Shown: positions 1-33,330 of the stretch, one piece after another | How positions within the stretch are numbered: position 1 is the stretch's first letter | Layout of the letters: each line of letters opens with the position of its first letter | DNA from: Candidatus Nomurabacteria bacterium | Lineage (GTDB): Bacteria > Patescibacteriota > Minisyncoccia > Phycocordibacterales > UBA9973 | Direction of reading: 5' to 3' | Assembly (NCBI GenBank): GCA_023267275.1 | Contig: JAHFNO010000017.1 | Span: forward strand, 1-33,330 | Length of the DNA stretch: 33,330 nt | Notes under the pieces: model-generated | Told to the model about the DNA's origin: nothing | The model's database searches: none | The model's input: the letters and a program-made list of their open reading frames with translations, nothing else | Position numbers and translations under genes: made by a program

Positions 1-142
1 ACATCCACGCTTTTTTAATATGTAAATTTGATTTCTGTCTTCCTTCTGTATTCGAGAAATTTTTTTTTGCTTTCATACAATACAGAATACTTTGATGCAA
101 TACAAAACGGAAATTCGGATTTTTCACCTTAACATTCAAAAA

Positions 143-1021
143 ATGAAAAAAACGTTCACTGCGCTTGTATGCGCCATTTTATTATTTTCTGCAACAAATG
201 TTTCCGCCCAAAAGCAAAAAAAGCATACCAGTGGGCTCGAAATAGTGGAGCAAATCCATCGTGATGAGGTAATAAGAGGTATGACAGACTTCCAGGAAAC
301 CTTGCCTGAAGATTTCTTTTCAAAGCCACTACAAAAGCTTTTGGAATTAGAATTCAATGTAGGGAATCCTATGGTATTACTCTCAACGACAGCACTATCG
401 CTGAGAGACGAGGAAAAGAATTTTGCAAAAGAATACGGCCGCGACGGCAGTATTGCCGTTGGATATGGCATGATGCCATTTTGTGGAAATGAATGGGAAT
501 CATTTTATTCGGTTTTTAAGCCACATGGACACAGAATTGATATCGTGAATCTTGTAAAACCGTATGTTGAAAATGCAGACAAGGAAATGCAAGAAAAAAT
601 ATATAAATGGGCAAAACCGACGATGGTTTTTGCCTGGAAACAAAAGGATGATACCGGAAAAGCACTCGATATGTTTGCGTTATGGAAGGCTCAATTGTAC
701 ATGAATATCTTTAACTATCAGCGTGAGGTTGAAAGGTGCAAGCTCTCTTCCTTTACGCGAACCGATTGGGCGGGAAACTGTGATGGTGATGCTAAAATAT
801 ACGCATTTTGGTTTCGCCGTATTGTAAAATACCACGAAACCGGAAAGGGATTCTCTGAGGAGGATGCAAAAAAATGGATTGCTATCGCGTTAAGAGATAT
901 GCAAGAAAATGCTACTCACAGAGCGATAGTTATTTTGAATACATGGCAGCAAGAGTGGAAAAATAGGTCACTATCTAGCTTTAATAGTTGGAGTGAAAAT
1001 AAAAAATCACGTAAAAAATAA
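143..1021 (+). CDS. Exported protein of unknown function
   Basis: The reading frame is open from 92, but the ATG at 143 begins a clear Sec signal peptide (MKKTFTALVCAILLFSA, probable cleavage after VSA near residue 22), so I choose 143, giving 292 residues. There is no lipobox cysteine, so the mature protein should be released or periplasmic. The mature part is lysine-rich and soluble-looking, with a conserved-looking tryptophan-rich core (KWAKPTMVFAWK, DMFALWKAQLYMNIF) and a low-complexity lysine tail. I recognise no family and propose no function. It is monocistronic: a strong terminator follows 20 bases after the stop. Export is well supported; the role is unknown. Confidence 0.7.
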   Translation: MKKTFTALVCAILLFSATNVSAQKQKKHTSGLEIVEQIHRDEVIRGMTDFQETLPEDFFSKPLQKLLELEFNVGNPMVLLSTTALSLRDEEKNFAKEYGRDGSIAVGYGMMPFCGNEWESFYSVFKPHGHRIDIVNLVKPYVENADKEMQEKIYKWAKPTMVFAWKQKDDTGKALDMFALWKAQLYMNIFNYQREVERCKLSSFTRTDWAGNCDGDAKIYAFWFRRIVKYHETGKGFSEEDAKKWIAIALRDMQENATHRAIVILNTWQQEWKNRSLSSFNSWSENKKSRKK

Positions 1022-1041
1022 AAGATTCTAACCAAATAAGA

Positions 1042-1078
1042 AAAGCTGAACAAAATATTATTGTTCAGCTTTTTATTT
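1042..1078 (+). terminator. Rho-independent terminator
   Basis: A perfect 12-bp stem (AAAGCTGAACAA, 1042-1053, pairing with 1061-1072) with a 7-nt loop is followed by a T-rich run. It ends the transcript of the preceding exported protein. Confidence 0.85.
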
Positions 1079-1100
1079 TATTATATGATAATATATTTGT

Positions 1101-1553
1101 ATGAATCGTGGAAACGGTGGTGTGAATGTACTATTGGTGGTGGCAATTTTGCTTGTCATCGCACTGTTTGGTATTGGTTATTTTAAAAGTGATCGTGTTC
1201 TTTGGGATACGTTCGGTATAAAAACATTACTTCGATTGCCGTGCGGTCTCACTGTAAACGATCCAGACGCAACAAAAGATATAAAAGCTGTATTTCCTAT
1301 TCTTGTAGATGGGTATGCAAATGGTTGTGGTTGGGACGTCTCATCCGGAAACGCAGGAACAGTCCAAGTGTTTGATGGAAAGGGATTGCCGGTAACACTG
1401 CCGACCGGAATGTTTGTGGTGAGAGAATCGACGAATGCTCCATTTTATTTCAAAACATATCTGAAGCTCCATACACCTCCAACAACTGACAAAGGAAATA
1501 TACTCTTTATCAGCACTACCGGACTCATTCATTCAATTCCGATTACGTTTTAA
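1101..1553 (+). CDS. Membrane-anchored protein, possible Gmad2-like domain
   Basis: 150 residues. One N-terminal transmembrane helix (about residues 9-27, VLLVVAILLVIALFGIGY) and a short cytoplasmic tail suggest an extracytoplasmic C-terminal domain. That domain (FPILVDGYANG...VQVFDGKGLPV...) resembles the beta-sandwich pattern of Gmad2/immunoglobulin-like domains common in CPR surface proteins; this is a resemblance, not an identification. A -10 hexamer TAATAT with an extended TG (1086-1094) lies 6 nt before the ATG, so the mRNA is probably leaderless, which supports this start. No partner gene is evident. Confidence 0.65.
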   Translation: MNRGNGGVNVLLVVAILLVIALFGIGYFKSDRVLWDTFGIKTLLRLPCGLTVNDPDATKDIKAVFPILVDGYANGCGWDVSSGNAGTVQVFDGKGLPVTLPTGMFVVRESTNAPFYFKTYLKLHTPPTTDKGNILFISTTGLIHSIPITF

Positions 1554-1560
1554 ATTTCGT

Positions 1561-1680
1561 ATTGTCATCCTGAATTTACGATTTAGCAAAATCGCTCTTG
1601 GGGCTTCAGGATCTAGTTTTGTTTAAATACAAAACCTGGATCCCAGATCAAGTCTGGGACGACCAGAGTACTGGTCGCTT
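1561..1680. repeat. Structured intergenic repeat with nested inverted repeats
   Basis: This gap between two genes is packed with inverted repeats: ATCCTGAA 1567-1574 with TTCAGGAT 1605-1612, enclosing CGATTT/AAATCG; TCCCAGA 1641-1647 with TCTGGGA 1653-1659; and GACCAG 1661-1666 with CTGGTC 1671-1676. None is followed by a clean T-run, so it looks like a mosaic of palindromic repeats rather than a single terminator. Confidence 0.6.
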
Positions 1681-1706
1681 TATACTTTATACTTTATACT
1701 AGTATC

Positions 1707-3032
1707 ATGTTCACTTCGATCATCGCTATTTTAGGCGCCATCATTTCTTTTTTATTTTTCCTTATTGGAAAAGTTGCTTTTATTTGGGCGCCAATTATTT
1801 TGATGTATACCGCGTTTCAACTCTGGCATCACTTTGTGTCCGAGCGATTCATTCTTGGTATGCAATGGTCGCTACTTGAAATCGAGGTTCCACGTGATGT
1901 GGAAAAAGGACCAATGGCAATGGAACTTATTTTTACCAATGCCATGTATCACGCCAGTCAAAAAGGACTTTGGGAAGTTTGGTTTGTGGGAGCGGTACAC
2001 TTTTGGTATTCACTTGAAATTGTAGGTATTGATGGAGTTGTAAAATTCTATATTCGATCTCCTTCACGTATTCGTGACGTTATTGAAACTCAAATCTATG
2101 CGCAGTATCCACAGGCCAAGGTTCGCGATGCAGAGGACTATTCTATGCGCGTCAATTTCAAGGCGCCTGATGATGACTGGCATGTGTGGGGTACAGAATT
2201 TATGCTTTCCGAACATGATTCAATCCCGCTCCGTACCTACGTGGATTATGGACTTGATAAGCCGACCGACAAGGAACAGCTCAAGATTGATCCGCTCACG
2301 CCGACAATCGAGTATCTCGGTGCTTTGAAGCGTGGAGAACAAGTTTGGATTCAACACGTCGTACGTCCTTCATCAAAGTCGTATCATTCTCATACCACAC
2401 ACAAACATATTGGCTGGGTTGAGGAAGCCAACGAACATATGTCTCGTTTGATGGCGCCATATACACAACAATTCCGTAGTACGGTGGCTGGACAGGAAAA
2501 TAAAACTGGAAGTGATTTTGGAGTACAGATCCGTTTGCCGGACAATGTATCTGCTCGTATCAAAAAAATCCAAGAGAAAATTCAGAAGCAAGGATTTGAT
2601 ATTGGTATTCGCGTGATGGTTGTAGCTGAGAAAAAATATGTTTCGCTCGATCAATTCAAAAATTTGCGTATGTCGAGTCGTATTTTGTTCCGTCAATTCA
2701 ATAACCCCGATGGAAATAGTATTGTTCGCGTAAACTCAACGCAGTTCGGTGCACCGTATGCCGACCCAACAGGTCTCGTCTTGCATAAATTGCAAAATCG
2801 AATGCTCAACTGGTATCGCTTGCGAATTTTTTATCATCCACCACTTTGGTACTCGATAAATTATCCAATGTTGATTGAAAAATTCTTTCCTTCGCGTCGT
2901 CCAAACATCAATGTGGTAAACGTGCAGGAGCTCGCCACGCTCTTTCATTTCCCTGGACAGGTTTCTCAAGCGCCTTCATTCAAGCGTATCGAATCAAAGG
3001 TTGCAAAACCACCGTCAAATTTGCCTATATAA
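1707..3032 (+). CDS. CPR-type membrane protein, probable secretion/conjugation accessory (DUF8128-like)
   Basis: 441 residues with a long hydrophobic N-terminus (about residues 4-40, probably two membrane passes) followed by a large cytoplasmic domain. The C-terminus ELATLFHFPG...ESKVAKPPSNLP (about 407-440) matches the segment that in archaeal and CPR TraG/VirB4-like proteins comes just before the HerA/FtsK-type ATPase domain. Here the protein stops there and has no Walker motifs, so it corresponds to the membrane half of a split system. The next gene is mltG rather than an ATPase, so any partner must be elsewhere. The -10 TATACT at 1695-1700 is the last of three tandem copies and lies 6 nt before the ATG. 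The family name is from memory; the function is inferred. Confidence 0.65.
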   Translation: MFTSIIAILGAIISFLFFLIGKVAFIWAPIILMYTAFQLWHHFVSERFILGMQWSLLEIEVPRDVEKGPMAMELIFTNAMYHASQKGLWEVWFVGAVHFWYSLEIVGIDGVVKFYIRSPSRIRDVIETQIYAQYPQAKVRDAEDYSMRVNFKAPDDDWHVWGTEFMLSEHDSIPLRTYVDYGLDKPTDKEQLKIDPLTPTIEYLGALKRGEQVWIQHVVRPSSKSYHSHTTHKHIGWVEEANEHMSRLMAPYTQQFRSTVAGQENKTGSDFGVQIRLPDNVSARIKKIQEKIQKQGFDIGIRVMVVAEKKYVSLDQFKNLRMSSRILFRQFNNPDGNSIVRVNSTQFGAPYADPTGLVLHKLQNRMLNWYRLRIFYHPPLWYSINYPMLIEKFFPSRRPNINVVNVQELATLFHFPGQVSQAPSFKRIESKVAKPPSNLPI

Positions 3033-3076
3033 AACGAGTTATAAAGTTCATAAAGTTTGTAAAGTTATAAAGTGCA

Positions 3077-4078
3077 ATGCATCCAATAGATTCAATCGAA
3101 CAAGAAAAAATTTTATGCAAGCCGGTTTCGCCAGAATGGCGAAACCGGCTTGGTGTGATTCTCGCAGTATTTTTTGCAATCTGCATTCTGTTGTATGCGT
3201 TTTCTGCTCCAGGAGATTTTCCAAAAAGGGAAAGCATTTTTACGATTACTCCAGGACAAAGTCTTAAAAGCGTTGGCACCGAATTGAAGACTCGTCACTA
3301 TATTCAATCGCGATTTATTTTTGCAACACTCGTGACACTCTACGGTGCAGAAAAGGAAGTTCCTTCAGGAGATTACTTTTTCTCAAAACCAATTAGCGTG
3401 CTTACATTGGCGCGTCAAATTGCACTGGGCCATCACGATCTTATTCCCATAAAAGTTACAATTCCAGAAGGGAGCACGGTGAGTGAAATCGGTGCGATTC
3501 TTGCACAAAAAGTTCCGAATTTCGATGTGAATTCTTTTGTACAATATGCAAAACCAAATGAAGGGTATCTTTTTCCGGAAACATATTTTATTTTTTCAAA
3601 GACAAATGCAAAAGATATTGCCGACGAAATGCGAACTATGTTTGATACACAAACAAATACACTGTTTGCTTCTGTAAAAAAACAAACGCATACAAAAAAA
3701 GATATTGTTATTATGGCTTCTATTATTGAGCGCGAAGCGCACGGCAATGATGATCGCGCAATGATTTCCGGTATTCTTTGGAATCGCATCGCAAAAGGTA
3801 TGCGCCTTCAAGTCGACGCAACGGTGGCATACGCAGTAGGCAAGTCTGATACGACTCTTTCAAAAAGTGATTTTAGTGTTGTTTCGTCATACAATACCTA
3901 TCAAAATTACGGCTTACCGCCTGGTCCAATAGCAAATCCGGGCAAAGAAGCCATTTTGGCCTCACTCAATCCCACCGCAAGTCCATATCTCTATTATCTT
4001 CACGACAAACATGGTACTATCCATTACGCCCGTACGTATTCTGAGCATTTGGGTAATATAAACAAATATCTAAAATAA
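3077..4078 (+). CDS. mltG: Endolytic murein transglycosylase MltG (YceG-like)
   Basis: MltG cleaves nascent glycan strands at the outer face of the membrane and sets peptidoglycan chain length. The 333 residues contain a short cytoplasmic tail, one transmembrane helix (about 27-43), the EGYLFPETY motif (162-170) and the catalytic region MASIIEREA. E218 is at the position of the E. coli catalytic glutamate. The substrate region (QVDATVAYAVGK, YNTYQNYGLPPGPIANPG) and C-terminal YLYYLHD...H are typical. Length is normal for the family. Residues 15-25 of the cytoplasmic tail are encoded by a perfect 15-bp inverted repeat (3119-3151), apparently a palindrome inserted in frame. TATAAA at 3066-3071 lies 5 nt before the ATG. 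Confidence 0.95.
   Translation: MHPIDSIEQEKILCKPVSPEWRNRLGVILAVFFAICILLYAFSAPGDFPKRESIFTITPGQSLKSVGTELKTRHYIQSRFIFATLVTLYGAEKEVPSGDYFFSKPISVLTLARQIALGHHDLIPIKVTIPEGSTVSEIGAILAQKVPNFDVNSFVQYAKPNEGYLFPETYFIFSKTNAKDIADEMRTMFDTQTNTLFASVKKQTHTKKDIVIMASIIEREAHGNDDRAMISGILWNRIAKGMRLQVDATVAYAVGKSDTTLSKSDFSVVSSYNTYQNYGLPPGPIANPGKEAILASLNPTASPYLYYLHDKHGTIHYARTYSEHLGNINKYLK
3119..3151. repeat. Perfect palindrome inside the mltG coding sequence
   Basis: A 15-bp arm (AAGCCGGTTTCGCCA, 3119-3133) and its exact complement (3137-3151) are separated by GAA. It is translated as KPVSPEWRNRL immediately before the membrane helix of MltG. A 15-bp stem with a 3-nt loop is not expected in ordinary coding sequence. 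It lies in a poorly constrained tail, as expected for a tolerated insertion. Confidence 0.85.
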
Positions 4079-4088
4079 TTATTATAAA

Positions 4089-4160
4089 AGGTTCTAGTTT
4101 CTAGGTTCTAGAGAGCCCAGATTCTCAAACTAGAAACTATGAACCTAGAAACTAGAACCT
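4089..4160. repeat. 20-bp inverted repeat abutting the gatB start codon
   Basis: AGGTTCTAGTTTCTAGGTTC (4089-4108) is exactly complementary to 4141-4160; the right arm ends at the base before the gatB ATG. The arms are built from repeats of GTTCTAG/TTTCTAG. In RNA it would form a long hairpin with a loop of about 32 nt at the translation start. It could be a processed or terminated mltG 3' end, a gatB translation control, or an inert repeat. Confidence 0.75.
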
Positions 4161-5626
4161 ATGTCTTACTATCCGACCATCGGACTTGAAATTCATGCCG
4201 AACTCAAAACAAATTCCAAGATGTTTTGTGGTTGCAAAAACGATCCGAACGAAAAAAAGCCAAATGTAAATATTTGTCCTGTTTGTATGGCGCATCCAGG
4301 AACTATTCCTGTGCCGAACAAGCGTGCTATCGAACAGGTAATTCGTGTTGGTCTTGCAGTAAACGGTACGATTGCAGATTTTACTGAGTTTGATCGTAAG
4401 AGTTATTTCTATCCAGACATTCCGAAGGGCTATCAGATTTCTCAATACAAGTATCCAATCGTTTCAGGTGGTGAGCTCGCCGAAATGAAAATCACTCGCA
4501 TTCATTTGGAGGAAGATACTGCCACGAGCAAACATGATCGCGGAGATTATTCTCTCGTTGATTTCAATCGTGCCGGTGTTCCACTTATGGAGCTTGTGAC
4601 CGATGCGCATACATTCGATTCTGTGGATGAAGCTGCTCGCGTGGGTGCGCAATTTGGAAAAGAATATCAGCTCTTGTTGCAATATCTTGGTGCGTCGGAA
4701 GCCAACATGGAAAAAGGCGAATTCCGTGTGGAAGTAAACATTTCACTTTCTCCAGACAAAGATGTCCTTGGCACAAAAGTTGAAGTCAAAAATCTCAACT
4801 CATTCCGCAGTGCAGAACGAGCAATTCGATACGAGCTCGATCGTATGCGTACACTTCACGAAGAAGGACGTGCGAGTGAAATTGTACAGGAAACACGCGG
4901 TTGGGATGATATAAAACAAAGTACATTTTCTCAGCGCGCAAAGGAATCTGCACAAGAGTATCGCTATTTTCCTGATCCAGATATTCCAAAATTTATGCTT
5001 TCAGAAATGTTTGCTATGGATGAATTGAAAAAAGCATTACCAGAACTTCCTGTGGCAAAGCGCAGTCGCTACGCAAAAGAATTTGGTATTAAAGCAGAAG
5101 ATATTGAAACATATATCAATGACTACGAGCTCGCGCTTTGGTTTGAATCAGTCGGCAACATTCTAAAAAATGCAGAAAAAATTAAAACTGCTTCAAACTA
5201 CATTACTTCCGACTATGTTGGAATGAAAAAGGCCTCCCACCACCCCGCCTCTGCGGGCACCCCTCCTCAGGCAGGAGGGGAGGAAATCAAGCTTCCATCC
5301 CCAGAGCATTTTGCGGAACTTGTCGAGCTTGTTGCTGATGGAAAAATTTCCTCACGCGCCGCAAAAGATATTCTTGCCATGATTGTGGTTGCCGATGCAT
5401 CACCAGTCGCCATTGCTACCGAGCAAGACTTGCTTCAGAAAACGACGAAGGTGCGCTCAAAGAAATCGCACAAAAAATTATCGATGCAAACGAACAAGTT
5501 GTGGCTTCATACAAAGGAGGAAAAGAAAATGCACTCATGAGTCTTGTTGGGCAGATAATGAAAGAAACAAAAGGTTCTGCAAACCCAGCACTCGCAACAA
5601 AAATTCTCAAGGAATTGTTAGGGTAA
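4161..5626 (+). pseudogene. gatB: Asp/Glu-tRNA(Asn/Gln) amidotransferase subunit B, frameshifted near the 3' end
   Basis: GatB is the kinase/amidation subunit of GatCAB, which turns Asp-tRNA(Asn) and Glu-tRNA(Gln) into the cognate amides. The start (IGLEIHAELKT) and the cysteine-rich region (CGCK...CPVCMAHPGTIP) are intact. As read, the frame ends at 5540 after 459 residues with a non-family tail (KTTKVRSKKSHKK). The missing YqeY tail is present in the -1 frame: NDEGALKEIAQKIID...ALMSLVGQIMKE...LLG, stop at 5624-5626. Joining QDLLQK to NDEGAL at the A4 run 5439-5442 restores a normal protein of about 488 residues, which fits one missing A. Residues around 358-374 (ASHHPASAGTPPQAGGEE) come from an inserted repeat. 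gatA and gatC are not in the window. A sequencing error is the simplest cause of the frameshift. Confidence 0.9.
5231..5284 (-). repeat. Hairpin element copy A, in frame inside gatB
   Basis: Read on the minus strand it has the family layout: stem CCCCTCCT / AGGAGGGG (5260-5267 and 5273-5280, loop CAGGC) and the box GGCGGGGTGGTGG (5237-5249). A second small stem CCCGC/GCGGG lies between. It is translated within GatB as ASHHPASAGTPPQAGGEE, in a loop between the structured core and the helical tail. Confidence 0.85.
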
Positions 5627-5633
5627 TGTATTT

Positions 5634-5672
5634 CTTCCTCCCCTTATCGAGGGGAGGATTGAGGTGGGGTGA
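5634..5672 (+). repeat. Hairpin element copy B, left of the DUF559 gene
   Basis: The stem CCTCCCCT (5637-5644) pairs with AGGGGAGG (5650-5657) and is followed by the box GAGGTGGGGTGA (5661-5672). It points towards the DUF559 gene and mirrors copy C on the other side. The alternative GTG start of the gene (5669) falls inside the box. Confidence 0.85.
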
Positions 5673-5674
5673 TC

Positions 5675-6028
5675 ATGAATGCAATAAATAATCGTCATGA
5701 AATAATTTCTAAACGAAGAGGTCTTCGTCGGGAAGCTACACCCCAGGAAATTATTCTTTGGTCACGATTAAGAAATAATCAGCTTGGGTATAAATTCAGA
5801 AGACAACATAGTATTGAAAAATATATTCTTGATTTTTATTGCCCAGTAAAAAAGCTTGCAATTGAAATTGATGGTTCTCAGCATTTTTTTGAAAAATCAC
5901 TTGAATATGATTTAACTAGGACAAATAATCTTTCAGTATTTGGTATAAAGGTTTTGCGCTTCACGAATGCAGATATTAATCTGAACATCGAAGGCGTGAT
6001 GCTAAAAATTCTAGGTGAATTGGGATGA
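5675..6028 (+). CDS. DUF559 family endonuclease-like protein
   Basis: About 117 residues from the ATG at 5675; a GTG at 5669 lies inside the flanking repeat. The family belongs to the restriction-endonuclease-like (Vsr/MutH-related) fold. Visible features are the N-terminal basic LRREATPQEIILWSRLRN, then KFRRQHSIEKYILDFYC and LAIEIDGSQH, which supply the D...ExD acidic set expected of a metal-dependent nuclease, then VLRFTNADI. Length and motif order are normal and complete. It sits alone between inverted copies of a hairpin element also found elsewhere in the window, so it is a candidate for the protein that moves or maintains that element. The fold is known for the family; the mobility role is inference. 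Confidence 0.85.
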   Translation: MNAINNRHEIISKRRGLRREATPQEIILWSRLRNNQLGYKFRRQHSIEKYILDFYCPVKKLAIEIDGSQHFFEKSLEYDLTRTNNLSVFGIKVLRFTNADINLNIEGVMLKILGELG

Positions 6029-6042
6029 TAAAAAATTCTTGA

Positions 6043-6084
6043 ATCACCACCCCCCAACCCCCTCCTCATCAAGGAGGGGAAAAA
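6043..6084 (-). repeat. Hairpin element copy C, right of the DUF559 gene
   Basis: The box CACCACCCC (complement of GGGGTGGTG) at 6046-6054 is followed by stem CCCCTCCT (6059-6066) with AGGAGGGG (6072-6079). It is an inverted counterpart of copy B, making a 451-bp composite unit (5634-6084). It may also terminate transcription. Confidence 0.85.
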
Positions 6085-6138
6085 ATTCATTCATTTTTTA
6101 TCTCTAAACCCTAAACTCTAGACCCTAACCCCTGCTCA

Positions 6139-6147
6139 TGATATAGT
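6139..6147 (+). promoter_or_regulatory. Extended -10 promoter for the dnaJ unit
   Basis: TGATATAGT (TGn plus hexamer TATAGT at 6142-6147). The predicted transcript start is about 6154, next to the ATG of a 28-codon ORF at 6157 and about 80 nt before dnaJ. Confidence 0.55.
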
Positions 6148-6156
6148 ATTCGCGCA

Positions 6157-6243
6157 ATGGCAAACAAAGACCCCAAAGGAAAGCGAATACGCTTGCCTGT
6201 CGGGCAAGCTTTTACGAACCTAATCAACATATTTTATGGCTAA
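6157..6243 (+). CDS. Candidate 28-residue leader ORF overlapping the dnaJ start
   Basis: ATG at 6157 opens a 28-codon frame ([13 protein letters not shown]...INIFYG) whose stop TAA (6241-6243) lies within the first codons of dnaJ, so the ATG of dnaJ (6236) is inside it. It starts 9 nt after a good extended -10, so it could be translated from a leaderless mRNA and couple translation into dnaJ. A hairpin GCTTGCC/GGCAAGC (6191-6197, 6203-6209) lies inside it. I do not recognise the peptide; it could simply be the 5' untranslated region of dnaJ. Confidence 0.35.
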
Positions 6244-7321
6244 AGATTATTATGAAGTACTTGGTGTAAATAAATCTTCTTCAAAAGAGGAGATTAAAAA
6301 GGCATTTCATAAACTTGCTCACAAATATCACCCTGATAAAAACAAAGGGGATGATTCGAAATTTAAGGAAGTGAATGAGGCGTATCAAACTCTTTCCGAC
6401 GATCAGAAACGAGCTCAATATGACCAGTTCGGATCAGCTGGACCAGGAGCTGGTGGATTCCACGGAGGATTTGACCCATCAAACATGGGTGGCTTTGATT
6501 TTTCTGGATTCCAGAACGGCCAAGGATTTGATATGGGTGATCTCGGAGATATTTTTTCTGATTTCTTTGGTGGTGGAGCACGTGGCGGACAGCAGACTCG
6601 CCGTGGCCGCGATATCTCAACTGAAATTTCGATTCCATTTGCCGATAGTATTTTTGGAACCGTACGAAAAATTTTGATAACAAAAGTGAGTACATGTGAT
6701 ACCTGTCATGGCTCTGGTACAAAAGCTGGAGCAAAACAAATCACTTGTTCACAATGTAATGGAAAGGGTCAGATTCGCGAGACACGTCGCTCAATGCTCG
6801 GCTCATTTGTTTCAACACGAGTATGTGATGCATGTGATGGCGCAGGTACTATTCCTTCAGAAAAATGTGCTACCTGTCACGGTGCTGGCGTAAAACGAAA
6901 AGAAGAAGAAATTGAAGTTCGTATACCTTCCGGAATCGAAGCTGGCGAAATGATTCGTATGACAGGCGCAGGTGAAGCAGTTCGCAAAGGAACTTCTGGA
7001 GATTTGTATATAAAAATAAATGTGGCACCTCATCCGGTATTCCGACGTGATCGCCAAAACCTTTTGATGGATATGGAGGTCAAGCTTTCTGAGGCTCTAC
7101 TTGGCTCTGAGAGGTCAATTGAAACCCTCGATGGTAAAGTTACCGTGACTATTCCGGAAGGCATCGCTTCGGGCACTGTACTGCGCGTGAAGGAACGCGG
7201 AGTGCCAAGTTCTCGCAGTAAACGAGGAGATCTGATGATAAGGGTGACTGTAAAGATTCCAACCAAGCTCTCAAAGAAGGCAAAAGAAGCAGCAGAGAAA
7301 CTCAAAGAAGAGGGTAATTAG
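6236..7321 (+). CDS. dnaJ: Chaperone DnaJ (Hsp40)
   Basis: DnaJ delivers unfolded proteins to DnaK and stimulates its ATPase. The 361 residues show the full type I layout: J domain with HPD (KYHPDKN, about residues 31-37), a Gly/Phe-rich linker (about 68-120), four CxxCxGxG zinc motifs ([32 protein letters not shown]), and the C-terminal substrate domains ([23 protein letters not shown]). Nothing is missing. dnaK and grpE are not adjacent. Transcription probably begins at the promoter near 6142, and a short ORF overlaps its start codon. Confidence 0.97.
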
Positions 7322-7340
7322 CTCTTTATTCCGAAAGCTA

Positions 7341-7368
7341 TTGACATCCTGTACGTTTTTGATACAGT
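7341..7368 (+). promoter_or_regulatory. Promoter for the ATP-grasp gene
   Basis: TTGACA (7341-7346), 16-nt spacer, TACAGT (7363-7368). The predicted start is about 38 nt before the ATG at 7413, which makes this one of the few genes here with a real leader. Confidence 0.55.
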
Positions 7369-7412
7369 TTCTTTGAAAATTGCTAATCTAAACATTTAAA
7401 AACTAAATAAAG

Positions 7413-8654
7413 ATGCACAACGAAAATCGTAATTCGAAGAAGAGAATTTTTATTGATTCACAAAGTGCAAGTCTCTTTATTGGACAACCACAAGAGCAGG
7501 CATATGATGGAAGAGCTTTGGCTCTCGCACGCGAAGGAGACATTATTGTTACGACTTCGCCAATTGACCAGGAATACATTTCCTACTGGAAAAATCTTGG
7601 GTTTAGCTTACCAACGTTTATGGTTGCAGGACCCTACCAAAATGACAAATGTCTGAGCACCTTAATTTTAAATCATGAGGGCGTTCAGAGGGAACTGCAG
7701 TCGTTAAACAAAGAAGACTATGAACTGCATTTTTTCGGAACTGTAATGGGGTCAGAAGATCGTGTCGCAGAAGCGCTTGGTATTGCACCTTACGTAAATT
7801 TTGTTTTTGCTGACACGTATCGAAACAAGGAAAAAGCAAAACATCTTTTTATGGAAGCCGGTATTCCAACGTTGCCGTATATATCATCGAGTGATGCCGA
7901 TTTTTCATTTGAAAAAATCGTGGAAGTTCTTGGTAAGGGGCCGTATCTTGCAAAAGATCACCTCGGATCCGGTGGTAAAAATCTGGGAACAATATTCGAG
8001 TTTTCTACTGAGGAGGAACTTAATAAAATTCCAACAAAGAATTTCATTGTTGAAGCAAAAATTAAGCTTTACGGCGAAATTGCGCTCGACTGGGAAATAA
8101 CAGCATATGGAAAGGTTCACCTCAATACAAAAAGGGAACAAATATCGATCAATGATTCATTTTGCGGAACCAGGTTTCCTGTAGATATGGAAGATTGGTT
8201 TGCAGACAAACTGAATGAGGAATACGAACGGTTTATTGCTGTAATAATCAAAAAAGGTGGGTTAGGTCACATGAGCTGTGATATTCTTATCGATTCTGAT
8301 ATGAATACGTGGTGGAGCGATCTGAATCCACGGAAGGCGGCTTCGCATTATGTATGCCAGGCTGTGAAGGATCTGATGAGGATACGAGATGTAAAAACTC
8401 CGTTTTTCTTTCATCATCAGCACGCCCATACGACACGACATATTGGAACTGATTTTTCTAAAATTAGCCAGGTTATTACAGAACTAGATTCTTCGTCATC
8501 CAGATTTGTATTAGTCACAAATCCAAACCTGTTTGAACATGGCACAGTAGACATTACCGCAATATCATTTGAGAGCAGTGTCGATGCTACTAATTTGCTA
8601 AACAAAACATTTAAGCAAGTCGGAAGAATAGGAAGCCTCAACTATGAATTGTAG
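7413..8654 (+). CDS. ATP-grasp ligase, peptide-ligase-like
   Basis: 413 residues. The N-terminal part (1-130) resembles a pre-ATP-grasp domain. The centre carries an ATP-grasp signature: a nucleotide lysine and glycine-rich loop in YLAKDHLGSGGKNLG (178-192), a VEAKI strand (213-217), and the metal/phosphate site WSDLNPRKAASHY (301-313), equivalent to the E-x-N-x-R motif. Such enzymes activate a carboxylate as acyl phosphate and join it to an amine. The layout recalls PGM1-type ligases, which act with amidino-amino-acid substrates. Together with the arginine-related genes downstream this suggests an arginine- or guanidine-bearing product; that is inference. The substrate is unknown. Confidence 0.7.
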   Translation: MHNENRNSKKRIFIDSQSASLFIGQPQEQAYDGRALALAREGDIIVTTSPIDQEYISYWKNLGFSLPTFMVAGPYQNDKCLSTLILNHEGVQRELQSLNKEDYELHFFGTVMGSEDRVAEALGIAPYVNFVFADTYRNKEKAKHLFMEAGIPTLPYISSSDADFSFEKIVEVLGKGPYLAKDHLGSGGKNLGTIFEFSTEEELNKIPTKNFIVEAKIKLYGEIALDWEITAYGKVHLNTKREQISINDSFCGTRFPVDMEDWFADKLNEEYERFIAVIIKKGGLGHMSCDILIDSDMNTWWSDLNPRKAASHYVCQAVKDLMRIRDVKTPFFFHHQHAHTTRHIGTDFSKISQVITELDSSSSRFVLVTNPNLFEHGTVDITAISFESSVDATNLLNKTFKQVGRIGSLNYEL

Positions 8655-8680
8655 GAATTAGAAACAAAGTTTGAAATTAA

Positions 8681-8710
8681 AACAACCGATTGCACAATCG
8701 GTTGTTTTTT
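8681..8710 (+). terminator. Rho-independent terminator after the ATP-grasp gene
   Basis: The 11-bp perfect stem AACAACCGATT (8681-8691) / 8696-8706 with loop GCAC is followed by six T. It excludes the upstream TTG (8671) as start of the next gene. Confidence 0.85.
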
Positions 8711-8724
8711 ATTATTATCAGCAA

Positions 8725-9570
8725 ATGAAGAATACTCATATTGAAGTGGTTACATTTGCAAGCTTGCTCCCTGGACCAAAGGTTCTTGTTTTTGGAAGTA
8801 TTCATGGCAGTGAGCCTTGTGGGTATCAGGCCATAACAAAGTGTATACAAGAAATTCGTTCTGGAAAGCACAGCATTCTTTCTGGAAGTATAACTTTTGT
8901 GCCTATGTGTAATCCTCGAGCGTTTCAAAAAAACACTGCCTACATCGAGGAAAATTTAAATCGCGTATTTAAAAAACATAAAGTTGCAGACACGTATGAA
9001 AAAAAGTTGGCTAATATTCTGACAAATTTGGTAGATACACACGATGTAATTCTTGATTTGCATTCTATTACTTCACAAGGGAAACCATTTGTTTTTTTAG
9101 ATTATGCTGAGCAGTTACCAATGGCAAAAATTTTAGGATTACCAAATGCAGTAACCGGATGGACAGAAGCGTATGCGACACAATCATCAAAGAGTAGCGA
9201 TACAATTAAGTATGCTCACTCAAAAGGAAAAGAATGCATTCTTGTTGAATGCGGCCAGCATGCAGACCCAAAAGCAAAAGATATTGCTTATAAAGCAATA
9301 GTAAATTTGCTCGCATATAAAAACAGTATTGAAAAAAGGAATACACAACTGCCAAAGCTCGAGATTACAGAACTGAAAAAAATTTATTTTAAGGAACACA
9401 ATGATTCTCATTTTATAAAACAATGGAAACATCTTGAATTTATTAAAAAAGGTAAGGATATTACAAAAGGCGAACATCCTATTTATGCTCCTTTTGATTG
9501 TTATATTCTTTTACCCTCACCACAGGCAAAAGTTGGCGAAGAGTGGTTTTATTTAGGGGTAAAAAAGTAA
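8725..9570 (+). CDS. Zinc carboxypeptidase-like hydrolase, AstE/AspA family (M14)
   Basis: 281 residues from the ATG at 8725; the upstream TTG at 8671 is rejected because a terminator lies between. Zinc-ligand motifs of the succinylglutamate desuccinylase/aspartoacylase family are present: HGSE (27-30) in FGSIHGSEPCG, and DLHS (111-114). The NPRA (63-66), NLNRVF (77-82) and VECGQH (174-179, with the general-base glutamate E175) motifs also fit. Family members hydrolyse N-acyl or peptide-like amides of small amino acids in the cytoplasm. Its place after an ATP-grasp ligase suggests a make/break pair for one amide-linked compound. A TATTAT hexamer (8713-8718) lies 6 nt before the ATG. The substrate is unknown. 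Confidence 0.8.
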   Translation: MKNTHIEVVTFASLLPGPKVLVFGSIHGSEPCGYQAITKCIQEIRSGKHSILSGSITFVPMCNPRAFQKNTAYIEENLNRVFKKHKVADTYEKKLANILTNLVDTHDVILDLHSITSQGKPFVFLDYAEQLPMAKILGLPNAVTGWTEAYATQSSKSSDTIKYAHSKGKECILVECGQHADPKAKDIAYKAIVNLLAYKNSIEKRNTQLPKLEITELKKIYFKEHNDSHFIKQWKHLEFIKKGKDITKGEHPIYAPFDCYILLPSPQAKVGEEWFYLGVKK

Positions 9571-9588
9571 AATTGTATTACAGTGCAC

Positions 9589-9620
9589 AAAAAGGAACGG
9601 TATACACCCCGTTCCTTTTT
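9589..9620 (+). terminator. Terminator after the AstE-like gene
   Basis: The 12-bp perfect stem AAAAAGGAACGG (9589-9600) / 9609-9620 with an 8-nt loop ends in a T-run. A TTGACA (9619-9624) overlaps its end and may belong to the next promoter. Confidence 0.85.
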
Positions 9621-9679
9621 GACATATTGTGTGGTAGGTTTGAGATATATCAATAAGGGGCGTAATAAAGAAGTATTCC

Positions 9680-10591
9680 ATGAAAAAGATACTTGTAATA
9701 AAGGCATCCTCTCGTCTGGGAATGAAATATTTTCCGCACGGAAGCAATGTTTTGAATATAGGTGTTGAAGATGGTCCAGAAGCAATTCTTGACCAACGTT
9801 TTTTACAAGAGCTTACGAGTAGAGTGCACGACGTAGATGTGGTTGATTTCGTTTTTTCTAAACCGGAAAATACGACTGATGAAAATTATTATGAAATAGT
9901 CGCTCGTGAATCAAATGAGCTCGCAGAGATAATTGCAGAGCGAATCGCAAGTGGTGATTATGCAGGTGTAATCAACCTCGGTGGCGACCACGGTGTTGCT
10001 TTTGCAACTACGCTTGGCATCATTCGTGGACAAAAAGGCAAGCGTATCGGTGTTATCGATTTTGATTCACATGGCGATATTCATTTGAAAAATACCAGCC
10101 CTTCTGGAAATTTTCACGGTATGTGGGTGCGACCATTTTTTGGTGATTTTGATGAAGAATCAATTCGTCGTATAACAGATGTTTCGATTCAACCAAATCA
10201 ATTTTTGTATATTGGAAATTTGTTGCTTGAAGGAGAAGAAGAACGATTTATCCAAGAAGAAAATATTCAAGTTATAGATTCAAGGATGATTTCTATAAAC
10301 GAAGAATCAATGCTCCCAAAAATTACTCACTTTTGCAAGAATTTTGATTCTATACATATCACCTTCGACATTGATGTATATAAAAAAGATATCGTGAGTG
10401 CCACAGGTACGCCCAACCCAGATGGTTTTGAAGCAGATATGATTGAGAAATGTCTGAAAACTATTGTTGACTCGGGCAAACTATTTTCCTTAGATGTTGT
10501 TGAAGTAAACCCTCAAAAAGCTAATGCTGAAGGAACAATTACTACTGCCCAGGCCGTTATTGAGAAATGCATTCCGGGTTTTGTGGGTTAG
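9680..10591 (+). CDS. Arginase/agmatinase/formiminoglutamase family hydrolase
   Basis: 303 residues. All manganese ligands of the ureohydrolase fold can be placed: GGDH (101-104), DSHGD (129-133, the DxHxD motif) and FDID (229-232), followed by the TGTPNPDG loop (242-249). The fold hydrolyses guanidino or formimino groups. The motifs differ in detail from the clear agmatinase at 13925-14818 (GGDHG for GGEHS; DIDVYKKDIVS for DVDGIDPAHMP), so it should have a different substrate, for instance arginine or another guanidino compound. It lies between the AstE-like gene and arginine decarboxylase, each apparently with its own transcription signals. The substrate cannot be settled from sequence alone. 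Confidence 0.85.
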   Translation: MKKILVIKASSRLGMKYFPHGSNVLNIGVEDGPEAILDQRFLQELTSRVHDVDVVDFVFSKPENTTDENYYEIVARESNELAEIIAERIASGDYAGVINLGGDHGVAFATTLGIIRGQKGKRIGVIDFDSHGDIHLKNTSPSGNFHGMWVRPFFGDFDEESIRRITDVSIQPNQFLYIGNLLLEGEEERFIQEENIQVIDSRMISINEESMLPKITHFCKNFDSIHITFDIDVYKKDIVSATGTPNPDGFEADMIEKCLKTIVDSGKLFSLDVVEVNPQKANAEGTITTAQAVIEKCIPGFVG

Positions 10592-10635
10592 ATTTGTTTA
10601 AAAATACAGGAAACACTGTACATTTCTAGACCAGA

Positions 10636-10644
10636 TGGTATGAT
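10636..10644 (+). promoter_or_regulatory. Extended -10 before speA
   Basis: TGGTATGAT (TGn plus TATGAT, 10639-10644). The predicted start is about 40 nt upstream of the speA ATG; purine-rich GAGGAA lies directly before that ATG. Confidence 0.4.
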
Positions 10645-10690
10645 GTTTGCATTAAAAAAATAAGAGGGGAGGACTAGCCTTTCCGAGGAA

Positions 10691-12064
10691 ATGAAACCTA
10701 ATTCATCAAAAAAACTCTGGAAGATTGGCTCGAAAGAGTACAACACCCAGTATTTCGATTTCAACAAGGACGGTGACTTGATTATCAAAGAAGGTCACAA
10801 CATATACAACGTTCGCTATCTTGCAGACAAGATGGGTTCTCCGCTCGAGATTCTTTTGCCGTTTGTGGTGGAGGAACGCCTCGAAGATTTTTTGGACTTA
10901 AACAAAGAGCTCTCAAAAAAAGTTGGCTACCAAGGCAAGTTTTTTTACCATTATCCAATGAAGGTAAATCAAAACAAAGAAGTGGTGATGGCACTTGTGG
11001 GTGAAGGCGCGCATCTTGAGACATCTTCATACAACGATCTCTATCTCATCAAAAAAATGCTTGAGGCTGAGACCTTCAACCCAAACATTCGTATTCTTTG
11101 TAATGGACCAAAGACAGATAAGTACATGAACCTTATCGACGAACTCCAACATAAAGGAACAAAAATCTTTCCACTCATCGAAGGTCCAAGTGAATTGAAA
11201 TTCCTTCAACACTCACGCTACGACGTGGGTATTCGTCTCGACATGCCGGTAAAGGCTGCATCTATCTGGAACAAGCCGGTAGATCGCTTTGGTTTTCCCG
11301 CAAAAGATATTTTGGAAATGGGAAAATTCAAAAATTTGAAGATTTTACATTACCACGTGGGTTCACAAATCGAAACACTCAATGATGTGATCGGACCAAT
11401 CAAATACGCCCTCGATATATTTTTCAAATTGAAAGAAAAAAATCCAACCCTCGATACGCTCGATATTGGTGGAGGAATGCCTATTCCATACGAGCGCACA
11501 AAAAGCTACCCAGTAGAAAAGCTCATGGAGAAAATTTTTGAGCTTTTGAAAAGCGAGGCGGAAAAGCGTGGTGTACCACATCCAAATCTTATTTGTGAAT
11601 GGGGACGCTACATTGTGGCGCCGGCACAAATCACTGTATACAAAGTGATTGATACAAAGAAAATCAATTCAAAAAAAGTAGATGGAAAAAAGTGGTACGT
11701 AATCGATGGAAGCTTTATGAATGATTTGCCTGATACATGGGCAATCAAACAGAAATGGGCCATCGCTCCAGTAAATAATAAGAATGATAAAAATCTCAAC
11801 GAAGTTTGGCTTGCCGGATCGACCTGTGACTCTGATGACATTTATACCGGAGTAAAAGGTTCTGTAACACTTCCAGATTATGATTACGATTCTGAACAGC
11901 CCATGTATATCGTAGTATTCGATACAGGCGCATATCAGGCCTCACTCTCGATGCAGCACTGTCTTTTGTCTTCACCAATAAAGATTATTGCTGAAAACGG
12001 ACACATTGTAGTGGCTCGCAAGCGCGAGACCGCGGAAGATGTAGGAAAACTCTTTGGGTGGTAA
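10691..12064 (+). CDS. speA: Biosynthetic arginine decarboxylase, short SpeA type
   Basis: Converts arginine to agmatine and CO2, the first step of the agmatine route to putrescine. It is a fold-III PLP enzyme: the Schiff-base lysine is K91 in YPMKVNQNKEVV; HVGSQ (222-226), DIGGGMP (258-264) and EWGR (303-306) bind PLP phosphate and ring; the SpeA-specific segment PDTWAIKQKW and the active-site cysteine motif TCDSDD (378-383, C379) are intact. At 457 residues it is much shorter than E. coli SpeA (about 630-660), like the compact SpeA of some Bacteroidetes. It is upstream of the DHS-like gene and agmatinase. Substrate assignment as arginine follows from the SpeA-specific C-terminal motifs and context. 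Confidence 0.9.
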   Translation: MKPNSSKKLWKIGSKEYNTQYFDFNKDGDLIIKEGHNIYNVRYLADKMGSPLEILLPFVVEERLEDFLDLNKELSKKVGYQGKFFYHYPMKVNQNKEVVMALVGEGAHLETSSYNDLYLIKKMLEAETFNPNIRILCNGPKTDKYMNLIDELQHKGTKIFPLIEGPSELKFLQHSRYDVGIRLDMPVKAASIWNKPVDRFGFPAKDILEMGKFKNLKILHYHVGSQIETLNDVIGPIKYALDIFFKLKEKNPTLDTLDIGGGMPIPYERTKSYPVEKLMEKIFELLKSEAEKRGVPHPNLICEWGRYIVAPAQITVYKVIDTKKINSKKVDGKKWYVIDGSFMNDLPDTWAIKQKWAIAPVNNKNDKNLNEVWLAGSTCDSDDIYTGVKGSVTLPDYDYDSEQPMYIVVFDTGAYQASLSMQHCLLSSPIKIIAENGHIVVARKRETAEDVGKLFGW

Positions 12065-12124
12065 AAATCACGAGAGCAGGAGATCACGAGAACATAAAAA
12101 CAGGGAACAATGAACAGGTATTGC

Positions 12125-12178
12125 TTTCCCCTCCTTTACTAAGGAGGGGTGAATCGTACTCGAGACGGGGTGGTGCAT
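12125..12178 (+). repeat. Hairpin element copy D
   Basis: Stem CCCCTCCT / AGGAGGGG, spacer GAATCGTACTCGAGA, box CGGGGTGGTGC. It is nearly identical, in reverse orientation, to copy F2 at 24859-24917, about 12.7 kb away. It lies between speA and the DHS-like gene and could act as the speA terminator. Confidence 0.85.
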
Positions 12179-12195
12179 TTTTAATTTAATTATTT

Positions 12196-12276
12196 TATAA
12201 TTCTCTCATGAATCCGCCGGAAATTTTTTTGGCAGTCGATACATTATCAACAATAACTGATTATCTGATAGAGTAA
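12196..12276 (+). other. TATAAT promoter with leaderless 22-residue ORF ahead of the DHS-like gene
   Basis: TATAAT (12196-12201) lies 6 nt before an ATG at 12208 that opens a 22-codon frame (MNPPEIFLAVDTLSTITDY...) ending in TAA at 12274-12276, 37 nt before the DHS-like start. TTTTGGCAG occurs both inside this ORF (near 12226) and just before the next ATG (near 12305), and so does an ATTATCTG-like block, so the leader looks partly duplicated. It is a possible leader peptide or a decayed start region. Confidence 0.35.
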
Positions 12277-12313
12277 AAAATAGCAACTCATTATCTGGAT
12301 AAAATTTTGGCAG

Positions 12314-13333
12314 ATGAATAACAATTTACCCACACTCGAATTTGTGCTCAAAAATTACAAAAATTTCAATGCTCGTGCACTTCGTGATGCTACTATTGCG
12401 TATTGGCGCCACACAGAAAAAGGCGGAAAAATGTTTTGGGCTGTTGCTGGTGCAATGAGTTCGGCTCAGCTCGGTATCGTGCTCGCTCCTGCAATTCGTG
12501 CAGGACTTATTTCTGGAATGTCAGTGACCGGTGCAAACCTTGAAGAATCACTCTTTCGTCTTGTTGCACACAATCATTACAAAGATTTTCCTGACTACCG
12601 CTACTTCACAAAACAAGACGACACCGACATTCTTGAAAATCGTATGCGTCGTGTGACGGATACTTCAATTCCTGAAGACGAGGCATTCCGTGTTGTTGAA
12701 AAGCAAATCGTGCCAACATGGAAAAAGGCAACAGCGGATGGCACTCGTAAATTCTGGCACGAATATTTTTACGAGCTCATTCAAAATGTTGATCCAAAAG
12801 ATTACCAAGGTTCTGTAGAAGAATGTTGGCTTCTCGCCGCAGCAAAAGCAAATATTCCAATCGTTGTGCCTGGATATGAAGATTCAACATTCGGAAACAT
12901 TTTTGCTTCACATGTGAAAGTAGGTGAGTGTAGTGCTTCGATTGCAAAAAGTGGAATCGAATACATGGGAGCTTTCTACGATGAATATCAGAAGCTTGCC
13001 GAAGGTGCGGGAGTTGGATTCTTTCAAATCGGAGGAGGTATTGCTGGAGATTTTCCAATTTGTGTAGTGCCATCACTTAAATACGATATGGAAGTAAAAG
13101 ATGTAAAACCTTGGGCGTACTTCTGTCAGATTTCTGATTCAACAACTTCTTACGGTTCATATTCAGGTGCTACTCCAAACGAAAAAATTACTTGGGATAA
13201 GCTTACAAAAGATACTCCAATGTTTGTGGTGGAATCAGATGCCACAATCTGTGCTCCACTCATGCTAAATGCTCTTCTTGAAGCGAAAGCAAACCCTGAA
13301 GCTGCAAATGCGTTGATTGCGAAATACGCGTAG
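12314..13333 (+). CDS. Deoxyhypusine-synthase-like protein lacking the catalytic lysine
   Basis: 339 residues of the deoxyhypusine synthase/homospermidine synthase fold, which binds NAD and moves an aminobutyl group from spermidine. NAD-site segments are present: GAMSSAQLG (46-54), SVTGANLEESL (70-80), SGATPNEKITWDKL (284-297, cf. human SGARPDEAVSW) and ESDATICAPL (307-316). The loop that in DHS carries the catalytic lysine (GGGVVK) reads GGGIAGDF (240-247), so the lysine that forms the aminobutyl imine is absent. Bacteria also lack eIF5A, the DHS substrate. I recall the GGGI(S/A)GDFP variant next to speA/speB in other bacteria, which fits here. The reaction is unknown; a polyamine-related NAD-dependent role is likely. 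Confidence 0.85.
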   Translation: MNNNLPTLEFVLKNYKNFNARALRDATIAYWRHTEKGGKMFWAVAGAMSSAQLGIVLAPAIRAGLISGMSVTGANLEESLFRLVAHNHYKDFPDYRYFTKQDDTDILENRMRRVTDTSIPEDEAFRVVEKQIVPTWKKATADGTRKFWHEYFYELIQNVDPKDYQGSVEECWLLAAAKANIPIVVPGYEDSTFGNIFASHVKVGECSASIAKSGIEYMGAFYDEYQKLAEGAGVGFFQIGGGIAGDFPICVVPSLKYDMEVKDVKPWAYFCQISDSTTSYGSYSGATPNEKITWDKLTKDTPMFVVESDATICAPLMLNALLEAKANPEAANALIAKYA

Positions 13334-13378
13334 TGGCAGGGTGTAGGGTTTAGGTTATAGGGTATAGCGACTAAAATG

Positions 13379-13409
13379 CGCTCCGATTCTGCAGAATCGG
13401 AGCGTTTTT
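13379..13409 (+). terminator. Terminator after the DHS-like gene
   Basis: A 26-bp perfect palindrome (arms CGCTCCGATTCTG) is followed by five T. Its core GATTCTGCAGAATC recurs in element copy E (22344-22357). Confidence 0.85.
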
Positions 13410-13415
13410 CGTGTA

Positions 13416-13444
13416 TTGACAGACGTATTTTTTTGTACTAGAAT
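13416..13444 (+). promoter_or_regulatory. Near-consensus sigma-70 promoter
   Basis: TTGACA (13416-13421), exactly 17 nt, TAGAAT (13439-13444). The predicted start is near 13451, 14 nt before the ATG at 13465. Confidence 0.7.
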
Positions 13445-13464
13445 ATACTCAAACACAACTTACC

Positions 13465-13854
13465 ATGGGAAAAATAGATCGTTACCCCGACAAGACGTAC
13501 CCAGCATATGAGACTCACAAAAATGCAGATAATTCTGCTGAATATTATTGGGAAGAGATGCAAAATTTTTTGCCATGTATTCTTGGTGTGATAAAGGAAA
13601 ATCCATTTTGGAATGTAAAATTTTGGGTTAAAAAACACGAGCCGATAATGGATCTTTGGATTTTTACCATGATGCACGATTCACTTGAAAACGATAAATT
13701 CTATTTTTATAGCCAAAAAAAACTTACACTTAAAATTATTCATGAGAGATTTCAATTTCTTTGTGAGTTTGAAAGATTTTTTCCTCTCACTATGAGAAAT
13801 GTGAAGAAGTTTTTATTTCAAAAAGTATATTTCGACGTCACAATCTCAAGTTGA
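13465..13854 (+). CDS. Small protein of unknown function
   Basis: 129 residues, rich in aromatic and charged residues (EYYWEEMQNFLPCI, PFWNVKFWVKKHEP), no signal peptide and no convincing transmembrane helix. I recognise no family. It is driven by a near-consensus promoter 21 nt upstream and ended by a strong terminator, so it is very probably expressed as a single gene. It sits between the DHS-like gene and agmatinase and converges on the latter. A polyamine link is only positional. Confidence 0.6.
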   Translation: MGKIDRYPDKTYPAYETHKNADNSAEYYWEEMQNFLPCILGVIKENPFWNVKFWVKKHEPIMDLWIFTMMHDSLENDKFYFYSQKKLTLKIIHERFQFLCEFERFFPLTMRNVKKFLFQKVYFDVTISS

Positions 13855-13863
13855 CAGTAAGTC

Positions 13864-13898
13864 AAAAACCAGCAAGGTCCGACCTTGCTGGTTTTTTT
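13864..13898. terminator. Bidirectional terminator between convergent genes
   Basis: The 15-bp perfect stem AAAAACCAGCAAGGT (13864-13878) / 13882-13896 has loop CCG, A-run on one side and T-run on the other. It serves the unknown gene (+) and agmatinase (-). Confidence 0.9.
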
Positions 13899-13924
13899 AA
13901 TCCGTCATCGAACCTGCTTCAAGA

Positions 13925-14818
13925 TTATTTTTTATGCGCAAGCAATTTCTTTTTATAAAACGTATTGATCATGTTGTAGACAATCTGAGCCGCGCCGTAT
14001 TCTGTGAGAACATTGTCGGAAACAGGGGAGACTTCTACTACATCGGCACCAACGAGTGTTTTCTTTTCAATCACGCGCTCAAGGAGGCGAAGTGTGTACC
14101 ACCATTCGAGCCCACCTTGTACTGGCGTACCAGTTCCTGGCATGTGGGCTGGATCGATTCCATCCACGTCGATAGAAATATATACTTTTTTGGTTTTAAT
14201 AGCTGAAACAACTTTTTGTATACTTGGTACTTTTCCTACGCCCCATTCAAATACTTTAATATTTTTAAATGATGAAAAATAATTTGCTTCTGTTTCGTGA
14301 TATGCGCGAATACCTACCTGAACAAGATTGAATCCCATTTCGTGAGCACGACGCATTACAGCAGAGTGTGCATATTCGGTAGGTTCCTCGTCTGAATAGT
14401 CGCTGTCATCAATACGAAGGTCGCAGTGTGCATCGATTTGAAAAATAGTTACATCAGCTGGTTCGTGTTTTTCAGCGAGTGCTTTGAGTGCGCCAAAACT
14501 CATTGAGTGTTCACCACCAAGCAAGAAATTGAATGGTGCAGGGCTCTCTTTGACTGCCTTTACTACAGCATCATGGGCATCTTTTGGTGTCATTTTTGCA
14601 AGACCGGCAATTTCCGTGTGCGCAACTTTGATAACTTTTGTTGAATCCACTTTGTAGCGCTTGTCCCAGAATTCGATTTGAGAATTGAGACATTCGACCA
14701 CTTTTTGTGGACCTTCCGCTGTGCCTTTGTGAAAGGATGCAGTCATGTCGTAGGGAGCACTGATAATAAGAACGTCGGCCTCAGCCACGTTTTTTGTGTT
14801 GATGATTGATTGAGCCAT
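13925..14818 (-). CDS. speB: Agmatinase
   Basis: Hydrolyses agmatine to putrescine and urea, following arginine decarboxylase in the same island. The 297 residues hold every manganese-ligand motif of the ureohydrolase family: GGEHS (101-105), DAHCD (129-133) and SIDVDGIDP (215-223), then AHMPGTGTP, and the C-terminal GADVVEVSP (about 257-265). Length is normal. It is transcribed towards the DHS-like gene and the unknown gene and shares their bidirectional terminator. The GGEHS plus DVDGIDPAHMPGTG version is the agmatinase-type variant, distinguishing it from the more divergent family member at 9680-10591. Confidence 0.92.
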   Translation of the reverse strand: MAQSIINTKNVAEADVLIISAPYDMTASFHKGTAEGPQKVVECLNSQIEFWDKRYKVDSTKVIKVAHTEIAGLAKMTPKDAHDAVVKAVKESPAPFNFLLGGEHSMSFGALKALAEKHEPADVTIFQIDAHCDLRIDDSDYSDEEPTEYAHSAVMRRAHEMGFNLVQVGIRAYHETEANYFSSFKNIKVFEWGVGKVPSIQKVVSAIKTKKVYISIDVDGIDPAHMPGTGTPVQGGLEWWYTLRLLERVIEKKTLVGADVVEVSPVSDNVLTEYGAAQIVYNMINTFYKKKLLAHKK

Positions 14819-15039
14819 GAGGGTATTATTGCATAGTTTTGGCTTCGGGTCACCCTAAATTTATATACCAATCAACGAATGATACTAATGTTGCGAATGA
14901 CTGCAAATGAAATGCATATTTGTAGCTATTAGTAGATTAGTATAATTCGTATATTTGTATGTTCATCTTCTATTGTACAATTTTCATATCTATGTTATTC
15001 TAAATTCAAACAATTTTTCTAAACCATAAAAACAGAATA

Positions 15040-15477
15040 ATGAAAAAACACACATTGATTTTGCTAATAGCCGTTGCGCTATTTTTCGTATCTGCCTGTG
15101 ATAAGGGTAAAGATGGGCCAGTTCCATTACATTACAACATGGCTGGAGAAAACAATAAGAGTGATCTCCTGACGTATTACCCGTATGAAAATATTATCCA
15201 TTATAATGGCCAGATATTTTCAGCAGTTAAGGATACAATGAAAGATCCATCCGGTAACCTTGAATTCCAAAATGTAGATGATACTGTCCATCATCAGATC
15301 AAAACTATGATTCATATCCAGGCAGGTAAAATGAGACTAACAGCATGGTACGCAATGCGATATGACCCGATTTCGGGTACTATTACCAAAGAGAGGTACC
15401 TGAGGGACTTCTCAAATTCATCAGTTTTTGAGTGTGTGACGTATTCTAGTACACTTATCGACCAGGACAGGCAGTAG
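15040..15477 (+). CDS. Predicted lipoprotein of unknown function
   Basis: 145 residues with an N-terminal lipoprotein signal: basic MKKH, hydrophobic ILLIAVALFFV, and lipobox VSAC with the lipidated cysteine at residue 20, followed by DKGKDG. The mature part is a short polar domain with no motif I know. Cell-surface attachment after Lgt/Lsp processing is expected. It stands alone: 221 bases of AT-rich sequence separate it from the divergent agmatinase gene (a TATAAT occurs at 14941-14946), and a terminator follows. Confidence 0.7.
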   Translation: MKKHTLILLIAVALFFVSACDKGKDGPVPLHYNMAGENNKSDLLTYYPYENIIHYNGQIFSAVKDTMKDPSGNLEFQNVDDTVHHQIKTMIHIQAGKMRLTAWYAMRYDPISGTITKERYLRDFSNSSVFECVTYSSTLIDQDRQ

Positions 15478-15507
15478 GCCGTTTTAATTGGCAAGTCGTG
15501 TTAAACC

Positions 15508-15535
15508 AAAAGACTTTCTTCGGAAGGTCTTTTTT
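15508..15535 (+). terminator. Terminator after the lipoprotein gene
   Basis: The 11-bp stem AAAAGACTTTC (15508-15518) / 15523-15533, with one G-T pair, carries a stable TTCG tetraloop and ends in a T-run. Confidence 0.85.
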
Positions 15536-15577
15536 ATTTGGAATCATATTGTTATTAGAGTGTGCTAATATGTTCAT

Positions 15578-16174
15578 ATGGTATTACCTACTCGTGAAAT
15601 AATTGGAATCGTAGCCGGTTTGGTGGCATCACTTGCCTATATTTTTTATATAATTGCAATTCTGAAAGGGGAAACAAAACCAGATAAAGTCACGTGGTGG
15701 ATTTGGTCTTTCATGGGAATTGTTTTAGGTACAAGTTACTACTTTTCCGGAGCAAGTAATACTATTTGGGTTCCAATGGCAGAAGTTGTTGGACCACTTT
15801 CAATCGCAATTTTGTCATTTTGGTATGGTGAGGGTGGTCTGGCAGATAAAATGGACCTATTTTGTCTCGCAGGAGGTATAACTAGTATTATTCTTTGGAT
15901 TGTATTCAAAAGTCCACTTATTGCTTTGATCACAAATATCGCCACAGATGTTTTTGCCGCTATTCCAACAATTCGCAAGTCGTATTTAAGACCTCAGGGC
16001 GAGGATTTGTTTGCATGGCTTTTGACTGGCACAGCAAATACATTAAACCTTTTTGCAATAGAAAAATTTACCCTAGGAGTGATGATTTATCCTTTTTACC
16101 TTTTTATTCTTGATGGAATAATCATCACCTTGTTGATAAGAGGTAGAAAGAGTGATAAAATTGAGAATATATGA
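15578..16174 (+). CDS. Multi-pass membrane protein, PQ-loop-like
   Basis: 198 residues, almost all hydrophobic, with about six to seven transmembrane helices. Two halves carry similar patterns (GLVASLAYIFYI...KPDKVTWWIW and NIATDVFAAIPTIRKSY...FAWLLTGTANTL), as in PQ-loop/SWEET-type proteins that carry sugars, amino acids or serve as receptors. The match is by pattern only, so the substrate is unknown. An extended -10 (TGCTAATAT, 15563-15571) is 6 nt before the ATG. The stop overlaps the next start (ATGA at 16171), so it is translationally coupled to the SET-domain gene. The sequence is more AT-rich than the housekeeping genes nearby. Confidence 0.65.
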   Translation: MVLPTREIIGIVAGLVASLAYIFYIIAILKGETKPDKVTWWIWSFMGIVLGTSYYFSGASNTIWVPMAEVVGPLSIAILSFWYGEGGLADKMDLFCLAGGITSIILWIVFKSPLIALITNIATDVFAAIPTIRKSYLRPQGEDLFAWLLTGTANTLNLFAIEKFTLGVMIYPFYLFILDGIIITLLIRGRKSDKIENI

Positions 16175-16695
16175 AAATAGATGTTCACGAAAGTAAGGTT
16201 GATGGCTCAGGCGTTTTTGCAAAAAAGGACATAAAGAAAGGGGAAATAATTGCTTTGATAAAGGGTACCCCAATAAAACACTTTGTAGTAGATAAAAAAA
16301 CCTCGGAAGCCGGACCTAATTGGATTGGTGTAGGAGAAAATTTATGGATTGATCCGAGCCCACCCTTTCATAATTTAAATCATTCATGTGACCCTAATGC
16401 TGGTATTCGAGGCTCTAAAACAATTGTTGCTTTGCAAAATATTAAAAAAGGAGAGGAGGTTTTAATTGATTATTCAACAACTGAGATTGATGTTCTGTGG
16501 AAGCTAGATAAAAAATGCAAGTGTGGTAGTAAGAATTGCAGAGGGACAATTAAATCAATTCAATCACTACCCAAACATACTTTTAATAAATATATGCCAA
16601 ATATCCCTCATTTTTTTCAGAAGGTGTATATGAAACATCACTCAATTAGAAATTCATATTTAAATAAATGGAAAAAAAATCAAAAAAATTCATAG
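16171..16695 (+). CDS. SET-domain protein (lysine methyltransferase fold)
   Basis: 174 residues. The SET fold transfers methyl from S-adenosylmethionine to lysine side chains. Signatures are GSGVFAKKDIKKGE (12-25), NHSCDPN (70-76, SAM binding and pseudoknot), GEEVLIDYS (94-102, with the catalytic tyrosine) and a post-SET CxCxxxxC (C116, C118, C123) that would hold zinc together with the NHSC cysteine. All catalytic elements are intact. It overlaps the membrane-protein gene upstream and the 54-residue ORF downstream. SET proteins occur in scattered bacteria and are usually seen as acquired. The substrate is unknown; the high-lysine C-terminus (HTFNKYMPNIPHFFQ...) has no recognisable domain. 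Confidence 0.85.
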   Translation: MKIDVHESKVDGSGVFAKKDIKKGEIIALIKGTPIKHFVVDKKTSEAGPNWIGVGENLWIDPSPPFHNLNHSCDPNAGIRGSKTIVALQNIKKGEEVLIDYSTTEIDVLWKLDKKCKCGSKNCRGTIKSIQSLPKHTFNKYMPNIPHFFQKVYMKHHSIRNSYLNKWKKNQKNS

Positions 16696-16832
16696 TTATA
16701 TTTTTGATGATTATGATTTTTTCCGTTATTTTTTCTTATTATAATTATGTAGTAAAAAGGAATTACAGAATTTTCTATAATGAAAATGAGATACCGGCAC
16801 AAACAGATATTATGAGTATAATTAAACCTTAA
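16668..16832 (+). CDS. 54-residue single-pass membrane protein
   Basis: ATG at 16668 overlaps the end of the SET gene by 28 nt and runs to TAA at 16830-16832, 7 nt before the histidine kinase. The peptide is MEKKSKK, one transmembrane helix (FIVIFLMIMIFSVIFSYYNYVV), then a polar tail (KRNYRIFYNENEIPAQTD). Positive-inside charge, tight spacing within the operon and a clean hydrophobic helix make it likely to be real. It could assist the membrane kinase downstream; I know no homologous family. Confidence 0.55.
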   Translation: MEKKSKKFIVIFLMIMIFSVIFSYYNYVVKRNYRIFYNENEIPAQTDIMSIIKP

Positions 16833-16839
16833 TTTAAGA

Positions 16840-18519
16840 ATGGACCCATTATCTTGCGGTTGGGATACAGCAAATTTTTTTATTTTTTCCGGAAATGTTT
16901 TCGGGCCTCTTATTTATTATTCCCACCTTTTTGCTTTAATTCCTTCTTTTATTATAGGATTTATTATCCTTATTAAAAACAGAAGTTCATTATTAGCTCA
17001 AATTTTATTTTTTATCACCACAATTTTTTCTTTGTGGGTTTTTTCAGATTTGGTACTCTGGGCAAATGAAAAAATTAATTTCCAATTCTTTTTTTGGTCA
17101 CTACAAGTAATTATTGAGCCAGTAATTTATGCAGCATGTGTTTATTTTATTGATGTTTTTATTAATAAAAAAGATATTAGTTTTACTAAAAAAATTACAA
17201 TATCAATATTATTGGCTCCGACATTTATCTTAGCTTCAACTAAACTAGCATTGATTGGTTTCGATTTTACAAATTGCGATAGAAATATAGTTGAAGGACC
17301 CCTAGCTTTATATGGTTATGGAATTGAAATAATTTATTCAGTTTGGATATTAATTTTTTCAATTCATGCATATATTAAAGCTCCAATTATTGAAAAGCGT
17401 AAAATTGTTTTAATAACAGTTGGCATTATTCTTTTTTTGTTAAGTCTCGCCTTCGGTAATATTATTGGAAGCTTCACTGATAATTGGACAGTCAGTCAGC
17501 TCGGACTTTTTGGAATGCCGATTTTTGTTGGATTCCTTTCTTATCTCATTGTTGAATACAAGAGTTTTAATATAAAACTACTCGGCTCACAAGCTGTGGT
17601 ATTCGGACTCGGTTTTCTTGTGCTCGCGATGGCTTTTATTCGAAGTATTCAAAATGTCCGTCTTGTTGTTGCGTTTACTCTTTTATTTGTCATTATTCTT
17701 GGAAATGTACTTGTGCGTTCAGTAAAGCGTGAAATTAAACAGCGTGAAAAATTGGAAGTCCTTCGAAAAAATCTCGAAGAAACAAATACGAAACTTGCCA
17801 CTGCAAATGAAAAGCTTCTCGATCTCGACAAGCTTAAAACAGAATTTCTTTCGCTTGCCGCACATCAGCTACGCAGTCCACTCACCGCGATTCGTGGGTA
17901 TACATCTATGCTTATTGAAGGAGATTTCGGTACTGTGGGAGATAAGCAAAAAGAGGCTATTAGCCGCGTGTTTGAATCAAGTACTCATCTCTCAAAAGTC
18001 GTTGAAGACTTGCTGAACGTTTCCAAGATTGAAGCAGGCGGAATGAAGTATGAAATGGCTCCGTTTGATATAGAAAAAGCTGCAAAGGATTTGGCTACAG
18101 ATCTTTCAGTCACAGCAGAAAAGAAAGGACTTAAACTTTCATTTACTACTGACAACAAAGCTCCATATACTATCAATGGCGATATGGAAAAACTTCGTCA
18201 GGTTATGCTCAATATTATTGATAATGCGATCAAGTACACAGAAAAAGGTTCAATCACTGTTGCACTAACAAAAGATATTACAACAAATACGATTAAGGTT
18301 GCTGTGACTGATACTGGTATGGGTATATCGGCCGAAGAAAAAGGTAAGTTGTTTGAAAAATTCAGTCGTGGTGCTGGTGGAAAAACAAATACAAGCGGAA
18401 GTGGTCTTGGACTCTATCTCGCAAAAACTATTGCTGAAGCGCACGGAGGTCATGTGGCCATCGATTCTCCTGGTGTAGGTCTTGGATCTACATTCTCAAT
18501 TGAATTGAAAGCCATTTAA
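16840..18519 (+). CDS. Membrane sensor histidine kinase
   Basis: 559 residues. Residues 1-292 hold about nine transmembrane helices with short loops, so the signal is probably sensed within or at the membrane. A coiled coil (about 295-335) leads to the HisKA domain with phospho-acceptor H342 in LAAHQLRSPLTAIRGYTSML, then an HATPase_c domain with N box (NIIDNAIKYT), G1 (DTGMGIS), F (FEKFSRG) and G2 (GSGLGLYLAKTIAEAHGG). It is complete. No response regulator is encoded in the window, so it is an orphan. Base composition changes near 17570 (about residue 245): the sensor half is AT-rich like the SET operon, the kinase half like the housekeeping genes. The Nudix gene begins 2 nt downstream. Confidence 0.92.
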   Translation: MDPLSCGWDTANFFIFSGNVFGPLIYYSHLFALIPSFIIGFIILIKNRSSLLAQILFFITTIFSLWVFSDLVLWANEKINFQFFFWSLQVIIEPVIYAACVYFIDVFINKKDISFTKKITISILLAPTFILASTKLALIGFDFTNCDRNIVEGPLALYGYGIEIIYSVWILIFSIHAYIKAPIIEKRKIVLITVGIILFLLSLAFGNIIGSFTDNWTVSQLGLFGMPIFVGFLSYLIVEYKSFNIKLLGSQAVVFGLGFLVLAMAFIRSIQNVRLVVAFTLLFVIILGNVLVRSVKREIKQREKLEVLRKNLEETNTKLATANEKLLDLDKLKTEFLSLAAHQLRSPLTAIRGYTSMLIEGDFGTVGDKQKEAISRVFESSTHLSKVVEDLLNVSKIEAGGMKYEMAPFDIEKAAKDLATDLSVTAEKKGLKLSFTTDNKAPYTINGDMEKLRQVMLNIIDNAIKYTEKGSITVALTKDITTNTIKVAVTDTGMGISAEEKGKLFEKFSRGAGGKTNTSGSGLGLYLAKTIAEAHGGHVAIDSPGVGLGSTFSIELKAI

Positions 18520-18521
18520 TT

Positions 18522-19016
18522 ATGATTGAAGAAGAATTTATTGGGTATTCCGGAATTGTATATACAATGCAGTATGATGACTGTGATGATTTTTCAATTT
18601 TGCCACACTCCGAGTGCCGACAGATATACGGTGTTTGCTTCACGGACGAAGAAAAAGTTGTAATTGTTCATAATGGGAATAAAGATACCTGGGGACTCGT
18701 CGGGGGAACGATTGAAGACGGCGAATCCCTCGATGAGACATTTCGACGCGAGATACAGGAAGAATCAAACATGGAAGTGCTTACCTGGAAACCGATCGGG
18801 TATCAAAAAGTAATCGACACCCGTGATGGTTCATATTTCTTTCAGTTGCGCGTTGCTGCAAAGGTGCAACCATATGGACCTTTTGAAGGTGACCCAGCCG
18901 GAAGTATAGACAAAATTGTCATAATCGATCCAAAGGAATATAAAAAATATTTTGATTGGAAAAAAATCGGCGAGCGAATCTTTGAACGTGCAGAAGAATT
19001 ACTCAAAACATTGTAG
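18522..19016 (+). CDS. Nudix hydrolase
   Basis: 164 residues with one Nudix box at 62-84: GTIEDGE, then REIQEES after seven residues (GX5EX7REUXEEXG-type; the usual final glycine is asparagine, N83). The metal-binding glutamates are intact. These enzymes hydrolyse nucleoside diphosphates linked to another group; the substrate here is not evident. It begins 2 nt after the histidine kinase stop, so the two are co-transcribed, and a long terminator ends the unit. The PP-loop and HD genes that follow also act on nucleotides, so a shared nucleotide-signal role is possible but unproven. Confidence 0.88.
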   Translation: MIEEEFIGYSGIVYTMQYDDCDDFSILPHSECRQIYGVCFTDEEKVVIVHNGNKDTWGLVGGTIEDGESLDETFRREIQEESNMEVLTWKPIGYQKVIDTRDGSYFFQLRVAAKVQPYGPFEGDPAGSIDKIVIIDPKEYKKYFDWKKIGERIFERAEELLKTL

Positions 19017-19020
19017 TAAA

Positions 19021-19060
19021 ACCTATCCCGGAATTTTGCAAAATTCCGGGATAGGTTCAT
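19021..19060. terminator. Long perfect palindrome acting as terminator
   Basis: The 17-bp arm ACCTATCCCGGAATTTT (19021-19037) pairs perfectly with 19040-19056. It is unusually long for a terminator and has only a weak T-run after it. Confidence 0.75.
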
Positions 19061-19095
19061 TTAGTAAAGAAAGAGATTCTTGATACTATATAAAT

Positions 19096-19761
19096 ATGGA
19101 CTCAAAAAAGAAGGTACTTGTATTGTTCTCTGGTGGAAGAGATTCATCAGCCACAGTGATTGAAATGATTCGCCAGGGATACCTAGTCGAATTATTTACC
19201 TATCAAGTTGGAAAGGAAGAACTCACTGGTTTTTTAGGTGATTCTGCTCCAGACATTCGACATAAAGAATTATTAAAAGCATTTCCTGGAAAGATCATAG
19301 ATAAACGCTTTATTGTAGGAAATACATATCTTATCCGAAAATTAGCAATCGAAAAAACAAATAGTATTCACGTCGTGTATCCCATAGCACTTGCACTTGC
19401 TGTACATTGTGGTGCTGTTTTATTTTGCTTAGAACATGGAATTAAGGATGTTGCTTGTGGATATTCTGGATATCAAGCAAAAGAAGACCGATACATAGAA
19501 CAGCGAGAAGATTTTTTTAAATTGACACAAGAATTTATGATGGAATATGGTATTACGCTCCATGCACCAGTTATCAAAAAATCTAAAGAAGAAATCATTG
19601 ATATTTTGGAGCAAAGCGGTGTAAGCTCAAACTCTTTGGAAAACAAGTCTATTTTTGGTGGAGTATCATTTGAAGTAGATAAAGCTCTCGCATACTGGCA
19701 GGAATCGATTCCTTTTTGTCGTGAATATATTACAAAAATGCGTTCACTCAACCTACAATGA
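19096..19761 (+). CDS. PP-loop ATP pyrophosphatase, QueC/ExsB-like
   Basis: 221 residues. The N-terminal SGGRDSS (12-18) is the PP-loop that binds ATP and releases pyrophosphate while adenylating a substrate. The second half has YPIALALAVHCGA and CGYSGYQAKEDRY, a pattern reminiscent of QueC-type and related tRNA- or nucleobase-modifying ATPases, but the zinc-cysteine cluster of true QueC (CxnCxxCxxC) is absent, so it is not a standard QueC. A TACTAT hexamer (19084-19089) lies 6 nt before the ATG. Its stop overlaps the next start (ATGA at 19758), coupling it to the HD hydrolase. The substrate is unknown. Confidence 0.75.
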   Translation: MDSKKKVLVLFSGGRDSSATVIEMIRQGYLVELFTYQVGKEELTGFLGDSAPDIRHKELLKAFPGKIIDKRFIVGNTYLIRKLAIEKTNSIHVVYPIALALAVHCGAVLFCLEHGIKDVACGYSGYQAKEDRYIEQREDFFKLTQEFMMEYGITLHAPVIKKSKEEIIDILEQSGVSSNSLENKSIFGGVSFEVDKALAYWQESIPFCREYITKMRSLNLQ

Positions 19762-20300
19762 AATTAATTAAAAAAGCTCTCTATTTTTCCGCTAAGGCGC
19801 ATGATGGACAATATCGCAAAGGAGGTACTGTTCCGTATATTTCGCATCCAGTATTTGTCGCTTTTGGAGTGCAAAAATATACCAACGATGAAGAGATCGT
19901 TGCGGCAGCGCTTCTGCACGATGTATTGGAGGATTGTGTGTCTGTTACTCAAGAAATATTGAATGAGGAATTCGGTGCAAACATCACTCGAATGGTACTT
20001 GAGATGTCATCGGATTCAAACGAAGCATACACGACCTGGAAGGAAAAAAAGGAAGCCTACATCCACTTGGTCAAAAATGCATCTCCGGATACGCTCCTTA
20101 TTATTGCAGTTGATAAAATGCAAAATGGACAGGCTTATTTTGAAGCGTTACGAAAGGGAATTGACGTTAACCAATTTTTCCGAGGAAGCCCCGATGAATA
20201 TAAATGGTATTTTGATTCTATTTTTCAAATCCTAGGCTCTCGTCTTGGAAATGATAATCCTGTTGTAAAAGATTTTTCCGAATTCATGTCATCGATTTAA
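19758..20300 (+). CDS. HD-domain hydrolase, SpoT/MESH1-like
   Basis: 180 residues matching the hydrolase domain of RelA/SpoT proteins: AHDGQYRKGGTVPYISHP (14-31), then ALLHDVLED (51-59) with the HD pair, H54-D55, that binds manganese. In SpoT and MESH1 this domain removes pyrophosphate from (p)ppGpp. There is no synthetase, TGS or ACT domain, so it is a stand-alone hydrolase. It overlaps the PP-loop gene by 4 nt and converges on a synthetase-like gene that ends 22 nt away. Alarmone hydrolysis is likely from family knowledge; other nucleotide substrates are possible. Confidence 0.82.
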   Translation: MKLIKKALYFSAKAHDGQYRKGGTVPYISHPVFVAFGVQKYTNDEEIVAAALLHDVLEDCVSVTQEILNEEFGANITRMVLEMSSDSNEAYTTWKEKKEAYIHLVKNASPDTLLIIAVDKMQNGQAYFEALRKGIDVNQFFRGSPDEYKWYFDSIFQILGSRLGNDNPVVKDFSEFMSSI

Positions 20301-20322
20301 AAAAACTCCACGATTGCAACAA

Positions 20323-20784
20323 TCATAGAGCTTTGTATTTATTTTTGTGGTATTCCTCATGATGCGATTCATTCTCTTTGTGAAAATCAGTTGTAGTTAT
20401 TTGTATTTCAAAAGGAACATTGTTTATATAGTGAATACTTTGTAGTAGTCGCAATCGAGCACCAGGTTTTTTACTTGAAATTTTTGGTTTTACAAGAAAA
20501 TCATGGTCAACGTGTCCAGGAATTACATTAAGTATTTTTTGGAGAAGAGAATATGCTTCGTCTATTGATGGTACAAGGATTCGTACCCCGTACACGTCAT
20601 CGAGAGCAAAGACGTCGGTTCCATTCTTGAGCGCAATTTTCTTTTGTATAGTATTTATATTCTTGATTCTCCATGTCATTTGGTATGGAATCGTATTGTT
20701 GATAATAGAGCGAATATTCTCTACTAACACCTCGATCGAGATACCAATTTGGTTCTCGTATTGAGAGATGTAATCTGTCTGCAT
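20323..20784 (-). CDS. RelA/SpoT synthetase-domain-like protein (divergent)
   Basis: 153 residues from the ATG at 20784. An upstream in-frame start (20838) is rejected because it lies within the cysS terminator. The order of motifs follows the (p)ppGpp synthetase domain: WRIK..NTIQKKI (38-50), LDDVYGVRI (61-69), FLVKPK (96-101), LQSIHY (114-119) and the EIQI strand (126-129). Several catalytic positions are altered: the GYQSLH loop reads LLQSIH, losing the tyrosine that stacks on the nucleotide, and the EIQIRT arginine is threonine. It is probably a divergent or inactive small alarmone synthetase, or a related nucleotidyltransferase. It is convergent with the SpoT-like hydrolase. Confidence 0.7.
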   Translation of the reverse strand: MQTDYISQYENQIGISIEVLVENIRSIINNTIPYQMTWRIKNINTIQKKIALKNGTDVFALDDVYGVRILVPSIDEAYSLLQKILNVIPGHVDHDFLVKPKISSKKPGARLRLLQSIHYINNVPFEIQITTTDFHKENESHHEEYHKNKYKAL

Positions 20785-20810
20785 GTTTTTAGTTTTTAAG
20801 GAATGGGCAA

Positions 20811-20850
20811 AAAAATAAGCTCGTGTATATCCTATCACGAGCTTATTTTT
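20811..20850 (-). terminator. Terminator of cysS
   Basis: The 15-bp perfect stem 20811-20825 / 20836-20850 (AAAAATAAGCTCGTG) overlaps the last cysS codons. The minus-strand T-run ends cysS transcription just before the synthetase-like gene. Confidence 0.85.
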
Positions 20851-22249
20851 TCGCTACCACTGGACCATCTTCAGTATCCTTAACTGTATATCCAGCTTGC
20901 TCGATTTCGGCGCGGAGTTCGTCAGATCGATCGAAATCTTTTTCCTTTCGAGCCTGTTCGCGCATATCTGCGAGGGCGAGAATTTCAACAGGAATTGTTT
21001 CTTTTTTTAATTCTGCGAGACCGAGTCCAAGTACAGCATCGAAATTGAGTAACGTTACTTTTTTATCTACGGAAGGAATAGTTGGGTCCTTGATCAAATC
21101 CCAGACTGTTGCGATGGCGAGTGGGGTGTTGAGATCGTTTTCAATATTTTTGGTAAATAGTTCTGTATATTTTTCATTTACCGAGCCACCGCCACCGTAT
21201 TCGAGGAAATGACTGTGGAGGCGTTTTAGTGCGTTCTCTGCGCCTTCTAGAGCTTCCCAGGTAAAGTTTACCGGGCTTCGGTAGTGACTCATAAGCATGA
21301 GTAGGCGAAAGGCGAGAGGTGAGATACCTTTTTTAATGATTGTGCGAAGAGTGACAAAATTGCCGGCAGATTTCGCCATTTTTTTGCCATCCACCATTAC
21401 CCATTCGTTGTGGAGCCAATAGTTTACAAACTGCTCGCCTGTAGCGCATTCTGATTGTGCAATTTCATTTTCATGATGCGGGAAGATAAGATCAACACCA
21501 CCGGTGTGTACATCAAAATGAGCACCGAGATATTCCATACTCATAGCTGAACATTCTATATGCCAGCCCGGTCGGCCTTTGCCGATAGAAGTTCTTCCAC
21601 CGAGTAATCCTTTTGGTTCCCAAAATACTTCACCATCATTTTCATCCCATGCTTTCCAGAGTGCAAAGTCGCTTGCATTTTCTTTTTCATATTCGTCTTT
21701 TGCAATTCTTCCGGCTGCTGATGACTCATCACGTCCGAAGGGACGCTTTTCAAGATTTGCGAGTGTAACTTTTGAAAGTTGTCCGTAGTTTGTGTCCTTG
21801 CGAACATTAAAATATACGCTGCCGTCATTGGATTTGTATGCGTAGCCTTTTTCTATGAGTGCCTCAATGAGCTCGATCATCTGCGGAATATGTTCTACTG
21901 CGCGTGTGTATCGAGAAGGAGGAACAATATTCAAGTGTGCTGAATCCTTTTTGAATTCTTCGGTGAAAAATGCAGTAAATTCCTCAAGTGTTTTTCCGGC
22001 GAGTTGTGAATCACGGATCGTCTTATCATCAACATCGGTGAGATTCATAATGTGATTTACCTCGTATCCGCAATACTGCAGCGCACGTTTTACTGTGTCG
22101 CCAAAAAGGTATGCGCGGAAGTTGCCGATATGCGCGTAGTTGTAAACGGTTGGACCACACGTATAGAGCCCAACATTTTTTCCTGTTGGGTCGATTGGAA
22201 CAAATTGTTCAACTTTTTTTGAGAGCGTGTTGTAGAAGGATAGTGACAT
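20843..22249 (-). CDS. cysS: Cysteinyl-tRNA synthetase
   Basis: Class I synthetase charging tRNA(Cys). From the ATG at 22249 it has 468 residues; the frame extends to a TTG at 22273, but TATATC lies 6 nt before the ATG (22256-22261), favouring it. Signatures: zinc cysteine in TCGPTVYNYAHIGN with the HIGH-equivalent HIGN (40-43), the zinc/substrate motif GWHIECSAMS, HPHHENEIAQSE-type helix (FPHHENEIAQSE), and KMAKSAGN for KMSKS. The C-terminal anticodon-binding part (AREKDFDRSDELR...GYTVKDTEDGP) is complete. Length is normal. Confidence 0.97.
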   Translation of the reverse strand: MSLSFYNTLSKKVEQFVPIDPTGKNVGLYTCGPTVYNYAHIGNFRAYLFGDTVKRALQYCGYEVNHIMNLTDVDDKTIRDSQLAGKTLEEFTAFFTEEFKKDSAHLNIVPPSRYTRAVEHIPQMIELIEALIEKGYAYKSNDGSVYFNVRKDTNYGQLSKVTLANLEKRPFGRDESSAAGRIAKDEYEKENASDFALWKAWDENDGEVFWEPKGLLGGRTSIGKGRPGWHIECSAMSMEYLGAHFDVHTGGVDLIFPHHENEIAQSECATGEQFVNYWLHNEWVMVDGKKMAKSAGNFVTLRTIIKKGISPLAFRLLMLMSHYRSPVNFTWEALEGAENALKRLHSHFLEYGGGGSVNEKYTELFTKNIENDLNTPLAIATVWDLIKDPTIPSVDKKVTLLNFDAVLGLGLAELKKETIPVEILALADMREQARKEKDFDRSDELRAEIEQAGYTVKDTEDGPVVAKK

Positions 22250-22285
22250 AAAAAAGATATACAAGAATGGCAATTAAAAAAACAT

Positions 22286-22378
22286 CTCCCACCACCCCGC
22301 CTTGAGTACAAAATGGTCGCGTTTCAATGACAGTACGCGACTCGATTCTGCAGAATCGCCTCCTCAGGCAGGAGGGGA
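22286..22378 (-). repeat. Hairpin element copy E with an extra insert
   Basis: On the minus strand: stem CCCCTCCTGCCTGAGGAGG, then about 55 nt of extra sequence containing two palindromes (CGATTCTGCAGAATCG, and GTCGCGT/ACGCGAC), then GTACTCAAGGCGGGGTGGTGGG. The stem and box match copy A in gatB; GTACTCRAG before the box matches copy D. It lies between corA and cysS. Confidence 0.8.
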
Positions 22379-22398
22379 AAAACCACACAAATACAGAG

Positions 22399-23310
22399 TT
22401 AGAGCCATTTCTTATTGCGGAAATATATCACGGAAATGAAGCAGATGAAAGCCATCACACCAAAAAGTGTGAGGAGCTGCCAAGACTCGTCGAGATAGAG
22501 AAATCGAGAGTGAATGGCATAGATTTCGGCAATAAGCGTGAGTGGCATGAAGAGAATGTTTACCACTGTTAGTCTACGGACTGTGGCATTTGTTTTGACG
22601 GAAAGTAGGGAATCGTTAGTACGTCGCAAATCTTGAAGCATCTCGCGGTTTTCTAAAAGAATTTGTTCAATGCGTGCGTATTCGCCCTCAATCATACTCA
22701 CGTAATACGAAAAGTCGGCACCGAAAATTTTACCGCAGGTTTCAGAAAAAGACTTGAGTGTTTCCTTGTGTGCACGAAGTGACTGCTTGATGTCGATGAG
22801 TTCGCGATTTGCCTTTGAAATACGAGAAACCATCTCGCTTTCCTCACCAGCAAAAATACGCTTTTCGATGTCGCGAATGTCGTGCGTAATTTCTTCGGCG
22901 AGAAAGAGTGTGTGTTTGTAGAGCTCGCGAATTTGTGTGAAAAAGAGAAATCCCGAGTGCTCGGTTATTTTTGAGGCACTGAGAAAACTATCTACTTCAA
23001 AGAGACGTGCAAAATCATGCAATGGATCAATGAGTTCATAGTGTGTGGTAATGAGTGTATCTTTTAGTAGCACAAAATCAATTTCAGCTTCTTCAATATG
23101 CAGAGTGGAACGGTTGCGCATTGGAAAATGCAAAATAAGGTAGATTGCATTTTCATACAAATCTACTTTTGCACGTTCTGACGATTCAAGAAGTTCGTTT
23201 GCAATGACGGGATGCAATTGAAATTCTTCGGAAAGAACAGTTACTTCATCTTTTGTTGGAGATTCAAGATCGATCCAAGTAAGCCCTTGATGTGCGTAGC
23301 GTGAAATCAT
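22399..23310 (-). CDS. CorA-like divalent cation transporter without the GMN motif
   Basis: 303 residues from the ATG at 23310 (a GTG at 23328 is possible but overlaps the promoter TATACT at 23317-23322, 6 nt upstream). The large cytoplasmic domain with long helices (about 1-240) and two C-terminal transmembrane helices (NILFMPLTLIAEIYAI and LLTLFGVMAFICFISVIYF) match the CorA family of pentameric Mg2+/Co2+/Zn2+ channels. The signature GMN at the end of the first helix, expected at YGMNF, reads YAIHSRF. GMN coordinates hydrated Mg2+ at the pore mouth, so ion choice or function must differ. It is divergent from an Nramp-like gene with a shared 90-bp promoter region. Confidence 0.85.
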   Translation of the reverse strand: MISRYAHQGLTWIDLESPTKDEVTVLSEEFQLHPVIANELLESSERAKVDLYENAIYLILHFPMRNRSTLHIEEAEIDFVLLKDTLITTHYELIDPLHDFARLFEVDSFLSASKITEHSGFLFFTQIRELYKHTLFLAEEITHDIRDIEKRIFAGEESEMVSRISKANRELIDIKQSLRAHKETLKSFSETCGKIFGADFSYYVSMIEGEYARIEQILLENREMLQDLRRTNDSLLSVKTNATVRRLTVVNILFMPLTLIAEIYAIHSRFLYLDESWQLLTLFGVMAFICFISVIYFRNKKWL

Positions 23311-23399
23311 GCTTATAGTATAAAGCACAAAGCTTAAAGTTTAAAGTGGATACAGCGTACTGTATCCAAAATACAAAATGCGCTATACTTTTATCGCAA
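23311..23399. promoter_or_regulatory. Divergent promoter region with a candidate operator
   Basis: Minus-strand TATACT (23317-23322) is 6 nt before corA; plus-strand TATACT (23384-23389) is 10 nt before the Nramp-like ATG. Between them GGATACAG (23348-23355) and CTGTATCC (23360-23367) form an 8-bp inverted repeat with a 4-nt gap, suitable for a dimeric regulator of both transporters. Confidence 0.5.
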
Positions 23400-24785
23400 A
23401 TGGAACATTCTAAAGAAGAAGCGAATAACGAACTCGAAAAAGCATTTGAAGTGCCAGCAAAAATTCTTGAAGAGGGAATTGAGATTGTTGTAAAAGAAGA
23501 AAAAATCTTGATTAGCAAGAAACCTTTTAAACTTGCTGAAGAATACTGGAATACACTTGGCCCAGGACTCACCACTGGTGCTGCAGATGATGATCCTTCG
23601 GGAATCGCCACCTATTCACAAACGGGCGCTCAATATGGCTCACAGCTATTGTGGCTTGCATGGTTTACATTTCCGCTCATGGCTATCATTCAGGAAATGT
23701 GCGCGCGTATTGGCGTGGTCACCGGTCACGGACTCGCCGCAAACATTCGTCACAATTATCCTCGCTGGACGTTGTACCTTATTACATCGCTCCTTTTTAT
23801 TGCCAACACCTTAAATATCGGTGCCGACCTCGGAGCGATGGCGCAAGGAGTGCAACTCGTTTTTCCATTCATCAATTTTGCACTTCTCGTAATTGCATTC
23901 GGAGTCCTGTGTTTGGTACTACAAATTTTTACTACGTACGCTCGCTATTCAAAATATTTAAAATATTTGGCATTCGCATTACTCGCGTATGTTTTTTCTG
24001 CATTTATGAGTCATTTGAATTGGTCTGTCGTTTTGCATGACACACTCATTCCATCAATAACATTCAGCCGAGATCAAATCTTTCTGATTTGTGGAATTTT
24101 AGGAACAACGATTTCTCCGTACTTGTTCTTTTGGCAAACATCGCAAGAAGTTGAAGAAAAAAATTTGCAAGGTGAAGAACATGAGCATACTTGGCACCAG
24201 CCGGTCGGAAAAAAGGAAATCAAACGCGTACGAAATGATATTTGGAGCGGAATGTTTTTCTCAAACGCCGTAATGTTTTTCATTATTGCAGCGTGTGCGG
24301 GAACGCTTTTTACTCACGGAATCAACAATATCACCACGGCAGCTGATGCCGCAGCCGCACTTCGTCCCTTTGCCGGCGACACAGCCTTTTTCTTGTTCGC
24401 ACTTGGAATTGTTGGAATCGGAATGCTCGCTATTCCAGTACTTGCTGGCTCTACTTCATACGCAATCTCAGAAAGTTTTGGATTTAAATTTGGGCTGTAT
24501 CGAAAATTGAAAGAAGCCTATGCTTTTTACGGAGTTATTATTATTTCCGTTATTATCGGTATTTTGCTCAATTTTATTGGTCTTGATCCCATAAAAGTAC
24601 TCATTTATTCAGCTGTGGCAAATGGAATTATCGCTCCATTTATATTGGTATTTATCGTAAAATTGAGTAGCAACAAGGCTGTGATGGGCGAGTACGCAAA
24701 CCGCAAGCGCGGAAAGGTGCTTGGCTGGTTTACCATCGGGCTCATGGCTATTTCTGGCCTTGCAGCCATAATCTCGTTGTTTTAG
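23400..24785 (+). CDS. Nramp-related divalent metal transporter
   Basis: 461 residues from the ATG at 23400 (a GTG at 23346 precedes the promoter and operator and is rejected). A 45-residue charged N-terminal tail is followed by about eleven transmembrane helices. The helix-1 motif, DPGN in classical Nramps, is DDDPSG (63-68), and the helix-6 MPH motif region is TTISPY (236-241), so the methionine that selects transition metals is missing. Nramp relatives without that methionine are known to include Mg2+-permeable forms; Mg2+ or mixed transport is a fair inference, especially beside a CorA-like protein. A histidine/glutamate-rich cytoplasmic loop (GEEHEHTWHQ) could sense metal. Confidence 0.85.
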   Translation: MEHSKEEANNELEKAFEVPAKILEEGIEIVVKEEKILISKKPFKLAEEYWNTLGPGLTTGAADDDPSGIATYSQTGAQYGSQLLWLAWFTFPLMAIIQEMCARIGVVTGHGLAANIRHNYPRWTLYLITSLLFIANTLNIGADLGAMAQGVQLVFPFINFALLVIAFGVLCLVLQIFTTYARYSKYLKYLAFALLAYVFSAFMSHLNWSVVLHDTLIPSITFSRDQIFLICGILGTTISPYLFFWQTSQEVEEKNLQGEEHEHTWHQPVGKKEIKRVRNDIWSGMFFSNAVMFFIIAACAGTLFTHGINNITTAADAAAALRPFAGDTAFFLFALGIVGIGMLAIPVLAGSTSYAISESFGFKFGLYRKLKEAYAFYGVIIISVIIGILLNFIGLDPIKVLIYSAVANGIIAPFILVFIVKLSSNKAVMGEYANRKRGKVLGWFTIGLMAISGLAAIISLF

Positions 24786-24792
24786 GGCTGTA

Positions 24793-24855
24793 TTTTCCCC
24801 TCCTGTAACCAAGAGGGGAGTTTTGTATAAGTGTACCCTAAAAAACGGGGTGGTT
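24793..24855 (+). repeat. Hairpin element copy F1 (left half of an inverted pair)
   Basis: CCCCTCCT-GTAACCA-AGAGGGGAG, a 24-nt spacer, then CGGGGTGGT. It faces copy F2 head to head across only a few bases, the same geometry as copies B and C but with no gene between. Confidence 0.8.
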
Positions 24856-24858
24856 CCT

Positions 24859-24917
24859 AAAATGCACCACCCCTTCTCGAGTACGATTCACCCCTCCTTA
24901 GTAAAGGAGGGGAAGCA
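24859..24917 (-). repeat. Hairpin element copy F2 (right half of an inverted pair)
   Basis: GCACCACCCC, TCTCGAGTACGATTC, CCCCTCCT / AGGAGGGG. Over about 58 nt it is the reverse complement of copy D (12125-12178) with only a few differences, showing recent duplication. Confidence 0.85.
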
Positions 24918-24931
24918 AATTTCAGTCTCAT

Positions 24932-24960
24932 TTGACACACAACTGTTTGTGATGTAATCT
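24932..24960 (+). promoter_or_regulatory. Sigma-70-like promoter
   Basis: TTGACA (24932-24937), 17 nt, TAATCT (24955-24960). The predicted start is about 11 nt before the ATG at 24978. Confidence 0.6.
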
Positions 24961-24977
24961 CAAAAAAACATTGAGAC

Positions 24978-25421
24978 ATGAACATGCAAGAAATTATTGC
25001 CAACACTGGCAGGATGCCACGGTCCGCGCAAATCCTCGCTTCCTTTCTTAAACAAACAGACGATGTACGCGCTTCTCTCGCTCGAAGTATAATACTGAAT
25101 CCGAGCTTAAAATTCACTTTTACAACAACTCAGGGTATTGGTGGACAGAACTCATTTCCTACCACTTTAAGAAGTCTTTTCGGTGAAGATAATTTCAAAA
25201 TTATGGTTGAGCTTCTTGACCCAAAAGACAAGGTAAGGAAAGATAACACACTAATTACCGATGGTATGTTTCTGACCTGTCTCCTGATAGTGAATGTGGA
25301 TCAGATACCACCCGAACTTGATGCGGATCAAACCAAATTACTGCTTGAATGTCAGGAAATAAGGAGGCTGTATTGGGAACAGGAAAATAGTGATGCTTTA
25401 AATTTTGCCGCAACGTTCTGA
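24978..25421 (+). CDS. Protein of unknown function
   Basis: 147 residues, soluble, no signal or membrane segment. The N-terminus (EIIANTGRMPRSAQILASFLKQ) looks helical; the C-terminus is acidic (ADQTKLLLECQEIRRLYWEQENSD). I recognise no family. The gene has a good TTGACA-N17-TAATCT promoter and its own terminator, so it is probably expressed alone. It lies between the inverted pair of hairpin elements and rplU. A second in-frame ATG at 24984 is an alternative start. Confidence 0.6.
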   Translation: MNMQEIIANTGRMPRSAQILASFLKQTDDVRASLARSIILNPSLKFTFTTTQGIGGQNSFPTTLRSLFGEDNFKIMVELLDPKDKVRKDNTLITDGMFLTCLLIVNVDQIPPELDADQTKLLLECQEIRRLYWEQENSDALNFAATF

Positions 25422-25446
25422 GTAATAAAATCGCACGTAATTAATT

Positions 25447-25479
25447 ATGAGGCTGTCAAATCGACCGCCTCATTTTTTT
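25447..25479 (+). terminator. Terminator
   Basis: ATGAGGC-T-GTC (25447-25457) pairs with GAC-C-GCCTCAT (25463-25473), one mismatch, followed by seven T. Confidence 0.8.
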
Positions 25480-25482
25480 GAT

Positions 25483-25510
25483 TTGACTTATGTTTTTTAT
25501 CGTGTAATAT
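25483..25510 (+). promoter_or_regulatory. rplU promoter
   Basis: TTGACT (25483-25488), 16 nt, TAATAT (25505-25510). The start predicted near 25517 excludes the ATG at 25511 and points to the ATG at 25520 as a nearly leaderless start. Confidence 0.65.
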
Positions 25511-25519
25511 ATGCCCTGT

Positions 25520-25840
25520 ATGACTGAATTCGCAATTATAGCTACAGGGGGCAAACAATATCCGGTCGCCGTTGGCGATGTTATCCGCGTTGAGACACTT
25601 CCAGGTGACCTTAAAAAAGGTGACAAGGTAGTTTTCGACCAAGTTTTGCTCGTTGATAATGGCAAAGACACAACAATCGGCGCACCAGCAATCGCAGGAG
25701 CAACAGTAGAGGCTATTTTCCAGACAGCAGGCCGAGCCAAGAAAGTTATTGTTGTAAAATACAAAGCGAAGAGTAAGTACCACAAGAAAAACGGTCACCG
25801 TCAGGGTTACTCAGAAGTCAAAATCTCAGCAATTAAATAA
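25520..25840 (+). CDS. rplU: Large ribosomal subunit protein bL21
   Basis: bL21 binds 23S rRNA in the large subunit. From the ATG at 25520 it has 106 residues: FAIIATGGKQYPVAVGD (the family N-terminal signature), the central KKGDKVVFDQVLLVDNG, and the basic C-terminal AKSKYHKKNGHRQGYSEVKI. An ATG 9 nt upstream overlaps the -10 box, so I do not use it. It ends at a strong terminator, and rpmA (bL27), usually the next gene, is not here. Length is normal. Confidence 0.96.
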   Translation: MTEFAIIATGGKQYPVAVGDVIRVETLPGDLKKGDKVVFDQVLLVDNGKDTTIGAPAIAGATVEAIFQTAGRAKKVIVVKYKAKSKYHKKNGHRQGYSEVKISAIK

Positions 25841-25848
25841 TCAAAAAA

Positions 25849-25882
25849 TCAGAAAAGCACCTAGAAATAGGTGCTTTTCTGA
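25849..25882. terminator. Terminator after rplU
   Basis: The 15-bp perfect stem TCAGAAAAGCACCTA (25849-25863) / 25868-25882 has a GAAA tetraloop; a T-run lies in the 3' arm. Confidence 0.85.
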
Positions 25883-25897
25883 TACCTTAGGGCTGTA

Positions 25898-25926
25898 TTG
25901 ACAAAAATAAATCAACATGATTTAAT
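25898..25926 (+). promoter_or_regulatory. Consensus-like promoter
   Basis: TTGACA (25898-25903), exactly 17 nt, TTTAAT (25921-25926). The -35 box coincides with the upstream in-frame TTG, which therefore cannot be the start codon of the following gene. Confidence 0.7.
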
Positions 25927-25966
25927 AGAGAAAAATAAGTTTGTTAATCACCTTAAAATTAAATGT

Positions 25967-26260
25967 ATGAAAAAGATAATTTTTGGCGTAATTTGCCTAT
26001 TTTTACTAGTTGTGGCGATGAAATTTATAGGATGTAATTATTCATTCATTAATTTTCTTAGAATTGAAGCACAAGGGATTTTGGTACTGGCTGTAATTTT
26101 TTCTCTTTTTGGCCTCTGCCTCTTTCTTCTAAGAGAACAAGATAAAAGTTTTTTGATAAAAGAAGCACACAGAGAAAGAAGGCGTAAAGAGAGGATTGAA
26201 GAGGCGGTAAGAAAAGGAGAAGACCCTAAGCAGATTGATTGGTATGAAAGTTATTTTTAA
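25967..26260 (+). CDS. Small membrane protein of unknown function
   Basis: 97 residues from the ATG at 25967, chosen because the upstream TTG (25898) is the -35 box. Two transmembrane helices (IIFGVICLFLLVVAMKFI and ILVLAVIFSLFGLCLFLL) are followed by a highly charged cytoplasmic tail (EAHRERRRKERIEEAVRKGE), probably helical. No family is recognised. A hairpin ends the gene, shared with convergent recR. Confidence 0.6.
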   Translation: MKKIIFGVICLFLLVVAMKFIGCNYSFINFLRIEAQGILVLAVIFSLFGLCLFLLREQDKSFLIKEAHRERRRKERIEEAVRKGEDPKQIDWYESYF

Positions 26261-26275
26261 CATCGTCTTTGACGT

Positions 26276-26306
26276 AATTTCCATAAGGTTTAACCTTATG
26301 GAAATT
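26276..26306. terminator. Bidirectional terminator
   Basis: AATTTCCATAAGGTT (26276-26290) pairs with 26292-26306, with A and T runs outside. It serves the small membrane protein and recR. Confidence 0.8.
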
Positions 26307-26307
26307 T

Positions 26308-26922
26308 TTAATTATGCGTTCTTGATTTGAGAGCAGAAGAAAGTGTTTCAGAGTCGGAATATTCAATTTCTGTACCAGTCGAAAGTCCTTTGCCGAGCAT
26401 TGAGACGGTGAATTTTTTGTCTGCGATTTGTTCAAGACGAACGAGTACGAGTGCCTCGGTGCGATCGCCATCTGGTGTTGCCGAAAGTGCGAGGATAACT
26501 TCTTTTAAATTCTTTTGTGATTCAGCTTCAACAAGTTTTGCGAGCTGGTCCAGGCGAATGTGCTGGTTGGCATCTTTTTCAATTGCTGGAGCAAGTCCGC
26601 CGAGCACGAAGTATGTTCCAGAATATGTGCGGGATTGCATAAAACGATCGCGATCGGCATCTTTTTCTACGACGAGAAGTAAAGTCTTGTCCTTTGCCGG
26701 GTCGGAACACACAGGGCAGAGTCCTTCAAGAATTTTTTCAGACAACGCAAAACAACGCGAGCAACGATGCACATTTTTTCGCAGTGCAGATATTTGTTCA
26801 GTCAGATCACGAACATATGCTTCGTCGGCAGTCGCAAGGAAATAGGCAAAACGCATAGCTTGTCGTTCGCCAATTCCGGGAAAGCGTTTGAAGAGTTGTT
26901 GAAGTCGTTTGAGGGTTTCCAT
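26308..26922 (-). CDS. recR: Recombination mediator RecR
   Basis: RecR works with RecO/RecF to load RecA on gapped DNA. The 204 residues show the helix-hairpin-helix (FKRFPGIGERQAMRFAYFL, about 11-29), the four-cysteine zinc finger (C54, C57, C69, C72), and the Toprim domain (LLVVEKDADRDRFMQSRTYSGTYFVLGG, ALSATPDGDRTEAL) with the C-terminal LGKGLSTGTEIEYSD. Complete and of standard length. dnaX and the nucleoid protein YbaB, usual neighbours, are not here; dnaB lies upstream on the same strand. Confidence 0.96.
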   Translation of the reverse strand: METLKRLQQLFKRFPGIGERQAMRFAYFLATADEAYVRDLTEQISALRKNVHRCSRCFALSEKILEGLCPVCSDPAKDKTLLLVVEKDADRDRFMQSRTYSGTYFVLGGLAPAIEKDANQHIRLDQLAKLVEAESQKNLKEVILALSATPDGDRTEALVLVRLEQIADKKFTVSMLGKGLSTGTEIEYSDSETLSSALKSRTHN

Positions 26923-27091
26923 ATAAAAATACTGGTGCTTGCTGTGTGGTGTTTGGTTTTAGGAATACGAATTGAATACTAACACCAAACACCATACACC
27001 AAAAACCTGACTACAACACGACAGAGTACTGTCCTGTTGTGATTTTACTATATAATTTTGCACCTTCGGTGCAATCTTTCAATTGATAAAA

Positions 27092-28486
27092 TCAAAAATC
27101 CACATCCGTAGCGCTGCCACTTGAAGCCGCGGCACTGAATGCATCTATATTGCCTTTTTCGATAGAGAGGAAGCTGGTTGTCTTTTCATCCATGTACAAT
27201 TCGACGTGGCCAGTCGGACCGTTACGGTGTTTTTCAATCATAATCTTTGCAATGTTTGTGCGATCGGAATCTTTGTTGAATCGATCCTCACGGTGAATAA
27301 ACATAACCACGTCGGCGTCCTGCTCAATAGATCCTGAGTCGCGAAGGTCGGAGAGACGAGGTTCACCACCGCGGGCTTCCACGGCACGAGAGAGCTGTGA
27401 GAGGGCAATGACGGGCACATCAAGTTCGCGTGCAAGTGCCTTGAGGGATCGGGAAATTTCTGTAACTTGGTTCACCATGCTGTCGTGCTGTTTTGTGGTC
27501 GACATGAGCTGCAAGTAGTCGATCACAATCATTCCAATGCCGTGCTCAGCTTTCATGCGACGCGCCACAGAACGAATGTGCACGATCGAACTTGATGGTT
27601 GATCATCAATATAAATCGGTGCTTTTGAAAGTCGGTCGAGCGCGTCGCGAAGATGTGCAAAATCTTGTCCACCGGTAGAAAGTCCACCAGTACGCAATTG
27701 CCATGCTGACACGCGTGATTCAGCGGCTAGCATACGGTCTACAAGCTGCTGTGAACTCATTTCCAAGGAGAATATACCAACGCCGATGTTGTGTTTTGTT
27801 GCTGCAAGGCGAGCGAAATCAAGAGCAAGTGTGGTTTTTCCCACGGATGGTCGAGCGGCGAGAATAACCAGGTCGGAATTTTGAAATCCGGAGAGCATAT
27901 TGTCGAGTTCTTTGAATCCGGTCGGCACACCACGAAGCAAACCTTTGTTTTCGTGCAATTTTTCCAAACGAGTCCACGCTTCTTCGAGCTGATTGCCGAG
28001 CGTGAGATATTTTCCGCGTTTTGGACTGTCAGAAATCGAAAAAATTTCTTTTTCGGCAATGTCGAGTACTTCTTCAAGCGCTTGTGTGCCAGAATCGTAG
28101 CCGAGCTCGGCAAGCTTGTCCGCAGCTTCGATGAGTCGACGGTAAATATATTTTTGTTCAACAATGTCGGCGTAATATTCTGCGTTTGTTGATGATGGTA
28201 CGGAATGGGTGAGCTCGGTGAGATAGCGAGAGCCACCGATTGCATCAAGCATTTTCTTTTCTTTCAGTTTGTGTGAAAGGGAAATGAGATCGATCGGCTC
28301 GTTCTTGATTGAAAGCTCGAGCATGACTTCATATATTTTTTTATGCTTGTCTGCGTAGAATGCTTCAGGAGAAATTTTGTCGGCAAGCTCAATGAGTGAG
28401 CCCGGACGAAGCATAATAGAACCGAGAACGGCTTTTTCAGAATCAAGACTCTGTGGTGGCACTCGCATTGCTCTTTCTTTAGACAT
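27092..28486 (-). CDS. dnaB: Replicative DNA helicase DnaB
   Basis: Hexameric helicase that unwinds DNA at the fork. 464 residues: N-terminal DnaG-interacting domain (VPPQSLDSEKAVLGSIM), linker, and RecA-like domain with Walker A RPSVGKTT (212-219), FSLEMSS, Walker B IGMIVIDYLQLM and the arginine/DnaB signature SQLSRAVEAR...DLRDSGSIEQDADVV. No intein interrupts the Walker A, a common site of insertion. Length is normal. An extended -10 (minus strand, TGATAGAAT, 28501-28493) ends 6 nt before the ATG, so the mRNA is probably leaderless. Confidence 0.97.
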   Translation of the reverse strand: MSKERAMRVPPQSLDSEKAVLGSIMLRPGSLIELADKISPEAFYADKHKKIYEVMLELSIKNEPIDLISLSHKLKEKKMLDAIGGSRYLTELTHSVPSSTNAEYYADIVEQKYIYRRLIEAADKLAELGYDSGTQALEEVLDIAEKEIFSISDSPKRGKYLTLGNQLEEAWTRLEKLHENKGLLRGVPTGFKELDNMLSGFQNSDLVILAARPSVGKTTLALDFARLAATKHNIGVGIFSLEMSSQQLVDRMLAAESRVSAWQLRTGGLSTGGQDFAHLRDALDRLSKAPIYIDDQPSSSIVHIRSVARRMKAEHGIGMIVIDYLQLMSTTKQHDSMVNQVTEISRSLKALARELDVPVIALSQLSRAVEARGGEPRLSDLRDSGSIEQDADVVMFIHREDRFNKDSDRTNIAKIMIEKHRNGPTGHVELYMDEKTTSFLSIEKGNIDAFSAAASSGSATDVDF

Positions 28487-28492
28487 GCATCG

Positions 28493-28501
28493 ATTCTATC
28501 A
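28493..28501 (-). promoter_or_regulatory. Extended -10 of dnaB
   Basis: TGATAGAAT on the minus strand; the hexamer TAGAAT (28498-28493) is 6 nt before the dnaB ATG. Confidence 0.6.
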
Positions 28502-28594
28502 CGTCAGATTTTTCATGAAAGATGGTCAAACTGCATAGACTGTGGTTAATCTGTGAGTAACGAAGATTTTTATGGGAAAATAATTGAAAATATG

Positions 28595-28793
28595 TATAAT
28601 CGAATACAAATAGTATGCTTGTCGATGTGTGAGCTATAAACCAATTACTCGGGTTTAGGCAGGCCCTTTTGTTCATCAGGTTTCAGAGTTATAACCGATG
28701 CTATTAACAGTCCGTGTACATGTTCTGCAATAGTAAATACGAATGGCCAATGGTTGGCCGGTAGATCACCGGAAAACCATTGGTTATTTTTTT
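28595..28793 (+). ncRNA. Candidate structured RNA or leader between dnaB and trpS
   Basis: This 411-bp gap has no ORF of note. TATAAT (28595-28600) could start an RNA near 28607. A rho-independent terminator ends it: CCAATGGTT (28747-28755) / AACCATTGG (28775-28783) plus CCGGT/ACCGG, then a T-run to 28793. Other pairings are possible: GGCCAA/TTGGCC (28745-28759) competes with the terminator stem, ATAAACCAAT near the 5' end can pair with ATTGGTTAT at the 3' end, and an imperfect hairpin GCTATTAACA...TGTT..AATAGT occupies the middle. This is the layout of a small RNA or of a riboswitch-like attenuator. I do not recognise it as 6S, SRP, RNase P, tmRNA or T-box. Confidence 0.4.
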
Positions 28794-28796
28794 GCC

Positions 28797-28839
28797 CCCA
28801 AACATCACCCATAGGAAATTCCTATGGGTGATGTTTGGG
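28797..28839. repeat. 19-bp perfect inverted repeat upstream of trpS
   Basis: CCCAAACATCACCCATAGG (28797-28815) pairs perfectly with 28821-28839, 5-nt loop, no T-run. It is too long for an ordinary terminator and resembles the palindromes in mltG and at 19021. Confidence 0.85.
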
Positions 28840-28842
28840 ATT

Positions 28843-28864
28843 ACGGAGGTCTTGCCTCCGTTTT
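28843..28864 (+). terminator. Third hairpin before trpS
   Basis: ACGGAGG (28843-28849) / CCTCCGT (28855-28861) with a T4 tail; it ends where the trpS -35 box begins. Confidence 0.65.
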
Positions 28865-28891
28865 GCCTAAAATTGTTCAGACAGGTATACT
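28863..28891 (+). promoter_or_regulatory. trpS promoter
   Basis: TTGCCT (28863-28868), 17 nt, TATACT (28886-28891), then 6 nt to the ATG: a leaderless arrangement. Confidence 0.65.
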
Positions 28892-28897
28892 AGAACT

Positions 28898-29962
28898 ATG
28901 AAAAAGACAGTACTTACCGGTGATCGACCAACAGGACGGCTCCATCTTGGACATTATGTTGGCTCAATACAAAATCGAATCAAACTGCAAGACGAAGCTG
29001 ATGCAGCTTTTTATATGATTGCCGACGTGCAAGCGCTTACTGATAATGCAGAAAATCCAGAAAAAGTGCGCGAAAATGTTTTGGAAGTAGCACTCGACAA
29101 TCTTGCATGCGGTCTTGATCCAAAGAAAACAACTTTTTTTATACAATCGCAAGTTCCGCAAATCGCTGAGCTTACGGTATTTTTTCTCAATCTCGTAACC
29201 GTTGCCCGTCTTGAACAAAATCCGACAGTAAAAGCAGAAATGGCACAAAAAGGATTTGTTATGAGTGATTCAGAAAACACTGAGATCAGAAAGTCTCTAC
29301 AGTATGTGGTCGCAAACGAAAAAATTCGCAATGTTCCGGCAGGATTCCTGGCATATCCGATCTCGCAATCTGCAGACATTCTTTTTTGTAAAGGAAATAT
29401 TGTACCAGTCGGCGAGGATCAAAAACCGGTTATCGAACAATGTAATGAAATCGTTGATACATTCAATCGTTTGTATGGAGAAACATTTGAGCGTGTAAAA
29501 CATCTCGTCGGTGACACACCACGACTTGTTGGTACCGATGGAAACGCCAAAATGTCTAAGTCACTTGGAAACTGTATTTACCTTTCTGATTCAAAAGACA
29601 CAATCGCACAAAAAGTGCAGTCGATGTATACCGACCCAAATCATATTCGTGTTGAGGATCCAGGTCAGGTAGAAGGCAATGTTGTTTTTACTTATCTTGA
29701 TGTATTTGATACCGATAAGGATGGCGTTGCAGAATTGAAAAAACAATATCAGGCGGGTGGACTCGGCGATGTTGTGCTTAAAAGGCGACTCACAGAAGTA
29801 CTTGAGGGAATGATTGCACCTATTCGCGCTCGTCGCGAAGAGCTGGCAAAAAATCCAGAGGCAATTATGAAAATTCTTGAAGCGGGAACAGAACAGGCAC
29901 GTCGTGTCGGTGAACAAACAATGAACGAAGTGCGCAAAGCGCTTCATATTCAATACTTTTAA
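28898..29962 (+). CDS. trpS: Tryptophanyl-tRNA synthetase
   Basis: Class I synthetase charging tRNA(Trp). The 354 residues include [17 protein letters not shown] (7-23) with the HIGH-type HLGH (16-19), the tryptophan-binding region ([27 protein letters not shown]), and KMSKSLGN. The C-terminal helices ([21 protein letters not shown]) complete the fold. Length is standard. It has its own promoter. The small membrane-protein gene starts 2 nt after its stop and is probably co-transcribed. Confidence 0.97.
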
Positions 29963-29964
29963 TT

Positions 29965-30210
29965 ATGAACATGATTATCACTGCCATTAAGATAGTGTTC
30001 ATCTCAATCATCTCGATTTTTTATTATCCGGTGAATACTTTTTTTCGTTTTTTTCAAGCACATTATCGAAAATGGAAAAAGGAAGACAGAATTTCTTTTT
30101 ACATTGCGACACCATTGTATTATCTTCTGTTTCTTATTTCCGCAACGCTTTCTATCCCGTTTGAAAACACGGCAATGGGAATGCATCCACCGCTTGAGAA
30201 ATTTAAATAA
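29965..30210 (+). CDS. Small membrane protein
   Basis: 81 residues with two hydrophobic segments (about 3-30, ITAIKIVFISIISIFYYPVNTFF, and 47-65, YIATPLYYLLFLISATLSIPF) separated by a basic loop (RKWKKEDR). No family is recognised. It starts 2 nt after trpS and is followed by a hairpin. Spacing and composition support a real gene; the function is unknown. Confidence 0.55.
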   Translation: MNMIITAIKIVFISIISIFYYPVNTFFRFFQAHYRKWKKEDRISFYIATPLYYLLFLISATLSIPFENTAMGMHPPLEKFK

Positions 30211-30224
30211 TCAATATCTTACTT

Positions 30225-30256
30225 CAAAACAGACCCTTTTATACGGGTCTGTTTTG
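30225..30256 (+). terminator. Terminator after the trpS unit
   Basis: CAAAACAGACCC (30225-30236) pairs with GGGTCTGTTTTG (30245-30256), 8-nt loop; the T-run is in the 3' arm. Confidence 0.75.
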
Positions 30257-30272
30257 TGTTAGATTTAACCGT

Positions 30273-31679
30273 ATGACAAACAGAACATACACCAAAGATA
30301 TTTCCAGCCACATCGGCGAGACAATCACACTCGCGGGATGGGTAGATGTGCGCCGAGACCAGGGAAAAATGGTTTTCTTTGATTTCCGTGACATGTCCGG
30401 AAAAGTACAATGTATTGTTCTACCTAAATCAGTTTCTAAAGAAACTGATCGGCCGAACCCTCCAACGGAGAGTTTTAGGCCAAACCACACAGAAGCTATC
30501 GAAGTGGCAAAAGAAATTCGTCCAGAATGGGTGCTCGCCGTGACGGGGATCGTAAACAAACGTCCAGAAAAAAATATCAACCTGAACGTGGTAGGTGGGG
30601 ACGTAGAACTTGAAGTCATTGGAATCAAGGTTCTTGCAAGGGCAGCACCGCTTCCTTTTGATATGTCTCTTGATGGATACAACCTTGAACTTTCAACTGA
30701 GCTCGACAATCGCGCTCTTGTTTTGCGTCAGCCAAAAGTACAGGCAGTTTTTAAGGTGCAAGAAACAATCATTGACTCATTCCGTGAATTCATGAAGAAA
30801 AATAACTTTTTTGAATTTCAAGCTCCTGCTATCACTCCAGCCACTGCTGAAGGTGGAGCGGAAGTATTTAAAATTGATTATTTCGACAAAAAGGCATATC
30901 TCACACAATCACCGCAGCTTTATAAACAAATTGTGATGTCCGCTTTTGAGCGTTGTTTTTCTGTAAACAAAGTATTTCGTGCTGAGCCATCTTCAACCAC
31001 ACGTCATCTCACTGAAATTGTGTCGCTTGATGCTGAAATGGGATTTATTGATTCTTGGGTAGACATTCGTGATATGGCTGAAGAGACCGTGCGCTTTATT
31101 TTGCAAGAAGTTGAAAGAAAAAATCTACACCACCTCACACTTCTTGGTGCCACGTTGCCAACAATGATTGAGAAAACTCCAACAATTTCTCTCACCGAAG
31201 CTCAGCAGAAAATTTTTGAAGCGTATGGTCGCGATGTTCGTGGAGAAAAAGATCTCAACGCACAAGACGAACGTGAACTCTGTGAAATCATTAAAAAGGA
31301 AACAAATTCAGATTTTGTCTTTGTGTATGGTTATCCAACACGACAAAAACCATTCTACGTGTATCCAAATCCTGAAAATCCAGAATTCAACGAAGGTGTA
31401 GACTTGCTTTGTCGAGGGGTTGAATGGCTCTCAGGTGGACGACGTATCAATGAATACGATCAACTTATGAAGCACGTTGAGGAATGGAAGATGGATCCCG
31501 AAAAAGTGAAAATGTTTCTTGAAGCATTCAAATACGGTGTTCCACCTGAAGGCGGATTTGCATTTGGGGCAGAGCGAATTACAATGCAGCTCCTTGGTCT
31601 CAAAAATATTCGTGAAGCAAGCATGTTTCCACGTGATATGAATCGTATCGACGAAAAACTCTCAAGCGACGGGTATTAA
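30273..31679 (+). CDS. aspS: Aspartyl-tRNA synthetase, archaeal-type
   Basis: Charges tRNA(Asp), and in archaeal-type enzymes often tRNA(Asn) too, which GatCAB then amidates. 468 residues without the GAD insertion of typical bacterial AspRS (about 590): N-terminal OB-fold (AGWVDVRRDQGKMVFFDFRD), then class II motif 1 (FREFMKKNNFFEFQAPAITP), motif 2 (FRAEPSSTTRHLTEI) and motif 3 (GGFAFGAERI). Residues 51-70 of the anticodon domain are encoded by a palindrome-rich insert (30423-30482). TAGATT (30260-30265) lies 7 nt before the ATG. The GNAT gene starts 1 nt after the stop and an MccF-like gene follows. Confidence 0.95.
   Translation: MTNRTYTKDISSHIGETITLAGWVDVRRDQGKMVFFDFRDMSGKVQCIVLPKSVSKETDRPNPPTESFRPNHTEAIEVAKEIRPEWVLAVTGIVNKRPEKNINLNVVGGDVELEVIGIKVLARAAPLPFDMSLDGYNLELSTELDNRALVLRQPKVQAVFKVQETIIDSFREFMKKNNFFEFQAPAITPATAEGGAEVFKIDYFDKKAYLTQSPQLYKQIVMSAFERCFSVNKVFRAEPSSTTRHLTEIVSLDAEMGFIDSWVDIRDMAEETVRFILQEVERKNLHHLTLLGATLPTMIEKTPTISLTEAQQKIFEAYGRDVRGEKDLNAQDERELCEIIKKETNSDFVFVYGYPTRQKPFYVYPNPENPEFNEGVDLLCRGVEWLSGGRRINEYDQLMKHVEEWKMDPEKVKMFLEAFKYGVPPEGGFAFGAERITMQLLGLKNIREASMFPRDMNRIDEKLSSDGY
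30423..30482. repeat. Palindromic insert within the aspS coding sequence
   Basis: ATCAGTTTC (30428-30436) pairs with GAAACTGAT (30441-30449), loop TAAA; AACCCTCC (30456-30463) pairs with GGAGAGTT with one mismatch, loop AAC, bordered by GGCC on both sides; CCTAAA and TTTAGG bracket the whole. It is translated in frame as PKSVSKETDRPNPPTESFRP where AspRS family members have a short loop. Confidence 0.75.
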
Positions 31680-31680
31680 G

Positions 31681-32094
31681 ATGGAGCAATATCAATCTAA
31701 CTCAATAGAATTAAAAAAAGTTGAAGTTAATGAGAACGGTAACGATGTGGTTTTTACCATACACGGAATAGATGAGGGTGAAGCCTCGCTTCAGTGTGAA
31801 GTTGACCGTAATAATAAGTTATTTACAGCTCGAATTATTGCTATTAACGAACTGTATCAAAATAAAGGACTAGGATCACTTTTGTTTATAACAGCAATTA
31901 ATTATTCAAAACAAAATAATCTCCATTTTGTTACTGATTACGGAATAAGCGAACTGGCTGAACAACTTATTAAATCACTAATCTCGAAAGGTTATGTTTT
32001 TATTAAGAATCCTAATGCAGTAGTCAAACAGCTCGGTGCTGGAAAAAGAATACTTACATTAGATGGAAGTCCTGTTTATTCACTTAGTCAATAA
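31681..32094 (+). CDS. GNAT family N-acetyltransferase-like protein
   Basis: 137 residues. The strand IIAINELYQNKGLGSLLFITAINYSKQ (about 52-78) carries the GNAT acetyl-CoA pyrophosphate loop Q-x-x-G-x-G, and LISKGYVFIKNP is a typical C-terminal GNAT strand pair. GNATs acetylate primary amines; the acceptor is unknown. It begins 1 nt after aspS, so it should be co-transcribed with it, and is followed after 40 nt by an MccF-like peptidase. In microcin C immunity, MccE (GNAT) and MccF protect AspRS, which makes this neighbourhood suggestive. Composition is more AT-rich than aspS. The family call is moderate because the protein is short. Confidence 0.7.
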   Translation: MEQYQSNSIELKKVEVNENGNDVVFTIHGIDEGEASLQCEVDRNNKLFTARIIAINELYQNKGLGSLLFITAINYSKQNNLHFVTDYGISELAEQLIKSLISKGYVFIKNPNAVVKQLGAGKRILTLDGSPVYSLSQ

Positions 32095-32134
32095 AAAATC
32101 TACTGGTATTATTAAATAATATAGGTCTAAAAAA

Positions 32135-33112
32135 ATGAAAAAAATTTTTCCAGCAAAATTAAAGGAAGGCGATATGTTGCAAGTTATTGCACCTTCAAGT
32201 TCTGCTGCGACAACTAAAAAATCAGTTCATAACCGAGCACTAAAAGTTTTAACAAAAGACTTGTCATTCGCTGTTTCTTTTAGTAAGCATGCATATGAAA
32301 AAGATATATTAGGGTCGTCATCATTAGATTCACGAATTTTGGATTTTAATCAGGCTTTTTCTGACAAAGATATAAAGGGCATTCTTTGTGTTCGTGGAGG
32401 ATATAATGCAAACACACTCCTCCAATATATTGACTGGAACAAGGTTAAAGAAAATCCAAAACCAATTTGTGGATTTTCAGATATCACAGTTCTTGCTAAT
32501 GCTATATATGCAAAAACCGGAGTTGTGTCATATGTTGGTCCTAATTTTGCAAGTTTTGGAGCAGAAGAAGGTGTGCCATATGTAGTTGAATATTTCAAGA
32601 AATGTCTCTTTACCGAGAGTACTTTTGAAATAAAGCCAAGTAAAAAATGCGGTGAGAGAAATATTCCGTTTAAAAAGAATGCGGGATTTAAGATATTGCA
32701 AAATGGTATAGCGACTGGAACTCTACTTGGAGGACATCTTTCGACTTTTAATCTTTTGCAAGGTACTCAGTACATGCCCTCACTTAAGGAATCAATTCTT
32801 TTTTTGGAAACTGATGACTTTGGAGGAGATATGGCTGTATTGGAATTTGAACGCGATTTACAATCACTATTACAACAAAAAGATTCAAATCAAATTGCAG
32901 GAATTGTTTTTGGCCGCTTTAAAAAGGCTTCAAAAATCACTATTAAAAAATTAGAATATATTATTTTTTCAAAAAAGGAACTGCATAATATTCCGATTAT
33001 TGCGAATATTGATTTTGGGCATACTCAACCAATTGTTACATTACCAATTGGGGGAGTAGTCAGAATCGAAGCAAAGAACAAAGCTGCAAAAATTACAATA
33101 TTGAAACATTAA
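32135..33112 (+). CDS. S66 serine peptidase, MccF-like
   Basis: 325 residues, cytoplasmic. The S66 family includes LD-carboxypeptidases (peptidoglycan recycling) and MccF (microcin C immunity). The Ser-Glu-His triad can be placed: nucleophile S in CGFSDIT (about 119), E in ILFLETDD (about 227) and H in DFGHTQP (about 293). The segments CVRGGYNANTLLQYIDW, ENPKPICGFSD and NAIYAKTGVVSYVGPNFASFG resemble MccF (GGxNxNxLLxYIDY, NPK, IYxKTG) more than LdcA. MccF cleaves the amide joining aspartate to the nucleotide in processed microcin C. It lies after aspS and a GNAT gene. A peptidoglycan role remains possible. Confidence 0.82.
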   Translation: MKKIFPAKLKEGDMLQVIAPSSSAATTKKSVHNRALKVLTKDLSFAVSFSKHAYEKDILGSSSLDSRILDFNQAFSDKDIKGILCVRGGYNANTLLQYIDWNKVKENPKPICGFSDITVLANAIYAKTGVVSYVGPNFASFGAEEGVPYVVEYFKKCLFTESTFEIKPSKKCGERNIPFKKNAGFKILQNGIATGTLLGGHLSTFNLLQGTQYMPSLKESILFLETDDFGGDMAVLEFERDLQSLLQQKDSNQIAGIVFGRFKKASKITIKKLEYIIFSKKELHNIPIIANIDFGHTQPIVTLPIGGVVRIEAKNKAAKITILKH

Positions 33113-33146
33113 AAGACGAGATACTTTGTATCTCGTCTTGTTTTTA
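33113..33146. terminator. Bidirectional terminator
   Basis: AAGACGAGATAC (33113-33124) pairs perfectly with 33128-33139, TTT loop, then GTTTTT. It separates the MccF-like gene from the convergent partial gene. Confidence 0.85.
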
Positions 33147-33330
33147 ATGACCGTCTTTTTCCAAAAAGACACTTTTGTTGTCATTTTGTATTTTTTTGTA
33201 CACTTCTTCCTTAGTTTTATTTGCAAGCAAAACAAAATATTCCTCAAAAGCCTCAGTAATTTTGAATTTTTTAGCACTAATATTCTTACTTGTGATTACT
33301 TCTCTATATTCCTGATAAGGTTGTGTATTT
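33144..33330 (-). CDS. 3' end of a gene running off the right edge
   Basis: On the minus strand an open frame enters from the window edge and stops at 33144-33146. The 61 visible residues (NTQPYQEYREVITSKNIS..., ending SVFLEKDGH) are charged and helical-looking (KITEAFEEYFVLLANKTKEEVYKKIQ), with coding-like composition. It converges on the MccF-like gene and shares its terminator, which supports a real C-terminus. No family can be assigned from this fragment. Confidence 0.5.
   Translation of the reverse strand, partial: NTQPYQEYREVITSKNISAKKFKITEAFEEYFVLLANKTKEEVYKKIQNDNKSVFLEKDGH

Follow-up and report, generated by a model that had tools for sequence, protein, structure and literature searches.

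DUF559 nuclease genes and BoxC/PIT/TM-type hairpins as a probable REP/RAYT-like dispersal system

Introduction

A stretch of 33,330 nt (hereafter the window) from a Patescibacteria-type genome of ~1.02 Mb holds one small DUF559 nuclease gene between two hairpins that face each other, and further copies of the hairpin lie in the same window. What are these hairpins, and is the nuclease responsible for their dispersal? BoxC/PIT triplex elements have been on record from the 1990s onwards and are known in hundreds of genomes; to our knowledge, descriptions to date lack both a function and a means of spread for them. The original prediction for this locus was that the DUF559 protein recognises or mobilises the hairpin, much as RAYT transposases do REP sequences, and that the copies standing alone are non-autonomous derivatives.

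Results

A lone DUF559 gene between facing hairpins

The features of the window are listed below; the hairpin E-values come from a covariance model (CM) built partly from window hairpins that it scores. The model was used for searching only and consists of 15 idealised 35-nt cores, idealised because MAFFT misaligned the mixed element set; outer pairs and loops were set to a common length, and one box is off by one mistyped base.

4161–5540, + strand: gatB (Pfam GatB_N, E 6.7e-96), left neighbour of the unit and host of copy A
5238–5281, − strand: copy A, solitary, in frame inside gatB
5636–5670, + strand: hairpin B, box towards the DUF559 gene (CM E 8.4e-13)
5675–6028, + strand: DUF559 (PF04480) gene, 117 aa, Vsr-like PD-(D/E)XK nuclease (Pfam E 5.5e-31)
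6046–6080, − strand: hairpin C, box towards the DUF559 gene (CM E 6e-10)
6236–7321, + strand: dnaJ, right neighbour of the unit
12126–12175, + strand: copy D, solitary, box GGGGTGGTG after a longer linker
22290–22378, − strand: copy E, solitary, long linker with a second hairpin (CM score weak)
24795–24855, + strand: copy F, left half of a facing pair without a gene
24865–24914, − strand: copy G, right half of that pair

The product of 5675–6028 scores 107 bits against PF04480 (curated cut-off 20.6) and is the sole DUF559 match genome-wide. Hairpin B reads TCCTCCCCT-tatcg-AGGGGAGGA, followed by a 3-nt turn (TTG) and the mirror box AGGTGGGGT; its stem has 9 bp, and the mirror code described below is exact across 9 nt. 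Hairpin C reads CCCCTCCT-loop-AGGAGGGG with the mirror box GGGGTGGT, an 8-bp stem and an exact mirror code. The folds of B, C and F/G were each better than 200 of 200 dinucleotide shuffles, and the pattern CCCCTCCT-N(3-14)-AGGAGGGG has four exact matches, compared with 0.00 expected by chance. Pfam, the covariance model and the shuffled folds confirm the originally noted arrangement of two facing copies around a lone DUF559 gene; the further copies without a nuclease, originally put at five or more, are A, D, E, F and G.

The linkers of copies A and D–G exceed the 3-nt turn of B. Copy D is an inverted copy of G (56-nt block, 98% identity), and the DNA fold of the F/G pair has a z-score of −5.5. 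The window genome overall has 43 covariance-model matches to the hairpin, which lie near gene ends and in many cases are intergenic; doublets without a gene occur in that genome as well. An Rfam search matched no family for the hairpin element. Other repeats in the window are a run of CCCTAA-like units directly after hairpin C (6104–6135; CCCTAAACTCTAGACCCTAACCCC), an inverted repeat whose perfect 21-nt arms enclose a single central nucleotide and which is not related to the hairpins (28797–28839; CCCAAACATCACCCATAGGAA), and an imperfect 29-nt inverted repeat, rich in GGTG/TTTGG, with arms 16 nt apart (26934–27007).

The box is a mirror image of one stem arm

The surroundings of 100 DUF559 genes yielded 147 purine-arm hairpins, in which the box mirrors the 3′ arm of the stem, with G matched by G and A matched by A or T. 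The whole arm obeys this code without a mismatch in 61% of the hairpins, compared with 7% (maximum 12%) after downstream windows were exchanged between loci whose arms differ. Direct-repeat, strict-mirror and A-to-C codes fit far worse. At 13 loci with unlike left and right stems, a hairpin's own box fits perfectly in 73% of cases and its partner's box in 4% (p 2e-5). Of 117 elements, 67 have a turn of precisely 3 nt separating arm from box. Turn lengths peak again at 17–21 nt, and in the cases inspected linkers of this size are able to fold into another hairpin. As far as sequence can tell, the relation between box and arm is the antiparallel purine-motif triplex code. Since the sequence is free to vary while the three-strand relation is kept, selection would appear to act on the folded shape.

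The hairpins follow the sequence rule of BoxC/PIT/TM elements

The same anatomy has been described as that of BoxC/PIT/TM intrastrand triplex motifs (Holder et al. 2015, PMC4666352; see also Hoyne et al. 2000, as cited there), with 23 copies in E. coli MG1655 and more than 260 genomes carrying the motif. Those elements, like the ones described here, are dispersed hairpins with a mirror third strand of the purine motif, which B and C both carry. B and C also have the characteristic perfect stem of at least 7–8 bp, with a pyrimidine 5′ arm and a purine 3′ arm, and the short second loop of about 3 nt is likewise shared (TTA in type A and CCG in type B of the known elements; TTG in our hairpin B, and the prevailing turn length overall). 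The E. coli elements also form inverted pairs (A+B). By this shared rule, and by comparison with E. coli copies rather than with a published sequence table, the window-type hairpins are BoxC/PIT/TM intrastrand triplex elements.

There are two differences. The E. coli copies are always intergenic, whereas many of those described here lie in frame within genes. Moreover, BoxC/PIT/TM elements previously had no known partner protein, whereas here they are tied to DUF559, Patescibacteria included. The text of PMC4666352 nowhere mentions DUF, endonuclease or ycjD, and its authors state that transposase or integrase remnants were never found near the motifs. The original reading of the stem and box as a REP/RAYT-type arrangement had overlooked both their known identity and the in-frame insertions.

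The DUF559 protein resembles Vsr and a homing endonuclease in fold

An AlphaFold model of the protein (30 sequences; pLDDT 88, pTM 0.81) predicts a Vsr-like fold, which together with the PF04480 score places the protein in the DUF559/YcjD class. Its closest solved structure is NGO0050, a DUF559 protein of N. gonorrhoeae (3hrl; Foldseek E 2e-7), followed by the catalytic domain of I-Bth0305I (3r3p; Foldseek E 3e-4, HMM E 4e-5), an EDxHD homing endonuclease. E25, D53, E64, D66 and H70 are among the invariant DUF559 residues, consistent with a PD-(D/E)XK site. In profile and structure comparison I-Bth0305I and Vsr share the catalytic fold of the window protein; however, the latter is a stand-alone, hairpin-flanked protein of ~117 aa, with neither an intron nor a separate DNA-binding domain. 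Since the Caulobacter DUF559 protein VsrA has been tied to cytosine-methylation mismatch repair (PMC12907096), not every member of the family need serve hairpins. PADLOC gave only weak, partial matches for the window gene, which we therefore do not call a defence gene.

DUF559 genes and hairpins occur together across bacteria

We picked 100 DUF559 loci (20 + 80) by protein similarity alone; they span Patescibacteria, Chloroflexi, Bacteroidota, Clostridia, Proteobacteria and others. A flanking pair was called where the upstream flank, compared with the reverse complement of the downstream flank, exceeded the 95th percentile of shifted controls. Inverted hairpin repeats flank both sides at 67 of the 100 loci, compared with 5% of shifted controls, and a detectable pair is absent at 33. 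The prediction was to be given up if DUF559 genes in relatives were not associated with the hairpin, and the opposite is seen. A clear element is present on both sides at 28 loci; at 22 of these the pair is symmetric, and the boxes point inward in 14 cases and outward in 8. Flanking inverted hairpins were found at none of 10 weak or other-context DUF559-like domains.

The association also holds between genomes. Among 100 relatives, hairpins occur in all 20 genomes with a strong DUF559 gene (a short DUF559 with E below 1e-20), at 2–64 copies, but in only 6 of the 80 others (Fisher p 4e-16); near-absence where DUF559 is missing is the reverse of the equal occurrence that would have spoken against the prediction. 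The co-occurrence persists within genera (within-genus permutation p 5e-5): in the genus of the window, two DUF559 genomes have 43 and 39 hairpin matches and the other four have none. Similarly, in 119 genomes of the order Enterobacterales, hairpins are found in 12 of 13 with DUF559 and in 16 of 106 without it (p 4e-8). One genome (G183) has DUF559 and no hairpin matches, for which strict search filters could be the cause. Three genomes (G010, G125 and G212) have many hairpins and no DUF559; these hairpins could be orphans left after loss of the gene. We conclude that the link between DUF559 and triplex hairpins is strong. DUF559 proteins with 39–44% identity to the query are also found in two unannotated gut phage records, MT835749.1 and MT835756.1.

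Hairpins and whole units are inserted at sites that are empty in relatives

In four genomes of the same genus (G001, G003, G004 and G005), gatB–dnaJ synteny is kept without the DUF559 unit, and GatB is ~14 residues shorter, corresponding to copy A. Two genomes from different genera carry a complete, in-frame DUF559 unit at a shared position of leuS; between the two, the LeuRS proteins are 53% and the DUF559 proteins 51% identical. The same position holds a single hairpin in a third genome and is empty in eight others. Whole DUF559 units also lie in frame within hsdM and within a DNA methylase gene. In-frame hairpins in the window genome are found in truB (a doublet), rsmA and recG. The truB insert is missing from relatives with good alignment; recG is weaker evidence than gatB or truB because relatives vary in that loop anyway. 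G005 carries an unrelated, longer insert in the recG loop that holds the element in the window genome, and thus the loop seems tolerant of inserts.

The original prediction had called for empty sites and target-site duplications. Empty sites were found (gatB–dnaJ, gatB, leuS and truB); duplications were not, and in comparisons of species-level relatives neither these nor exact element borders were definable. Rickettsia palindromic elements, as cited in PMC3733652, are likewise palindromic repeats in frame within protein-coding genes, and the copies in gatB, truB, rsmA and leuS are in-frame coding insertions of this kind; the likeness, taken from the description rather than from the sequences of those elements, concerns in-frame insertion only. 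As a separate observation, a NUDIX-like domain interrupts the editing region of LeuRS in four related genomes, a further in-frame insert in leuS.

The E. coli counterpart

The E. coli DUF559 gene, ycjD, is present in K-12 and has BoxC-type elements directly downstream. YcjD and NGO0050 belong to the DUF559 family like the window protein. YcjD has been known to be Vsr-like since 2005 (PMC1189080), and in the literature searched both proteins have been studied solely as predicted nucleases, with no link to a repeat.

Between sapF and fabI, some E. coli strains carry ycjD together with BoxC-type elements and others carry the eef efflux operon, the ycjD form being present in about 3,330 of 5,426 genomes. 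We rejected this polymorphism as a unit insertion: it is a gene replacement by the eef operon, already described (PMC12817139). We also rejected dolP–yraQ and trpS–yhfZ as clean insertions; at each, the triplex element and REP-type sequences are alternative strain alleles of one intergenic slot (eight loci compared), and this swapping means that the element boundary is not definable there.

Discussion

We consider it probable that DUF559 genes and BoxC/PIT/TM-type triplex hairpins form one REP/RAYT-like dispersal system. The predicted analogy to REP/REPIN sequences and their RAYT enzymes (TnpA-REP, "REPtrons"; PMC8266576) holds in that both comprise short palindromes with a conserved box, an inverted pair around one nuclease gene, many solitary copies elsewhere and doublets without a gene, and empty sites are found here as well. 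However, REPtrons have a tyrosine HUH (Y1) enzyme between the palindromes, whereas the gene here encodes a Vsr-like PD-(D/E)XK protein, and the REPtron box is a GTAG-type guide, whereas the box here is a mirror third strand.

We infer that the DUF559 protein mobilises the hairpins by recognition, nicking and copying. A DUF559 gene between two inverted hairpins would be the autonomous unit, and solitary hairpins and facing doublets the non-autonomous copies. Once single-stranded, for instance on the lagging strand, the element would fold into the hairpin, and the box would return alongside the purine arm to form a third strand. This folded shape would be recognised by the Vsr-like nuclease, which would tolerate various stem sequences and nick at or near the foot of the fold. 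PD-(D/E)XK nucleases cut DNA and do not rejoin it, and host repair must therefore be invoked: the element or whole unit may then be copied elsewhere by template switching or during the repair of a break, in the manner of homing nucleases or TnpA-REP.

Several observations count against a dispersal system. One third of the DUF559 loci have no flanking pair, and the hairpin-rich genomes G010, G125 and G212 have no DUF559. Triplex formation is published for the E. coli sequence only: its isolated single strand forms a stable triplex in vitro, but in vivo Holder et al. did not detect one (PMC4666352). Comparisons of relatives yielded neither target-site duplications nor exact borders, and the Caulobacter family member VsrA is tied to mismatch repair instead. 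Lastly, the polymorphic E. coli sites swap with REP alleles and show no clean insertions.

Alternatively, DUF559 might confer tolerance: it would clear hairpin or triplex obstacles during replication, and hairpins arising by other means would persist only where the nuclease is present, with the gene travelling alongside its substrate. Genome-level co-occurrence is equally expected under this explanation, and the published motifs are a block to DNA polymerase in vitro and coincide with unstable loci (PMC4666352). Nonetheless, tolerance leaves unexplained why inverted copies enclose the gene in 67% of loci, and why whole units are inserted in leuS, hsdM and the methylase gene; we regard it as unlikely.

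Homing, in which a free-standing EDxHD/Vsr homing endonuclease gene cuts empty alleles and gene conversion copies the unit, with the hairpins mainly serving as ends or insulators, would fit the leuS position that is occupied by units in two genera, by a hairpin in a third genome and by nothing in related genomes. The closest characterised fold, that of I-Bth0305I, belongs to such an enzyme. Yet homing alone does not account for the solitary hairpins and doublets that lie by the dozen at unrelated sites, and we think it rather improbable.

It is very unlikely that an HUH (Y1/RAYT-type) transposase spreads the hairpins with DUF559 as a passenger. Similarly built REP elements are linked to RAYTs (PMC8266576, PMC3733652), and Y1_Tnp is enriched in hairpin genomes (23 of 26, compared with 38 of 74 hairpin-free genomes), a loose correlation. 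However, no Y1_Tnp match was found in G005, which has 39 copies, or in G015; Y1_Tnp occurs without hairpins in those 38 genomes, whereas DUF559 is far more specific (20 of 26 hairpin genomes and none of the 74 others); and the genes that hairpins flank are DUF559 genes. Hardly to be entertained is the proposal that the hairpins, many of them intergenic and near gene ends, are ordinary terminators or insulators whose position reflects selection to isolate a toxic nuclease gene, since published tests found no terminator or promoter activity (PMC4666352), in-frame copies within coding genes cannot terminate, and a terminator has no role for a mirror box.

The element and the protein family were already known; their coupling, its breadth and a REP-like organisation with a non-HUH nuclease appear to be new, the DUF559–repeat link being absent from the literature searched, which mostly excludes subscription journals. 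The dispersal system that we favour would be a REP-type system whose nuclease has a different fold and which depends on recognising the shape of a DNA triplex. It would make DUF559 the first candidate enzyme for the spread of the orphan BoxC/PIT repeats, and would account for in-frame peptide inserts in conserved proteins. We advance more tentatively, and would not bet on, the wider proposal of a bacteria-wide minimal mobile element, in which a Vsr-like nuclease of ~115 aa recognises a DNA triple-helix fold rather than a sequence and disperses that fold. If true, this would explain both the BoxC/PIT repeats and the in-frame hairpin peptides inside bacterial proteins; and the presence of the family in E. 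coli K-12, as ycjD, makes the spread of BoxC/PIT elements directly testable in a laboratory strain.
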